Source: an uncultured Spirochaetia bacterium (GTDB lineage: Bacteria; Spirochaetota; Brachyspiria; Brachyspirales; Brachyspiraceae). Taken from it: a stretch of DNA of 64,000 nt. The stretch covers positions 1 to 64,000 of the forward strand of contig CAMRBQ010000002.1 in the NCBI GenBank assembly GCA_947040495.1, given 5' to 3'. Below the pieces are notes generated by a model. The model was not told where the DNA came from and did no database searches. It saw nothing but the letters and a program-made list of their open reading frames with translations. Below are positions 1 to 64,000 of the stretch, in pieces. The position numbers were made by a program, and so were the translations under genes. Each line of letters begins with the position of its first letter. Position 1 is the stretch's first letter.

Positions 1-296
1 TTTATGAGTTCAGTTTTTGATATATTCTCCCCAATCTATTTCAACAAATTATATTTGGTGAAAGCGAGGACATAGAATTGATGGTTTCATCATCCTGGTT
101 CTTGTATTTAACGTAATCTTTACAAGTTTCTTATGTGCCGCTTTCGATATATATCACCTCCCTTTCTTGTGAACAAAAGCAAATTTAATTACAAAGCCAC
201 ACTGAAATTTTTATTATACTGGTTTATAAAATAACTTGACAATGTATAAAAAGTGAATAGACTTATTATATAGGGTTGTTATTTGGGGGTTAGTTT
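1..296. other. Gene-free left edge with a relic reading frame
   Basis: No intact gene. On the minus strand near 155-170 there is a strong Shine-Dalgarno (GGGAGGTG) followed at the right distance by an ATA codon and about 31 open codons ending in TAA near position 50 (starts SKAAHKKLVKITL). No ATG, GTG or TTG start fits it, so I read it as a decayed or truncated gene rather than a CDS. The right part (about 230-296) should hold the promoter and RBS of the lipoprotein gene at 297. Confidence 0.35.
236..264 (+). promoter_or_regulatory. Possible promoter of the envelope operon
   Basis: TTGACA at 236-241 is a perfect -35. With 16-bp spacing the -10 would be TAGACT (258-263), a 4/6 match; better TATTAT/TATATA words lie further away at 264-272. 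An RBS-like GGGGG run is near 284-289, ahead of the ATG at 297. Confidence 0.3.
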
Positions 297-1808
297 ATGA
301 AGGGCTTTTTTCTTAGATTCACATTATTAATTTTTATTATATTAAGTATATCATGTGGGAGAAACATACTTGAGCCAGAGAGTATGCCATCACCAATTGA
401 TACTATACCAGGTGATATTATTCTAAAGCCAATTCCAAGCACCACAGTGTTTGGCGGCTTTGGAAAACGTTTTGTATATCAAGGCAAATGGCATGTCTTG
501 GTTAATAATGTCTATAACTATAATCCAAATACGAAAATTTTAACTAAATTGCATGGGAAGTCTTTAATAAGACTAAACGATGAAGAAAATATTGAAATAC
601 TTGGCAGAGATCTTGATACTGTAAAGCCTAATAACTATTCGGGACACATGTACGTTTGGCATTTATTAGAAAGTAATAATTTGGTGATAGAAAATAATAT
701 AATTACTCTCACTTCTACGACTTCTGTATTTCAAAGAGAGATCTATATTGAAGGAACTATCGGATGGTACACAGTTAGTTTATATGGTAGTATTGATGTT
801 TTTGATAGTCAAAACTCAGTAAACTGGGACTATATGAGAGAGGTGCAAGATTTAGTTAAATTTCCACTTCCAACAGCTGTTGGTGGAACTGGGGGGTGGC
901 AAGATGGCGGTATAGATTTGTGTACACAAGGGTATTATACTTATTTCAAAGGATATTATTATGTATTTGGAGGATATAATAGTTCTAGCAATGGTTTCGG
1001 TGATGAGATAAGTGATACATATGTTAGAATAAAAGCAGAAGATGCCCTTGATGGAAGTGAGGAAAGTAAATGGGAGATACATGATAGGGAATTTGGAAGA
1101 GAGATAGTATCTAATGGTAAAGTGTCAAAAGATGGAGAAACTTTATTTTTAGATGTAAGAGGAAGTAGTACTTATTTGTCTACTACAGACGGCGAAAACT
1201 GGACGGATGATACTTTGGAGAATTATAATGCTGCTGTTCCTAATAATAATTGGATGGCTGGTAGTAGTATTGCACCAACACCACTTGAACCAAATTGGGC
1301 TAAAAGTACAAAAAATTCCTATTACAAAATAGATGAAGAAAATCACTATGTACCTATACCTTATGATGATATTAAAGCAGCGGCAGGTAGAGGAGATACT
1401 AGTTTTACCCTTACAGAAAAGCATAAAAATTCTTATAATAATTTTTTAGTTTCAAGTGAGCATCCAGACAATGCAACAGATATAGAAGATTGGAAATCTC
1501 TAGAAATTATTAATGAGATAAACAGTTCTATACATTGGACATCATCACCAAAATATCTATTTGCATTTGGCGATAAATTTGTAAGATTTATAGATTATGA
1601 TGCTATTGGAGAAAATATTTCTAATGGGAACAAATATAGAGATGATGCTCTTAAAAATTATCAAATAGCATATGGTAATAAAGAGTATGATAAAGCGATG
1701 ATTTACAAAGCTAAGGCTGATATGATAAGTAGTGTACTAGATAGTAACATAAAAGATGTCTATCCTCATAGAGCTATAAGTCATCATCTCCTTGAGTTTA
1801 ATCACTAA
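297..1808 (+). CDS. Putative lipoprotein of unknown function, 503 aa
   Basis: The N-terminus is a lipoprotein signal: two charged residues, a hydrophobic stretch and the lipobox LSISC with the acylated Cys at residue 20, so the protein should be anchored in the outer or inner membrane. The mature part has beta-rich, kelch/BNR-like pieces (VFGGFGKRF near 50, YYYVFGGYN near 220, TTDGENW near 295), hinting at a propeller-like extracellular or periplasmic domain, but I recognise no named family. RBS GGGGG lies about 8 nt before the ATG. The stop overlaps the ATG of the next gene (TAATG), so the two are translationally coupled and probably form an operon with the OmpA-like lipoprotein at 3083. Confidence 0.75.
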   Translation: MKGFFLRFTLLIFIILSISCGRNILEPESMPSPIDTIPGDIILKPIPSTTVFGGFGKRFVYQGKWHVLVNNVYNYNPNTKILTKLHGKSLIRLNDEENIEILGRDLDTVKPNNYSGHMYVWHLLESNNLVIENNIITLTSTTSVFQREIYIEGTIGWYTVSLYGSIDVFDSQNSVNWDYMREVQDLVKFPLPTAVGGTGGWQDGGIDLCTQGYYTYFKGYYYVFGGYNSSSNGFGDEISDTYVRIKAEDALDGSEESKWEIHDREFGREIVSNGKVSKDGETLFLDVRGSSTYLSTTDGENWTDDTLENYNAAVPNNNWMAGSSIAPTPLEPNWAKSTKNSYYKIDEENHYVPIPYDDIKAAAGRGDTSFTLTEKHKNSYNNFLVSSEHPDNATDIEDWKSLEIINEINSSIHWTSSPKYLFAFGDKFVRFIDYDAIGENISNGNKYRDDALKNYQIAYGNKEYDKAMIYKAKADMISSVLDSNIKDVYPHRAISHHLLEFNH

Positions 1809-3070
1809 TGTTTTACTTAAAATTGCTTACAAGAAAATATATTTTTTGTATTCTAATACTAATATTTTCTCTACCTTTATATTCGCAGGTTGTAGAGGAG
1901 ATAGATTTTCAGGATTTTGTTGATACATTTATTAGTCAAGAAGCTCTATATAGCGACATAGGTAGCGACATTGCCAATATAGTTGGTAGTAGTGTTCAAA
2001 TGGAGGCTTTATTTCAAGATTCTCTTTTAAGTGTAAGTTTTGACAAATTAATAGATTTAGCCCAAAATCCATCAAATCTATTGGAAACTACAGAAAATGA
2101 ATCTATTATTTTGCTTATAGGCACAACAATTGCATTTTTAGAGGCTTATCGTTCACAAAATGAGATGAATATTGTATTACTTGATAGGATAAGGAGTCGT
2201 ATGTCATTTATGGCAGCCTCTGGTGATAATTACGGGCTTATAATACCAACATATTTTCCACTTGGCATATTTGGTGTGAGCATGTATATGAATATGCCTG
2301 ACTATATTCGTGACCCAATACCTCTAACCTTAAACTATGGTTATGCTGCCTTTGCTAACGCTATTTCATCTATACCTATGCCTCATATACAAGTTTTTTC
2401 TCAAATTAATTTTTGGACTGTGCCTTTATCTATGGGGCTTAGATTAGGTTTTCTTCCCGGCCTTGAAAGCCTTTATAAGCAATTTATATTAGATGTAGGG
2501 GTGAAATCTCTTGGTTTTCATGTTGGGATAGATTTAAAATATCTTATTTATAGAGACAAATATTTTTTTCTTGACTTGAGAGCAGATTTTAATTTTGATA
2601 TGGGCAATTTTGATATGCATATAAATAGAAATTTGTATATCCCTATGGAATTAGGTTCTTCTGATGGTAGAGAGACTGGGGTTGTATTTAATGGCGATAT
2701 TTTTAGCGATTTTTCATGGAAGATATTTGCCATAACACCAAAAATAGTCGGGGGATTTAAGTTTCAAGAAAAAGTGCCAGTAGTAGATTATTTTGCTATA
2801 TATGGTTCGGTCGGGCTAGATTTAGTTTTTGGTAATATAGAAACTATTACTGGTATAAACTCTGTAAGTACACATGTCAATATAGCTAATAATAAGCATA
2901 CTATAACTGATATTGCTTTGCCTAATTCAGAGTTAGCATCTAAATATTTTTTATATGATGTTCGCCTCTCATTAACGCTTGACATATTTTATCAATCATT
3001 TTCTGTAGAATATGGCGTGTTGTCTAAAAATTTTGCTATTTCATTCACTCCATTTGTATTAAAATTTTAG
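1808..3070 (+). CDS. Probable outer-membrane beta-barrel protein, 420 aa
   Basis: A cleavable signal peptide (hydrophobic core at residues 12-25 ending near SLPLYSQ) is followed by a helical-looking segment to about residue 130, then alternating hydrophobic/aromatic strands (for example FFLDLRADFNFDMGNF near 255) up to a C-terminal aromatic-hydrophobic strand ending FTPFVLKF. A C-terminal Phe strand is typical of outer-membrane barrels recognised by the BAM machinery. I recognise no named family. The start overlaps the stop of the upstream lipoprotein by one base; the OmpA-like gene follows 12 nt later. The three likely act together at the envelope, though that is inferred from position only. 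Confidence 0.7.
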   Translation: MFYLKLLTRKYIFCILILIFSLPLYSQVVEEIDFQDFVDTFISQEALYSDIGSDIANIVGSSVQMEALFQDSLLSVSFDKLIDLAQNPSNLLETTENESIILLIGTTIAFLEAYRSQNEMNIVLLDRIRSRMSFMAASGDNYGLIIPTYFPLGIFGVSMYMNMPDYIRDPIPLTLNYGYAAFANAISSIPMPHIQVFSQINFWTVPLSMGLRLGFLPGLESLYKQFILDVGVKSLGFHVGIDLKYLIYRDKYFFLDLRADFNFDMGNFDMHINRNLYIPMELGSSDGRETGVVFNGDIFSDFSWKIFAITPKIVGGFKFQEKVPVVDYFAIYGSVGLDLVFGNIETITGINSVSTHVNIANNKHTITDIALPNSELASKYFLYDVRLSLTLDIFYQSFSVEYGVLSKNFAISFTPFVLKF

Positions 3071-3082
3071 GTGTAATTCTCT

Positions 3083-3664
3083 ATGAAAAAATATTTTTTA
3101 TTATTTAATATAATACTCATCCCTATGCTTATTTCATGCTTTGTACCAGAAGTTAAAATACCGACTAAAAAGAAACAAATAGAAAACAGCTTATGTAGCC
3201 AAGAATTATATATTCCTGATAATTTATATATTTTCAATACGAATTCTAATAATATGCTTATTTCAAAAGAGCATATTATATGGTTTGAATTTGGTTCAAA
3301 AGAATTAGATAATAAAGATTATAAAACTATAGAAGATGTTTATCTATTTATGCAAACTAATAAAAATATAAAAATGATTATAGAAGGGCATGCTGATTAT
3401 TTAGGCTCTAATGCAGATGAGAGAAACTATCCTTTATCTATGGAACGTGGCACTAATATATTTAGTGAACTTACAAATTTAGGTATTGATACAAATAGGC
3501 TTTATATATTTGGATATTCTGATAGTACACCAAAGTATGAGGGCACTAATAAATATAGAGATAGAAGGGTGGAATTTGTAATAATAAAATGTGATGCCGA
3601 GTTTGAGGCTTATACAAATAGATATAATCAAATAAATATAACTAATAATAATGTATTAGAATAA
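3083..3664 (+). CDS. OmpA-family peptidoglycan-binding lipoprotein
   Basis: Lipoprotein signal with lipobox MLISC (Cys at residue 19), then an OmpA_C domain at about 68-170. The peptidoglycan-binding motif is visible: WFEFGSKEL, IEGHADYLGSNADERNYPLS, then YIFGYSDSTP and YRDRRVEF. This domain binds diaminopimelate-type or related muropeptides and tethers the outer membrane to the cell wall (Pal-like role). At 193 aa it is in the Pal size range. Third gene of the operon starting at 297; it meets the molybdenum cofactor operon tail to tail with only 4 nt between stops and no obvious terminator. Confidence 0.88.
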   Translation: MKKYFLLFNIILIPMLISCFVPEVKIPTKKKQIENSLCSQELYIPDNLYIFNTNSNNMLISKEHIIWFEFGSKELDNKDYKTIEDVYLFMQTNKNIKMIIEGHADYLGSNADERNYPLSMERGTNIFSELTNLGIDTNRLYIFGYSDSTPKYEGTNKYRDRRVEFVIIKCDAEFEAYTNRYNQINITNNNVLE

Positions 3665-3668
3665 GTTA

Positions 3669-4157
3669 TTATAGATTTCCACATTCACTACTATCGCCTT
3701 TTAATATTTTTATACCATGCTCTAAATCATCTATAATAAACTCTAAATTTTCTCGAACAGCCTTCGGGCTTCCCGGTAGATTAATAATTAAAGTTCTAGC
3801 CCTAATGCCAGCAACCGCACGTGATAACATTGACCTCTTGGTTATTTGCATGCTAGAAGCTCTCATCGCTTCAACAATCCCATCAGCACGCCGTTCTATA
3901 ATATCTAATGTTGCCTCTGGGGTTATATCTCTTATAGAAAAACCAGTCCCACCAGTTGTGAGTATTAAGTCAGCTATATTTTTATCACAGATATATTTCA
4001 TCTCAGTTGATAACATTTTTCTATCATCAGGGAATAGGCTATATCTAACAATATTATGCCCCTTAGATATTGCAATTTCTTTGATAACATTAGCAGAAAT
4101 ATCCTCTCTCTCTCCCGCAAAACATTTGTCACTAGAGGTTATAATTGCTATATCCAT
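3669..4157 (-). CDS. mog: Molybdopterin adenylyltransferase (Mog/MoaB family)
   Basis: A 162-aa single-domain MoCF_biosynth protein. It activates molybdopterin by adenylylation before metal insertion. Signature pieces are TTGGTG (67-72), RDITPEAT (76-83) and NLPGSPKA (126-133), all in the expected order and spacing; the length matches the MogA/MoaB class. Last gene of the minus-strand operon moeA-like, moaC, moaA, MOSC, mog with gaps of 5-21 nt. I cannot separate MogA from MoaB by sequence alone, but the role in the pathway is the same. No moaD or moaE lies in the window, so molybdopterin synthase must be encoded elsewhere. Confidence 0.9.
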   Translation of the reverse strand: MDIAIITSSDKCFAGEREDISANVIKEIAISKGHNIVRYSLFPDDRKMLSTEMKYICDKNIADLILTTGGTGFSIRDITPEATLDIIERRADGIVEAMRASSMQITKRSMLSRAVAGIRARTLIINLPGSPKAVRENLEFIIDDLEHGIKILKGDSSECGNL

Positions 4158-4162
4158 AATAA

Positions 4163-4600
4163 TTATTTATCCTCTTTGATATATAAATTATCAGCAACAG
4201 AGATTGTCCCTCCATTTAATACCTTAGCAAATACACCTTTTTTTGGCATAATACAGTCGCCCATTTTATCATATATTTGACAACGAGAATGACATTCTTT
4301 ACCTATTTGAGTTATCTCTAATATAACATCATTACATATTAATATAGTGCCTATAGTTACTTTATCAAAATCAAGTGATTTAACTACAATATTCTCACCA
4401 AAATCGCCATGATTAAGATTAATCAGATCTTTTTTAAATAAATCTATTTCTTCATAAGAAAGCAAACTAACCTGTCTATGCCATTTACCAGCATGGGCAT
4501 CACCATCAATACCAAAATCAGTGATAAGGTTGATAGTCCCAACATCACGCTTTTGAGTGCCTTTTTTTTCACTTATACATGTAGCAATAATTGAAGCCAA
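4163..4600 (-). CDS. MOSC domain protein
   Basis: A 145-aa stand-alone MOSC domain (named for the C-terminal domain of Moco sulfurase), a beta-rich fold that uses a cysteine to carry sulfur or bind Moco. Visible family motifs are GIDGDAHAGKWHRQVSLL (30-47), GDFGEN (65-70) and GKECHSRC (100-107), the last holding the conserved Cys. Small MOSC proteins next to mog are common in anaerobes and are thought to help sulfurate or deliver the cofactor; the exact reaction here is inferred. It sits 5 nt downstream of moaA and 5 nt upstream of mog, clearly within the same transcript. Confidence 0.85.
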   Translation of the reverse strand: MASIIATCISEKKGTQKRDVGTINLITDFGIDGDAHAGKWHRQVSLLSYEEIDLFKKDLINLNHGDFGENIVVKSLDFDKVTIGTILICNDVILEITQIGKECHSRCQIYDKMGDCIMPKKGVFAKVLNGGTISVADNLYIKEDK

Positions 4601-4605
4601 AATAT

Positions 4606-5583
4606 TTACCCCCCTATATCTGACATGTTTTCCATATCAGCATTTCTAGATTCATTAGTATTATCAAAATCATGAGATTTTTCTTTTTCATAAACTATAT
4701 CATATAGAGTCTCTTTTAATTCTTTAAAATTCTCTTCATTGAGAAGATGCTTTATACTCGCATTTTTTTTATAGTATAGGCAGTTTTTTATAGAGCCGTC
4801 AGATGTAATTCTAATTCTATTACATTTATGACAAAATTGATTTGATATAGCACTTATAAAACCAATTTTACCTATAAAGTTTGCAACATTATAATATAGA
4901 GCAGGTCCATTACCAAGAGTTCTAGTTGTTCCTTCAAATTTACCAAACTCTTTTTCTAATTCTATCTTTATCATTTCTGAAGATATAAAGCCCTGCGACT
5001 TTCCCTCTCCAATCGGCATCACTTCAATAAATCTAACAAATATATTTTTATGTTTGGCAAGGCTTGCTATATTGACATACTCGCTATGATTTAAATCATT
5101 AAGCAATACGCAATTTATTTTTATGCTAGAAAAATTATACTCTAATGCCATTTCAATATTTTTTAGTAGTTCATTAATTTTATTATGACCTGTAATGCTT
5201 TTGAATAAATCATTGTCTAATGCATCAAGGCTAATATTCATAGAATCAAGCCCTGCCTTTTTAAGAGAGGCGATATATTTATCAAGTATTATTCCATTAG
5301 TTGTAAGTGTTATATTTTCAATACCATCTATATTTTTAATATTTGCAATTAAATCTACAATACCATTTCGAATTAAAGGCTCGCCACCTGTTATTTTTAT
5401 ATTTTTAATACCTAGTTGAGATAATGCTTTACATAGGATTATAATTTCACTATCAGAAATAGTCCCCCTTTCGGGTGAAAAATTAATATTTTCTTTTGTA
5501 GTGCAATAGATGCAGTTCAAATTACATTTGTCTATTACAGATATTCTTGCATAATCTATACTACGTTTATATTTATCTATCAT
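4606..5583 (-). CDS. moaA: GTP 3',8-cyclase MoaA (radical SAM)
   Basis: First enzyme of molybdopterin synthesis: with MoaC it converts GTP into cyclic pyranopterin monophosphate. The radical-SAM CxxxCxxC is at Cys20/24/27 (KCNLNCIYC). The second, GTP-binding [4Fe-4S] cluster is provided by FCHKCNRIRI (Cys251/254) and NC at about 268. The C-terminus ends in Gly-Gly, the conserved tail that reaches into the active site. At 325 aa the length is normal. The stretch before the GG tail (about 300-320) is Asn/Asp/Ser rich and looks poorly conserved. It lies between moaC and the MOSC gene. Confidence 0.95.
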   Translation of the reverse strand: MIDKYKRSIDYARISVIDKCNLNCIYCTTKENINFSPERGTISDSEIIILCKALSQLGIKNIKITGGEPLIRNGIVDLIANIKNIDGIENITLTTNGIILDKYIASLKKAGLDSMNISLDALDNDLFKSITGHNKINELLKNIEMALEYNFSSIKINCVLLNDLNHSEYVNIASLAKHKNIFVRFIEVMPIGEGKSQGFISSEMIKIELEKEFGKFEGTTRTLGNGPALYYNVANFIGKIGFISAISNQFCHKCNRIRITSDGSIKNCLYYKKNASIKHLLNEENFKELKETLYDIVYEKEKSHDFDNTNESRNADMENMSDIGG

Positions 5584-5604
5584 TAAAATTTACTCTATTC
5601 ATAT

Positions 5605-6090
5605 TTATACCTTTATAAAATCCCCACTTTTTCCACCAGTCTTTTTATATAGATATATACTTTTGATTTCCATAGATTTATCAATAGCCTTACACATATC
5701 ATATATCGTCAGTAAAGCGACACTAATACCTGTCAATGCCTCCATCTCTACACCTGTTTTATAAGAAGTACTCACAGTACATTCTGCTTTTATTTCATTA
5801 TTTTCTTTATCGATAAAAAAATCAACACTGCATTTATCTATAGGTATAGGATGACACATTGGTATAATATTTGATGTATTCTTCACAGACATAATAGCCG
5901 CAATACGAGCGACACCAAGCACATCACCTTTTTTACAACTGCCATCTATAATCACTTGCAATATTTCATTAGAGATTTTAATGCTACCTCTTGCAATAGC
6001 AATTCTATTTGTTATATTTTTTTCAGCAATATCTACCATTATAGCATTGCCATTATTATCAAAATGAGTAAGTTTATCTTTATCGCTCAA
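5605..6090 (-). CDS. moaC: Cyclic pyranopterin monophosphate synthase MoaC
   Basis: Second enzyme of the Moco pathway, acting on the MoaA product. Family motifs present: [16 protein letters not shown], the long segment [20 protein letters not shown] and the C-terminal KTGGKSG. I place the start at the TTG at 6088-6090: AAGGGG lies 9 nt ahead of it, it begins 4 nt after the upstream stop, and it gives a 161-aa protein starting (M)[10 protein letters not shown] as in typical MoaC. An ATG at 6141 would add 17 residues that only read through the end of the upstream gene. Confidence 0.92.
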
Positions 6091-6094
6091 AATT

Positions 6095-7120
6095 TTATGC
6101 CCCTTTTCCAAATTCACAATGAGGGAATTTGCATGTCTCACATTTTAAACATAGCCCACCATGACCAAGCCTTATTAAATATTTTTTTGTTATTTCTACT
6201 CCAGATGCAATGAATGGTAGAATTAAATCGAAAACAGTAGTCTTACAATACATCGCACATCCGGGTATACCTAAGATAGGTGTTCTGTCATCAAAGTAAG
6301 CTACAAGAAGCATAGAGCCAGGCAAAACGGGAACACCATAGCTAACAATCTTTGCATTTGATTCTTTAATAGCTCTAGGTGTTACATCATCAGGGTCGAC
6401 ACTCATCCCCCCTGTACATATAATGACATCTACATTTTGTTCTCTCATACTTTTTATGGCATCTATTATTTGAGATTTATCATCATCTACTATTTTATGG
6501 TCTACAAGCGACAAACCAAAACTAGCTATTTTATCTACAATAACAGGGGTGAATGTATCTACTATTTTTTTTGAATATACTTCACTGCCTGTTGTAATAA
6601 CACCTGCTGTTTTTTTACTGTATGGAGTTAGTGATGTTATTGGATTATTGCCTGCTATACTTTTAACTTGGTCCATTTTTTTTTCTTCTATAATAAGAGG
6701 AACTACCCTTGTACCAATTAATACATCGCCTTTTTTGACAGGGTAATGACTGTGCCTTGTTCCAATTATTATATCTGTTATGCTATTAATTTTAAATAAG
6801 ACTTCGGTATCAATTCGAAATAATCCATCGCATTCGGCAGAGAGTTCTATTTTACCTTCACTAACATCCGAGCATTTCATATTATCACTTTTTAAAATAT
6901 TGGATAATATAGTTGCTGCATCATTTTCATGCATGAAGCCTTCTTTATGTTCCCATACATATAAATGTTTTTTTCCTATAGAAAGTAAAACATCAATATC
7001 TTCTTTGACTACAATATGCCCTTTTTTAAAAGCAGTGCCTTTGTTTTTATCTTTTATAATTTGTGTAATATCATGACATAGAATATGCCCTAAAGATTTT
7101 TCTGTTTCTATTTTTTTCAT
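6095..7120 (-). CDS. MoeA-like molybdopterin-binding protein with Cys-rich tail
   Basis: First gene of the Moco operon, 341 aa, shorter than canonical MoeA (about 400 aa). It has the MoCF-type nucleotide/molybdopterin motif [11 protein letters not shown] (236-245) and GIPGCAMYC (284-292) where canonical MoeA has GLPGNP. The C-terminus is a tight cysteine cluster, [20 protein letters not shown] (Cys 324/327/330/335), able to bind a metal or Fe-S cluster. I recall this architecture from MoeA-like proteins encoded near molybdenum hydroxylases in anaerobes, which may handle cofactor transfer rather than general Mo insertion; that is inference. Divergent from the YgfK gene. RBS GGGTGA precedes the ATG. 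Confidence 0.8.
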
Positions 7121-7525
7121 CTAAATCACCCTGTATTTATACAGCTGATTATACTAGATATATCATTATTTGCAATAAATTACCAGTGCAATCTTCAAAA
7201 TATTTATCATTAAACTAAATTTTTTTGTATAAATTAAAAATAATTTTATGTATTCAAAATTAAATATTGACTTCCTATGAAATTTATATATACTACATTT
7301 ATAGTCTATTAATATATTTTAGACTATTGTTAGAAATGCTACAGAAATCATAGAACCTCATATTGGAAATAATATAAAATTTACAAAGTGGAATCTATTG
7401 CGAAGTTGGATTAAATATCTAGCTGATGATAGATTCCATTCTTTATTCTATAGAATATTTTGTTTTTCATAAATGTTTAATTTATGATTGATTTATATAA
7501 AAATAAAAAAAAGGAGACTCTAATA
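7121..7525. other. Divergent intergenic region moeA-like/ygfK
   Basis: About 400 bp, very AT-rich, presumably carrying the back-to-back promoters of the Moco operon (-) and the YgfK gene (+). It contains a 10-bp perfect inverted repeat (TGGAATCTAT 7389-7398 and ATAGATTCCA 7429-7438) and a 50-codon open stretch without start codon (about 7324-7473). No Moco riboswitch, tRNA or clear promoter pair was recognised. RBS AAGGAG at 7511-7516 serves the YgfK start. Confidence 0.5.
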
Positions 7526-10500
7526 ATGGGCGATATTATGAAAAGTATAGACTTTAAAAGTCTAATTTTACGTATGATGAAAGAATATAGTGTTAATAAA
7601 ACTATATTTGGTATAAGTGACAAAAATTTTTTCAAACGTGGTGATGAAAGAGTAACAAGTATTTTTTCAGAAAAATGTTCGATGCCACTTGGTCCTGCTG
7701 CTGGTCCACATACACAATTATCTCAAAACATAGTAGCATCATATCTTACAGGCTCAAGATTCCTCGAATTAAAAACTGTGCAATTAAAATCACCCCATGT
7801 TTCAAAGCCTTGTATTGACCCTAGAGATGAATGTTTTAATGTTGAATGGTCTAGCGAATATGAAGTAGAAGAGGCTTATGACGAATATGCCAATGGATGG
7901 ATTGCTCTATATTTCCTAGAGAATATGTTTGACTTGGGAAATAAGCAATTAGACAAATCTTTCATTTTTAATATGAGTGTTGGTTATGATATGGAAGGTA
8001 TTAAAAATAAGAAAGTTGATGATTATATTAATAATTTAAGAGATAGTAGCAATAATGAAGCATTTAAAAAGTCATTACAAATACTAGAAGAATTAATTGA
8101 AGGCGATGAGTTAAAAGAAATACTCAAAAACACTGATTTAAAAAATAAACTACCATCATTAAAAGGGCTTTCAAAAAAAATCAGTCCTAATATCTGTAGT
8201 GCTATAACATTATCAACTATGCATGGATGTCCACCTGCTGAGATAGAAAAAATTGTATCATATATGCTTACAGAAAAGAAAATTGATACCTATGTAAAGC
8301 TTAACCCTACACTTTTGGGTTATGATACTGTAAGGTCTGTTCTAGATAAAATTTCTTTTAATTATATTGAACTCAATAAAGATAGCTTCAGCCATGACTT
8401 ACAGTATAAAGATGCTTTGACTATGATAGGTAGAATAAAAGATTTGGCAAAAAATAATGGACGACAGCTTGGTGTTAAACTTACAAATACACTAGGAAAT
8501 GTAAATGACAAAGACGTTCTACCTGGCGATGAAAGATATATGTCGGGACGTTCTTTGTATCCTCTTTCTATTTCTGTTGCTGCAATGATTTCAAAAGATT
8601 TTAATGGTGAAATCCCTATATCATATTCTGGTGGTCTTACCATATATAATGCAAAACAAATATTTGAAACAGGTATAAAGCCATTAACACTTGCAACTGA
8701 TTTACTAAAACCGGGCGGATATAATAGACTAAATCAAATAGCCAAAGAAATTGAAAGTAGTGATAAATGGGATATGAATACTATTGATGTAGATAAACTT
8801 TCAAAATTGGCTAGTGAAGCTGCAAATGAAGTCTACTCACAAAAATCATTTAGAGGCTACAATAATTCTGATGTAAAGCAACCACTTCCACTTACAGATT
8901 GTGCTATAGCCCCTTGTGTAGTTGAATGTCCTATTCATCAACCTATACCTGAATATATTAATCTTGTTGGTGAAGGCAAATTTGATGAAGCATTAGACAT
9001 GATAACTCAAGGAAATCTATTGCCAGCTATTACAGGTTATATTTGTGACCATAAATGTCAAAGTAAATGTAGCCGACTAGATTATGAAGGTGCGATTTCT
9101 ATACGTGATATAAAATATCTTGCTGTAGAAAAAGGTAAAAGACCTAGCTATAAATCAAGTAAAGGTAATGGTATAAAAGTATTAGTAATTGGTGCAGGTC
9201 CTGCTGGGTTATCTACTGCTGCTATGCTTCAAAGAAATGGTTTTGAAGTTACTGTCAAAGAAAGAGAGGCATCAGCTGGTGGTGTAGTTAAACATGTTAT
9301 ACCACAATTTAGAATCCCTGAGGCTGTTATAGAAAGTGATGTTGCTTCAATTAAAGAACTTGGTGTAAAGTTTGAATTTAATGTTGATATAAAGACAAAT
9401 GTTAACGATTTCAAAAAAGAAGGATTCAAATATATTTGTATTGCAACTGGTGCTGATGAAGGCAAGTCTTTCAAATTAGATGGAGATAATAAAAACATAA
9501 TCGACGCAATGACTTATTTATCTCAATATAATAAAAATGCTTCATCTATGAGTTTGGGTAAAAATGTGGCTGTTGTTGGTGGTGGAAATACTGCTATGGA
9601 TGCTGCTAGAAGTGCTAAAAAAGTTAATGGTGTTGAAGAAGTTTCTATTATATATAGAAGAACAGAGCATGAGATGCCTTCTGATGAAGAAGAAATTTTA
9701 CTTGCCAAAGAAGATAAAGTAAATTTCTATACACTATCTCATCCTTATAAGTTTAATGCTGATGGAATTCTATTATGCAAAAAAATGAAATTGGGTGAAA
9801 AAGATGCAAGTGGAAGAAGAAGCCCTATCGAAACAGATGAAACATTTGAACTCAAAATTGATACACTCATTTTATCATTAGGCTATGGTACAAGTGATAA
9901 AGATTTTACTGAAAAAGGCATTGATAGAAAACCAACATTTGATACAAACTTAGATAATGTATATATTGTTGGCGATATGAGAACAGGTCCTTCAAGTATT
10001 GTTGGTTGTATTGCTGATGGAACTGAGGCTGCATATAATATTTGTAAGAAAGAGAATAGTTCATTTGTGCCTACACAATATAGCAACAAAGAAGAGAGCA
10101 TTGATAAAATTATTGAAAAAAATAATGATATTAGAAAAAATCTACATGTAAATAAAAATACTGATATTGCAAAGATAGAGGCAGCACGTTGTTTGAATTG
10201 TTCTAAGGTATGTAGCAAATGTGTGGATGTATGTCCTAATAGAGCAAATGTTTCTATTAAAGTATCTGGCTTTGATAATTACTATCAAATAATACATATT
10301 GATGATTATTGTAATGAATGTGGAAACTGTGGGGCTTTCTGTCCTTGGCAGGGTCTACCGTATAAAGATAAAATTACAGTATTCAGCAATAAAAAAGATT
10401 TTACAGATAGTGAAAACAATGGCTTCTTTATTGATGGAAATACTGTTCATCTAAGATATAACAAGAAAGTAGAAGATAAACAATTAGATGGCGATAAAAT

Positions 10501-10585
10501 TAAAGACTTCTCTAACACAGAAGAAGAGATTAAATTTAATAAAATATTTTCTTCAATAGTAAATGAATTTACTTATGTTTTATAA
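7526..10585 (+). CDS. ygfK: YgfK-type putative selenate reductase / SDMH-associated oxidoreductase
   Basis: A 1019-aa multidomain iron-sulfur flavoprotein. In order: a dihydroorotate/dihydropyrimidine-dehydrogenase-like N-terminal half (LGPAAGPHTQLSQN near 60), a GltD-type Fe-S region (APCVVECPIHQPIPEY near 455), FAD binding VIGAGPAGLS near 552, NAD(P)H binding VVGGGNTAMD near 682, and a ferredoxin-type end with two CxxCxxCxxxCP-like clusters (LNCSKVCSKCVDVCP; CNECGNCGAFCP) near 888-930. This is the layout of YgfK, a gene tied to selenium-dependent molybdenum hydroxylases; its reaction is unsettled. I chose ATG 7526 because AAGGAG lies 9 nt upstream; an ATG at 7484 has no RBS. The neighbouring divergent Moco genes support a molybdoenzyme role. 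No hydroxylase subunits are in the window. Confidence 0.88.
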   Translation: MGDIMKSIDFKSLILRMMKEYSVNKTIFGISDKNFFKRGDERVTSIFSEKCSMPLGPAAGPHTQLSQNIVASYLTGSRFLELKTVQLKSPHVSKPCIDPRDECFNVEWSSEYEVEEAYDEYANGWIALYFLENMFDLGNKQLDKSFIFNMSVGYDMEGIKNKKVDDYINNLRDSSNNEAFKKSLQILEELIEGDELKEILKNTDLKNKLPSLKGLSKKISPNICSAITLSTMHGCPPAEIEKIVSYMLTEKKIDTYVKLNPTLLGYDTVRSVLDKISFNYIELNKDSFSHDLQYKDALTMIGRIKDLAKNNGRQLGVKLTNTLGNVNDKDVLPGDERYMSGRSLYPLSISVAAMISKDFNGEIPISYSGGLTIYNAKQIFETGIKPLTLATDLLKPGGYNRLNQIAKEIESSDKWDMNTIDVDKLSKLASEAANEVYSQKSFRGYNNSDVKQPLPLTDCAIAPCVVECPIHQPIPEYINLVGEGKFDEALDMITQGNLLPAITGYICDHKCQSKCSRLDYEGAISIRDIKYLAVEKGKRPSYKSSKGNGIKVLVIGAGPAGLSTAAMLQRNGFEVTVKEREASAGGVVKHVIPQFRIPEAVIESDVASIKELGVKFEFNVDIKTNVNDFKKEGFKYICIATGADEGKSFKLDGDNKNIIDAMTYLSQYNKNASSMSLGKNVAVVGGGNTAMDAARSAKKVNGVEEVSIIYRRTEHEMPSDEEEILLAKEDKVNFYTLSHPYKFNADGILLCKKMKLGEKDASGRRSPIETDETFELKIDTLILSLGYGTSDKDFTEKGIDRKPTFDTNLDNVYIVGDMRTGPSSIVGCIADGTEAAYNICKKENSSFVPTQYSNKEESIDKIIEKNNDIRKNLHVNKNTDIAKIEAARCLNCSKVCSKCVDVCPNRANVSIKVSGFDNYYQIIHIDDYCNECGNCGAFCPWQGLPYKDKITVFSNKKDFTDSENNGFFIDGNTVHLRYNKKVEDKQLDGDKIKDFSNTEEEIKFNKIFSSIVNEFTYVL

Positions 10586-10608
10586 AAAATAGAAAATACT
10601 CATAAAAT

Positions 10609-10655
10609 AAAAAACACCCAACAATTATTAAATTAATTGAAGGGTGTTTTTTTAA
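10609..10655. terminator. Bidirectional terminator
   Basis: AAAACACCC (10611-10619) pairs with GGGTGTTTT (10642-10650), with inner pairing CAATTA/TTAATTG, flanked by A-run and T-run on opposite sides. It lies between the converging ygfK (+) and the porin-like gene (-), so it can end both transcripts. Confidence 0.85.
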
Positions 10656-10678
10656 TATAAAATATAAATTAATATTTT

Positions 10679-11782
10679 TTAATCTTTCTTTGTAATATCT
10701 AATTTATATGTAAAGTCAAAATTTATTCCCTGGTCATATCTTATACCAACACTGTTGTCTTCTGTAAGAAATACTCCATTTATAAACATCAGTGATAGTT
10801 CTATTCCATTTGCAAATTCCCAATCTCTAAATATATTAAGTCCAAAATAGAAAGGCACTCTAAAAAATGGATCAGCCTCTACAGAAATATATCTTTGATT
10901 TTTATCGATATAATAGCTTGAAACAAATACCGATGGTTCAAGGTCGAAAAGTCCAAATACAGAAAATCTTACTCTAGCATAAAATGCCTGTCCAAATTCA
11001 TTCTTAGATAAATCAATATCTCTATCTACAATATTATATGAAGCGAGGTAAAGAATAGAAACCATATCGCTATGTATACCAATACCACCGCTATAATTTT
11101 CTGTAATAGCAGGGCTGCCATCGACTAGAGGATATTCATGTCCGCCATTATGCCAATAACGAGCACCTATGTAGGGCGTAAATGTTTTAATAAAATCAAG
11201 TGCATATGTAAGCCCAACATCAAAACGTTCACGATGATTTTCTGTATGAAGTAATTGCCAGTTCATAAAAAGCTCACCCGTACCGCCTTTAAACCACTTG
11301 AATGATAAGCCATATTCATAAAATCCATGAGTAAACTTTCCATATTCATATGTTTCATTTAAATTTGGCATACGTAAATTGTTGACACTTGCCCTTACAT
11401 ATGGTGTTAGTTTTATCATAGGGTCAAATAATACTGCTGGAAAATTATGGTCGCTGTCCAATGTTCCCATTGTTAGTGATACATATTCATTACTTATTTG
11501 TGATTGTACAAAGGGGAAAAATCTTATGCCATCTGGAAGCTCTAGGCTAAATGGAATAAGCACTGCTCCACCAACACGAAGCGATATAAAATCATTAAAA
11601 TGAAAACCGAATGAAGCCTCTGTCAGATTTTCAAAATAAGTGAGTGTTACTTGTGTTTCATTCCAATATGTATTTTCAGCATTATATGCTAAACCCCTAT
11701 TAAATAGCTTGAAATCTACATCTATAGCATATGTATTAACTGAAATTATAGTAATAAAAAATAACTGTAAAATATACTTCAT
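10679..11782 (-). CDS. Probable outer-membrane porin-like protein, 367 aa
   Basis: Signal peptide (MKYILQLFFITIISVNTYA) then a mature chain of alternating aromatic/hydrophobic strands throughout (for example ASFGFHFNDFISLRVGGAVL, FTPYIGARYWHN, FSVFGLFDLEPSVFVSSYYI) and a strand-like C-terminal region NFDFTYKLDI. The pattern, about 16-20 predicted strands by eye, fits an outer-membrane beta barrel. No named family recognised. Good RBS (GAGGAGA) ahead of the ATG at 11782. It is alone on its strand, with the terminator at 10609-10655 downstream. Confidence 0.68.
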   Translation of the reverse strand: MKYILQLFFITIISVNTYAIDVDFKLFNRGLAYNAENTYWNETQVTLTYFENLTEASFGFHFNDFISLRVGGAVLIPFSLELPDGIRFFPFVQSQISNEYVSLTMGTLDSDHNFPAVLFDPMIKLTPYVRASVNNLRMPNLNETYEYGKFTHGFYEYGLSFKWFKGGTGELFMNWQLLHTENHRERFDVGLTYALDFIKTFTPYIGARYWHNGGHEYPLVDGSPAITENYSGGIGIHSDMVSILYLASYNIVDRDIDLSKNEFGQAFYARVRFSVFGLFDLEPSVFVSSYYIDKNQRYISVEADPFFRVPFYFGLNIFRDWEFANGIELSLMFINGVFLTEDNSVGIRYDQGINFDFTYKLDITKKD

Positions 11783-11977
11783 ATATCAAAAATCTCCTCT
11801 TATTTAGCAAACAGGTAACATATTATACTAATTTTTTATATAATCAAATTGTTACTTATAAAATATAATATATATGTCTATTTTATTAAAAAAATATACT
11901 TTAATTTGTTGCTTATTATAATATTTTTATTACTTTAATATCTAATACAAATATATATTATTGGAGATATGTTTTTT

Positions 11978-12721
11978 ATGAAAGATGAAAAAGATTCTAT
12001 AGAAGCTGAAATAAATCAAAATATATTTTTTGATGATGAAGTAAGTATAAGTATAGAAAGTATTGATAAAGATATAAAAAAAAGTAAATCTCAAATTAAA
12101 AAAATAAATAAAGTATTAAAAAAAAATCATTTTGGTTTATTAAAAGATATACATGAATATAAAACAGATGTTATAATAGAAAAACATATAAAAGATGAAA
12201 CAGAAGTTATAGATATTACTGAAGATAAAATAGAGATAACAGTAGAGGATGAAAATTCTCATAGTGATGAAATAATAGAAATAATAGAAAAAAAAATTGA
12301 GAGCGTTATAGAAGATTATGGGCTTGATAATATAGAAAATAATAAATCATCTAATACCATTTATGATAAAATAGATATTTCTGTTAGGCAAAAAAAAAGT
12401 GGAGCAAAAGAAGCGAATAAAAAAGCATGGAAGTTAAAATTTATAGATGAAATAAAATGCTTTAGAAAAAATAAAGAAAATGCCTCTAATAATATTTCTA
12501 ATATAAAAAGAAAATATAGAATAACAACTGCCTTACTTGCCTTGTTTTTTGGTGCATTTGGAGCCCACAAGTTTTATTTAGGTTGTTATAAATTAGGTAT
12601 AATATATCTATTATTTTCATGGACTGGAATAACGCTTGTAATTAGTATTGTAGAAGCTGTTATTATTTTACTTATGGAAGATAGTCGATTTGATAAAAGA
12701 TATAATATTTCTTTTGTATAA
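11978..12721 (+). CDS. TM2 domain membrane protein with long acidic/lysine-rich N-terminus
   Basis: The C-terminal 65 residues form a TM2 domain: two membrane helices joined by a short turn, LLALFFGAFGAHKFYLGCYK then LGIIYLLFSWTGITLVISIV, with the characteristic GxFGAHKFYLG motif. The first 180 residues are hydrophilic, rich in Lys, Asp, Glu and Ile, low in complexity and probably partly coiled. TM2 function in bacteria is unknown. Two ATGs compete: 11969 is only 2 nt from GGAG, 11978 is 11 nt away, so I use 11978. Flanked by a divergent porin-like gene and the methyltransferase. Confidence 0.75.
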   Translation: MKDEKDSIEAEINQNIFFDDEVSISIESIDKDIKKSKSQIKKINKVLKKNHFGLLKDIHEYKTDVIIEKHIKDETEVIDITEDKIEITVEDENSHSDEIIEIIEKKIESVIEDYGLDNIENNKSSNTIYDKIDISVRQKKSGAKEANKKAWKLKFIDEIKCFRKNKENASNNISNIKRKYRITTALLALFFGAFGAHKFYLGCYKLGIIYLLFSWTGITLVISIVEAVIILLMEDSRFDKRYNISFV

Positions 12722-12836
12722 AAAATTTATCATGAGATAAAATATATAAAAATTAAATATCTACCAAGATATCAAAAAATATGCTAGAATACAGCCACAC
12801 CAAGTAAATCTTATTCTTTAGAGGAATTTTATAGCT

Positions 12837-13622
12837 ATGAAAGAAATATTAAGTTTGTCAACTACAACACTTTGGGATTATGGTAGCCAACATCATAAAA
12901 AAACATTAGAGGGTGGGCATAAAGAATATATTGGCTCAACTCCAACATATATTATTTGGAATCTTCTATTAAGGTATACGAAGAAAAAAGATTTAATAAT
13001 CGACCCTATGGCAGGCAGTGGTACTACAATTGATGTTGCTCGTGATTTGGGAAGGCGTGCCCTAGGTTATGATATAAACCCTATGGCATTAAAAAGAAAA
13101 GATGTATTTAAAAGTGATGCTAGAACATTACCACTTGAAACAGAAAAGGCTGATTTTGTATTTGTAGACCCGCCATATAGTGACCATATAAAATATTCGG
13201 ATGACAAAAATTGTATTGGTAATATTAATGCAAATGATGATAATTATTATATACAAATGGATCTCGTTATAAAAGAAATACATAGAGTATTAAAAAATGA
13301 TAGATATATGGCTTTATATGTTTCAGATTCATTTGAAATCGGCAAAAAATTTATGCCATTAGGATTTAGACTATTCTCTATTTTGGAAAAATATTTTACG
13401 GCAATAGATGTAATATCAGTAGTGAGGCATAATAAAGATATGGAGAAAAAAAATCATAAAATAGCTGCCGCAGAGCAAAATTTTTTCCTAAGGGGATTTA
13501 ACTATCTTTTTATTATGTACAAACATACAGATAAAAATAAAAACTCTAAAGATAATCATAATAAAATAAATATTGTAGAGAGAAGAGATATAACTGAATA
13601 TAAAAATATTGGATATATATAA
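12837..13622 (+). CDS. Orphan DNA methyltransferase (N6-adenine/N4-cytosine type)
   Basis: A 261-aa Rossmann methyltransferase. Motif I for S-adenosylmethionine is DPMAGSGTT (56-64), preceded by the conserved STPTYIIWNLL region; motif IV is VDPPYSDHI (110-117), the DPPY box that holds an exocyclic amino group. Aromatic WDYG near the N-terminus also fits the N6_N4 family. There is no obvious separate target-recognition domain and no restriction gene beside it, so it looks like a solitary methylase; action on RNA instead cannot be ruled out. A hairpin with T-run follows at 13743-13780. Confidence 0.8.
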   Translation: MKEILSLSTTTLWDYGSQHHKKTLEGGHKEYIGSTPTYIIWNLLLRYTKKKDLIIDPMAGSGTTIDVARDLGRRALGYDINPMALKRKDVFKSDARTLPLETEKADFVFVDPPYSDHIKYSDDKNCIGNINANDDNYYIQMDLVIKEIHRVLKNDRYMALYVSDSFEIGKKFMPLGFRLFSILEKYFTAIDVISVVRHNKDMEKKNHKIAAAEQNFFLRGFNYLFIMYKHTDKNKNSKDNHNKINIVERRDITEYKNIGYI

Positions 13623-13742
13623 GGTAAAATAAATTAATAACATGCACTATAATTTGTTTTCAATTAGAGCAAAATTGATTATAATTATATCATAATAACA
13701 ATCAATTTGTTGTTATACGATATCAAAATCTCCTTATCTTTT

Positions 13743-13782
13743 GGCTTTGTCTATCCCCCTTTATTAGGCAAAGCCTCTTTTA
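13743..13782 (+). terminator. Rho-independent terminator
   Basis: GGCTTTGTCT (13743-13752) pairs with AGGCAAAGCC (13766-13775) through 10 bp with one G-U pair and a 13-nt loop, followed by TCTTTTAT. Orientation fits the end of the methyltransferase transcript; the minus strand has no U-tract after the stem. Confidence 0.75.
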
Positions 13783-13799
13783 TATCTATAGCAAATTAA

Positions 13800-14825
13800 T
13801 TATCCCAAAAATTTGCGAGCATAATGGGCACGAAGTTCATTATAATCATCTAAATCATATCCACTTATAGCATGTAAATGTGCATTTTTTAAAAAAACAA
13901 ACATTTTATTTATTGTGTATATATCTATCTTTATAAGATTATAGAATACACCAGCCCTAAGCCATGAAAGACTATTTTTAACTTCTTTATAAGTAATAAT
14001 ACGGGCAGATTTTAATAAATTATAACTTCTAAATACTTTATCTTCTATTAGAGAACGATATTCTTCTATATATCGCTTGCGACATTTTCTTTCATTATCA
14101 ACTATACTATTTACAAGATATACAAGACCATCAAGAATGTCCGCCTCGCTTATTCCAAATGAATATTTATTTTTTATATATATTAAATTATCACTGCTAT
14201 TAGCTTTTTCAGATTTATCATTCAAAACAATAAATCCCAAACTAGAACATTCTTTATAAAAGTTTTCTAAATATGATGTATTAAAAAAAGATAGTATTGG
14301 TATAGAGAGCATAGACATTGCAGTAATCGCACAACCTGTGTTTTTAACAGAGCTAGTTAAATATCCAAATTCTTTATTAAAAGCGAATTCAACATCACTT
14401 TCAAGGCTTCTTTCAATATTTTCAGCCATACCATAAAGTGAAAATAAATGAGCCCCAGAATCTTGCATCCTGATAGATATATGGTCTTTTCCATTTATCA
14501 GTATAGATGATTTATCTCCATCTGTTATGCATAAATGCACATGTTTATTATGAGCAATTTTTTTTGGAATAAGAGATCTTTCATATAATATATTTGCTTC
14601 TAATTTGCTTATATCAGAAATACAATATTTTTTATCATAATTATATATAGAGTAATCTATATTATCAATAGATTTTAAAAGCATGTCAGATATATCTTTT
14701 TTTTCATTAGTAGAACAATATAATGGAAATGCAGCATTGGATATATTTCTAACAATATTTATTGAAGAAAGCATTACAATGTCAGAAATTGCTACATCGC
14801 CATTAAACCATGCAGGCTCAATCAT
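13800..14825 (-). CDS. mcsB: McsB-like protein arginine kinase homologue, active site degenerate
   Basis: 341 aa, alignable over its length with McsB/ATP:guanido phosphotransferases: DIVMLSS, AAFP, FGYLTSS, NTG, RSYNLL and the C-terminal LSWLRAG region are all in order. McsB phosphorylates protein arginines to mark them for ClpCP. Here key positions differ: the ATP-binding SSRIRLARN is SSINIVRN (20-27, one residue shorter, two Arg lost), the catalytic NEEDH is NGKDH (111-115), the following IRIQ is ISIR, and the FGYLTSCP Cys is Ser (159). It is therefore probably a pseudokinase or has altered chemistry. It follows mcsA by 14 nt. No ctsR or clpC nearby. Confidence 0.8.
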   Translation of the reverse strand: MIEPAWFNGDVAISDIVMLSSINIVRNISNAAFPLYCSTNEKKDISDMLLKSIDNIDYSIYNYDKKYCISDISKLEANILYERSLIPKKIAHNKHVHLCITDGDKSSILINGKDHISIRMQDSGAHLFSLYGMAENIERSLESDVEFAFNKEFGYLTSSVKNTGCAITAMSMLSIPILSFFNTSYLENFYKECSSLGFIVLNDKSEKANSSDNLIYIKNKYSFGISEADILDGLVYLVNSIVDNERKCRKRYIEEYRSLIEDKVFRSYNLLKSARIITYKEVKNSLSWLRAGVFYNLIKIDIYTINKMFVFLKNAHLHAISGYDLDDYNELRAHYARKFLG

Positions 14826-14839
14826 ATGAAATATCCATA

Positions 14840-15352
14840 TTATTTTAATGTAGAAATATAATCTCTTATAATAGCAGCACTTTCATAATCTTCATTTGAT
14901 ATAAAAATATTAAGTCTTTTTTCAAGATCAATTTTTTCTTGTTTTTTTATAATAATATCTGTGTCTTGATTTGGTTTTTTCCCTATATGTTCATTTGCAA
15001 ATACAGTATCTTTTAAATATGATTTTATATATGGAGCAAATTTAGAGTAACAATGAGGGCAGCCTATAGTCTTTGTTTTTAAAAACTTTAATAGTGAAAC
15101 CCTGCATCTTTTGCAAACAACATCTTTTTTTAATAGATTGTCTTCTGTATTTCTTATATCATCTAATGTGGCAGGCATTAAATCTTTTTCAGATATGTCC
15201 ACATCTGATATATTGAACAGAGAACTCTCTTCAAATAGATTTAATTTATTAGCGCATTCTCTACAGACATGTTTTTCGCTAATAATATTATTATTAAATA
15301 TTTCTTGTATATGTATTGTCGATTTATTTGCATTGCATATAGAGCAAATCAT
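14840..15352 (-). CDS. mcsA: McsA-like zinc-binding protein with UVR motif
   Basis: 170 aa with three visible pairs of CxxC: Cys3/6, Cys30/33, Cys80/83, plus Cys98/101, the two-zinc-finger pattern of McsA, the activator/adaptor of McsB. The C-terminus carries a UvrB/UvrC-type motif (LEKRLNIFISNEDYESAAII, about 143-165). Fingers and UVR motif look intact, unlike the partner McsB. Its ATG overlaps the ilvE stop by 4 nt (ATGA), so ilvE-mcsA-mcsB are co-transcribed and coupled, an unusual setting: in Firmicutes the pair lies between ctsR and clpC. Confidence 0.85.
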   Translation of the reverse strand: MICSICNANKSTIHIQEIFNNNIISEKHVCRECANKLNLFEESSLFNISDVDISEKDLMPATLDDIRNTEDNLLKKDVVCKRCRVSLLKFLKTKTIGCPHCYSKFAPYIKSYLKDTVFANEHIGKKPNQDTDIIIKKQEKIDLEKRLNIFISNEDYESAAIIRDYISTLK

Positions 15353-16224
15353 ACAAGCTCACCCTCTGTATTTACTAATTCTACAAAGCCTTTTATTAAT
15401 AATTTTGTGATTTCACCTACTTTACCACAACACCCAATACTTCTACCATCAACAGTAACAATAGGCATAACTTCACAAGCAGTGCCTGTGATAAATACTT
15501 CATCAGCTGTGTATATATCATATCGAGTAACGGCAACTTCTTCCATTTTATAGCCGTATTTTTCTGTTAATTCACATACAAAATCTCTCGTAATTCCCTT
15601 TAGAGCGCCATGTGAAGTGATAGGTGTATATACAACTTTATTTTTTATAAAGAAAATATTATCCGCTGTGCATTCTGCCACAAATCCATCTTGATTAAGC
15701 ATTATCGCCTCATCATAACCAACATTAAAAGCCTCTATTTTTGCTAATATATTATTTAAATAATTAAGTGATTTTATTCTAGGATTTAATACTTCATTTG
15801 GGCTTCTTCTTGTAGGGACTGTTATAATAGACATACCATTATCATAAGCTTCTTGAGGGTATAGTTTTAATTTTGCAGGTATTATAACAATTGTTGGTAC
15901 TTTACATTTGCGTGGATCGAGCCCCAAATCTCCTCGTCCTCTACTTACAACAACTCGTAAATATCCATCTGTAAATCCACTTTTGCGTACAGTTTCTTTT
16001 ATGACTTCTTTGAACTCATTGATGTCCATCGGTATAGTAAGCCAAATAGCCTTAGCCGAATCGTATAAACGTGTCATATGCTCATCAAATCTAAATATAC
16101 GAGAACTATAAAAACGAATACCTTCAAATACACCATCACCATATAAATAACCATGGTCAAATACAGATATTTTTGCATTATCTTCAGAATAGAACTTACC
16201 ATCGATATAGATAGACTCAGACAT
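15349..16224 (-). CDS. ilvE: Branched-chain amino acid aminotransferase
   Basis: Class IV PLP aminotransferase of 291 aa that transfers the amino group between Val/Leu/Ile and 2-oxoglutarate. Motifs: FDHGYLYGDGVFEGIRFY near 23-40, the PLP lysine in PRIKSLNYLN (Lys151), and the C-terminal ECTADNIFFI and ITGTACEVMPI. The E-x-x-x-N-I-F and T-G-T-A pieces suit BCAT more than D-amino acid or aminodeoxychorismate enzymes, though these relatives are close. I start at ATG 16224, which has GAGG 8 nt upstream; the GTG at 16233 lies inside that RBS. Confidence 0.9.
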   Translation of the reverse strand: MSESIYIDGKFYSEDNAKISVFDHGYLYGDGVFEGIRFYSSRIFRFDEHMTRLYDSAKAIWLTIPMDINEFKEVIKETVRKSGFTDGYLRVVVSRGRGDLGLDPRKCKVPTIVIIPAKLKLYPQEAYDNGMSIITVPTRRSPNEVLNPRIKSLNYLNNILAKIEAFNVGYDEAIMLNQDGFVAECTADNIFFIKNKVVYTPITSHGALKGITRDFVCELTEKYGYKMEEVAVTRYDIYTADEVFITGTACEVMPIVTVDGRSIGCCGKVGEITKLLIKGFVELVNTEGELV

Positions 16225-16413
16225 AATATGCACCTCTTTTTTATTTTATTTGATATTAGATTTTTTAAATATATCATAAATTCTTTTTTATGCAAAATAT
16301 TTTTAATTTTTTTCAAATAATGCAAATTTAAAAATCATGTATATTTTAACTAGTATAGATTTATTAGAATATTAGTTCATTGCTTTATGCAAGTATTATA
16401 TAAAATATATTAT

Positions 16414-18183
16414 TTATGGTAAACGCAATATCATCATTGTAATGTCATCAAATTGTTCGCCATTACCTTTATATTGGATTGTATCTTCAAGTACTTTTTC
16501 ATATAAGTCAATTGAACTTTCAAATGTCGATTTTGTTAGGAAGGTCTTAAGTCTATCTTCACCATAATCATTACCTTCATCATTGAATGTATCTGTTACG
16601 CCATCTGTAAATAGCATAAGAAAATCTCCCGAATTATACTTTATGCTATGATTCTTATACTCTACTTTATCGATGAAACCAAGAGGTTTACTAGGCTCAG
16701 TCATTATTTTAATATTATATTCGTCATCAACTCTTGATAAAAGATATTGCTCGCCATGTCCGGCATTAGCAAATGTTATTTTTTTTATATTTGTATCTAT
16801 TACAGCAGCAAAACATGTAACAAACATGCCTGTTTTAGAATCTTCATATACATATTTATTTGTCATAGACAAAGACTTAGCAGGATTATCTGTAATGCCA
16901 AAATGCACTTTTATTATACTACGTGTCATAGTCATAAACAGGCCAGCTGGGAGCCCCTTGCCAGAAACATCAGCTATTATAGATACATATTTTCCATTAC
17001 CTATATCTATAAAATCGTAAAAGTCACCACCAACTTCTTTTGCGGGTATATTTTTTGCGTATATGTCTATACCATCATTATTTTTAAAATTCTTAGGTAA
17101 AATGCTTTGTTGTATTTGGGCTGTTACTGCAAGCTCTAAATCCATTTTTTGTTTAATAGCGGCTTCTTTTGAAAGCATAACATTTTTATAGTTTTCAGAA
17201 ATTTGTTGTGAAAGCATTTCTAGTAAATTCAAATCTGAAAGTTTAAAGGCTATATCATTTGTTCTTTCAGTGACACAAATAAATCCTATTATATCGTCAT
17301 GGTCATGTATAGGGGCAACTATAAAACTTTTTGATTTATATCTAAGGGGTCTGCCAAAATTAGACAGGCTATCAACATCAATATTTCTTGAATACAAAGC
17401 CTTATCTGTTCTTAAAACTTCAGATAAGATATTATCTTCTACATTTACTTTTCCTAGATTCACTACATCATCAGATATGCCGACAGAGCATTTGAAAACA
17501 AAATCATCGCCTTCTTTGATTATAATAGAAACCCTATGTGCTTCAAATGCCTCACATATAACAGACATATTTTCATTCAACACCTCATTTAATGAGTCTG
17601 ATTCATTTATAGCCATTGACAATTGATATAGGGCATATGCCTCGTATGCTTTGATTTGTGTTTCTTTATAGAGGCTATTATTTGAGAGTGATATTGCCAA
17701 AAAATCTGCTATTAAAACAGCTAGGTCAAGATCAATATCATTATATTCAGAATTGATTTTATTTATATAAATTAGAGAACCAACATTTTTTTTATGTGAT
17801 CTAAGTGGCACAAATAATGCATTTTTTGCTTTGCCTTTTATAGTGTCTACAACTGGAAAAAAGAAAGGCTCATTCTCTGGGTCATTTGAGTAGAGTGGTG
17901 CGACGGACTTTATAGCACGTGTATAAAAAATGGTCCTTTCATCTATAACTATATTTTTAAAACATTCACCCAAAACCCCAAATGACATATGGTAGTAGAT
18001 ACTTTCTGTATTTGAATCTATTAAAAATAAAACCATTGCCTCACTTTGCATGAGCGTTTTACTCTCGCCTGCTAAAAGTGCCAATGTTTCTTCAAAGTCA
18101 GAAGAATAATTTAAAAGCCTTAGAAATCTAGAAAATATATGAAGACGTCCTTCGGGTGTGTTGATTTGTTCTCTAATGTCCAA
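16414..18183 (-). CDS. GAF-GAF-PP2C (SpoIIE/RsbU-type) serine phosphatase
   Basis: 589 aa. Two GAF-like sensor domains at about 25-165 and 190-340, a coiled linker (EAAIKQKMDLELAVTAQIQQ) and a SpoIIE-type PP2C domain from about 380. Metal-binding motifs are complete: EVGGDFYDF, IADVSGKGLPAGLFM, NAGH, LFTDGVTD and FDDITMM. Such enzymes dephosphorylate a STAS anti-anti-sigma protein and so switch a partner-switching pathway in response to a small ligand or stress. Candidates for the other parts are at 57977 (STAS) and 29054 (HATPase). It is cytoplasmic, with no membrane segment. It is about 190 nt from ilvE and probably its own transcript. Confidence 0.9.
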   Translation of the reverse strand: MDIREQINTPEGRLHIFSRFLRLLNYSSDFEETLALLAGESKTLMQSEAMVLFLIDSNTESIYYHMSFGVLGECFKNIVIDERTIFYTRAIKSVAPLYSNDPENEPFFFPVVDTIKGKAKNALFVPLRSHKKNVGSLIYINKINSEYNDIDLDLAVLIADFLAISLSNNSLYKETQIKAYEAYALYQLSMAINESDSLNEVLNENMSVICEAFEAHRVSIIIKEGDDFVFKCSVGISDDVVNLGKVNVEDNILSEVLRTDKALYSRNIDVDSLSNFGRPLRYKSKSFIVAPIHDHDDIIGFICVTERTNDIAFKLSDLNLLEMLSQQISENYKNVMLSKEAAIKQKMDLELAVTAQIQQSILPKNFKNNDGIDIYAKNIPAKEVGGDFYDFIDIGNGKYVSIIADVSGKGLPAGLFMTMTRSIIKVHFGITDNPAKSLSMTNKYVYEDSKTGMFVTCFAAVIDTNIKKITFANAGHGEQYLLSRVDDEYNIKIMTEPSKPLGFIDKVEYKNHSIKYNSGDFLMLFTDGVTDTFNDEGNDYGEDRLKTFLTKSTFESSIDLYEKVLEDTIQYKGNGEQFDDITMMILRLP

Positions 18184-18216
18184 ACTATAACTCCGACTAA
18201 TTTTATTATATAATAG

Positions 18217-18618
18217 CTATTTTTTTAAAATTGCCTCTATGTAGCCTGCAAATTTTTTCATACTAGAATCACTCATAACATGTTCAATACAACAAGCCTC
18301 TTTATCAGCAATATCAGGTTTTATTTTTAGTACATCAATAAAAAAGCGTTTTATTGTATTATGTCTAAAAGTAATTTCTTTTGCCAATTCTAAGCCTTTC
18401 TCTGTCAATATAATGCCACCATAATGTTCATGTATTAGATACTCATTTTTTGCCAGAATTTTTATAGATATATTAACAGATGGTTTTGATTTTTTTAATC
18501 TATTAGATATATCAGTGATTCTAACATACTCTGTATTGTTTTCACATGATATATTATATATTGCCTCAAGATAATCTTCTAATGATACAGTGAGTTTTAT
18601 ATCTTTCTTGTCTTTCAT
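18217..18618 (-). CDS. DtxR/MntR-family metal-dependent repressor
   Basis: 133 aa. N-terminal winged helix-turn-helix (SLEDYLEAIYNIS, ITDISNRLKKSKPSVNISIK, GGIILTEKG) followed by the metal-binding dimerisation domain with ETFRHN-type His (ITFRHNTIKRFF) and the CCIEHVMS motif carrying Cys, Glu and His ligands. No SH3 domain, so it is the short MntR/IdeR-N class. It should repress Mn or Fe uptake genes when metal is bound; none is adjacent, so the target is unknown. It lies 33 nt upstream of the phosphatase gene and is divergent from the small membrane protein at 18703. Confidence 0.88.
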   Translation of the reverse strand: MKDKKDIKLTVSLEDYLEAIYNISCENNTEYVRITDISNRLKKSKPSVNISIKILAKNEYLIHEHYGGIILTEKGLELAKEITFRHNTIKRFFIDVLKIKPDIADKEACCIEHVMSDSSMKKFAGYIEAILKK

Positions 18619-18702
18619 AGAATATACTATAATTTCATTTTAATATATTGTCAAATTTTTTTTATTGTATAAAATCAAAATATAATTACTATTTTGAGGA
18701 TT

Positions 18703-19029
18703 ATGGATAATCTATTTACTTATATATTAATAATAATATTTACCATGACAATATTAAAAATATTTATTTCATTTATGATTAGATATATAAAGTCTATACG
18801 TTTTTTTAGAAAATATTTTTATGAAGATAGGCTATATAAACTTGAAGATTTATCAGAGGCTTTTAAGTTAGATAATGAGACGATGATAAAAATATTAAAT
18901 TCAATTGAAAAATCTGGTGGGTTTAAAAAATTAAAAAGTAATAATATTACTATGAATAAAAATTATTTTTCAAAATATGAAATAAGAATACTAATAAATA
19001 CTCTTATAAAAAAAAATAAGTTGATATAA
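18703..19029 (+). CDS. Small membrane-anchored protein of unknown function
   Basis: About 108 aa: one hydrophobic N-terminal helix (LFTYILIIIFTMTILKIFIS) followed by a basic, possibly winged-helix-like cytoplasmic part (YKLEDLSEAFKLDNETMIKI then a KSGGFKKL turn). I use the ATG at 18703; a TTG at 18694 overlaps the GAGG ribosome binding site. No family recognised. It converges on the TPR gene with 24 nt between stops and no clear terminator. Confidence 0.6.
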   Translation: MDNLFTYILIIIFTMTILKIFISFMIRYIKSIRFFRKYFYEDRLYKLEDLSEAFKLDNETMIKILNSIEKSGGFKKLKSNNITMNKNYFSKYEIRILINTLIKKNKLI

Positions 19030-19053
19030 ATATTTATTATTTATTCTAAAATA

Positions 19054-19887
19054 TTATCTGATATTTTCACCAGTTATCTCTAAATATAAATCTCTAGATT
19101 GAGGATGAAATGGCTCTAATTCTAAGGCATTATTGAGGTGTAAAAGAACATTCTCTTTATCATTCATGTCTGCATAAACCAAGGCAATATTATAATATAC
19201 TGTTTCTTTATAATTCGAATTATTTAGAGATAATGTAAGATACTTTAATGCCTCATCAAATTCATGTTTTTTTCTATAACAAGATGCAATGTTTATAAGT
19301 ATTATATAATCATCATAGCCTACTAAATTAATTGCTTTATTGTACTCTTCAATTGCTTTGTTATACTCTTCTGTTTTATAATATACTGAGCCTAATAAAT
19401 TTTTAAATTCTACTGTATTACCCACGCCTATAGAAGCAAGATTTAAATATTCAAAAGACAAATCATATTTGGATTTTTTATATAATTTGAGAGCTATCAT
19501 AAAACAATGCAATGCCTCTATTTCTGATATTTTTTTATTTTTATAGAGATTTATTGCTATACTATAACATTCAGAAGATTTTATCTCATCTATTTCTGCT
19601 GCATATTCATATAATGAGGGGTCATTTTCTTTCAAAAATAATGCCTCTTTAATATACTCCATAGCTTGAGATTTATTATTTTTGGCAAGATACATAACAC
19701 CAATAGATTTAAATATTTCAATATTTCTTGGCATCGGGTCTAATAATGCTTCATAAAATGAGATTGCTTTTTCTATATTTTTTGTTTTTAAATATAACCT
19801 AGCTAATGATACCACAGCTTTTATGGAATAAGGTTTTTCATCCAATATTTTCTCATATTTTTCTATGAGGTCATAGTAATAAGACAT
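19054..19887 (-). CDS. Tetratricopeptide repeat protein, 277 aa
   Basis: Made almost entirely of TPR-like 34-residue helix pairs, roughly seven to eight copies: for example YSIKAVVSLARLYLKTKNIE, EIFKSIGVMYLAKNNKSQAM, EYNKAINLVGYDD and the strongest near the end, YYNIALVYADMNDKENVL. No signal peptide, so a cytoplasmic protein-protein scaffold is likely. It begins 4 nt after the stop of the glycosyltransferase gene and ends the minus-strand cluster that starts with lysC. Confidence 0.82.
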   Translation of the reverse strand: MSYYYDLIEKYEKILDEKPYSIKAVVSLARLYLKTKNIEKAISFYEALLDPMPRNIEIFKSIGVMYLAKNNKSQAMEYIKEALFLKENDPSLYEYAAEIDEIKSSECYSIAINLYKNKKISEIEALHCFMIALKLYKKSKYDLSFEYLNLASIGVGNTVEFKNLLGSVYYKTEEYNKAIEEYNKAINLVGYDDYIILINIASCYRKKHEFDEALKYLTLSLNNSNYKETVYYNIALVYADMNDKENVLLHLNNALELEPFHPQSRDLYLEITGENIR

Positions 19888-19891
19888 GTCA

Positions 19892-20632
19892 TTACAACCT
19901 AAAGTATTTTTTTTGATTCCTAAATCTAAGCCTTAAAACTCTGAAAAGTGCTTCAAATATAATATTGCCACTCATTTTAGATAAACCACAATGCCTCTCT
20001 GTAAATATTATAGACTCTTCAGAAATTTTATGCCCATTTTTTTCAAATGCATTATTCATCTCTATTTGAAATGAATATCCCTTAGAAAGGACATATGAAA
20101 AATTCATTTTTGCAAGTGCATCTCTACGAAAACATTTGAACCCACCAGTTAAATCTTTAATTTTTGAACTGAGCATAATCCTTGCATATACATTAGCATA
20201 ATATGATAAAAAAAGCCTTTGCAAAGGCCAATTTATAACACTAATACCCGCCCCACAATACCTTGAACCAACTATCAAGTCAAGGTTCTCATCATTCATT
20301 CTTTTAATAAATATTGGGAGCTTATTTGGATCATGAGAAAAGTCTGCATCCATTTCAACTATATACTTTACATTATCAATATTTTTTATAATATATTCAA
20401 AGCCTGCTAAATAAGCGGGTCCAAGCCCTGATTTTTTTTCACGTTTCAAAATATGTATTCTTTCATTACTACTTTTCATATTTTCTACTATATTGCAAGT
20501 TCCATCAGGGCTATTATCATCGACAATAAATACATCTATAGAATCATCTTTTGAAAGAACAGTAGATATAATACTCTTTATATTATCTTTTTCGTTATAT
20601 GTAGGTATTACAACAATAGTTTTTTCTATCAT
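19892..20632 (-). CDS. Dolichol-phosphate mannosyltransferase-like GT2 glycosyltransferase
   Basis: 246 aa GT-A fold glycosyltransferase of family 2. Motifs: VVIPTYNEKDNI (7-18), VDDNSPDGT, the metal-binding DADFSHDP (about 95-102) and GSRYCGAG with the acceptor-region LTGGFKCFRRDAL. This is the DPM1/polyprenol-phosphate hexosyltransferase type without C-terminal membrane helices. It would load a sugar on undecaprenyl phosphate for glycan or glycoprotein assembly at the cytoplasmic membrane; the sugar cannot be told. The neighbours are a TPR protein (4 nt downstream) and a multi-span membrane protein. Confidence 0.87.
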   Translation of the reverse strand: MIEKTIVVIPTYNEKDNIKSIISTVLSKDDSIDVFIVDDNSPDGTCNIVENMKSSNERIHILKREKKSGLGPAYLAGFEYIIKNIDNVKYIVEMDADFSHDPNKLPIFIKRMNDENLDLIVGSRYCGAGISVINWPLQRLFLSYYANVYARIMLSSKIKDLTGGFKCFRRDALAKMNFSYVLSKGYSFQIEMNNAFEKNGHKISEESIIFTERHCGLSKMSGNIIFEALFRVLRLRFRNQKKYFRL

Positions 20633-20681
20633 ATTACATCCATAATTTACTTGTTCAAATATTTACTAACTTCATTTTTAA

Positions 20682-21578
20682 TTATAATGTAGCATCACTT
20701 TCATCTAACTTTGATGTATTATTTTCAGTATCTTCATCTACATTAGAGTTACTATTATTTTCTAAGTTATTATTGTTAGAATTTTCAGACAAATGTTTAT
20801 AAAATAATATATACATATATGTACCAATTGGCATAAATATTAAATACCAAATTATAATGATTGCCCATAGTACAATAGACAAAACACCACCGCCAAGTAA
20901 TTCGGGTATAAATATACTTAGAATAAATACGAAAAATGCTAATATAAGAATGGCACTATTTCTAACGAAGCATATATAAAGCAAATTTAGAAAAGTAGAT
21001 ATTACAATTTTGCTACTTACAATAGAAGCACTATAAGCAAATGCATTTGGAACTTCCATGAGCTTACTAAAAGATGATTTTTCTCTCGATATTATAGAAA
21101 GCCTTACAAACTTATATCGAACATTTAATATAACTCCAGGAACGATTAAAAATAAAGTCCCAACAAATGTTACTACTACTAAAAATATATCTGTTATAAA
21201 AGCAGATATTAATATTGAAAAAGGCATGAATATATCAGCATTACTTTTAGTCTCTTGTCCATTAAGTTTTAAATATAAAAATCTATTATACATAATCCCA
21301 ACAATAAACCAAAGTAGTATAGCAAGAACACCACATATATGAATGAACACTATAAGTATAGGGAAATTTCTAATAATCGCTACCATGGCAAATCTAAAAC
21401 TACCAAGCATAACACCAACTGTGACATCTTTGAATGGGTAGTTTACCAAGAAAAATATAATCCAAACTACTGATAAAAGTGATAAAATAATATATGGTAT
21501 TGTTGCGAGCGAGTTTTTGAGGGCATTTTTTTTATATGATAAAATAGCGTCTTTAAAAAGTTTATGAAATTTTGGCAT
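20682..21578 (-). CDS. Multi-span membrane protein, unknown function
   Basis: 298 aa with about six membrane helices (residues roughly 20-45, 65-95, 115-145, 185-205, 208-228, 232-260) and a hydrophilic tail rich in Asn, Ser, Asp and Glu (about 265-298). The element FLIVPGVILNVRYKFV followed by a cytoplasmic helix resembles the DUF975/GPDPase-membrane-domain group of integral proteins. RBS GGAGGTC lies 7 nt before the ATG. Position upstream of the glycosyltransferase suggests an envelope role, otherwise unknown. Confidence 0.7.
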   Translation of the reverse strand: MPKFHKLFKDAILSYKKNALKNSLATIPYIILSLLSVVWIIFFLVNYPFKDVTVGVMLGSFRFAMVAIIRNFPILIVFIHICGVLAILLWFIVGIMYNRFLYLKLNGQETKSNADIFMPFSILISAFITDIFLVVVTFVGTLFLIVPGVILNVRYKFVRLSIISREKSSFSKLMEVPNAFAYSASIVSSKIVISTFLNLLYICFVRNSAILILAFFVFILSIFIPELLGGGVLSIVLWAIIIIWYLIFMPIGTYMYILFYKHLSENSNNNNLENNSNSNVDEDTENNTSKLDESDATL

Positions 21579-21654
21579 AAAGAGACCTCCTTAATATCTA
21601 TAGTATAGTATAATAAATTAATAAAAAACACCACAATATAGGCAAATAAAATAT

Positions 21655-22641
21655 TTAGTTAATAGTCACAAAGAGTGGGTTTATATAATTAGCGCCAAAT
21701 TTTATTTTATAGTCTAATAGACTCTTGGAAAAAACATTGCCTACTAAATAGCCAATGGTCTGGTCCTTTGTAACTTTTTTACTATTAGTGTTTATAGTTA
21801 AAGTGCCAAGTCCTTTATATGTAGAAACCACATTAAAACTATGCTCTAATATTACCTCATAGCCATTTTCTTTGCTATATGATATTGATTGTATACTAGC
21901 ATTAGCCACAGCCCTTATAGGTGTTGATGGTGGTGATTCTATATATACACCATTTTCATTTTTTGTTTTATATGGTGTTATCGAAAGTATTAGCTCATTT
22001 CTGATAGGCAATATATTTGGAATATTAAGATAAGTCGATTTTCGCTCTTCCATTTTTACAATTATTTCATTAATATATTTTTCGCTTATGTTTATATTTT
22101 CAATTATATTACTTATTTCGCTAATATATTGTATGTCATTTATTTCGAGGCTATTAGAAAATATATCTGTACCTTTTCTTATGACATTTGCTTTTGTAAA
22201 AATATTTGTGATAGTGCTATCATAATTTATTTGTTCTAATAAATTATTTAGAGATAACTTAAATTCTCCAAGACTTTTTTTTCTGTTTTCATATTCTTCT
22301 GTTGCATCATGAACTCTTTGTACAAGCACAGTTCTACTTGTGAGTAAATATACAGATACTGTAACAGTACCTATAAGTAAAAAAACTGCTATTAGTAAAG
22401 CATATACCCTGAATCCAAGTGCAAAACCTTTTTTATTTGAAAATGGCACAAACATAAATGTATATTTATTATTTAACCAACCAAACATTTTATTAAAAAT
22501 AGTTCTTTTGCTTTTAGATTTTACAATAATTTTGTCTTTTGATGATTTTCTATTTTGTTTTGGTAGCTTGATTTTTATAGGTTTGGCTTTACCAATTAGA
22601 TTTTTTGTTTTCTTTATTTTCGGTGTTTTTATCTTTTGCAT
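21655..22641 (-). CDS. Membrane-anchored M23/LytM-like protein, catalytic site absent
   Basis: 328 aa. Very basic cytoplasmic N-terminus (about 60 residues of Lys/Arg), one membrane helix near 75-100, a coiled-coil stretch (VHDATEEYENRKKSLGEFKL) and a C-terminal domain that follows the LytM barrel pattern: PIRAVANASIQSISYSKENG, VVSTYKGLGTL, VTKDQTIGYL and FGANYINPLF. The zinc ligands of M23 endopeptidases are not seen; the HLHFEI position reads LDYKIKF. It is therefore likely a non-catalytic LytM factor, such as an amidase activator or structural protein. It lies 11 nt downstream of lysC. Confidence 0.7.
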   Translation of the reverse strand: MQKIKTPKIKKTKNLIGKAKPIKIKLPKQNRKSSKDKIIVKSKSKRTIFNKMFGWLNNKYTFMFVPFSNKKGFALGFRVYALLIAVFLLIGTVTVSVYLLTSRTVLVQRVHDATEEYENRKKSLGEFKLSLNNLLEQINYDSTITNIFTKANVIRKGTDIFSNSLEINDIQYISEISNIIENINISEKYINEIIVKMEERKSTYLNIPNILPIRNELILSITPYKTKNENGVYIESPPSTPIRAVANASIQSISYSKENGYEVILEHSFNVVSTYKGLGTLTINTNSKKVTKDQTIGYLVGNVFSKSLLDYKIKFGANYINPLFVTIN

Positions 22642-22652
22642 TAAAATATCTT

Positions 22653-24005
22653 CTAATTGTTAAAAAAGACGTTGTATATACCTTTTATGGCATTATACAT
22701 ACTACTTTCTTTAACACCAAACATAATACTCACTTCTGAAGCACCTTGATTAATCATCTCTATATTTACAGAAGATTTTGTAAGAGAGCTTGTGATAAGT
22801 TCAGCTACGCCTTGACTTAATTGCATTCCTTCTCCAACTACCATAATAAGAGCAAGTTCATCTTCAATATAAACATTATCAACTTCGAGTTCTTTACGTA
22901 TATTATTCATAATACGCTCTCTATTTTCTTTTGTAAGTAGATTGCTTCTAACTATAATAGAAATATTGTCGATACCAGATGGTGTATGTTCATATGATAT
23001 GCCTTCCTCTTCAATTATGCCAAGAAGCTTTCTGCCAAAGCCTATTTCTCTATTCATTAAATATTTACTTACATATATGCAAGAAAATCCACCTTCGCCA
23101 GAAACGCCTATTACAGGGTTATCATCATGCTTTCTTATTGCAACAATTTTTGTACCCTTAGCCTCAACATTATTTGTATTCAAAATATGTACAGGTATAT
23201 TTGCTTCAAACACAGGTTGTAATGCCTCTGCATGTATAACATTAAATCCACCATAGCTAAGTTCACGCATCTCTCTATATGTAAACTCTTCTATAGCTTT
23301 TGGATTATCAATAATACCCGGTGATGCTGCAAATACAGAATCGACATCGGTAAAGTTTTCGTAAATATCAACATCTAATGCCTTTGCAAGTATAGAGCCT
23401 GTAATATCGCTACCACCACGAGGAAATGTTACTATATCTCCACTTTCTGTATATCCAAAAAAGCCGGGAAAAACTACAATGGCTGTGCTTTCTTTTAGTT
23501 TTGAAAGATTTTTATATGATTTGTTTAACACCCTTGCATTGCCAAATTCATCCGAAAGTATTAGGCCCGCATCTTTTGGATTAACATATATAGCAGCTGT
23601 ATTAAATGTATTTATATAGGCAGCAACTATATGGGCAGTAATATCTTCGCCAAGTGCTTTTATACCATCTTTAAATTTATTATTATCAACTATATCTAAT
23701 TCTATCCTAGATTTTAAAACATTTACAATATCAGATAATAATTCATGTGATAGACATAATTCTTCTATAATAATTTTAAATCTATCTAATACAGTTTTTA
23801 TTTCATGATATCCATCTTTGCCAGCTATTATCATATCAGCCAAGGCAATAAGTAAATCTGTAACTTTTGTATCATCCTTAGACCTTTTGCCCGGTGCAGA
23901 AACAACTATAAAATGCCTTTCTTTGTCGGATAATATAATATCTACAACTTTTTTTATTTGACTTGCATCAGCAAGCGAAGACCCACCAAATTTTGAAACT
24001 TTCAT
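22653..24005 (-). CDS. lysC: Aspartate kinase
   Basis: 450 aa. ATP-dependent phosphorylation of aspartate, the first step toward lysine/DAP, threonine and methionine. N-terminal kinase motif KVSKFGGSSLA, then VSAPGKR, FPRGGSDITGSILA and YENFTDVDSVFAASP; C-terminal ACT domains (ISIIVRSNL; INQGASEVSIMFGV) for feedback control. I start at ATG 24005, which gives the usual KxxKFGGSS start; the longer frame opens with TTG inside the leader. Asd, the next enzyme of the pathway, is at 47337, so the pathway is not clustered. It is first gene of the minus-strand group down to 19054. Confidence 0.93.
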   Translation of the reverse strand: MKVSKFGGSSLADASQIKKVVDIILSDKERHFIVVSAPGKRSKDDTKVTDLLIALADMIIAGKDGYHEIKTVLDRFKIIIEELCLSHELLSDIVNVLKSRIELDIVDNNKFKDGIKALGEDITAHIVAAYINTFNTAAIYVNPKDAGLILSDEFGNARVLNKSYKNLSKLKESTAIVVFPGFFGYTESGDIVTFPRGGSDITGSILAKALDVDIYENFTDVDSVFAASPGIIDNPKAIEEFTYREMRELSYGGFNVIHAEALQPVFEANIPVHILNTNNVEAKGTKIVAIRKHDDNPVIGVSGEGGFSCIYVSKYLMNREIGFGRKLLGIIEEEGISYEHTPSGIDNISIIVRSNLLTKENRERIMNNIRKELEVDNVYIEDELALIMVVGEGMQLSQGVAELITSSLTKSSVNIEMINQGASEVSIMFGVKESSMYNAIKGIYNVFFNN

Positions 24006-24048
24006 TTTTAAACTATACCTCAAATTATTAGACTTCAAACTGCAAAAT

Positions 24049-24077
24049 ATAATATATTAAAAAATATTTTTATTCAA
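24049..24077 (-). promoter_or_regulatory. Promoter of lysC cluster
   Basis: On the minus strand TTGAAT (24077-24072), a 17-bp spacer and TATTAT (24054-24049), sigma-70-like with correct spacing, about 45 nt ahead of the lysC ATG. Confidence 0.6.
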
Positions 24078-24134
24078 GAATAAGATTTTAACTGTTATTT
24101 TTAATTTTGACTATTTTATAAGTTATATGAATCA

Positions 24135-24158
24135 TGCAACTAATATTTACATAGTAGT
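24135..24158 (+). repeat. Dispersed repeat TGCAACT-N11-AGTAGT, copy 1
   Basis: TGCAACT (24135-24141), 11 bases, AGTAGT (24153-24158). The two end modules and their 11-base spacing are shared with copies at 24286, 45894 and 60536. This copy has an AT-rich middle and lies in the spacer between lysC and the LUD gene. Confidence 0.5.
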
Positions 24159-24190
24159 TTAAATATATAATTTATATAAATATTTTATTT

Positions 24191-24252
24191 TGCATTAAAT
24201 AGAGTAGATTAAGCGCGTATGCCTTGGAGTATCCATGCAAGGGACGCAGTAT
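24191..24252 (+). repeat. Structured spacer with imperfect hairpin
   Basis: TGCATTAAATAG at 24191 recurs at 24274, so part of the spacer is tandemly repeated about 83 bp apart. Between them, GCGT...CCTTG (about 24215-24226) can pair with CAAGG...ACGC (about 24237-24247), a hairpin markedly richer in G/C than its surroundings. Confidence 0.5.
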
Positions 24253-24281
24253 TTTCCTAGTTGCACATTTGAATGCATTAA
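24253..24281 (+). repeat. 29-bp dispersed repeat, copy 1
   Basis: Begins TTTCCTAGTTGCACATTT and ends GAATGCATTAA. It is identical over 29 bases to 37814-37842, where it covers the stop codon of recJ. Here it lies downstream of the LUD gene, next to a copy of the other repeat. Confidence 0.9.
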
Positions 24282-24285
24282 ATAG

Positions 24286-24309
24286 TGCTACTTAAACGTA
24301 CGTAGTACT
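24286..24309 (+). repeat. Dispersed repeat TGCTACT-N11-AGTACT, copy 2
   Basis: TGCTACT (24286-24292), 11 bases, AGTACT (24304-24309). It overlaps the stop codon of the LUD gene (24308-24310). Its arms GTGCTAC and GTAGTAC are nearly complementary, so it can form a short hairpin. Confidence 0.65.
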
Positions 24310-24946
24310 AGAAGCCGAGTTCTTCGTTTATGAGTATAACATGTATACGCCCCTTTGGGAAAGAGCCTCTTATAAGCGATGTATATATACATATTCTAGA
24401 TTCTTCTTTACAATTTACACATTTAAGTAATTTAGTGCATGGGTTTGGCATATTGAAGCGAAAATTATTTATAATAGCAGATTTATTTGATGCCCTAGAC
24501 ATAGCCTCTTCTTTATCTAATACTAATTTATTTAAGCCCGCAACTATATAAACATGCTTTGGTCCATAAATCATAGGGGCAACACGATTACCAGTCATGT
24601 CGATATTTACAAGTATACCATCCATTGTCATGGCATTTGTTGAAGAAAGAAATACATCACTAGAGAATGATGCAATTTGTATATTTTGTTTTTCTTCATT
24701 ATCTCTTGCTTTATCTCTATCTAGTAAATTAGCATATGAGTTATCTCTAAGATAATCGATTATACCAAGTTCAGTTAATGTCGCTGAGCCACCATATCCA
24801 ATTATGTCATCTTTATTTATACTTTTGATTATAAACTCTTTTGCATCATTTTTTGTATGGAAAGCAGAAAAAGCAAATCCTTGGGAGGTATAAGTTTCTT
24901 CAAGTTTTATTTTTAGATTATCAAAATAAATTTCTCTAGGTGTCAT
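24308..24946 (-). CDS. LUD-domain protein (LutC/DUF162-like)
   Basis: 212 aa single LUD domain, the fold shared by LutB/LutC of lactate utilisation. Features: GYGGSATLTELGI near 68-80, SSTNAMTMDGILVNIDMTG near 101-119, GNRVAPMIYGPKHVYIVAGL and a CVNCKEESRICIY cysteine motif near 175-187. Single-domain LUD proteins without the lutAB Fe-S partners are widespread in anaerobes and lack a proven reaction; lactate metabolism is therefore only a hint. It stands alone, with an RBS (GGAGAG) before the ATG. Its stop codon is overlapped by a dispersed repeat. Confidence 0.85.
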   Translation of the reverse strand: MTPREIYFDNLKIKLEETYTSQGFAFSAFHTKNDAKEFIIKSINKDDIIGYGGSATLTELGIIDYLRDNSYANLLDRDKARDNEEKQNIQIASFSSDVFLSSTNAMTMDGILVNIDMTGNRVAPMIYGPKHVYIVAGLNKLVLDKEEAMSRASNKSAIINNFRFNMPNPCTKLLKCVNCKEESRICIYTSLIRGSFPKGRIHVILINEELGF

Positions 24947-25134
24947 GAAATACTCTCCTTAAAACCTTTCATATATTATTAGAGTATATCGATAAAAAAA
25001 ATGAAGTCAATATATTATAGTATATGCCATGCTTATTTTATCTTTTAATATTTGTAATAATTTTATATTGATAAAAAACTAATATGTACTTATAATTGCT
25101 GAGAAATATATATTGTATGGTAGAATAAAAAATT

Positions 25135-25995
25135 ATGAATAGAGATAAAGATAGATTATTTTTGGCAATTCCAAATAAAGGTAGATTAAAAGAGCCTGTT
25201 ATAAATTTATTAAAAAGAGCGGGCTATAGATTCCGAGTCAAAGATAGAGCATTATATGCGGGATGTAATAATGCTAAGATAGATATCCTTTTTATACGTA
25301 CAGATGATATACCATATTTGGTTTCTCAAAATGTTGTAGATATGGGTATTACAGGCGAAGACTTAATTATTGAAAAACTTGCCTCTGTTACAGAATTGCT
25401 TGCGCTTGGTATCGGTAAATGCAAGTTATCTGTTGCTGTGTCTGAAGAATGCGACAATGATTTATCTGTGCTGAATAAAAAAATAATAGCTACATCATTT
25501 CCAAATTTGGCAAAAAAGTTTTTTAATGAAAAAGGAATAGATATAGAATGCATCATCATGAATGGTGCTTTAGAGATAATGATAGCACTAGGCTTAGCCG
25601 ATGGCATTGTAGATATTGTAGAAACTGGTGATACATTAAAAGAAAACAAACTAAAAACAATTGCAGATATAGGCGAATATCAAGCGACATTTATTGTAAG
25701 AAATGAACTTAAAGATGATGCTAGAGTTGAAGTGATAAAGCGTAGATTATCTGGAATAATATTGGCTGATAAATATAGCATGCTTGAATATAATATAAAA
25801 AAGGTTAATCTTCAAAAAGCAGAAAATATTACACCGGGTTTTCAATCTCCAACTGTGAGTGCCCTCGATGATAGTGATTGGCTTGCTGTTAAAGTTATGA
25901 TAAAAAAAGAAGATGTTGTAGAAACTATGGATGCACTGCTTGCTGTTGGGGCATCTGCTATATTAGAGACAGAGATAAAAAATTGTAGAATATAG
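25135..25995 (+). CDS. hisG: ATP phosphoribosyltransferase, long form
   Basis: 286 aa. First step of histidine synthesis, joining ATP and PRPP. Typical start LAIPNKGRLKEPVINLL, then DIPYLVSQNVVDMGITGEDL, the PRPP-loop region GLADGIVDIVETGDTLKENKL, and a C-terminal ACT-like regulatory domain (about 205-286; SDWLAVKVMIKKEDVVETMD) that makes it the HisG-L, HisZ-independent, feedback-inhibited form. No other his gene is adjacent, so the pathway genes are scattered here. The ATG follows an A/T-rich leader with no strong RBS. Confidence 0.93.
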   Translation: MNRDKDRLFLAIPNKGRLKEPVINLLKRAGYRFRVKDRALYAGCNNAKIDILFIRTDDIPYLVSQNVVDMGITGEDLIIEKLASVTELLALGIGKCKLSVAVSEECDNDLSVLNKKIIATSFPNLAKKFFNEKGIDIECIIMNGALEIMIALGLADGIVDIVETGDTLKENKLKTIADIGEYQATFIVRNELKDDARVEVIKRRLSGIILADKYSMLEYNIKKVNLQKAENITPGFQSPTVSALDDSDWLAVKVMIKKEDVVETMDALLAVGASAILETEIKNCRI

Positions 25996-26056
25996 CTTTT
26001 AATTTTGGGATTAGATTTAAATTTATATATATAAAAAATATTTGGAGAATATAACC

Positions 26057-27433
26057 ATGGCTACAAGAAAAACAGATTCTAAAAAAATAGTGAGAAAATC
26101 TGCAGCAAAAAAAACAGATTCTAAAAAGAAAGCGGTAGTAATTGAAAAGTTGCCACCTAAACCAAAGGGATATATATCTGAAAAGCCATTGAAAGTAGCT
26201 GATAAAGAGATATATAAGGCTATTGTAGAAGAGAAAAAAAGAGAGTTTTATAGACTAGAGCTTATTGCAAGTGAGAATATAGTTTCGAGAGCGATACTAG
26301 AAGCACAAGGCTCTATACTTACAAACAAATATGCAGAAGGCTATCCAAATAGAAGGTATTACGGTGGCTGTGAGGCAGTTGATAAAGTAGAAATACTTGC
26401 GATAGAACGGGGTAAAAAATTATTCAAAAGTAATCATATAAATGTACAGCCGCATTCGGGCTCTCAAGCAAATATGGCAGTATATAATACAATATTACAA
26501 GCGGGCGATACATACTTAGGGCTATCATTGCCATCAGGTGGACATCTAACACATGGCTCAAAGGTGAACTTTTCTGGCAAGTTATATAATGCTATCGGCT
26601 ATGATGTTGATAGAGATACTATGTTGATAGACTATGATAATGTTAGAACACTCGCACTTGAACATAAACCAAAACTTATAATAACAGGCGGCAGTGCATA
26701 TTCAAGATTAATTGATTTCAAAAAATTTAGAAGTATTGCAGATGAAGTTGGTGCATACCTCATGGTAGATATGGCACATTTTGGTGGATTGGTTGCAGCA
26801 GGGCTTGTTCCTTCACCTGTACCATATGCACATTTTATAACAGGTACTACACATAAAACATTAAGAGGACCACGTGGTGGTTATATTATTGCTACAGAAG
26901 AAGAGTTGGCAAAAAAAATTGATAAGGCAATATTTCCCGGTATTCAAGGCGGTCCACTTATGCATGTTATAGCAGCTAAGGCTATATGTTTTTCAGAGGC
27001 TTTGACTGATGGATTTGTTAAATATCAAATGCAAGTTATAAAAAATGCCAAAACAATGTCAGATACTTTTATTCAATTAGGATATAATGTTATTTCTGGC
27101 GGTACAGATACCCATCTTATGTCTATAAATGTCAAAGAGAATACTGGTATTTCTGGTAAAGAAGCAGAAGCATTACTTGATTTAGCACATATAACAGTAA
27201 ATAAGAATTCATTGCCATTTGATACAGAGCCACCAACTATAACAAGTGGTATCAGAGTTGGTACTCCTGCTGTTACGAGTAGGGGATTAAAAGAAAAACA
27301 TATGAAAACTATTGTTGAATATGTAGATTATATGTTGAAAAATGCTGAAAGTGAAAAGGCTATAAAAGAAATTGCCAAAAAAGTTGATGCTCTATGTGAA
27401 GAGTATCCTATATATACTTATTTAGATTATTAA
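26057..27433 (+). CDS. glyA: Serine hydroxymethyltransferase with lysine-rich N-terminal extension
   Basis: 458 aa. PLP enzyme interconverting serine and glycine with tetrahydrofolate, the main source of one-carbon units. Core motifs: [47 protein letters not shown] and the PLP lysine in [14 protein letters not shown]. The family core starts near residue 45; the first 40 residues are an unusual Lys-rich tail with two KKTDSKK-like repeats. Start ATG 26057 is set by GGAG at 26043-26046; a TTG at 26042 only reads through that site. Confidence 0.95.
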
Positions 27434-27472
27434 AAAATAAGTTTTTGTTTATTATTATATGGAGAGATTATA

Positions 27473-27730
27473 ATGATAGAATCATGCTGCGGGCTTTTAT
27501 GCAGTAAATGTGAATATAGAGAAAGTATGAATTGTGCTACTTGTTTTAATGTAGATGAACAATTTTGGGGTAAATGTCCTATAAAATCCTGTGTGTTTGA
27601 AAAGGGTTTAAAAAATTGTGGCTTTTGTACTCAATTTCCTTGCGATTTACTCAAAAAGTTTTCATATGATAAAGAGCAAGGCGATGATGGGCAACGTATT
27701 GAACAATGCAAAAAATGGGCTGATACATAG
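27473..27730 (+). CDS. Cysteine-rich DUF3795 protein
   Basis: 85 aa with eleven Cys in CxxC-like groups (CCGLLCSKCEYRES, NCATC, KCPIKSC, NCGFCTQFPC), the pattern of DUF3795, a putative zinc- or Fe-S-binding family of unknown role. RBS GGAGA lies ahead of the ATG. It sits between glyA and recA, perhaps co-transcribed with glyA. Confidence 0.82.
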   Translation: MIESCCGLLCSKCEYRESMNCATCFNVDEQFWGKCPIKSCVFEKGLKNCGFCTQFPCDLLKKFSYDKEQGDDGQRIEQCKKWADT

Positions 27731-27772
27731 ATTATATATTTTATGTATAGCTATTTTAATTATAAAAATAGA

Positions 27773-27808
27773 TATAATATATACTGTATAAAAAACGGTA
27801 TACAGGAG
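27773..27808 (+). promoter_or_regulatory. recA -10 box and palindromic candidate operator
   Basis: TATAAT at 27773-27778 is a good -10; no clear -35. Right after it, CTGTAT (27784-27789) and ATACAG (27800-27805) form a perfect 6-bp inverted repeat with a 10-bp spacer, ending on the RBS (AGGAG 27804-27808). The half sites resemble LexA half sites of other bacteria (CTGT...ACAG) but with wider spacing, so an SOS operator is possible, not shown. Confidence 0.5.
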
Positions 27809-27815
27809 AATATTA

Positions 27816-29048
27816 ATGGCTGTTAAGAAAAAAGATACTGGCGATACAGTGCCTAAAAAAAGTGGTAAAGCAGAGGCTATTGATTCGATAAGTGATTTAA
27901 TTAATAAAAAGTTTGGGCAAGGTTCATTTATGAAACTTGGTGCCAATAGTAAAGTAAAAGTTGATGTTATTTCTACTGGGGCTTTGACTCTTGATCATGT
28001 GCTTGGTGTTGGAGGTATTCCTCGCGGGCGTATAACAGAGATATATGGGCCTGAGGCTTCTGGAAAGACAACACTTACTTTACATGTTATAGCGGAAGCA
28101 CAAAAAGCAGGAGGTAATGCTTGTTTTATCGATGCAGAACATGCATTAGACCCTGTATATGCAAGGGCATTGGGCGTTGATATTGATAATTTATATATAT
28201 CACAGCCAGATAGTGGTGAAGAGGCACTTGATATATTAGAAAAAGTTGTATCATCTAGTGCTTTTGATATTGCTGTAGTAGATTCTGTTGCGGCATTGGT
28301 TTCTAGGGCAGAGTTGGCAGGCGATATTGGTGATACTCATGTTGCATTGCAAGCGAGATTAATGAGCCATGCTTTGAGAAAACTTACTGCTATTATAAGT
28401 AACACAAATACAGCTGTAATATTTATAAATCAATTGCGTCAAGCGATAAGTACATCAGGATATGGTGGTGGTCCTAGCGAAACTACCACAGGTGGAAAAG
28501 CATTGAAATTTTATTCATCTGTAAGGCTTGATATTAGACGTACTGAATGGATTAAAAAAGCAGAAGAAACTATTGGGCATAAAGTTAAAGTAAAGGTAGT
28601 AAAAAATAAACTTTCTGCTCCATTTAAAATTGTAAATTTAGAGATAGTATTTGGTAAGGGAATATCTGCTTCTGGACTATTGATAGATCTTGGGCTTGAG
28701 GCAAAAATACTTACACGTAGTGGTGCTTGGTTTTATTACGAGGGAGAGCAGGTCGCTCAGGGTAAAGAAAAACTAAGAGATATACTTGAAAATGATAAAA
28801 AGATGAGTCTTGAACTTGAATTGAAAGTACGAGAAACATTAGAGATGGGTGGTACTGAAAGAATAAAGGAATTGTTAGCAGGGCTTGAAAAAGAAAAAGC
28901 TATAGAAATAAAAAGTGATGATGCTAGTTCTACTAATGAAGCCGAAGCCGAAAGCAAGACAAAGGTTATAGAAAAAAAGCCTGAAGCAAAAGATGATGGT
29001 GAGAAAGGCTTTTTTGATGATAAAAATACTACAGATTCAGCTGATTAA
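27816..29048 (+). CDS. recA: Recombinase RecA with divergent L2 loop
   Basis: 410 aa. Strand-exchange ATPase and SOS co-protease. Walker [10 protein letters not shown] (78-86), Walker B region [13 protein letters not shown]1 segment [20 protein letters not shown], and [20 protein letters not shown] are all present, so it is a true RecA. Between INQLR and ETTTGG the usual ten-residue KIGVMFGNP-type loop is replaced by thirteen residues ([13 protein letters not shown], 209-221), losing the conserved MFG of DNA-binding loop L2; L1 also has Ala for a usual Gly. The last 60 residues are acidic and repetitive as in many RecAs. A possible operator lies over the RBS. The REC-HATPase gene follows after 5 nt. 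Confidence 0.96.
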
Positions 29049-29053
29049 TTTTT

Positions 29054-29845
29054 ATGTATGATACGCTCATAATAGAACAAGATAAATTTGCAAATACTTT
29101 GTCTAATATTTTAAAAAGTGGTAGCTATAAAGTATATGAAACGAATAGTATAGATGATTCTATAGAAGAAATAAAAAAAGTTAGATATAATTTAATATTT
29201 GTTGATATAGATTTAGTAAATAAAAATCCCTTGTTTTGGCAAATGAGGGAAAAGTATGCAAATGATAGTCTTGTCGTTATTACTTCTGATAAAGATGGCA
29301 TTGAAGATAGACTATTTCCAATAAAAGAAAATGTATGTGATATTATTACAAAGCCGTATAATATGGACATGGTTCTTAATTTACTCAATTCGTTAAAAGA
29401 AAAATATAGATTTCATATTGCTAAGGAAAGTATATTTTCATTTATAAAATCAAAAATTTCTATAAATATACCTTCAGATAAAAAGTATATAGAGTATTTA
29501 TCATCATATTTGGATAATATTTTTTATGTCAATCTTGTAAGTGATGTGGCATCATTTAAAATAGCTTTTGAAGAGGCTGTCATAAATGCTATTATACATG
29601 GCAATAAATCGGATAGCAAAAAAAATGTCAAAATAGATATACATATTAATCATAAAAAAATAAAAATAGTTATTGAAGATGAAGGGCAAGGCTTTGATTA
29701 TGTCAATGCCTTGATAAAACTTACAGAAACACAAACTAATATATTTAAAACAAGTGGGCGTGGGATATTTATGATGTCTTTGTATACAGATGATTTTTGT
29801 TATGAAAAAGATGGTAGAAAAATTACATTAGTAAAGCATCTCTAA
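29054..29845 (+). CDS. Response-regulator/RsbW-like HATPase fusion
   Basis: 263 aa. N-terminal receiver-like domain (about 1-120) with phospho-acceptor candidate Asp in FVDIDL (near 52-56), VVITS and the TKPYN lysine. C-terminal HATPase_c of the RsbW/SpoIIAB anti-sigma kinase type: EEAVINAIIHGNK (N-box), IEDEGQGFDY (G1) and TSGRGIFMMSLYTDD (G2). It could couple phosphorylation of the receiver to release of a sigma factor or to phosphorylation of a STAS partner. Possible partners in this window are the PP2C phosphatase at 16414 and the STAS protein at 57977. It is 5 nt behind recA and probably coupled to it. Confidence 0.85.
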   Translation: MYDTLIIEQDKFANTLSNILKSGSYKVYETNSIDDSIEEIKKVRYNLIFVDIDLVNKNPLFWQMREKYANDSLVVITSDKDGIEDRLFPIKENVCDIITKPYNMDMVLNLLNSLKEKYRFHIAKESIFSFIKSKISINIPSDKKYIEYLSSYLDNIFYVNLVSDVASFKIAFEEAVINAIIHGNKSDSKKNVKIDIHINHKKIKIVIEDEGQGFDYVNALIKLTETQTNIFKTSGRGIFMMSLYTDDFCYEKDGRKITLVKHL

Positions 29846-29946
29846 GATATAATTTCAGCATATAATTTACAACAAAAATTATAGTAATATATTATTTTTA
29901 TAATGCCGTTAATAGATATGTATAAATATTAAGAAAGGCATATCTA

Positions 29947-30081
29947 ATGATAAGTATTAATTCTAAAATGAACAAGCATAGTCGTAAAATAGAAAAAGAC
30001 AAAAACATATATGATAAACATTTGAATCATAGTTTTATAGGTAGCGATTATGCTGATTCAATAGAATGGAATAAACAGTAG
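29947..30081 (+). CDS. Small ORF, 44 aa
   Basis: ATG with a good RBS (AAGAAAGG, about 7 nt upstream) opens a 44-residue basic, hydrophilic peptide (MISINSKMNKHSRKIEKDKN...). It ends 15 nt before the next gene's ATG, so it may be the first gene of that transcript. No relative recognised; coding status rests on RBS and position only. Confidence 0.4.
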   Translation: MISINSKMNKHSRKIEKDKNIYDKHLNHSFIGSDYADSIEWNKQ

Positions 30082-30096
30082 ATAATTGGTGATAAA

Positions 30097-30723
30097 ATGA
30101 AAATACTTTTGATGTCTTTATTTATTGTATTGTCTATACTTACTACTAGTGATAGCATAGATGCCGTTGTCGGTATGCGAGAATCTACCATCGTCGTAAA
30201 AAAAGACTATGGCTATATTAGATATGCGGAGGATTTTTATAGGCTATATTCTTTACCTTTGTATTATAATGAGAGCGACTTGTTTGCAAATATATATTAT
30301 CTTGACTTAGCATTAGAAGCCCCATTTGATTTTGCAAATAGAGCATTGACAATTATTAAAACAGAACAAGAATATGCAAAGTACAAAGATATTTTACATA
30401 TGCAATTTAATTACCTTATGACTCAAAATTATGTTTATTTAGGTTCTTTATATGATAAGCAAAACTATTATTTTTATAATGATCAATTTAAAAAAGAAAT
30501 AAAAGATAGTTATGAATATGCGAAATATTATTATGAGCTCGCTGATAAACAATGGAAAGCAACAAAGATATTGGCAAATAAAGTTATTAGAAATAAAGCA
30601 AAAGTAGATATGCCTAGTTTTATTGACAGAGCCTATAAAATATCAAGAGGTGAAATTAATTATTCAAAAACTGTTCAAAAACGTATCAATATAATTGATA
30701 AAACAATAGCAGATATTGAATAA
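30097..30723 (+). CDS. Exported protein of unknown function, 208 aa
   Basis: An N-terminal hydrophobic stretch (residues 3-20) looks like a signal peptide or uncleaved anchor, followed by a helical, tyrosine-rich body (RYAEDFYRLYSLPLYYNESD, YEYAKYYYELADKQW) and a basic end. The helical repeats with Tyr/Ala are vaguely TPR-like. I recognise no family. It lies 110 nt before the chemoreceptor gene. Confidence 0.65.
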   Translation: MKILLMSLFIVLSILTTSDSIDAVVGMRESTIVVKKDYGYIRYAEDFYRLYSLPLYYNESDLFANIYYLDLALEAPFDFANRALTIIKTEQEYAKYKDILHMQFNYLMTQNYVYLGSLYDKQNYYFYNDQFKKEIKDSYEYAKYYYELADKQWKATKILANKVIRNKAKVDMPSFIDRAYKISRGEINYSKTVQKRINIIDKTIADIE

Positions 30724-30832
30724 TTATAGTATACTATTTGACATAGCTATAATTATTTATATTTTTTTCTTGTATTTTTTTCAGAGTAGTCGATAATAGA
30801 TAGCAATATACATTTTCAGAGAGTTTTATTGT

Positions 30833-33667
30833 ATGAAACCAAATAATAAAAAGTTAACTATAAAAGAAAAGAAATTAGAAAAAGTATATAAAATATTTTT
30901 ATTAAAGCTATATTTTGCATACCTTGTTGTGGCTACTGCAACATTGTCATATTATTTTTTATTTTTATCTATAGTATTTCCAAGTGTAACTCAACCACCA
31001 CCGTCTACCATACCATTTTTTATGATTTTATCGATACCATTTTTTATTACACAGGTTATTTTTTCTAAAAGATGGTTTAAATACAAAAAAATACCATTAG
31101 GTCGTTTCTTTATATATAATATTGCTGTTGGCATTTTTGTTCTTTCATTTATGATGAATGTTACATATAGGAATATTTATTTATTTGAGGCTCTAAATAT
31201 AAATTTATTCATGACAATAATGCTCATGTCATTTGGAATGTTACTTGCGGTATTCTTTTTCACAATATTTTCTAGACCGATATATGCACTAAAACTCGAG
31301 CCGAGTTTAAATATTAGTTTTATACTAAAAATCATGCCAATCATTGTCTTTTCTATTATGTTCTTTTTTCTAATAGTAAGGGGTTCGATGTATGAATCGC
31401 AACTTGATTTAAAGAGGAATTATAATTTTCATGAGAAAGAAAATAAATTAATTCTTTTGACAGAGAGATTAGATAATTTAGTAGACAGTTCAATAAAAGA
31501 TCAAAATGTTATATCAAAATATATAAGTCTTTTAAATGAAAACTCGAATATTACATATGAGACAGCATCTCAATTAATAATCGAAAATTATATAAATGAT
31601 ATACATGGCATGCAAAATAATAATAATATGAGTATAAAAAGTATCGGTTTATATTTAAGTAAAGAATCGATATTGCTTCAAAACCCACCCTCGATAAATA
31701 GTGAATCCTATATTGAGTGGGATTTAAATACTATGGATGTTTCTACAAATAAGATTGCGATTATGCAAAGCGATGTTATTCTTGGTATTGCGGAAGAGCG
31801 AAAACCCTATGTAGAGATAAGATATATTACTGAACAGTCGAGCATATTAAATATATATAGCCCAATATTAATGGATAATGAGATAAAAGGCATAATCGTT
31901 TTCAGGTTATTAGAAACAAGTATTAATAAAATCATAGATGAAATAAATCTCGATAAAGATTCGAGTATAGTTATATTAAATGCTGATAATATATTGAGCT
32001 ATGTTTATAATGAAGCCACAAAAGATGTAGTAAATCTTTTGTTAGAACAAGGTAGTAAGAGCCGCTGGGCGAATATCTTATCTGAAAAATATATAAGACT
32101 AAATAGTAATATTATGCTTTCGGATATACTTGATTATAGTAGTAGCAATGATGAGTTTCGGTTATTAAAATCCTCTAAGGACAATTTAAATTTTGATATA
32201 CTCTTGATTTGGCGAGCACGAAGTGTACAAGAGAGTATTCAGTCGCAGACTATTATGGAAATATCGAGTGTCATCTCTTTAATTGCTTTGATATTTATTA
32301 CTATAGTTATATTTTTAATTATGAAGATGCATCAAGTCCAAATTTTGAAAGTAGGGCGAGCGACAGCTTTGCTTGCGAAATTTGGAGGGGACCTCACAGA
32401 AAGGGTCGTTGTGAAATCAAATGATGAGACAGGCATATTAGCGTATGGGTTAAATAAATTTTTAGAGAAAATATCAATAATTATAGAAACGATAAAAAAA
32501 AATACATCAAGAATCATAGAATGTTTTAATATCACAGATGATATTATATCTGAAAATTATTCTACAACAGATAAGGCCTCGAAGGAATTTGAATCTGAAA
32601 TTAAAACGATAGAGAAAGTATCTAATTTAGTTCATAATGCTTCGATTGTGTCGAATAGTCAGAGAAGGCAATTTGTATCAGTCAATGATTCGATTCAAAC
32701 ATTATTAAAAACGGTTTCAAATATTAATGGAAGTATGGAAGACCAGGCGGTTGCGATAAATGAAACGAGTGCTTCGATACATCAAATGATGTCAAATATA
32801 GCTTCGGTCGCGCAGAGTGCCCAACAGGTGAATCAGTTTTCGCAAGATTTAGTTACAGATGCAAAGAGTGGTAGCGACATTGGCGAAGAGGTTATGGAAG
32901 CGATACAACATATAAAAGAAGCCTCTGTTCAAATTACAGATATTACAAAAGTTATTCAGGTGATATCGGAGCAAACAAATTTGCTTGCGATGAATGCTGC
33001 GATAGAGGCCGCTCATGCGGGAGAGCAAGGCAAGGGCTTTGCAATTGTTGCGGATAAAATTAGAAAACTCGCAGAAGATACAGGTGAAAATTCCAAAATC
33101 ATTGGTGGAATTGTACAAGATGTTACTGATTCTATAGAACATACAGTATCGCTTGCGGTGCAAAGTAGTGATTCATTAGAAAAAATATTAGATTCTTCTA
33201 CATCGGTCGCCTTGTTAATAAGTGAAATCACAAATGCAAATAGTGAACTTGATTTAGGCAGGCGAGATATACTTAATGTACTAAAAAATCTTAATCAGAT
33301 AACATTTACAGTGCAAAATCTTTCTGATGAGCAGACTGACATAAGTAATAAAGTAGGCTCTCAAATAGCATCTGTGGATAAACTTGCAGAAGATGTTGGC
33401 TTGGCTGTTGATAATGTAAACAGAGAAACGAGTGGGCTGCTTGATTCGATCACATCGGTATCAACATTAATTTCTTATAGTAAAGAGCAGGTGAATAATC
33501 TGGAAATAAGTATAGATACAATGAAGAAAGTATTTAGCAATATTGATAAACTGGTCAATATCTTTGTCACAGATGAGGATGTCGAAAAAGAAATTGAAAT
33601 CACTACGTCTAGGAAAAAGAGGTTTGTTTTTCATAAATTATTAAATAAATTTAAAAGAAAAAAGTGA
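30833..33667 (+). CDS. Methyl-accepting chemotaxis protein with multi-span N-terminus
   Basis: 944 aa. About five membrane helices in the first 190 residues, an extracytoplasmic cache-like sensor at about 195-470, a further helix ([20 protein letters not shown] near 480-498), a HAMP region, and a long signalling coiled coil whose tip is [20 protein letters not shown] (about 709-728) followed by [15 protein letters not shown]. It relays ligand binding to CheA/CheW and flagella. The several N-terminal helices before the sensor are more than the usual one. Serine is often encoded by TCG and arginine/alanine by G-ending codons, unlike the neighbours. It is followed 4 nt later by an OmpA-family gene. 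Confidence 0.92.
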
Positions 33668-33671
33668 AAAA

Positions 33672-34874
33672 ATGAGACATATAATTAATTTACTATTTTT
33701 AATATTATCAGCAAATATATTAAATGCCCAAACTAATGAACATCTTTTTAGATGGAATCTAGAAGAAGGGCAAAGACTTGAAATTGTTCGTACGGCGGAT
33801 ATAATTTATATAGAAAACACTATACAAAGAGATGTGTACGAAGAAAGAAATATTATAGATTTGACGGCCTATAGAGAAACAGCAAATGGTCAAGGATTTC
33901 AAGTACAGGGTATATTTAAGACATATTCTAGAAAGAAAGGTGAAGATGTATTTAAATTAAATAGAGAATATCAGAGTGATTTTGTCATAGAAAAAAATGG
34001 TAGGTATATTGTATCAAAAAAATATTTTATGCCAAATGTTAGAAGCATACCAACATTTCCAGATACTTCTCTTAGAACTGGTGATAGCTGGCATGCTCAA
34101 AGCGAAGAACACTTTGATACATTTGATATGCCATTAAAACTAGTGCTTAATCCTTCATACCTTATTTCATCTTATGGTAATATCAATGGTACAAATACAG
34201 CCGATATAAATTATCATGTTATAATAAATAAAGACTTAAATCAGGCAGGGCTTAGAGGGGATTCGACACCCTATGTGATTTATGGATATAACTATGGTAC
34301 ATATATATGGGATATAGATAGAAATATTCCAATAACTTCGGATGAATATTATCATATACTTTTTGGTTTTGGCCCCAATCATCAATTTGCTTCAATAGAA
34401 TATAAAATGAACTTCAACACAGATTATAATATATATGAACCGATAGAAACTAATATGATGAAAAAAGAGAGTGAGCGATTAAGAGAAAGCCTTGGAGATA
34501 GTAATATAGAAGTAGGCGAAGTAGATGAAGGTATTGTATTAAGGCTTGGTGAAATATTATTTGCAACAGATTCGGATCAATTAAAAAATGATAGTAAAGA
34601 TACACTTGAAAAGATAGTTAAAACTATTAAAGAGATATATCCAGATAGAGAGATAATAATTGAAGGGCATACAGATAATAAAGGTAGATTTGAATATAAT
34701 CAAAAATTATCTGAAAATAGAGCAAAAACAGTTGCTGAAGAGATTAAAAATGATATAGCCCATGATAAGGTTTCCTATAAGGGATTAGCGGATACTGAAC
34801 CTATCGATGATAATGAAACAATAGAAGGGCGTGCTAGAAATAGACGTGTTGACATAATAATAAAGCTACGCTAA
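33672..34874 (+). CDS. OmpA-family outer-membrane/periplasmic protein, 400 aa
   Basis: Signal peptide (MRHIINLLFLILSANILNA), a beta-rich domain at about 20-255, and a C-terminal OmpA_C peptidoglycan-binding domain from about 285: LGEILFATDSDQLKND, IIIEGHTDNKGRFEYNQKLS, RAKTVAEEI and EGRARNRRVDIII. The motif is complete, including the Asp and Arg that contact peptidoglycan. It starts 4 nt after the chemoreceptor stop, suggesting co-transcription. The N-terminal domain resembles nothing I can name. Confidence 0.87.
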   Translation: MRHIINLLFLILSANILNAQTNEHLFRWNLEEGQRLEIVRTADIIYIENTIQRDVYEERNIIDLTAYRETANGQGFQVQGIFKTYSRKKGEDVFKLNREYQSDFVIEKNGRYIVSKKYFMPNVRSIPTFPDTSLRTGDSWHAQSEEHFDTFDMPLKLVLNPSYLISSYGNINGTNTADINYHVIINKDLNQAGLRGDSTPYVIYGYNYGTYIWDIDRNIPITSDEYYHILFGFGPNHQFASIEYKMNFNTDYNIYEPIETNMMKKESERLRESLGDSNIEVGEVDEGIVLRLGEILFATDSDQLKNDSKDTLEKIVKTIKEIYPDREIIIEGHTDNKGRFEYNQKLSENRAKTVAEEIKNDIAHDKVSYKGLADTEPIDDNETIEGRARNRRVDIIIKLR

Positions 34875-34923
34875 TATATTTTATTATTAATGCAATTATT
34901 CAAATTAGGGTTATATTTTTATT

Positions 34924-35571
34924 GTGAAAAAATTAAGTTTACATAGGCTATTAAAAAAAATATCAGATAAACCGCATGAAGATAAAATTTTAAGTAATTT
35001 TATTAATATGATTATTAATACACGCTTTATTAGAATTTTGTCTAGCCTTGATGATAAAATGTTTTTAAAGGTTTTTCAAGAGAACCCTAATGCTACTCTT
35101 AAAAAGATTATGTATGTTTTTTCTCGTGTAGGAGATGGATATATATGGATATTTACAGCATTATTTCTAATTGTCATAAAATTGCCTTTGATATATTTAT
35201 ATTTAATGCGTAGTGCAACAGGCACAATATTTTGTATAATACTTTTTACTTATTTTAAGAATCTTATAAATAGGGTTCGTCCATATAAAAAACATCATAA
35301 AAGACCTATGATTATCCCACCTGATAGATACTCTTTTCCATCGGGGCATACTATAGTATCATTTTCTATAGCTATAACATTTGGTACACATAATCCATTT
35401 TTGTTTTCATATTGCATTTTTTTTAGCACATGTATTGCTGTTAGTAGGGTGTATACAGGGGTGCATTATCCATTTGATGTTATTATAAGCTCTGTTTTAG
35501 GTGTTATAGTAGGCCTATTTTCAAATGTATTGTTCTATTTTATTATTGATATGCCTATCATTGGATTTTAA
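34924..35571 (+). CDS. PAP2-family membrane phosphatase
   Basis: 215 aa, GTG start. Membrane phosphatase with the three PAP2 motifs: KNLINRVRPYKKH (K-x6-RP), SFPSGHTIVSFS (PSGH) and SRVYTGVHYPFDVI (SR-x5-H-x3-D). Five to six membrane helices surround them. Such enzymes dephosphorylate undecaprenyl pyrophosphate, phosphatidic acid or related lipids; which one cannot be told. Gene stands between the OmpA-family gene and recJ, with about 96 nt before recJ. Confidence 0.88.
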   Translation: MKKLSLHRLLKKISDKPHEDKILSNFINMIINTRFIRILSSLDDKMFLKVFQENPNATLKKIMYVFSRVGDGYIWIFTALFLIVIKLPLIYLYLMRSATGTIFCIILFTYFKNLINRVRPYKKHHKRPMIIPPDRYSFPSGHTIVSFSIAITFGTHNPFLFSYCIFFSTCIAVSRVYTGVHYPFDVIISSVLGVIVGLFSNVLFYFIIDMPIIGF

Positions 35572-35667
35572 AATATATAAACAAAAATAAATAGATTGAT
35601 TTTTTATTTATTATCATATAAACATATTATAAACTATAAGATTAGAGTAAATAATAAATAAATAAAT

Positions 35668-37821
35668 ATGATAGATATAAATAAACTTCATGACATAACC
35701 AAAGCCCTCCTCAAAAACCGTAGTATAGAAACCGAAAGTGAAATATTTGATTTTTTTTATCAAGATATATATAGCTTATCAAATCCATTTGCTATAAAAA
35801 GTGTTGTAGAATTTATAGATAGACTTAGGCAAGCGATAGATGATAAAGAGCATATTCTCATATATGGTGATAAAGATGCCGATGGTATAACTGCTTCTGC
35901 TATAATGTATAATACATTAAAGGTAGTTGCTGATAATGTGCAAGGTTTTGTCCCAACACTTAAAACTGGTTATGGCTTATCAAAGGCTGTTATAGAAGAA
36001 TATGTAGCCGAGGGCGTTTCATTAATTATTACAGTAGATTGCGGTATTTCAAATATTGAAGAAGTCGCATATGCAAGAGAGCTTGGTGTCGATATAATTG
36101 TGACAGACCATCATGATATACCAAATGATATTCCAGATGCCTACTTGGTATTCAATCCAAAAATTGAAGATAGTGGCTTTGATAATAAAAATTTTTCAGG
36201 CTGTGCAGTGGCATTCAAACTTATGCAAGCATTTGTTTTCTCATATACAAAATACTATAATAGAAATTTTATAATATTTGAATATGATATATCTAAAGAT
36301 GAAAATTGTATTAATTATGTTCGGGCTATGCAGGTGAAAAATTTTATTTTACAAGCGGATATATTTTCATTAGAGCGAACATCTGATGGCTATATGATGG
36401 ATGGCTTTGATGAGCTTGTTAGCGAAGAAGAGGGGCTAGAAGAGCTGTCTTCTTATATGTTCGAAAATGATGATGTTAGTTTTGTAATCACAGGCTCTAA
36501 TCAAAAATTTGAAAGCCTTTTATTACTTTATAAAAAATATGATATATATATTGCTGAATATCAGGAAGTATTAAATCTTATAGATATAGCAAAAAAATGT
36601 TTTGATATAGACTATAAAACAAATAATACATTAGAATTATTTGCTCTTGCTCTTAGAATAAATATTTATAAATATGAAGGTCTAAAATATTGCTCAATGC
36701 ATATAAGGCTTGTTATATTTATGAAGTTATTCTTTTTAACACAAAAAAAAATAACCTCATATTTTAAAAAGAAATCTATATTAGTTGCATTTGGAACAGT
36801 GGCAGATGTTGTTTCTGCACTTGGAGAGAATAGGGTATTTATAAAATCGGGCTTAGATGAACTTCATACCACAGAGCATAAAAGATATAAAATACTCCTT
36901 GAAAAAACTCTCATTTCTAGGGGTAATAAAATAGATACCCAAGATATAGGTTGGCGTATTGCCCCATTTATAAATGCTGCGGGCAGATTAGGAGAGCCAC
37001 AAAAAGCATTTGAGTTTTTAACTTCTGATGATGAAGCTACATTAGAAAACCTTGCTGATGAAATATATGAGCTTAATAAAAAAAGAAGAACATTGACAGA
37101 ATTAAATTTTAAGGTAATAGAAAAAGAAATAAAAAAAATAAATTTAGATGAGCATTCAATAATAGTTATGAAAAGTAAAGAGATAGAGCAGGGCTTTACG
37201 GGGCTTATAGCAGGCAAAGTATTAACTATGTATGGCAAAACGGCTGTTATAATGTATGAAAGCGATGAAAATCAATGCATTGGTAGTATAAGAAGCCGCT
37301 CTAGTCATAATGTTAGATATATGCTTGAAAAGAATAAATCATTTCTTTTGGCATTTGGTGGACATAAAAATGCTGCAGGGTTTAGCCTTGATGTAAAGCA
37401 TTATGATGATTTTGTAAATAATATTTTAGAACATGCCAATGAATATAATTTTGGCGAAGAAGTTGAAGAGTTGAAATATGAGATGCCTATAGAATTTTCT
37501 TCTATCGATATGGACTTGGCACAAGAGCTTGAATTACTAAAACCATTTGGTGTGAATAATCTTGAGCCTATATTTTATACAAAAAATGTTTATATTATGG
37601 ATATTAGAAATATTGGCAAAGGCAATAAGATACATGCTTTAATCGACCTGAAAAGCGATGGGAAAATACTTCATAGTATAAAATGGTCTATGAGTGAGAG
37701 TGATTTTGATTTATTATTAGAAAAACCAAAATTAGATATAATGTATAAAATAAGACTCGATAATTATAAAAATGTTGCTGAAATAAAACTCTTCATAGAA
37801 AATTATAAAATACTTTCCTAG
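35668..37821 (+). CDS. recJ: Single-stranded-DNA exonuclease RecJ with central insertion
   Basis: 717 aa. DHH-family 5'-3' exonuclease used in recombination and repair. Motifs: IYGDKDADGITA, TVDCGISN, VTDHHDIP (DHH, about 147-150), then INAAGRLGEP and the DHHA1 motif FGGHKNAAGFSL. Compared with a typical RecJ (about 560 aa), some 150 extra residues separate SGCAVAFKLMQAF (about 190) from FGTVADVVSALGENR (about 371); the insertion is acidic and helical and has no motif I know. The last codons and stop lie inside the 29-bp repeat shared with 24253-24281, so the C-terminal end may have been reshaped. Confidence 0.92.
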   Translation: MIDINKLHDITKALLKNRSIETESEIFDFFYQDIYSLSNPFAIKSVVEFIDRLRQAIDDKEHILIYGDKDADGITASAIMYNTLKVVADNVQGFVPTLKTGYGLSKAVIEEYVAEGVSLIITVDCGISNIEEVAYARELGVDIIVTDHHDIPNDIPDAYLVFNPKIEDSGFDNKNFSGCAVAFKLMQAFVFSYTKYYNRNFIIFEYDISKDENCINYVRAMQVKNFILQADIFSLERTSDGYMMDGFDELVSEEEGLEELSSYMFENDDVSFVITGSNQKFESLLLLYKKYDIYIAEYQEVLNLIDIAKKCFDIDYKTNNTLELFALALRINIYKYEGLKYCSMHIRLVIFMKLFFLTQKKITSYFKKKSILVAFGTVADVVSALGENRVFIKSGLDELHTTEHKRYKILLEKTLISRGNKIDTQDIGWRIAPFINAAGRLGEPQKAFEFLTSDDEATLENLADEIYELNKKRRTLTELNFKVIEKEIKKINLDEHSIIVMKSKEIEQGFTGLIAGKVLTMYGKTAVIMYESDENQCIGSIRSRSSHNVRYMLEKNKSFLLAFGGHKNAAGFSLDVKHYDDFVNNILEHANEYNFGEEVEELKYEMPIEFSSIDMDLAQELELLKPFGVNNLEPIFYTKNVYIMDIRNIGKGNKIHALIDLKSDGKILHSIKWSMSESDFDLLLEKPKLDIMYKIRLDNYKNVAEIKLFIENYKILS

Positions 37822-37842
37822 TTGCACATTTGAATGCATTAA
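37814..37842 (+). repeat. 29-bp dispersed repeat, copy 2
   Basis: Exact duplicate of 24253-24281. The recJ stop codon TAG (37819-37821) is part of it. Only this unit is present here; the neighbouring module found at 24286 is absent. Confidence 0.9.
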
Positions 37843-37870
37843 TAATATTTAATTTATATTAATATAATAT

Positions 37871-38782
37871 TTATGAATGTGGATGAAATTTTTTATAAAC
37901 TTCAAAAAGTTTTGATGTCGCTACATGTGTGTACATTTGTGTTGTGGAAATACTCTCATGCCCAAGCAGCTCTTGAATACCCCTGATATCTGCATCATTA
38001 TCTAATAGATGTGTTGCAAATGTATGCCTTAATGTATGTGGAGAAAAATCAATACCTGTGTCGCTTTTTATAATCAGCCTTTTCATAGAATTACGTATGC
38101 TTCTGTCGCTGATTCTATCACCAAATCTATTTATAAATATAGAGTCGTGATTTTTAGAATTCTCTCTCATTATACGAGCACGATGAAACAAATATTTCTC
38201 CCAGTCTTCAAATAAAACATCAAGTATGGGGACTTCTCTTTGTTTGCTGCCCTTGCCTGTAACTTTAATCATTTGATTTTTTTCACTTATCATATCAACT
38301 GTAAGTGAAGCAAGCTCAGATACTCTAAAACCTGTAGCATATAAAAATAAAAGCATTAGTTTATCTCTAAATACTGTGAAATCGCCCTTGTCATCCATGT
38401 TCAATATTTTATCTACATCTGACAATAAAAGAACATCAACTAATTTTTCATCTTTTTTTGGTGTTCTCATAAGTATGATACGGTTTTTATCTGAATGCCC
38501 ATTTCTAATTAAATATTTATAGAATCTTTTTATAGATGAAAGCGTTCTTGCCAAAGTTGCATTGGTTATATTGCGTCTCTTTAGCTCGCTAAAATATTCT
38601 CTAACTGTTTTATGGTCGGCATCTGAAAAATCTATATTTTTATCGTATATGAAATGAAAATATTCATATATGTCTTTGCGATAACTACTTAATGTATGTG
38701 TCGCATAGCCAAGTTGTGTTAGATATTCTTCAAATTGATTAAGAAGGACTTGTAGTTCATCAACGGATATTTTCTTTATCAT
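37871..38782 (-). CDS. xerD: Xer-type tyrosine recombinase
   Basis: 303 aa. Catalytic residues are all visible: Arg in ATGFRVSELASL, Lys in TGKGSKQREVP, His-x-x-Arg in HTLRHTFATHL, His in LLGHESISTTQMYTHV and the Tyr nucleophile in the same stretch. N-terminal core-binding SAM-like domain precedes. Length and motifs fit XerC/XerD, which resolve chromosome dimers at dif; I cannot tell C from D and no dif site was recognised. I start at ATG 38782 (GGGAG 10 nt upstream), since the frame's extra 29 upstream residues have no support. It converges on recJ. Confidence 0.9.
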   Translation of the reverse strand: MIKKISVDELQVLLNQFEEYLTQLGYATHTLSSYRKDIYEYFHFIYDKNIDFSDADHKTVREYFSELKRRNITNATLARTLSSIKRFYKYLIRNGHSDKNRIILMRTPKKDEKLVDVLLLSDVDKILNMDDKGDFTVFRDKLMLLFLYATGFRVSELASLTVDMISEKNQMIKVTGKGSKQREVPILDVLFEDWEKYLFHRARIMRENSKNHDSIFINRFGDRISDRSIRNSMKRLIIKSDTGIDFSPHTLRHTFATHLLDNDADIRGIQELLGHESISTTQMYTHVATSKLFEVYKKFHPHS

Positions 38783-39074
38783 AAAAACCAAACTCCCATA
38801 AAATCTATTATCGCTGTTATATGAGTATCGGATTATGGATGTATTTAATCTTAGATAGTATGTTAACAAATAACAAAAATATTGAATTCTATAATACAGT
38901 TATTATGTATACATTTGTTTTATAAAGTATTATTATTATGATTGATTTTGAGGTATATATCATATATAGATATAAACTTCTACATAAGTTTCTATTGTTA
39001 TTTTTTTGTAAAATTATACACTATCTATATTATGATAATAATTGTTATATTTTTATAAGTTAGAGGTGGATAGC

Positions 39075-39653
39075 ATGGATAATGTATTGAGTACTTCAAT
39101 CAAGTTGCGTATGACAGCCTATAGTGCCTTATTTACAGCACTTATTATCATTGGTGGCTATATTAGTATACCCATCCCTATAAGCCCTATACCTATAGTG
39201 CTTGCCGATTTTTTTGTTATGATGGCAGGGCTTTTTATGGGGTATAAATGGGGAGCAGGCTCTGTTATGCTATATGTATTTTTGGGTTTTGTAGGGCTTC
39301 CAATATTTGCAGGTGGTAAGGCTGGGCTTTCTGTGATAGTTGGGCCTACTGGTGGTTTTGTACTTGGCTATTTACTCATGGCATTTATTATTGGCTTTAT
39401 ATCAACTAGGGGTAAAGCATCTTTTGTTAAAAATTTAGCTGCATTGATTATTGGCAATATATCTTTATATACTGTTGGAATATTAGGGCTAAAAATTTCA
39501 ATGGATTTGAGCATAGGCAAAGCGATAGCGGTTGGGCTATTTCCATTTATTATAGGCATTGTTATAAAAGTATCCGCTTTACTTCTACTCGCTCAAATTT
39601 TGCTTCCTCAATTTAAGCAAAAAATTCTCTATATTAAAAATAATACTTATTAA
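39075..39653 (+). CDS. bioY: Biotin ECF transporter substrate-binding protein BioY
   Basis: 192 aa, six membrane helices. BioY signatures: PISPIPIVLADFFVMMAGL, FVGLPIFAGGKAGLSVIVGP and TGGFVLGYLL. It binds biotin and works with the ECF module encoded directly downstream (EcfA 13 nt later, then EcfT), giving a complete dedicated bioYMN set. The ATG at 39075 follows GAGGTGG; a TTG at 39042 would add 11 residues over the RBS. No clear BirA operator was seen upstream. No biotin biosynthesis genes in the window, consistent with uptake. Confidence 0.93.
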   Translation: MDNVLSTSIKLRMTAYSALFTALIIIGGYISIPIPISPIPIVLADFFVMMAGLFMGYKWGAGSVMLYVFLGFVGLPIFAGGKAGLSVIVGPTGGFVLGYLLMAFIIGFISTRGKASFVKNLAALIIGNISLYTVGILGLKISMDLSIGKAIAVGLFPFIIGIVIKVSALLLLAQILLPQFKQKILYIKNNTY

Positions 39654-39665
39654 TCTAGTTAAAAA

Positions 39666-40415
39666 ATGGCCATAATAGAAACAAAAAATCTTACGCATAC
39701 TTTTGCTGATGGCACTACCGCTATCAAAGATATAAATATAAATATAAATGAGGGTGAATTTGTAATTATATCGGGCTCTAATGGTTCGGGCAAAACTGTT
39801 TTTATCAGGCATATTAATGGGCTACTTTATCCAACTAAGGGCGAAGTATCTGTTGATGGTAAGCCTATAAAAAAAAATATATTTGAAGCTAGAAAAAAAA
39901 TTGGTATGATATTTCAGGATTCTGATAGCCAAATTGTTGGACAAACTGTTTGGGAGGATGCTGCTTTTGGGCCAGAAAATCTAGGGTTTCCAATAGAAAA
40001 AATAAATGAAATTGTTGAAAAATCTCTTACAGCAATGAATATTCTAGAATATAAAAATCAAAATCCACATGTGCTTTCAGGCGGTCAAAAAAAAAGACTT
40101 GCTATAGCAGGCGTTTTATCTATGGACCCAAAGGTACTTATATTTGATGAGCCATTTACAGGGCTTGATTATCCTAGTGTTTTGTTATTTTTAAAAAGCA
40201 TTATAGATTTACATAAAAATAATCATACTATTATTTTAGTTACTCATGACCTCGAAAAAGTGCTCGCTTATGCGACTAGGCTTGTCATATTCCATAATGG
40301 CAAAATAGTCGAAGATGGCAGCGTGCTTGATGTTATCAATAGATGCGAACAATATGGCGTTAGAATGCCTCTTATAGGCAATACAGGCATTGCTGAGATG
40401 ACATGGATCAAGTAG
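39666..40415 (+). CDS. bioM: ECF transporter ATPase (EcfA/BioM)
   Basis: 249-aa ABC ATPase: Walker A GSNGSGKT (about 36-43), Q-loop GMIFQDSDSQIVGQTVWED with the ECF-type FQ(D/N)P-like variant, signature LSGGQKKRLAIAG, Walker B VLIFDEPFTGLD and the switch His in LVTHD. The sequence belongs to the cobalt/biotin ECF class. It energises biotin uptake with BioY and EcfT; only one ATPase is present, as in bioMNY systems, so it probably acts as a homodimer. Overlaps the EcfT start by 13 nt. Confidence 0.92.
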   Translation: MAIIETKNLTHTFADGTTAIKDINININEGEFVIISGSNGSGKTVFIRHINGLLYPTKGEVSVDGKPIKKNIFEARKKIGMIFQDSDSQIVGQTVWEDAAFGPENLGFPIEKINEIVEKSLTAMNILEYKNQNPHVLSGGQKKRLAIAGVLSMDPKVLIFDEPFTGLDYPSVLLFLKSIIDLHKNNHTIILVTHDLEKVLAYATRLVIFHNGKIVEDGSVLDVINRCEQYGVRMPLIGNTGIAEMTWIK

Positions 40416-41164
40416 TTGTTTTTCATTATCAGTATAGAAACTCATTTATACATAAAATAGACCCACGCATAAAACTTCTATCTATGTTTTTGATTAGTAT
40501 CGCAATAAGTATTTTATCTAGCTTGTACATGTATATTATTCTTACTATATTTATTTTTGCGATATTGCTTCTATCGAAACTGCCTATTCTCTCTATAATA
40601 AAAAATATAAAGATGTTTTATCTTCTAATACTTTTTATAATTGCCATTAATTCTATAAATATTACTGATGGTATATCCATGCCATTTATACCAATATTAA
40701 AAATATCTATGAGTGGTTTTGTTTATGGGCTTTACTTTGCTTGGCGGTTGATACTTATTATACTGTTGTCATCTGTTGTTATGGGGACAATGTCTATAAT
40801 AACTCTAAGAAATGTCATAGAATGGTATCTAAGACCTATACCTTTTGTAGAAGAAAAAAATATTGCTACAATGATAAATATAACTTTTTTGCTTATTCCA
40901 ATTATATTTGATAAACATTCTGAAATTCATAATGCCCAAATTTCTCGCTGTATAGATCTTAGAAAAAATCCAATAAAAAAAATAACCTATAAAATATTGC
41001 CATTACTCAAATCTGTATTTATAAAAGTAGATGAAATTGTCTATACAATGGAGTCGAGATGCTATTCAGAAGAGCGTTCTAGGTTTATTTTTAGATCGAA
41101 GGGCAGTGATTTTCTTATAATTTTATTTTGTATGGCTATTTTATCGCTAGTAATTATTTTTTAA
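40403..41164 (+). CDS. bioN: ECF transporter transmembrane component (EcfT/BioN)
   Basis: 253 aa with about five to six membrane helices. Starts FIHKIDPRIKLLSMF, the conserved EcfT entry (HxLDPRxKL), and has the coupling-helix motifs near the end (DEIVYTMESRCYSEERSRF), equivalent to the A-R-G pair that contacts the ATPase. Links BioY to BioM. Overlaps the upstream ATPase gene by 13 nt. Last gene before the 16S rRNA promoter; only a weak palindrome (CCTAAATTTAGG, 41167-41178) follows. Confidence 0.92.
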   Translation: MDQVVVFHYQYRNSFIHKIDPRIKLLSMFLISIAISILSSLYMYIILTIFIFAILLLSKLPILSIIKNIKMFYLLILFIIAINSINITDGISMPFIPILKISMSGFVYGLYFAWRLILIILLSSVVMGTMSIITLRNVIEWYLRPIPFVEEKNIATMINITFLLIPIIFDKHSEIHNAQISRCIDLRKNPIKKITYKILPLLKSVFIKVDEIVYTMESRCYSEERSRFIFRSKGSDFLIILFCMAILSLVIIF

Positions 41165-41385
41165 CACCCTAAATTTAGGCTTTTAAAAATATTTTATCTT
41201 ATTTTTAATGTTTAAATTTCTATTTTTTTAAATTTTATCTTATTTTTTAAGTATTCCAAAGTGCTATTTAGTATACTTTTGCATGTTAATAATTTTAAAT
41301 TTGGCAATTTTGTAGCAGATGTATTACAAAACTTTGTATTTTTTGATTACACATGATTTTTAAGTATTATTGTGGAATAATTGTA
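41165..41385. other. Spacer upstream of the 16S rRNA promoter
   Basis: Very T-rich, without an ORF. Only a weak palindrome at 41167-41178, which could help end the bio transcript, was seen. Confidence 0.4.
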
Positions 41386-41413
41386 TTGTGTTTTTTTGAG
41401 TATGTGCTATATT
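41386..41413 (+). promoter_or_regulatory. Probable 16S rRNA promoter
   Basis: TTGTGT (41386-41391), 16-bp spacer, TATATT (41408-41413). Transcription would begin near 41420, just before the leader hairpin. Confidence 0.5.
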
Positions 41414-41420
41414 TATATTC

Positions 41421-41469
41421 CGCTAGTGAGAAAGAAAAAAGAAACTAGCGAAACAAAAGTTCTTTGAAA
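41421..41469 (+). promoter_or_regulatory. rRNA leader hairpin and boxA antitermination site
   Basis: CGCTAGT (41421-41427) pairs perfectly with ACTAGCG (41444-41450). Nine bases on is GTTCTTTGAAA (41459-41469), matching the bacterial rrn boxA (TGTTCTTTGAAA in Bacillus). Hairpin plus boxA is the arrangement used by the Nus antitermination complex. Confidence 0.7.
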
Positions 41470-41481
41470 TATGAATAGCAG
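41460..41481 (+). repeat. 16S processing stem, 5' arm
   Basis: TTCTTTGAAATATGAATAGC and the two following bases pair with 43180-43201 (21 of 22 positions) and so bring both ends of the 16S precursor together, as in RNase III processing stalks. Confidence 0.85.
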
Positions 41482-41644
41482 AAGCCAATCAATAAAACAA
41501 AAATATGGTGTGCTAAGAAGTGAAAACTTCTAGCCTCTAATAGTCTTTTCACGAAGACTTAAAAAATTAATTTCTTTGTTTTACTAAAAAACGATTAGTA
41601 AATTATCTACTCAGTAGAGTAGAAAACAATATAGAAACAAACTT

Positions 41645-43150
<1,506 letters not shown>

Positions 43151-43179
43151 ATTCGGAGACAACCGAGTGGTTGTTCTTA

Positions 43180-43201
43180 CTGCTATTCATATTTGAAAGA
43201 A
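43180..43201 (+). repeat. 16S processing stem, 3' arm
   Basis: Complement of 41460-41481 with one mismatch. It closes the precursor stalk only 30 nt after the mature 3' end, so the transcript is built for 16S alone. Confidence 0.85.
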
Positions 43202-43210
43202 TTTTTTATA

Positions 43211-43250
43211 AATGGTTAGATGATTATTATAATCTCTAGCCATTTTTTAT
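43211..43250 (+). terminator. Terminator of the 16S transcript
   Basis: AATGGTTAGA (43211-43220) pairs with TCTAGCCATT (43235-43244), one G-U, 14-nt loop, followed by a T-rich run. It ends the rRNA unit right after the processing stem. Confidence 0.8.
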
Positions 43251-43288
43251 TGCAATTCAAACTCTTTCTAACAATCAATTTTATATTT

Positions 43289-43335
43289 AATTCTAATAAC
43301 TAGCTATTATAAACTAGATCTTTATTATTAGAATT
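43289..43335. repeat. AT-rich inverted repeat
   Basis: AATTCTAATAA (43289-43299) and TTATTAGAATT (43325-43335) form an 11-bp perfect stem with a 25-nt loop. No T-run follows; function unknown, possibly a secondary stop. Confidence 0.5.
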
Positions 43336-43354
43336 TCTATTACTAAGATTGAAC

Positions 43355-43392
43355 AAAAGCCCCCTCAACATAAAAGTTAAGGAGGCTTTATT
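43355..43392 (-). terminator. Terminator of the lipoprotein gene
   Basis: AAAGCCCCCT (43356-43365) and AGGAGGCTTT (43380-43389) pair with one mismatch; on the minus strand the stem is followed by TTTTGTT. It ends the transcript of the gene at 43411. Confidence 0.75.
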
Positions 43393-43410
43393 TATATTTT
43401 AGAGTTTTTT

Positions 43411-44883
43411 CTATTTTACTAAATCCGCTGGAGAATACCAAGCATCGGTAGGTGGTGTTGTGCTAGGACTTGCCCAAGAGGTAGATGTCCATGTGATTCT
43501 ACCATCGATTATACTTTTATGATCTCGTATATTCACTCCCCAATGATTTCTAGTAATGTAATGGTGTACATAGACAGCATAATTACCATCATCACGCCAT
43601 GTTAGATAATATGTTTTTCCATTACTCAACTTTATTTCTTTTCCATCCCAGCTAAATGTATATGTATAGCCGCTGCCAGAAAAAACTTTATTTTTAACTC
43701 TATCAGAAAATTTAGGGCCAGGGTCATCAAAGTCTATGCGACCAGTATAGTTATATTCATATATAAACATCTCTTTGGCACTATCTTTAATCTCTATAAT
43801 TATTTCTGAACCCCAAGAGCTAGTATATACAGCCTTGGTTTTACTAATACTTGTTTTATGTTTATAGTTAAAGTTTTTTATTTGTAAACCACGCCACCTT
43901 TCCTCTCTATGTATAAGTGAGGATGCGTCCATAGAAAATGCAAATGCATCTAGAACATCTGAACGACCCTGAGTTCTAGATCTAAATAAATATTCTTTAG
44001 ATTTTACATTATCTTTAAACGCATCACCTGTTGTAGAAGAAGATAATGTATAGTATGGAGAGCGACCGGGTTTTCCATATGTAGCAACTTCTCTATCAGG
44101 AGAGCTAATTATAGGGTTATAATTTCCACTGCCCATAGCATCTGTGTACCATTTATATAATTCAACAGTACCATCTGCCTTTACAATACCAACAGGGTCA
44201 TATTCATAAAATTTATGTTTACCATTATTTACACGTGTATCAACAGCTCCCCATGCCGTTGGGACATTATTTCCAAGCACATAACTATATTTAGTAGGCA
44301 CACCAAATGCAAATACAAGTTTTGTATTTTTATCTACGGCTACAAGCATATTATCAAGAGCCTGTATATTTCCACCCTTGCCTGAAAATCTATAGAAATA
44401 GAAACGCTCCATTCTCTTGCCATGTGCTCCAGTATTATATGAGCTTGTAGGTGAAAAAAGATTATTTTTAGATTTATATAAGTAGTAAACCATGTATGTT
44501 ATACTATGTCCACCACCACTACTATTTGGTCCTCTTTTCACAAATTCATTTTTACTTGCATTTCCAGGATTCCAATTACCAGATGTAAATCTATATGTAG
44601 GTGAATTATTACCTGCAAAAGAAGCCCTTATTTCCCAAGAATCAAATTTAGAAGCAGGGAAGTGTTTGTCGGGGTTCGAGGTTTCAGGGTCTAAAAATGG
44701 ATCATTTTGAGGGTCTACCGGAATATCTAAGTCTGGTATATCCCCTTCGCCATTAGGAATATCAATATTAGGGTCTCCAAGGTTTTGATTATAAGCTCTT
44801 GGATCGAAAGGCATTTTAGAACCACATGATGCCGTAAATATTAAAATTGCAGATAGTAAAAATAATGATAATTTATACTTCAT
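43411..44883 (-). CDS. Putative lipoprotein of unknown function, 490 aa
   Basis: Lipoprotein signal with lipobox FTASC (Cys at residue 20), then a Pro/Asp-rich linker (about 25-70) and a large beta-rich domain with many aromatic residues (FYFYRFSGKGG, YYTLSSSTTGD, WRDDGNYAVYVHHYITRNHW). No named family recognised; size and layout recall the lipoprotein at 297, but I see no convincing sequence match. RBS AGGAG lies ahead of the ATG. A sigma-70 promoter with 15-bp direct repeats lies about 115-140 nt upstream, leaving a long 5' leader. Its terminator is at 43355-43392. Confidence 0.75.
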   Translation of the reverse strand: MKYKLSLFLLSAILIFTASCGSKMPFDPRAYNQNLGDPNIDIPNGEGDIPDLDIPVDPQNDPFLDPETSNPDKHFPASKFDSWEIRASFAGNNSPTYRFTSGNWNPGNASKNEFVKRGPNSSGGGHSITYMVYYLYKSKNNLFSPTSSYNTGAHGKRMERFYFYRFSGKGGNIQALDNMLVAVDKNTKLVFAFGVPTKYSYVLGNNVPTAWGAVDTRVNNGKHKFYEYDPVGIVKADGTVELYKWYTDAMGSGNYNPIISSPDREVATYGKPGRSPYYTLSSSTTGDAFKDNVKSKEYLFRSRTQGRSDVLDAFAFSMDASSLIHREERWRGLQIKNFNYKHKTSISKTKAVYTSSWGSEIIIEIKDSAKEMFIYEYNYTGRIDFDDPGPKFSDRVKNKVFSGSGYTYTFSWDGKEIKLSNGKTYYLTWRDDGNYAVYVHHYITRNHWGVNIRDHKSIIDGRITWTSTSWASPSTTPPTDAWYSPADLVK

Positions 44884-44987
44884 AAGTTAAATCTCCTAAA
44901 TAATGGCATTTATAAAATATTCAAGACTTATACAAGTTTAATTTAAGAAGTAATAGTTTACTCTATGAATATTTTGTATTAAATAAC

Positions 44988-45025
44988 CTATAGATTTATA
45001 TTAAGCTATAGGTTTATATTGTCAA
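44988..45025 (-). promoter_or_regulatory. Promoter embedded in 15-bp direct repeats
   Basis: Minus-strand TTGACA (45025-45020), 16-bp spacer, TAATAT (45003-44998). Two near-identical 15-mers, CTATAGATTTATATT (44988-45002) and CTATAGGTTTATATT (45006-45020), lie with an 18-bp period across the -10 and spacer, a likely operator for a regulator of the 43411 lipoprotein. Confidence 0.6.
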
Positions 45026-45153
45026 GTTTTGTTAGATAGTTTTTAAAGGGGGTTAAAAAAGAACTTATATATAAAATAACAATTAAATAAAATTTACATT
45101 TGTAATGAAGATTTGTATACTTAATATTCAAATTTTTTAGCAAGGAATTTTTT

Positions 45154-45893
45154 ATAAAAAAACATTTGTTTTTATATGTTTATCTATTGTTCTTATAATA
45201 TGGCAGGTACATGCTTTTAAATGTTCTTTTGGTATAAGTGCTCATAGTTTCGGTTTAGGTTTTTTGCAGGGTCGTAATGCTGATTATATTATAGATACAC
45301 TTGAGACAGTGGGTTTTGAAAGAGATTTTGCTTTATCGTTTATTTTCATTGGCACAAGTAAATCTTGTATTTATGTTTGATAGCCCTGATGGGGATCGAT
45401 AGGCTTAGAAACTGGGATTAGATATGGTATGTATGCAGTTAAATATAAAGGGGATATATCGGGCACTCAAGTATCTGTGCTTGCCAAAAGAGAAGGCATT
45501 ATAATACCAGTTTTGTATCGCGGGAGTATGAATTTCCAAGGGGGACAATATATGCTTTAGCAGGACCTACATTTGTTCTTCCTAATGACATCTCGTTATG
45601 CTAGTGTTGAAACAGACTCTGCTGATGTGCTAGTTGGTACAGATATATCATCATTCGAAACTCGATGTAGTGTTGATTTAGGTATTGCGATTGGTGGCGA
45701 ATTTAGAATAACAGGTGGGCATTATATAGGTTTGAGAGCAGGTTATGATTGGAGTTTGTTTATGTCACATCTTGAAACCTCAAAGAATATTAAAAATATT
45801 GAGTTTTATCATAATAATTTGAATCTAAGTTTAACTTATAGATATGCATTTAATAGCAGGTGGAATAAACAAATATATTTACAAATTAAATGA
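45154..45893 (+). pseudogene. Decayed outer-membrane beta-barrel protein gene
   Basis: After AAGGA and T6, an ATA stands where ATG is expected, then KKTFVFICLSIVLIIWQVHA (a signal peptide), CSFGISAHSFGLGF... up to a stop at about 45380. Reading continues in other frames: LETGIRYGMYAVKYKG, LAKREGIIIPVLYRGSMNFQ, ALAGPTFVLP, and finally a 100-aa open end (45588-45893) with VDLGIAIGGEFRITGGHYI, LRAGYDWSLF and NLSLTYRYAF. These are consecutive pieces of one barrel protein with a lost start and at least three frame breaks. The last piece alone could look like a small CDS; I do not think it is expressed. Confidence 0.8.
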
Positions 45894-45917
45894 TGCAACT
45901 TAAGCCTACGCAGTAGT
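45894..45917 (+). repeat. Dispersed repeat TGCAACT-N11-AGTAGT, copy 3
   Basis: TGCAACT (45894-45900), TAAGCCTACGC, AGTAGT (45912-45917). It starts on the base after the pseudogene stop TGA (45891-45893). It is the copy closest to the one at 60536 (AAGCCTA and GCAGTAGT shared). Confidence 0.7.
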
Positions 45918-45984
45918 GGTTGTAAATGTGTATATTTCATATATAATTCTTGGCAATAATCAAATAAAAAATAAGGAGATAATG

Positions 45985-47214
45985 ATGTCTATAGTAAAAG
46001 GCAATGTTGTTATCGGGCAGTCTGGTGGTCCTACTATGGTTATAAACCAAAGCTTAGTTGGGATTATCGAAGAGGCAAAAAAGCATCCTGAAATCGGGAA
46101 AATATACGGCGGGCTTAATGGTATCGCTGGTATGCTTGAAGAAAGATTTATTGATTTGGGCAAAGAGAGCGAGGCTAATCTTGAGCGTATTGCTCTTACA
46201 CCAGCAGCAGCCCTTGGAAGCTGTCGATTTAAGCCAAAAGAAGAGGATTGTTTCAGACTGTTTGAAATATTAAAAAAATACGGTGTGAGATATTATTTCT
46301 ATATAGGTGGAAATGATAGTGCGGAGTCAGCTGATATTTTGAATAAAATCGCAATGAGAGAGAAGTATGAATTACGTGTTTTTCATGTTCCAAAAACTAT
46401 AGATAATGATTTACGTGAAAATGACCATACACCGGGCTATGCTTCTGCATCAAAATATGTTATCCATTCTTTTATGGGTAATGATTTAGATTCAACAGCT
46501 ATACCGGGTGTCAAGCTTGATATCGTTATGGGTAGAAATGCGGGCTGGCTTACAGCTAGTGCTGCTTTGGCAAAAGACCCTAATGATAAAGACAGTGGTC
46601 CTCATTTAATATATTTACCCGAAGCCCCTGTAACTATTGAACAAATGTCTAAAGATATTTTAAGCGTTCATGCCAATCTTGGTCGCTGTTTAATTGCTGT
46701 AAGTGAGGGTGTTGTTGATAAAAATACGGGGAAGTCTTTTGCTGATTCTCTTATTGATGAGGTTGATAGCCATGGAAATAAGCAGCTTTCTGGAACGGGT
46801 GCCCTTGGTGATTATTTAGTTGCTCAAATAAAAGAGTATGCAGAACAAAATGGGGTAAAAAAACTTCGTATAAGAAGCGACACCTTGGGATATGCACAAA
46901 GGTCATTTGCAGGTTTTAGAAGCAATATTGATGCCCATGAAGCACGTATGGTTGGTAATATGGCTGTACGATATGCTGTCAAAGATGATATTGATGGTTC
47001 TGTTGCGATAAAACGTATTAGCGATAGCCCTTATAAAAGTGATTTTGTACACGTTGAACTAAGCAAGGTTGCTAAGATAACTAGAGATTTGCCACATGAG
47101 TTTATCAATGATAAATCTAATTATGTTACTGATGCATTTGTTGAATATCTAAGACCACTTATTGATGAGATACCAACAATTGGAAAATTAAATAAAGATA
47201 TAATTAAATTATAA
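45985..47214 (+). CDS. pfp: Phosphofructokinase, probably pyrophosphate-dependent
   Basis: 409 aa. Converts fructose 6-phosphate to fructose 1,6-bisphosphate. Start region GNVVIGQSGGPTMVINQSL; donor site YIGGNDSAESADI has Asp where ATP enzymes have Gly (GGDGS), and the catalytic loop is VPKTIDNDL with Lys where ATP enzymes have Gly; both changes mark PPi-dependent enzymes. The fructose-phosphate motif MGRNAGWLTASAAL follows. PPi use makes the step reversible and saves ATP, common in anaerobes and spirochaetes. Start chosen at the second ATG (45985), 6 nt from GGAG. A strong terminator follows. Confidence 0.9.
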   Translation: MSIVKGNVVIGQSGGPTMVINQSLVGIIEEAKKHPEIGKIYGGLNGIAGMLEERFIDLGKESEANLERIALTPAAALGSCRFKPKEEDCFRLFEILKKYGVRYYFYIGGNDSAESADILNKIAMREKYELRVFHVPKTIDNDLRENDHTPGYASASKYVIHSFMGNDLDSTAIPGVKLDIVMGRNAGWLTASAALAKDPNDKDSGPHLIYLPEAPVTIEQMSKDILSVHANLGRCLIAVSEGVVDKNTGKSFADSLIDEVDSHGNKQLSGTGALGDYLVAQIKEYAEQNGVKKLRIRSDTLGYAQRSFAGFRSNIDAHEARMVGNMAVRYAVKDDIDGSVAIKRISDSPYKSDFVHVELSKVAKITRDLPHEFINDKSNYVTDAFVEYLRPLIDEIPTIGKLNKDIIKL

Positions 47215-47242
47215 TTTTTGTTTTATAACTATAATAAATAAT

Positions 47243-47290
47243 AAAAAAAAGCCATTCAAGATATTGCTATATTGAGTGGCTTTTTTATTT
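47243..47290. terminator. Bidirectional terminator
   Basis: AAGCCA-T-TCAA pairs with TTGA-G-TGGCTT, with A8 before and T7 after (about 47243-47287). It lies between the converging phosphofructokinase (+) and asd (-). Confidence 0.9.
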
Positions 47291-47336
47291 TTAAAGATGT
47301 TGAATTGTTATTACAAGTATTTTATATTTTTTATAA

Positions 47337-48347
47337 TTAAACTGTAAGCATTGCCTCTGCTATTTGTATTGCATTTAATGCAGCACCCTTTAATATTTGG
47401 TCAGACACACACCAAAAGGCAAGCCCATTAGTTGTAGAAATATCTTTTCTAATACGCCCGATAAATACTTCATCTTTGCCTGTGCAGAAAAATGGCATTG
47501 GATATTCTTTATTCTCTGGATTATCTAGTACGATAATACCTTGAGAGTTTTTCCATATATCTGTAGCCTCTTTGGCTGTGATAGGATTACAAGTTTCAAT
47601 ATTTATAGCCTCAGAATGTGCCCTCATTACAGGTACTCTTACACATGTGGCAGACACTTCAATACTATCATCTTCCATAATCTTTTTTGTCTCTGTAGTC
47701 ATTTTCATTTCTTCTTTTGTATAGCCATTATCTGTGAATACATCAATTTGTGGGATTAAGTTAAAAGCTAATTGATGTGCAAACTTTTCAATTGTAACTT
47801 TTTTGCCATCAAGCATCTCTCTCATCTGTTGTTCGCACTCTTCCATAGCAGTAAGACCCGCACCACTTGCTGCCTGATATGTCGAAACAACAACACGCTT
47901 TATACCAACTTTTTTATGTATAGGATTTAATGCTACAACCATTTGTATAGTAGAGCAATTTGGATTTGCTATTATGCCATTATGATTTTTGATAGCATGG
48001 GCATTTACCTCTGGTACAATAAGTGGTATATCCTTATCATTTCGGAAAGCACTACTATTGTCTATAACTACGGCATTATTTTTTACTGCATATTGAGCAA
48101 ATTCTTTAGCCCTTTCTGCCCCTGCTGAAAATAATGCTATATCTATATTTTTATTGTCGAAAGAGCTTTCTGTAAGGCATTCAATTGTATACTCTTTGTC
48201 TTTGAATTTAATTTTTTTGCCCGCACTTCTACTTGAAGCCATTAGGTATAAATTGTCTATAGGGAAATTACGTTTTTCTAACGTTTCCAACATCTGCTCC
48301 CCAACTGCCCCAGTCGCACCAACTATTGCTACATTAACTTTTTTCAT
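47337..48347 (-). CDS. asd: Aspartate-semialdehyde dehydrogenase
   Basis: 336 aa. NADPH-dependent reduction of aspartyl phosphate, second step of the DAP/Lys, Thr and Met pathway. Features: NADP site VAIVGATGAVGEQML, ALFSAGAERAKEF, the catalytic Cys in IANPNCSTIQMV (about 128-132), VVSTYQAASGAG and the later RVPVMRAHSEAINIE with the catalytic His. Length fits the Gram-positive/spirochaete type. It has its own good promoter and stands apart from lysC. Confidence 0.95.
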   Translation of the reverse strand: MKKVNVAIVGATGAVGEQMLETLEKRNFPIDNLYLMASSRSAGKKIKFKDKEYTIECLTESSFDNKNIDIALFSAGAERAKEFAQYAVKNNAVVIDNSSAFRNDKDIPLIVPEVNAHAIKNHNGIIANPNCSTIQMVVALNPIHKKVGIKRVVVSTYQAASGAGLTAMEECEQQMREMLDGKKVTIEKFAHQLAFNLIPQIDVFTDNGYTKEEMKMTTETKKIMEDDSIEVSATCVRVPVMRAHSEAINIETCNPITAKEATDIWKNSQGIIVLDNPENKEYPMPFFCTGKDEVFIGRIRKDISTTNGLAFWCVSDQILKGAALNAIQIAEAMLTV

Positions 48348-48395
48348 TTTTTATTACTGTCCTCCATGCTGATTATAATATGATTTAGTTATAAA

Positions 48396-48423
48396 ATTAT
48401 ATTATAAAAACAATTAATGTCAA
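48396..48423 (-). promoter_or_regulatory. asd promoter
   Basis: Perfect minus-strand TTGACA (48423-48418), 16-bp spacer, TATAAT (48401-48396). GGAGG lies 13 nt before the asd ATG. Confidence 0.75.
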
Positions 48424-48668
48424 AAAACCTTTTTATTTGTACATTAATTGTATATAATAAGTAGCTATAAAAATAAAGTATATTATACTATTTAGAAATA
48501 ATATTTATTTATAATTATAAGAATATGTACTATTATACATAAACAAGTATTGTTAGAAATGATGTATTGTAAATTTTATTTTTAGAGAGTAAAGTGTCAG
48601 TATAAAATATTATTTGTTTATTAAAAAAATAGATTTTATATTCCGATAATAATTTCAAAGGTATTTCT
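48424..48668. other. Spacer between asd promoter and chemoreceptor
   Basis: AT-rich and without an ORF. It must hold the promoter of the chemoreceptor at 48669 (RBS AAAGG 8-9 nt before ATG), but no convincing -35/-10 pair was seen. Confidence 0.4.
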
Positions 48669-51470
48669 ATGACTATTAAAGTAAAAATCGTTGGTATGTT
48701 AGTAATTTTTATTCTAATTGCCTCTATTTTTGTTTCCATTTCAAATAATGCTGCTATAAACAGTCCTATTGAAAATGCGATTCAAGATAGTGCTATACAA
48801 AATACGAAGATGTTGCAATCTGTTATAGAGAATCAAGTTGCAAGTGGAGAAAACTATAGTATTGTTTTGGCAAAGGTTTTAGAAAGTTATTATAAAATCA
48901 GAAGGACTACCGAATCTGAAAATGATATAAAAACTGTATTCATGGATTTTGAAATTAATAATAGAGATAAATATTTTTTTGGATTCTACATCTTTATAGA
49001 CAATGCTAATGATCAAATAAGCCAATTCAAATATGTTAAAGATGGTTTATTATATGATTCGGAATGGCTTTTAAATGGAAATACAAGAGATAAAATATAT
49101 GAAGATGTAAAAAATATTAAGGCAGGCGATACATATATTACAGCAGGTATTAATAGATTATTTGGTAATAAAGTGCTTTTTATATTTTCACCTGTGTACT
49201 TAAATAATGAGATTATTGGTATGTCAGCGAGCATTATAGATTTAGATTTATTAGCGGCATATATAGAAGACTTTAACTATATAGCAGATTCAAGTATTAT
49301 AATGACACATAGAGATAGTGGGGATATTTTATATTATAATAAAGATAACAATTATGTACTTGAGAATGAATTTTCACTCGATATATTATCGTCTATAAGA
49401 TATAAAGATACTATTTCTAGAGATATATCTTATGGGAGCAATATTAATAGTAAAGAAGGGTTTAAATATTATTATACGAGGTCTTATAATGGTATAGATA
49501 TAATTTTATTAGTACCAACATTTGTGTTTAAATCTGCTGCTGTAAATATGAATATTACCACATTTATTTCTGTATTTATTGCCATACTTTTTATAGTAAT
49601 TGTATATTATATTGCATTATCTAATATATTTAAACCAATAATTTCAATATCAGATGTCTTAGAGAATAGTGTGCAGAAAAAAGAGCTTGGCTTAAAATTT
49701 AATAAATATGAACTTCCTGATGAGGTTGGAGAGGTTACAATTTGGTTCCATATATTTATGGATAATATCTATTTTACAGTGTCGAATATAAAAAATATTT
49801 TATCATTAATTCTTAATCAATCGAATATATTGAAAGAGAATGTTGATGAAAATTCAAGGATAATGAAAGATATATTAAATTCTACTCCATCGATACAAAA
49901 CACAATTTCTTTAGAAACAAAGCATATCGAATATATGAAGTCGGATATAATAGATATAAGTGATACGATTGATAAAAATGCTGATACATTAGATGGAATT
50001 AAAAAAACAATTAAAAATTTTCAAATGATGATAGATGACCAAATATCCCATGTGAAAAAACTATCATTGGGAACTGAAAGCATTTTAAGTAATATGAAGC
50101 ATCAAAATTCTCAAAATAGTTCTTTGTTTGAAAAGATAAAAGAGGTTCATTCTTCTTCTGTCATAAATAAAAAGAGAATAGAAGATACATTAACAACCAC
50201 AAAAGATTTAACAAATTTGATTGGTTCGATTAATGATTTTGTAAATTCAATAACAAATATAGCACAGCAAACAAATTTACTTGCGATGAATGCGGCAATA
50301 GAGGCTGCTCATGCTGGTGAACATGGACTTGGTTTTGCTGTTGTTGCAGAAGAGATTAGAAAACTTTCAGATATATCTAATAAAGAAGCTGAAAATGCTC
50401 ATCAATCTTTAGCAGCCATTTATAATCAGATAACAAGTGGAAACTTAGATATTAGTCAAGCTAGAGAAAGTTTTGATTCATTAATATTTAATACGAAAGA
50501 GATGGTTGAGTCTGTCTTAGTTGAAAAAAATAATTCGGAATCCGAAAATTTGAGAATTTTAAATACAATATCTGTAACTATATCAAATGTTTTTCATATA
50601 ACTGAAGATATAAAAAATCAAAATACTGCTATCTTAGATAAATTTTATAATTCTTCTAATGATATGCAACAAATAGCATCATTATTATCTCATTCAAATG
50701 AATCATTTAATAAACTAAAACATATGTCTGAAGAAGTAAATGATGAAGTTTCAAAATTATCTATTGATTTTGAAAAAATATATAATATTTCAGAAAACAT
50801 TTCTAATGCTATCTGTAATACCAATTCCTCTGTTTCTAAATTAGATTCGGAAATTGAAAAATATAAATTAATTGATATTGACTTAATTGATAATGGATCA
50901 GCAGATTCTGTTAGTGTGAGTGTTATTGGCTATCAGGTTTTATTTATAGAAACATTTATTAAAGAAACATTTGGCGAACAGCAGTATCATGAATGGATTG
51001 AAACATTGCCACCTCAGGTGTCTATGTTATTAAAATCAGATATATACAACAGAGATTTTTATCCAGCTATAACATCATATCTAGACCCGTTAAATTTTTT
51101 GCTTAATTATTTTTATGATGGTGAACTTGATAAGATGGTCAATTTTGGTAGGCATATGTATAGAACTACGTTTTCTCAAATGCTTGCTTCTATACTAAAA
51201 GTATTTCCAAAGAGAAGCATATTAAATATTGCATCATCTAAATTTAATTTATATTTTAAAAATGCTAATATGATCCCAGTAAAGGTTCGGTCTAAAAGTG
51301 TAATACTTCATGTTAATTCTTTTAGTGAGATGAATGAAGCAACGGAGTATGTTATATTAGGATGGCTAGAAGAATTGTTTAGAGATAACAGAAACTCAAA
51401 TACCAATGTTACAAAGACCGATGCTATATCTAGTGGAAGCAAATATACTGAGTATATAGTCAATTTTTAA
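48669..51470 (+). CDS. Methyl-accepting chemotaxis protein with extra C-terminal domain
   Basis: 933 aa. Membrane helix at 5-25, extracytoplasmic cache-like sensor to about 290, second helix at about 296-318, HAMP-like region, long coiled coil with signalling tip [20 protein letters not shown] (about 534-553) and [13 protein letters not shown]. Beyond the coiled coil, from about 755 to 910, is a separate globular domain ([55 protein letters not shown]). By eye it has the layout of the DUF2378/TIGR02265 group, related to heme-NO-binding-fold sensors. Chemoreceptors normally end at the coiled coil or a CheR-binding tail, so a second sensor is likely. Own transcript. Confidence 0.9.
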
Positions 51471-51628
51471 ATGTTTTGAGTTATATATATAACCAATGGC
51501 TTTTATTCTTAGTTCTTTTGATTAAAAGTATCCAATAAAAAATATTATTTCTTGAAATATAGTTTATATATGATATCCTATGTACTCATTAATTTTAATA
51601 TTTGGAATAATACTTAGGGATTATAGAA

Positions 51629-52435
51629 ATGAATACAATAATAATTGCGTCAATATCTTCTGGCTCTATAGCTCTTTTGCTTTCTGTTTTACTTATTATA
51701 TCTAGTAGGTTTTTTCATACAGAGGTGGATGAAAAAGTTGAAAAAATTATGGCTGTCTTACCACTTGCTAATTGTGGTGCTTGTGGCAAACCTGGATGTG
51801 CCCAGCTTGCTAGCGCTATTGTGAAAGGAGAGGCGTCTGTTGATGCTTGTACTGTTGGTGGTACTGATGTAACAAATGCTATTGCTGATATTATAGGCAT
51901 AGAAGCCCCAGAGGCAAAAGAAAAAACACGTGCCTTTATATTTTGCCATGGATTTTATAATATTTCTTTTTCTCATAAAATGTATTTTGGTGTAAATAAA
52001 TGTTCAGCAGCTCATCTGATAGGCGGAAACAAAGATTGCTCTTATGGATGTTTGGGCTTTATGGATTGTAAAGCTTCTTGCCAATTTAATGCGATAGTAG
52101 AAGGGGAGGGCGGCATCCCAGATATAGTAGAAGATAAATGTACTTCTTGTGGTGCATGTGTGAAAGCCTGTCCTCGTAAATTGATTGAGATACATCCTGT
52201 AAGTCAAAAATTTCACATATATTGCAACTCGCATGATAAAGGACCACTTGCTAAAAAGCAATGTCAAAAAGCATGTATAGCATGTGGTATATGTGTGAAA
52301 AAATCAGGAGGTGCTATAAAAATGCATGATTTCTTGGCAGAGATTGATTATTCAAATTACAGTCTTAATGAAGAGAATAGCACTGGTTGTCCTAGTGGTG
52401 CATTGACTGGTGAAGATATAAATGTAGTGAAGTAG
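51629..52435 (+). CDS. rnfB: Electron transport complex subunit RnfB
   Basis: 268 aa. Membrane helix at the N-terminus (IASISSGSIALLLSVLLIIS), then the RnfB [4Fe-4S] motif LANCGACGKPGC (about 46-57), a middle Cys group (CSYGCLGFMDCKASC) and ferredoxin-like clusters (CTSCGACVKACPRKL; CIACGICVKKSGGAI; CPSGAL). RnfB takes electrons from ferredoxin for the Na+/H+-pumping Rnf complex. The other subunits (C, D, G, E, A) are not next to it, which is unusual. It could serve a remote Rnf operon or act alone. It converges on the DUF4384 gene. Confidence 0.92.
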   Translation: MNTIIIASISSGSIALLLSVLLIISSRFFHTEVDEKVEKIMAVLPLANCGACGKPGCAQLASAIVKGEASVDACTVGGTDVTNAIADIIGIEAPEAKEKTRAFIFCHGFYNISFSHKMYFGVNKCSAAHLIGGNKDCSYGCLGFMDCKASCQFNAIVEGEGGIPDIVEDKCTSCGACVKACPRKLIEIHPVSQKFHIYCNSHDKGPLAKKQCQKACIACGICVKKSGGAIKMHDFLAEIDYSNYSLNEENSTGCPSGALTGEDINVVK

Positions 52436-52471
52436 TAATTATTATTTTTTAATATTAAATTAATAATTACT
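52434..52471. terminator. AT-rich hairpin between converging genes
   Basis: AGTAATTATTA (52434-52444) and TAATAATTACT (52461-52471) form a perfect 11-bp stem that covers both the rnfB stop and the last bases of the converging gene. No U-tract, so its terminator role is uncertain. Confidence 0.45.
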
Positions 52472-53645
52472 ATTCTGTATTTATCTTTATAATTGGGAGA
52501 TTTGGGTCTTGAGCTTCTATAGCATCTTCCCCACATTTGATAACTATCTTTTTTATCATATAGTTTTTTTTGTTAACTTTTGGCTCTAGAGCTTTTTTTA
52601 TATCTTTAACAAATTCTAATTTTTCTATTATTTCTGGAAATGCAGTTTTTGATAGATTGTTTTTATTATACATCTCTTTATTATTGTTTGAATATATAAG
52701 ATATGCTTTTGAAATACCATTAGAGTTTAATATAAACTCTATATTATTAGATTCTGAGGGGCTTTGATATATATTATTAGATATTAACATTGTATTATTT
52801 GTAGCATTGCCTTTGTTATAATTATTTGGATATAATAATATCATATTTGTACTAGGCTCTGAAACATATATGATATTTATATATCCATCTTCATATAGTT
52901 CAAAATTAAATTTTATACTGTCGCCTATATTAAAATTCTCATTGGTATTTATTTTTTGAAAATCCCCATTAGGATTTTTTTTCTCTATCCAAAAGTCTAC
53001 ATATTTTTCATCTTCTCCAATCGAAGTATCCTCTGATATATTTTCAAGCATACTAGAGGCAAAATTAAATTTTAATATAGATATAATTTGGCTACTCACA
53101 TTTTGTATTTCATTTGTATTTGATATACTAGTTGTATATAATATATTTTTATTATTATTTATAAGACTAAAATCATACATTTTTATAATATTAGTGGTAA
53201 ATGTCGTATTTGTTATTAATGATATATTATTTGTTTGAGATACTGTTATATTAGTTTGATTATTATGTACTATATTTGTATTTGGGCTTGTCGCTATATT
53301 TGTTATAATATTTGTGTTAAAATATAATTTTGGTAGAATGACATATTCACTATTGAATGTCGATGAGGCTTCTAATAGATTTGTTATATTTGCTTCGTCT
53401 AAATTTATTTTCTCTTTTTTTAATTTTCTATGTATTTTTTCATATTTTATAAGTTTAATAAATCCTGCATTCATTAAATTGACAGAAAATATTTTTAATA
53501 TTTTTCTATCTTTTTTATAGGTGTTTGGAATAGGCATCATAGATACTATTGTTTGTTCTTTTGCATATATTGCTATAGTGTTGATAAGAAATATTGATAA
53601 TAATAATAATATAAAACACACCGTATTTTTTTTTGCTTTGTTCAT
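52470..53645 (-). CDS. Exported protein with DUF4384-like domain
   Basis: 391 aa. Signal peptide (VCFILLLLSIFLINTIAIYA), a region with the look of a curli-G/FlgO-like fold (SMMPIPNTYKKDRKILKIFS, YEKIHRKL), a low-complexity Thr/Asn/Ile stretch (about 105-165, many TNI and NTN words), and a C-terminal DUF4384-type domain (FNIGDSIKFNFELYEDGYIN, YVSEPSTNMILLYPNNYNKG). DUF4384 proteins are surface or periplasmic and poorly characterised. It lies 3 nt behind parB, in the same direction, so co-transcription with a chromosome-partition gene is likely. Confidence 0.75.
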   Translation of the reverse strand: MNKAKKNTVCFILLLLSIFLINTIAIYAKEQTIVSMMPIPNTYKKDRKILKIFSVNLMNAGFIKLIKYEKIHRKLKKEKINLDEANITNLLEASSTFNSEYVILPKLYFNTNIITNIATSPNTNIVHNNQTNITVSQTNNISLITNTTFTTNIIKMYDFSLINNNKNILYTTSISNTNEIQNVSSQIISILKFNFASSMLENISEDTSIGEDEKYVDFWIEKKNPNGDFQKINTNENFNIGDSIKFNFELYEDGYINIIYVSEPSTNMILLYPNNYNKGNATNNTMLISNNIYQSPSESNNIEFILNSNGISKAYLIYSNNNKEMYNKNNLSKTAFPEIIEKLEFVKDIKKALEPKVNKKNYMIKKIVIKCGEDAIEAQDPNLPIIKINTE

Positions 53646-53648
53646 AAC

Positions 53649-54587
53649 TTAATATTCTATAATTTCCTTTGTGGATGATTTTTTTTGATACTCATCTTTT
53701 TCAAGTATATCAATAATTCGGATTAAATCATCTGAACTGTAATATTCAATGACAATTTTGCCAGACTGACCATTTTTGTCTACTACATTAACTTTTGTTG
53801 CAAATATTTTTTCTAAATCATTTTCTATTTTTTTTAGATTTGGGTCATTAGGTTTTGCTTCATTATCTTTATATATATTTTTATCTTTTATTTTTACAAT
53901 ATTTTCGATATCTCTAACAGATAAAGATTTTTCTACTATTTCTATGGCAAGCCTTTCTCTTCTGATTTCATCTTTTTCAGAGAGCAGTGCCCTTGCATGC
54001 CCTTCGCTAATTTTTTCTTCTATTATGAGTTGTTTTATACTATCAGAGAGCTCAAGTATACGCATAGAGTTTGTTACAGTGCTTCTATTTCTACCTATTC
54101 TTTTGGCAAGGTCATCATGTTTTATTTTGAAATCATCTATAAGTTTACGATAGCTTAAAGCAATTTCAACAGCATTTAAATCTGCTCTTTGTATATTTTC
54201 AATAAGCGTGATCTCAAGCATTTTTTCATCGGCAACTTCAATAACAATAGCATCAGCTTCTTCCATACCAAGTGATTGTAATGCACGGAATCGCCTCTCC
54301 CCAGATACAAGTTGATATTCATTATCTTTGCATCTTAGTGTGAGTGGATTGATAAGACCATTAGATTTTATAGTTTCCGCAAGCTCTTTTATTTCATTGT
54401 CATTAAAAACTTTTCTTGGCTGGTCAGGATTTGGTTTTATTTTTGATAAAAGAATTTTACTAACACCAACTGTAGTATGTACCTCGTCTAAAGATTTTCT
54501 TATTTCTTTATCATTATTTATAATATTTTCTTTATCACTTTTCAGTAGTGCATCTAGCCCTTTTCCAAGCCCTCTTTTTTTCGACAT
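53649..54587 (-). CDS. parB: Chromosome partitioning protein ParB
   Basis: 312 aa. Start KKRGLGKGLDALL is the conserved ParB N-terminus. CTPase/ParB-core motifs: KPNPDQPRKVF, LVSGERRFRALQSLGM and ENIQRADLNAVEIALSY; then the helix-turn-helix (LAKRIGRNRSTVTNSMRIL) that reads parS. It loads at parS near the origin and, with ParA and SMC, segregates chromosomes. No parA is adjacent and no parS site was seen in the window, so this is an isolated parB, unusual for a chromosomal locus. Confidence 0.94.
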   Translation of the reverse strand: MSKKRGLGKGLDALLKSDKENIINNDKEIRKSLDEVHTTVGVSKILLSKIKPNPDQPRKVFNDNEIKELAETIKSNGLINPLTLRCKDNEYQLVSGERRFRALQSLGMEEADAIVIEVADEKMLEITLIENIQRADLNAVEIALSYRKLIDDFKIKHDDLAKRIGRNRSTVTNSMRILELSDSIKQLIIEEKISEGHARALLSEKDEIRRERLAIEIVEKSLSVRDIENIVKIKDKNIYKDNEAKPNDPNLKKIENDLEKIFATKVNVVDKNGQSGKIVIEYYSSDDLIRIIDILEKDEYQKKSSTKEIIEY

Positions 54588-54668
54588 TTTTTATTATCTC
54601 CCAAAAAATAAACAAATTAATATTAGTAGTATATTATTTATATCAAAAATTGCAAAATATACTATATT

Positions 54669-56414
54669 TTATAGCAAGGTTAGTATGCCTATAATATAGG
54701 TTGGCGAATCTATCAAAAAAGAAAAACTGTAAGGATTCCTTATTATATTCTTTTTTTTCATTATAAAAATAAGTATAAAAGCATATAAAAAAACAGTTAT
54801 ATATTTTAGTTTATTAATATCATAGTATCCAAAATATACAGCAAGTATAATAGATAAAGATAATAATATCGGTAGTATAGCAAATATTTTATAAAGTATA
54901 TTTATATCAATAAAAGAAATAATAGATTTTGTGCCTGCAATTTTATCACTCTGTGAATTTCGTATATCAAAAAATATTTGCCTCATTAACATAAAGAAAA
55001 ATATAATGACTGTAGAAAATATTATGTTTTTTTGTTGTTTATATATATCCATTTGATAATAAATTATATATGAGCCATTAAGCAAAATAGTTACAGCAAA
55101 TGTAATAACCCAAGCCTTGAAATATGCGAGTTTTTTAAATAATGTAAAAATCAAAGAGCGAGAAGATTCCATGTTTTTTTTAAAACTCATATTATACGCT
55201 ATCCCAAGTACAAATGAAAAAAGGCTAAGGATTAAAATACTAGTTCCAAGGTAGTATGCCAATAAAAGCATAGTTACAGTTGATAGTAAAATAATTATCA
55301 TCATAATATTTTTAATTTTCATAAAAAATAGATACTGTGGATTATTGCTTATCGTTAAACTGTCATTGGTATAGTGATTAATGCTGCTCATTATAAAATA
55401 ATAACATGCTGTTAATAATCCTATTTGATATACATTTTTTATTTCAAGCACATCGCTAATCATAAATGATATAAAAAAAGCACCTATAGCAAAAAATAAA
55501 TTACTATATGTTAGAAATTTTAATATATTATCAATATACTTTTCTATACCTTTACTGCTTATTGTATGTAGGGAATTTGCGATTTCTTCTATCAGCCAAT
55601 CTGGTGTAGAAGCCCCTGCTGTAATGCCTATTTTCTCATATCCTGAAAAATCTATATTATATAAATCTTCTTCTTTTTCTATATAATAAGATTTTTTTAT
55701 TTCGCTTGCCACCTCATAAAGCCTTTTGGTATTGCTGCTATCTTTTCCGCCTATAACTAAAACTAAATCATTTCTGTCTGCCAGTTTTTTTGTTTCTTCT
55801 TGCCTTAATGATGTTGCTGCACATATAGTATTTTTGATTATTATATTGTCGCTGTCTTTATAGTAGTCTTTAATCTTTTCACTTAGGATGTTAAAGACTT
55901 CATTTTGCATAGTAGTTTGTGAAACTATAAGTATATTTTTATTATCTTTTGGTAGGCCTTCAATATCACTTTCTTTTATGATAACATAGCCGCCATGATT
56001 TTCTTCTGCAAAACCAATAATACCAATAACTTCAGGATGTTCTTTTTTACCAATGATAATAGTTCTATAGCCTAGTCTGTTATATTTTTTTACAATTGAT
56101 TGCACATCTGCTACATATTTACATGTAAGATTAACCACTTCTTTGGCATGATTTTTTATTTCTTTGAGCCTCTTAGGACTGACACCATGTGCTCGTATTA
56201 TAACTTTTTTATCTTTCAAGTCGGATAATGGACTACTATCTTCAAATGTAGTAACACCACTATTTTCAAGCATCTTGATAGTTTGAGGGTTATGAATGAG
56301 ATGCCCATCAACATATATAGTTTCTTTCGTTTTTAAGGCATACGAAAAAGACTTCTCGACAGCATTTTTAACACCATCACAAAAGCCTGCATATTTTGCT
56401 ATTTCTATTCGCAT
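54669..56414 (-). CDS. ispH: IspH fused to a UbiA-like membrane prenyltransferase domain
   Basis: 581 aa. Residues 1-288 are IspH (HMBPP reductase, last step of the non-mevalonate isoprenoid pathway): cluster cysteines in AGFCDGV (12), NLTCKYV (98) and NTICAATSLRQ (198), plus HNPQ, RAHGV, EHPEVIG, SQTTM, KDSSNTKRL and ASTPDWLI. Residues about 295-581 hold eight or nine membrane helices. They carry FFDIRNSQSDKIAGTKS (482-497), the second Asp motif of UbiA prenyltransferases; the first motif is degenerate (NHYTND, 346-351, lacking the usual Asp pair). No stop or frameshift lies between, so it is one polypeptide. The arrangement would put IPP/DMAPP synthesis at a membrane prenyl acceptor. Confidence 0.9.
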   Translation of the reverse strand: MRIEIAKYAGFCDGVKNAVEKSFSYALKTKETIYVDGHLIHNPQTIKMLENSGVTTFEDSSPLSDLKDKKVIIRAHGVSPKRLKEIKNHAKEVVNLTCKYVADVQSIVKKYNRLGYRTIIIGKKEHPEVIGIIGFAEENHGGYVIIKESDIEGLPKDNKNILIVSQTTMQNEVFNILSEKIKDYYKDSDNIIIKNTICAATSLRQEETKKLADRNDLVLVIGGKDSSNTKRLYEVASEIKKSYYIEKEEDLYNIDFSGYEKIGITAGASTPDWLIEEIANSLHTISSKGIEKYIDNILKFLTYSNLFFAIGAFFISFMISDVLEIKNVYQIGLLTACYYFIMSSINHYTNDSLTISNNPQYLFFMKIKNIMMIIILLSTVTMLLLAYYLGTSILILSLFSFVLGIAYNMSFKKNMESSRSLIFTLFKKLAYFKAWVITFAVTILLNGSYIIYYQMDIYKQQKNIIFSTVIIFFFMLMRQIFFDIRNSQSDKIAGTKSIISFIDINILYKIFAILPILLSLSIILAVYFGYYDINKLKYITVFLYAFILIFIMKKKNIIRNPYSFSFLIDSPTYIIGILTLL

Positions 56415-56440
56415 GTATAACGATTATTTAGAATAATTTT

Positions 56441-56629
56441 TTATAAAGATTTTTTAACTTTATTGCTTTTTATACAGTTGCTACATACTCTTATAGATTT
56501 TGTTGCACCATTAACGTCAGCTCGAATATTTTGAAGATTAACATTAAATGATCTTTTCGTTTTTGCATTTGAATGACTTACGTTATTTCCAGTTTGTTTT
56601 CTTTTTCCACATATTGCACAAGATTTCAT
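56441..56629 (-). CDS. rpmB: Ribosomal protein L28
   Basis: 62 aa. Begins [19 protein letters not shown] and has the L28 core [14 protein letters not shown] and [13 protein letters not shown]; the CxxC pairs (Cys4/7 and Cys48/51) form the zinc-finger version of L28. RBS GGGAG 8 nt ahead of ATG. It has its own strong promoter (56674-56702). Confidence 0.95.
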
Positions 56630-56673
56630 TATATATCTCCCAACAGTCTATTTTAATTTATTTTAGTCGACAA

Positions 56674-56702
56674 AGTATACTTTATTTATATTTAAACGTC
56701 AA
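56674..56702 (-). promoter_or_regulatory. rpmB promoter
   Basis: Minus-strand TTGACG (56702-56697), exactly 17 bp, TATACT (56679-56674), about 45 nt before the rpmB start. Confidence 0.75.
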
Positions 56703-56744
56703 GCATTATTAAATTCTTTATTTTATATAATTGTGTAGGTATCG

Positions 56745-57764
56745 CTACTTTTTTACAGAAAAACGATGTATTGTCGTATAATTATATAATTCATTTGGTC
56801 TTAGTATTGGGCTTTTGAAATGCAAAAAATTTGGTGAGCATGGTAAATATTGTGTTTCAAGACAAACTGCATTATATTTATTTAGAATCCCTTCACGTGT
56901 TTTTTCATCTTTCAAATTATTTCCTGTATAAAGTTGTATTGCAGGTTTATCTGTAAATATTTCCATAGATATTCCGCTATTTTCTGAATATAATTTTGCT
57001 TTGCATTTATTTATATCAGTATCATTAAAAATAAAACAATTATCATAGCCATATATTTCTCCATTTACTTTATCAATATCTTTGCCGATTATTTTTTCTT
57101 TATTAAAATCGAATGCTGTATTTTTAGTCTTTAATACTTCGCCTGTTGCCGAACAATCAAGATTTACAGGTAGATAGTAATCTGACAATAGTGTTAGGGT
57201 ATGGTCTAATATGTTGCCTTGTCCATTGAGATTCCAATAGGCATGATTTGTTAGATTGATAGGTGTTGCTTTATCAGAGACTGCTTTATAGTTGATGATA
57301 AGGTCATTATTTTCATTTACTGTATATGTAATAGCCACATCCATATTGCCGGGGTATCCTTCTTCGCCATCGAGAGATTTATATGTAAATATAACAGAGC
57401 AGTCATTAGAGCCCTCGCCAATATAGTTATCAAATTGTTTAAATGAAAATCCTTTTATACCACCATGAAGATGATTTTTGCCATTATTTATCGGCAGGCA
57501 ATATTGTTTCCCATCGAGGGTAAATTTGCCATCAATTATTCTATTAGCAAATCTGCCAACACTAGAGCCTATATAAGATTTTGTATTTTTATAGAAATTA
57601 CTTTCCTCACTACCAAAGGAAATCGATTTTGGATTATTGTTTTTGTCAGCAATATTTACAGATACTATACTTGCACCAAAATCTGTAAGTTCTACTTTTA
57701 ATCCATTTTTATTTTCTAATGTAAATATAAATCCATCATCAAATGTTTTTTTTGCAATAAGCAT
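56745..57764 (-). CDS. galM: Aldose 1-epimerase (galactose mutarotase)
   Basis: 339 aa. Interconverts alpha and beta anomers of glucose/galactose. Family motifs: GASIVSVNI, SSVGRFANRI, NHLHGGIKGFSFK (substrate His), INLTNHAYWNLNGQG (catalytic His) and the catalytic Glu in CLETQYLPCSPN. Length is normal. Its closest neighbours are rpmB downstream and the divergent STAS gene; no gal operon is present. Confidence 0.93.
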   Translation of the reverse strand: MLIAKKTFDDGFIFTLENKNGLKVELTDFGASIVSVNIADKNNNPKSISFGSEESNFYKNTKSYIGSSVGRFANRIIDGKFTLDGKQYCLPINNGKNHLHGGIKGFSFKQFDNYIGEGSNDCSVIFTYKSLDGEEGYPGNMDVAITYTVNENNDLIINYKAVSDKATPINLTNHAYWNLNGQGNILDHTLTLLSDYYLPVNLDCSATGEVLKTKNTAFDFNKEKIIGKDIDKVNGEIYGYDNCFIFNDTDINKCKAKLYSENSGISMEIFTDKPAIQLYTGNNLKDEKTREGILNKYNAVCLETQYLPCSPNFLHFKSPILRPNELYNYTTIHRFSVKK

Positions 57765-57976
57765 TCATAATCTCCATAAGTAGCATTTTATACATTATCA
57801 ATATAGTTCATTAAAATATATTTTTCAATAGAGCAAAAAAAAAATGATACATATTAAAACATTATTTAAAATATCTTAATATAAGATTTATAATATAATA
57901 TTTACAACTTTGTATCAACTCTTGATTTTTTTTGATTTTTATATACAATTTGCGTCTTAACATTTATGGAGTTTTT

Positions 57977-58309
57977 ATGATCAAAACAAAAATAGACAAA
58001 GATGTTGTGATAATTAATGTTGATGAAAATATAATATCAGAAAATATTAACTTGTTTGAAGAAAAGATAGATGATATTAGGTTTTCTGATTTCAAATGTT
58101 ATATATTTGATTTTTCTAATGTAGAATATATTTGTTCATCAGGTCTTGGTATATTAGCCAATATTCTAAGAAAGTCATATGAAACTTCTTCTAGTGTTTA
58201 TTTTTGTTCATTAACAGAGCCTCTAAGAAAATTATTTGATGTAACAAAATTTCTAACTATGGTAAAAGAAGCAAAAACAATTGAAGATGTTGTAATGGAT
58301 TTTGAGTAA
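57977..58309 (+). CDS. STAS-domain anti-anti-sigma factor-like protein
   Basis: 110 aa. Single STAS domain of the RsbV/SpoIIAA type; the phosphorylatable serine is in YICSSGLGILANI. Such proteins bind an RsbW-like kinase when unphosphorylated and are reset by an RsbU-like phosphatase. Both partner types exist in the window (29054 and 16414), far apart. Start at ATG 57977 is fixed by GGAG 5 nt upstream; the frame's earlier codon adds 15 unsupported residues. YggT gene follows 2 nt after the stop. Confidence 0.88.
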   Translation: MIKTKIDKDVVIINVDENIISENINLFEEKIDDIRFSDFKCYIFDFSNVEYICSSGLGILANILRKSYETSSSVYFCSLTEPLRKLFDVTKFLTMVKEAKTIEDVVMDFE

Positions 58310-58311
58310 AC

Positions 58312-58656
58312 ATGGATTTTTTTACACTCTATAAAATATTATCAGCTATACTTAAAATTATCATGGTAATTATAAGAGCCTATACATTTGTATGGTTCAT
58401 TTGGATTATTCTGAGTTGGCTTAGGGCTTTTGGGGCTATACAAATTGACCCACATAGTCCATTGATGCGTACTCTTGCGATGCTAACAGACGGAGTTATC
58501 GATAAAGTATTTGGCAATTTTCGTAGAAAACTTGTTATAGGCGTATTAGACCTTTCTCCATTTGCATTTTTAATGGTACTTACATATATATTTCCACCTG
58601 TGTTACAGTGGTTATTCAATCTTTTGTTAAATTTTCTAAGAAATACGTTTTATTAA
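58312..58656 (+). CDS. YggT-family membrane protein
   Basis: 114 aa, two to four membrane helices, with the YggT features SWLRAFGAIQIDPHSPLMRTL and a second hydrophobic repeat (DLSPFAFLMVLTYIFPPVLQ). YggT proteins may act in cell-shape or osmotic control; function unproven. It starts 2 nt after the STAS gene and converges on btuD with 3 nt between. Confidence 0.87.
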   Translation: MDFFTLYKILSAILKIIMVIIRAYTFVWFIWIILSWLRAFGAIQIDPHSPLMRTLAMLTDGVIDKVFGNFRRKLVIGVLDLSPFAFLMVLTYIFPPVLQWLFNLLLNFLRNTFY

Positions 58657-58659
58657 AAA

Positions 58660-59427
58660 TTATTTAGTATTCCATTCTCTCAACGATGCGTTCATAAATT
58701 TTACAACATTCATATCATACAGTATATTAAAAAGCTCTTTATCCATAGATAAGCTATCACCATAAAATAAAATATCACCGTCTTTCAAAAGTAGGACTTT
58801 ATCTGAAAGCCTTAATGATAGATTAATATCATGCAAAACACCAACTATACAACGATTACCAATAGAAGCCCATTCATGCATATAGTCGAGTAAGGATATT
58901 TGATTTCCAATATCAAGATGATTTGTCGGCTCATCGAGAAGTATTATACTAGGCTCTTGTGCAAATGTACGTGCCAAGAAAACCCTCTGTAGTTGCCCCC
59001 CCGATAATGTATTAATTTCTTTATCTTTTATATCTAGCAAATGCACCGCCTTCAAACAATTTTCTACAATATCTATATCAATTTTTGATGGCTTTGAAAA
59101 TACCCCTTTCATATGAATATATCTACCAAGCATAACGGTATCGAATATAGAAAAAGAAAAATATGTATTTGACAATTGAGAAAGCATAGATATTCTTTTT
59201 GCGATTTCAAAGCGTTTAATATTATTTATATTTTTATCATCTATAAATATATTACCTCTGCTTTGATTTATTATACCAACCATAGTTTTTAGCAATGTTG
59301 TTTTGCCACATCCGCTAGGACCGAGTATTGATAAATTTTGTCCGTACTCTAATGAGAATGATATATTTTTTATTATGTCTAGTCCTCCATATCCAGAGGC
59401 TATATTTTCTAATTTTAAAGCAGCCAT
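58660..59427 (-). CDS. ABC transporter ATPase, cobalamin/siderophore type (BtuD-like)
   Basis: 255 aa. Walker A LGPSGCGKTTL (about 35-45), Q-loop LSQLSNTYFSFS, signature LSGGQLQRVFLAR, Walker B IILLDEPTNHLD and His in VLHDIN. This is the FepC/BtuD subclass that pairs with FecCD-type permeases. Its ATG overlaps the permease stop (TAATG). Adjacent cobS and cobC-like genes argue for cobalamin or cobinamide as substrate rather than iron-siderophore; this is inference from context. Confidence 0.88.
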   Translation of the reverse strand: MAALKLENIASGYGGLDIIKNISFSLEYGQNLSILGPSGCGKTTLLKTMVGIINQSRGNIFIDDKNINNIKRFEIAKRISMLSQLSNTYFSFSIFDTVMLGRYIHMKGVFSKPSKIDIDIVENCLKAVHLLDIKDKEINTLSGGQLQRVFLARTFAQEPSIILLDEPTNHLDIGNQISLLDYMHEWASIGNRCIVGVLHDINLSLRLSDKVLLLKDGDILFYGDSLSMDKELFNILYDMNVVKFMNASLREWNTK

Positions 59428-60458
59428 TATTTTTTATTCCCTCTGAAATAAATATATCCAAAAAATGGAGCGCCTAATAGGGATGTAACTATGCCCACGG
59501 GTATCTCTTCTGGTGCTATTATAATTCTCGAAATCATATCTGCAAATACCATAAAAATACCACCGATTAAAGAGGATGCTACGATGACTAATTTATGAGA
59601 AGAGCCAAATATTTTTCTAGTAATATGTGGTGCTATTAAATCTATAAATCCTATTATCCCAACAAATGATACAGAGACACCAGTTAATACTGCAGATACA
59701 AATATTAAAACCCATTTCATTTTTTTTTGGTCGATACCAATACTAAGGGCACTCTCTTCGCCAAATGTGAGTATATCTAATTCCATATGTTTTGAATATA
59801 AAAATAAAATACATATAATCATTATAGGTAAAAGTATTAGAATATATTCAAAGCCTTTAAATGAAAAACTACCCATCTGCCAAAATATTATATTTTTAAT
59901 ATTGTCTTGCGAAAAACTCATGAGTAATGCTTGTAAAGAATTTATAAAAATAGAAAATACTACACCTGATAATATTATAGTATTGCCACTTATTTGTTTG
60001 TCAACTTGTGATGAAAATATAATTACTATACTTATAGTAAGCATCGCAAAAACAAGCCCAAATATTGGTATTGTAAACATGCCAAGTAGTTGATTTTGAA
60101 AATTAATTATCATAGCTATCGATGCACCTAATGCAGCCCCAGATGATACGCCTAATGTATAAGAAGATGCCAAAGGGTTTTTTAATGTTGATTGTAAAAT
60201 ACAGCCTGAGGTTGAAAGTGCGGCCCCTATTAAAAATGCCAAGCATACTCTAGGGATACGTAAAAGCCATATAATAGAAATTGTGTTTTTTGTTATATCT
60301 TCTTTTAATGGAATATTAAATATTTTATGTAATATTATATTGATGATATTAATTGGATTGATAGAAATAGAGCCTAGTATTATGCTTAGAAATAATATAA
60401 CTATAATGATAATAATTATTATAAATATTTTTATTTTATAAGATACTCTCTTCTGCAA
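59427..60458 (-). CDS. FecCD/BtuC-type ABC transporter permease
   Basis: 343 aa with about ten membrane helices. Family motifs: LRIPRVCLAFLIGAALSTSG, LKNPLASSYTLGVSSGAALG and LIAPHITRKIFGSSHK. TTG start at 60456-60458, chosen because GAGGAGATAG precedes it by 5-6 nt and no ATG fits. It lies between the binding protein (about 100 nt upstream) and the ATPase (1-nt overlap). Likely moves cobalamin across the inner membrane. Confidence 0.9.
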   Translation of the reverse strand: MQKRVSYKIKIFIIIIIIIVILFLSIILGSISINPINIINIILHKIFNIPLKEDITKNTISIIWLLRIPRVCLAFLIGAALSTSGCILQSTLKNPLASSYTLGVSSGAALGASIAMIINFQNQLLGMFTIPIFGLVFAMLTISIVIIFSSQVDKQISGNTIILSGVVFSIFINSLQALLMSFSQDNIKNIIFWQMGSFSFKGFEYILILLPIMIICILFLYSKHMELDILTFGEESALSIGIDQKKMKWVLIFVSAVLTGVSVSFVGIIGFIDLIAPHITRKIFGSSHKLVIVASSLIGGIFMVFADMISRIIIAPEEIPVGIVTSLLGAPFFGYIYFRGNKK

Positions 60459-60535
60459 TTCTATCTCCTCTAAGATTTTCCTTGACTATATCATAATTTA
60501 ATACAATTTGAAATTTCTAATGAAAATATATTTAA

Positions 60536-60559
60536 AGTAGCTAAAGCCTATGCAGTAGT
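60536..60559 (+). repeat. Dispersed repeat AGTAGCT-N11-AGTAGT, copy 4
   Basis: AGTAGCT (60536-60542), AAAGCCTATGC, AGTAGT (60554-60559). It ends on the first base of the stop codon of the btuF-like gene (60559-60561), in the gap before the permease gene. Left module is the least conserved of the four. Confidence 0.6.
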
Positions 60560-61503
60560 TATAAATCTTTATATTCATCGGGGTAAACATATTTTGCAAG
60601 AATTTTTACTCCAGATACTATATTATGTGTTGGTCTTGAAAGCCAGCCGCCGGGGATTAAATAAATCGCATCATTTTTTATAGCGCTAATATTGTCCCAG
60701 CCGAGTCTTTTTTTTACATTATCAGCAACACTTGTACCATGCTCATTGAGAATGACAATAATATCAGGATTGAGTGTTATAATATTTTCTTCGCTTACTT
60801 TAATCCATTCTTTTTTATCTTTAAATATATTTTCAGCACCAATTATATTAATAACATCATCCATAAAAACACCATTTCCAAATGAGTATGGATTGGGAGG
60901 AGGTTGTAGTTCAAAATATAAACTTTTTTTATTTGTAATTGTTTGCCCTATGGCTCTAATGTTTTCAAGCGATTTATTCATTTCATCTACAATATTTTTG
61001 CCCTTATCTTCACAATTTAATATACGAGAAACTAGCATTATACTATCTTCTATTTCATTTAATCTTGTGCTTGTGGGTATATTAACTACAGTTATTCCCG
61101 ATTTTTCCAATAGATAAAAATGCGATGTGTTATTATTTATTGTTGATATAAAAACAATATTGCTGCCACTATTTATTATGCTTTCTATATTTGGGTTAAG
61201 CATATCAATTTTTACTATATTATCATTTGTTGCGATAGAAGCATCTACCTCATGGGAATATTCATCTACAACAACTAATTTATCATAAAATCCCAGTTCG
61301 ATAATTATATCTGTAATGGCTGGCGATATGCTCGTTATTTTTTTTATATCATTAGGGATTTTTATATTTTGCCCTTCTATATCTTTGATGATGCGTACAT
61401 TGCTATTATCTAATTGAGTAGTGTTATCTTTTTTTTTACATCCAACAATAAAAAATATTAATATAAAAATTATTTTTAAAGTATACAAAAATTTATTTAA
61501 CAT
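60559..61503 (-). CDS. Periplasmic cobalamin/siderophore-binding lipoprotein (BtuF-like)
   Basis: About 314 aa. Lipoprotein signal LNKFLYTLKIIFILIFFIVG with the acylated Cys following, then a Peripla_BP_2/BtuF-type fold: IKKITSISPAITDIIIELGF, LVVVDEYSH, LNPNIESIINSGSNIVFIST, and late TLNPDIIVILNEHGTS, AIKNDAIYLIPGGWLSRP. I start at ATG 61503, 4 nt after the phosphatase stop, because it gives a clean lipobox; the frame's extra upstream residues overlap the other gene. Neighbouring cobS/cobC imply corrinoid uptake. Confidence 0.88.
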   Translation of the reverse strand: MLNKFLYTLKIIFILIFFIVGCKKKDNTTQLDNSNVRIIKDIEGQNIKIPNDIKKITSISPAITDIIIELGFYDKLVVVDEYSHEVDASIATNDNIVKIDMLNPNIESIINSGSNIVFISTINNNTSHFYLLEKSGITVVNIPTSTRLNEIEDSIMLVSRILNCEDKGKNIVDEMNKSLENIRAIGQTITNKKSLYFELQPPPNPYSFGNGVFMDDVINIIGAENIFKDKKEWIKVSEENIITLNPDIIVILNEHGTSVADNVKKRLGWDNISAIKNDAIYLIPGGWLSRPTHNIVSGVKILAKYVYPDEYKDL

Positions 61504-61507
61504 AAAC

Positions 61508-62101
61508 TTATATTTCTTTATAAGATATTGCCTTGTTATTAGGGTCATCAAATTCAAGCATAAATCCACGTCCATTCTTAGGGAGCCAACCATAGTAGTC
61601 ATCATTTTCTTTATAAAAATTATTCATCATAACACTTATAATACCACCATGAGTAATGATTGCAATATTTTCATAGTTGTTATTTTTTATATCAGCAAAT
61701 ATTTTATTCATACCTATTTTTAGCCTAGATAAAACATCATCTATATTTTCGCCACCGGGGGATTTAAAATTTATAAATTTTTTATCTTCAAGCCATTTTA
61801 TATATTCTGGATTGCTTTTAAGTTCATCATGACTTTTCATTTCATATATTCCAAAACCGACTTCATTTATTTCTTCAAGGCTAGTGTATTGAAGATTTGG
61901 ATATATAACAGAGAGGGTTTCAATTGTTCTTTTAAGTTTACTTGTATAAAAACAATCAATTTCTTTAGGGTATATATTTTCGTCTTTTAATTTTTTTAGA
62001 GATGCTATTCCATTGTCTGATAAACTTACATCAGTAGAACCACAATATACATTCATATCATTTGCAATGCTTACGCCATGTCTTATAAAATACAATTTCA
62101 T
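61508..62101 (-). CDS. cobC: Histidine phosphatase, probably alpha-ribazole phosphatase (CobC-like)
   Basis: 197 aa. Phosphoglycerate-mutase-like fold with the catalytic RHG motif in FIRHGVSIAND (6-16), a Glu in EEINEVGFGIYE and a second His in AIITHGGII. In the B12 nucleotide-loop pathway CobC removes the phosphate from alpha-ribazole 5'-phosphate. The fold is shared by many phosphatases, so the specificity rests on its place 75 nt after cobS and before the corrinoid-transport genes. Confidence 0.78.
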   Translation of the reverse strand: MKLYFIRHGVSIANDMNVYCGSTDVSLSDNGIASLKKLKDENIYPKEIDCFYTSKLKRTIETLSVIYPNLQYTSLEEINEVGFGIYEMKSHDELKSNPEYIKWLEDKKFINFKSPGGENIDDVLSRLKIGMNKIFADIKNNNYENIAIITHGGIISVMMNNFYKENDDYYGWLPKNGRGFMLEFDDPNNKAISYKEI

Positions 62102-62176
62102 TTTCGTATGCTCCTAATATTGTTTCAGTTTATATATGATAAATAACAACTCAATTTTTATTTATAAAAGTAAATA

Positions 62177-62959
62177 TTATAACAGACCTTCAAAAACAAT
62201 AATAGCCCATGCGAGTAAAGCAGAGGCTTCACTTATAGTTATAGTATATCCCATAATATCGGCTGAAATGCCGCCAAAATTTTTATATGCATATAACACG
62301 GAAAGTGAAAACGTTAATAGCTCAATAATAAATATAATAATTGCAAATGTGGAACATGCTAGATATGCTAAACAGGCAAATATAATAGTCATAATAATTA
62401 TAAATATTATATGGAAAATGCCACTATCTTTTTTGAGTACAGATGCAAAACCGCCTTCAAATATTGGATTCATAATATAAACAGATAGTGATGAAAAGCA
62501 ACGTGAAAAAACGGGTATAAAAATAAACATTAAAAAATATTCTTTGTATGAATAAATATAATAGATAGATGGGTACACTATAATAAATAATGACATTATA
62601 GAGAGGACAGAAAAGCCACTAACATTAGAGGCTTTTAATATTTTTAATTTTTTTTCTTTTTCTTTAGATGATAGTATGGCATTATTTACATCCATAAAAC
62701 CATTTGCATGAATAAATCCATTAAATATATATGGACAAATCATAACAAGTGATACAATTATAAAAGGTGGCAAAGAAAAAAATTCTATAATATTTACAAA
62801 AACATACCATACAATACCCGATGTAAATCCTACAAGTGGTAATGAAAGTAGCACATATTTTATAGTCTTATTATCCCACATGATGCGAGGGACTGGTATT
62901 GTAGAAAACATTATTAAAGCCATAAAAAAGCTTTTAAGATATAAAATTATAAAAGTCAT
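62177..62959 (-). CDS. cobS: Adenosylcobinamide-GDP ribazoletransferase (CobS/CobV)
   Basis: 260 aa, about six membrane helices. CobS motif features: FMALIMFSTIPVP at the start, NGFIHANGFMDVNNAILSS (the usual GxxHLDGLxDxxDAL, partly changed), KLKILKASNVSGFSVLSI and the end motif FGGISADIMGYTITISE. It attaches alpha-ribazole to adenosylcobinamide-GDP at the inner membrane. The first motif is less canonical than usual, so activity should be treated with mild caution. First gene of the minus-strand B12 cluster; no cobalamin riboswitch was recognised upstream. Confidence 0.85.
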   Translation of the reverse strand: MTFIILYLKSFFMALIMFSTIPVPRIMWDNKTIKYVLLSLPLVGFTSGIVWYVFVNIIEFFSLPPFIIVSLVMICPYIFNGFIHANGFMDVNNAILSSKEKEKKLKILKASNVSGFSVLSIMSLFIIVYPSIYYIYSYKEYFLMFIFIPVFSRCFSSLSVYIMNPIFEGGFASVLKKDSGIFHIIFIIIMTIIFACLAYLACSTFAIIIFIIELLTFSLSVLYAYKNFGGISADIMGYTITISEASALLAWAIIVFEGLL

Positions 62960-63130
62960 ATAAATTAAAAAGTAGGTAAATATATAAATTAAAATTAAAC
63001 ATGCATTATATATAATAAAAACCTATCTATTAATTTTATATATAAAGAGTGTAAATTTAGCTTGTGTAAAATTATATCTTAAAATATATATATTTCAAGA
63101 ATAATTAATTTAATTATAGAAGTTGATAAT
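62960..63130. other. Spacer upstream of cobS
   Basis: AT-rich, no ORF; should contain the promoter of the B12 cluster. I looked for a cobalamin riboswitch core on the minus strand and did not see one. Confidence 0.4.
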
Positions 63131-63133
63131 AAA

Positions 63134-63170
63134 AAAGGCCATAGTAATAAAAAAATATTACCATAGCCCT
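63134..63170 (-). terminator. Terminator of the NSS transporter gene
   Basis: On the minus strand GGCTATGGTAATA pairs with TATTACTATGGCC (13 bp, two G-U pairs) around a T-rich loop and is followed by TTTTTTATT. Confidence 0.8.
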
Positions 63171-63198
63171 ATAAATATTTATCAATAAATAATAATTA

Positions 63199-64000
63199 TT
63201 AACTTAATATAAATCTTCGAGCATATTCATATACAAATATAAACAACATTATTAATGGTATAACATATGATACATAGAAGCGTATACTTGTAGGGAATTT
63301 AATGCCCTCGCCAGTATTGGCTTCTTTGATAAAATTATCCCATCCCCAACCGAAATTTCTAGTACAGAAGAATATAGTAACCAAAGCACCAAGTGGGAGT
63401 ATATTATTACTTACGATGAAGTCGAGTAAATCTAATACGACAGTCCCTTTTCCAAGTGGTTGGAAACCTCCCCATACATTAAAGCCTAATGTTGTAGGAA
63501 TACTAAATACAAATAGAGAAACAAAAAGTATGATAGATGTTTTCTTTCTTTCCCATCCAAATTGGTCCATCAAAAATGCATATATATTTTCTAATACACC
63601 TATAACTGTAGTGAGTGCTGCCATAGTGAGGAATATAAAAAACATTGCTCCCCAGAATTGACCGAGAGGCATTTCGTTAAATATATTTGGTAATGTTACA
63701 AAAGCAAGACCAGCACCTTCACCAGGATTAACGCCAAAAGCAAAACAAGCTGGGAATATAATTAAACCTGCAAGTAAGGCAACAAGACAATCAAGTGATA
63801 AGATAATAAGAGACTCCCCTGTCAATCTTCTTTTTTTATTAATATAACTACCAAAGATAGCCATACCACCTTGACCAAGACTTAGTGTGAAAAATGCCTG
63901 ACCAATAGCCGCATAAAATACAGCTATAAATCCACTAAAACCATTCTCAAATAGTTTACCAAAATCAGGTACTAAATAAAATTTAACACCTTCCATAGCA
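63199..64000 (-). CDS. Sodium-dependent (NSS/SNF family) transporter, 5' end outside window
   Basis: C-terminal 265 or more residues of a neurotransmitter:sodium symporter homologue. GVKFYLVPDFGKL, AIGQAFFTLSLGQGGMAIFGSY, FVTLPNIFNEMP and the later WGGFQPLGKGT match NSS transmembrane segments 5-12 (about seven helices visible). These import amino acids or related solutes with Na+. The ATG at 63996 is internal; the reading frame continues past the window edge. A terminator follows at 63134-63170. Confidence 0.9.
   Translation of the reverse strand, partial: AMEGVKFYLVPDFGKLFENGFSGFIAVFYAAIGQAFFTLSLGQGGMAIFGSYINKKRRLTGESLIILSLDCLVALLAGLIIFPACFAFGVNPGEGAGLAFVTLPNIFNEMPLGQFWGAMFFIFLTMAALTTVIGVLENIYAFLMDQFGWERKKTSIILFVSLFVFSIPTTLGFNVWGGFQPLGKGTVVLDLLDFIVSNNILPLGALVTIFFCTRNFGWGWDNFIKEANTGEGIKFPTSIRFYVSYVIPLIMLFIFVYEYARRFILS

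Follow-up and report, generated by a model that had tools for sequence, protein, structure and literature searches.

The window, that is, the whole 64,000-nucleotide stretch of DNA analysed here, carries on its minus strand (54669..56414) an IspH-UbiA fusion gene, a single frame of 581 codons that begins with ATG, has no internal stop and encodes a protein of 581 aa. Residues 1-285 (55560..56414, minus strand) form an IspH (LytB) domain, as judged from Pfam, NCBIfam and the modelled fold. Residues 3-282 match the Pfam LYTB profile above its cut-off (3.6e-82), the NCBIfam profile ispH_lytB (TIGR00216) matches with 2e-79, and the modelled half resembles the solved IspH structures 3dnf, 3f7t and 3ke8 (Foldseek). 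The three cysteines that serve as cluster ligands (C12, C98 and C198) are present, which together with the profile match places this half in the IspH family, and the HNP, HPE, QTT, SSN and AGAST motifs are all legible in its sequence. The first claim of the initial annotation, that one frame joins a motif-complete IspH to a polytopic domain, is therefore correct. IspH catalyses the final step in the bacterial synthesis of isoprenoid precursors, converting HMBPP to IPP and DMAPP at the end of the MEP pathway; according to the genome search, the fusion is the sole IspH in the genome from which the window comes.

The rpmB gene (ribosomal protein L28; 56444..56629, minus strand; Pfam 2.1e-19) lies directly upstream. 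As found by tblastn, it adjoins the fusion in 13 relatives, drawn from both of the order's families, hence this neighbourhood is conserved through the order. Directly downstream, on the same strand, is the gene of the chromosome partition protein ParB (53649-54587, minus strand), and a DUF4384 protein is also encoded downstream in the window; no match to ParB was found near the fusion in the relatives examined, the flanks of which were short. About 2 kb past the 3' end of the fusion, an RnfB-like iron-sulfur protein with FeS and 4Fe-4S domains is encoded on the plus strand (51629-52435), and it is possible that this protein supplies electrons to IspH. The gene neighbourhood gave no clue to a prenyl acceptor.

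Fold and active site of the membrane domain

The remainder of the protein, residues ~290-581 (54672..55547, minus strand), had been annotated as UbiA (residues 295-581). The HMM search did not confirm this: residues 370-550 match Pfam UbiA (PF01040) with 2.6e-06 and 27.4 bits, short of the gathering score (34.2). Since a sequence-only search of domain profiles against solved structures also gave no credible match, the fold was tested by modelling. Two AlphaFold2 models were built, one of the whole protein (mean pLDDT 78.6) and one of the C-terminal half (79.5). In the models IspH is followed by long helices arranged in a bundle, in agreement with a UbiA fold of 8-9 membrane helices (pLDDT 79), and the linker is very short, the last IspH helix spanning residues 272-286 and the next one 290-303. 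When the whole model was compared with solved structures using Foldseek, IspH chains ranked first and UbiA chains next (7bpu, 4tq3-6, 6m31 and 4od4/5; probability 0.99-1.00, TM-score to target 0.42-0.59). For the C-terminal half, the first fourteen matches were all chains of the UbiA superfamily, including the membrane PRTase 8j8k. The TM-scores of the models to UbiA chains are only 0.37-0.59 and the E-values are weak, 3e-3 and worse. Weak E-values in structure searches are common for distant membrane proteins, and the assignment rests on the exclusive ranking of UbiA chains, not on E-values. Moreover, alignment of the fused-domain profile with that of ordinary spirochete UbiAs put both motifs in register (E 3e-4, at a probability of only 40). 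On the strength of the models, the C-terminal domain is thus predicted to have the UbiA prenyltransferase fold, so that the IspH-UbiA architecture and the likely membrane location proposed initially both stand, the latter as a prediction.

The active site is a different matter. In AfUbiA, Mg2+ and diphosphate are bound by N68, D72, D198, D202, R22 and K146, and alanine at any of these six positions weakens or abolishes GPP binding (PMC4106721). EcMenA likewise requires the four motif residues, and mutants of the equivalents of D72 and D198 lose all or nearly all function (PMC4106721). In the window protein, the first Asp motif (N346-L353; 55356..55379, minus strand) reads NHYTNDSL against the consensus NDxxDxxxD: the N68 position is kept (N346), and that of D72 is occupied by N350. 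This motif had been recognised as degenerate from the outset. The second motif, D483-G494 (54933..54968, minus strand; DIRNSQSDKIAG), proved partly degenerate by motif comparison. Its core DIRNSQSDKIAGTKS (DIRNSQSD) has the sequence described in the initial annotation and keeps the D202 position (D490); it is not an intact DxxxD, however, as the position of D198 is taken by N486. The extent of degeneracy had therefore been understated, and the fused domain has neither NDxxDxxxD nor DxxxD in the form typical of UbiA Mg2+/diphosphate motifs.

A residue survey covered 61 distinct fused domains, 30 from the window group (the window's order and one neighbouring family) and 31 others. The N68 position holds Asn in 60 of the 61 (30/30 in the window group), the remaining one having a gap; the positions of Y139 and D202 are Tyr and Asp, respectively, in all 61 (for D202, 30/30 in the window group); R478 is invariant, and residue 483 is acidic in 58. 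Asp is found at the D198 position in only three domains, none of which belongs to the window group, and at the D76 position in none. The D72 position is Asn throughout the window group (30/30) and Asp or Glu in 20/31 of the others. At position 303, which probably corresponds to R22, 29/30 window-group domains have Tyr and 27/31 others have Arg. The residue at the K146 position is Lys or Arg in 27/31 others and varies within the window group. The alignments behind the R22 and K146 correspondences are weak. As a control, the standalone UbiAs of Spirochaetota, read in the same way, mostly keep N-x3-D/E-x3-D. Judging from these sequences, much of the UbiA Mg-diphosphate site is missing from spirochete fused domains, and most of it from those of the window's order, which appears to be new; the loss looks like a two-step process, part of it phylum-wide and more in the window's lineage. 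With the Mg2+/diphosphate ligands mostly lost, standard two-metal prenyl transfer would be unlikely.

Distribution, ancestry and selection

The initial annotation had named a sequencing error joining two genes as a danger, and a survey of taxa with the fusion among its checks. The fusion was found at full length in 23 of 24 other genomes of the same family (47-50% identity), in the two sister-family genomes (38-40%) and in two further families (34-35%). A profile of the C-terminal half has matches in 66/296 Spirochaetota genomes, almost all of them within frames of ~575-660 codons, and in the sample of these matches that was read IspH stands in front of the domain. In a scan of the genomes of 84,980 species, the named matches were from Spirochaetes only. 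The presence of a full-length fusion in so many independent genomes rules out a sequencing or assembly join of two genes. The wide occurrence of the fusion within Spirochaetota appears to be a new observation. One copy, L084 (G189), lies in two frames, split near IspH residues 87-90 by a frameshift or an assembly error, and genome G036 has two IspHs (L032 and L028), a UbiA-fused and an unfused one, with ~44% and ~30% identity to the IspH of the window.

In the tree of IspH halves, 29 of the 30 fused proteins group with one secondarily unfused relative (support 89/94), the exception, L083, being weakly placed. The tree has long branches and fits, with moderate confidence, one old fusion within Spirochaetota. 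The unfused relative is instructive. In G003, a genome of the same family, IspH stands alone in a frame of 309 residues (L025:3459-4388) that ends where the membrane domain would begin; the convergent neighbour gene is the same as in G001 and comes immediately after, and neither a remnant of the domain after the IspH frame nor a copy elsewhere in G003 was found. This is a clean secondary loss of the UbiA half, therefore IspH in this organism can dispense with it.

Such a loss, together with the missing active-site residues, could suggest that the membrane half is a functionless, decaying remnant, or that the fusion is a gene-joining artefact. Full-length copies in 23/24 same-family genomes and across the phylum, as well as the conserved pocket, contradict this. 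Moreover, between close congeners dN/dS is 0-0.08 for the UbiA half and 0.03-0.10 for the IspH half: the UbiA half is under purifying selection of a strength like that acting on IspH. Decay is ruled out by these values, which show that the domain is in use, and we regard this explanation as a whole as extremely improbable.

Known fusions and the role of the membrane half

Fusions of this kind are not new, contrary to the initial annotation. Rao et al. (2015, Chem Sci, PMC4746011) described 47 IspH-UbiA fusions from sulfate reducers, in which the UbiA part (filed as PT_UbiA_5) has two DXXXD motifs, and proposed membrane placement and local IPP/DMAPP supply, which anticipates the channelling and tethering idea; a full-length active fusion protein was not obtained in that study. 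Spirochetes are not mentioned in its main text, and in the literature searched IspH-UbiA appeared only there and in one further paper that refers to that work. What we have is thus an already published kind of fusion in a phylum for which the searched literature holds no report, with a degenerate UbiA site. The fusions of Desulfobacterales and other sulfate reducers and the spirochete ones share domain order, similar size, a UbiA-fold C-terminus (by model in the window protein) and anaerobic hosts, and separate UbiA/MenA proteins accompany the former just as separate UbiAs occur in the sister family here. They differ in their motifs, most of motif I and the leading Asp of motif II being absent from the spirochete fusions, so that the window protein (NHYTNDSL, DIRNSQSD) does not have two DXXXD motifs, and in that no quinone pathway was detected in the window's family. 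AfUbiA (4TQ3-6), ApUbiA (4OD4/5) and the archaeal DGGGP synthase (7BPU/6M31) share the modelled fold, and the Asn of motif I, the conserved Tyr (Y139 of AfUbiA) and the last Asp of motif II are common to UbiA enzymes and the window domain; those three, however, are free of IspH and have the full set of Mg2+/diphosphate residues. In IspH-RPS1 fusions (e.g. Clostridium), also from anaerobes, IspH is likewise extended C-terminally by a second domain, but the partner is a soluble set of ribosomal S1 repeats and not a membrane domain. Other unusual UbiA fusions were seen in passing: UbiA (1e-52) with the ABC-transporter permease domain BPD_transp_1 (4e-19) in one frame of 548 aa (G155, L112:818-2461, minus strand), with frames of similar length in G188 and G194, and UbiA with a pyridoxamine-oxidase-like (flavin-binding) domain in one frame of 467 aa (G073, L124:477-1877, minus strand).

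The genome of the window contains no UbiA-like sequence besides the fusion (search at E up to 1), and at E 1e-4 the only UbiA family match in the same-family genomes was the window's own fusion. MqnA/D were not found in these genomes by profile search, nor was MenD above its cut-off, the sub-cut-off matches probably being other thiamine-diphosphate enzymes. Each same-family genome tested has one trans-polyprenyl synthase, apart from a fragmented genome in which it was not found. In the sister family, separate UbiAs occur together with MqnA/D and two polyprenyl synthases, and the fusion is present there too. A literature search for Brachyspira and menaquinone returned nothing specific. Since no quinone pathway was detected in the window's family, a role in quinone prenylation (MenA/UbiA/MqnP) was rejected there; the fused domain appears, from gene content, to have outlived the pathway and to do something else. 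Channelling of precursors into prenylation, as first proposed, is hence not supported here, several of the metal/diphosphate residues needed for AfUbiA binding or EcMenA activity being absent as well.

The explanation to which we give an even chance is that the protein is a membrane-tethered, active IspH with a remodelled UbiA-derived pocket, which probably binds an isoprenoid and is unlikely to carry out standard prenyl transfer. An active IspH would lie on the cytoplasmic face, held at the inner membrane by the UbiA-fold domain, and such tethering is plausible. The domain would descend from a UbiA prenyltransferase and partly keep the old pocket (N346, Y407, R478, D/E483, Q488 and D490); having lost most Mg2+/diphosphate ligands, it would most likely be an anchor with a ligand-binding pocket. 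The last precursor step may in this way be placed or tuned beside the membrane users of isoprenoids, which in the apparently quinone-less family of the window would mainly be the undecaprenyl-phosphate route. Two observations count against the tethered IspH: an invariant pocket and very low dN/dS exceed the needs of a bare anchor, and G003 apparently gets by with no anchor at all.

The chief rival is an active Rosetta-stone enzyme in which a remodelled metal site (N346, D/E483, Q488 and D490) prenylates a non-quinone acceptor and IspH feeds it locally, as has been proposed for the Desulfobacterales fusions (PMC4746011). The N68, Y139 and D202 positions (60-61/61), R478 and the acidic residue 483 (58/61), strong purifying selection, and the R303 and frequent D/E at the D72 position in other spirochete clades all speak for catalysis. 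The absence of Asp at the D198 position in 58/61 domains and at D76 in all speaks against it, as do Asn at D72 and the missing R22 in the window's order, the equivalent EcMenA mutants losing function, and the failure to detect a quinone pathway or a second long-chain synthase in the window's family; we consider an active enzyme possible but doubtful. A pocket conserved without the full catalytic set, joined to IspH by a very short modelled linker, could also be regulatory, binding prenyl diphosphate or polyprenyl phosphate and feeding back on IspH, yet G003 manages without the UbiA half, and this seems to us improbable.

Tentatively, a single ancient fusion in Spirochaetota may have given rise to a membrane-bound IspH in which a UbiA pseudoenzyme docks or senses an isoprenoid and so places or controls the last MEP step. 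If true, the UbiA-fold domain would be a pseudoenzyme that serves regulation or scaffolding. The published idea of making and using the precursor in one chain has been hard to test, since the known fusion proteins are poorly expressed and come from hosts that make quinones as well. With no other UbiA, no detected quinone genes, a natural deletion of the UbiA half and degraded catalytic residues under strong selection, the window's family offers a clean background for asking what the membrane half does.
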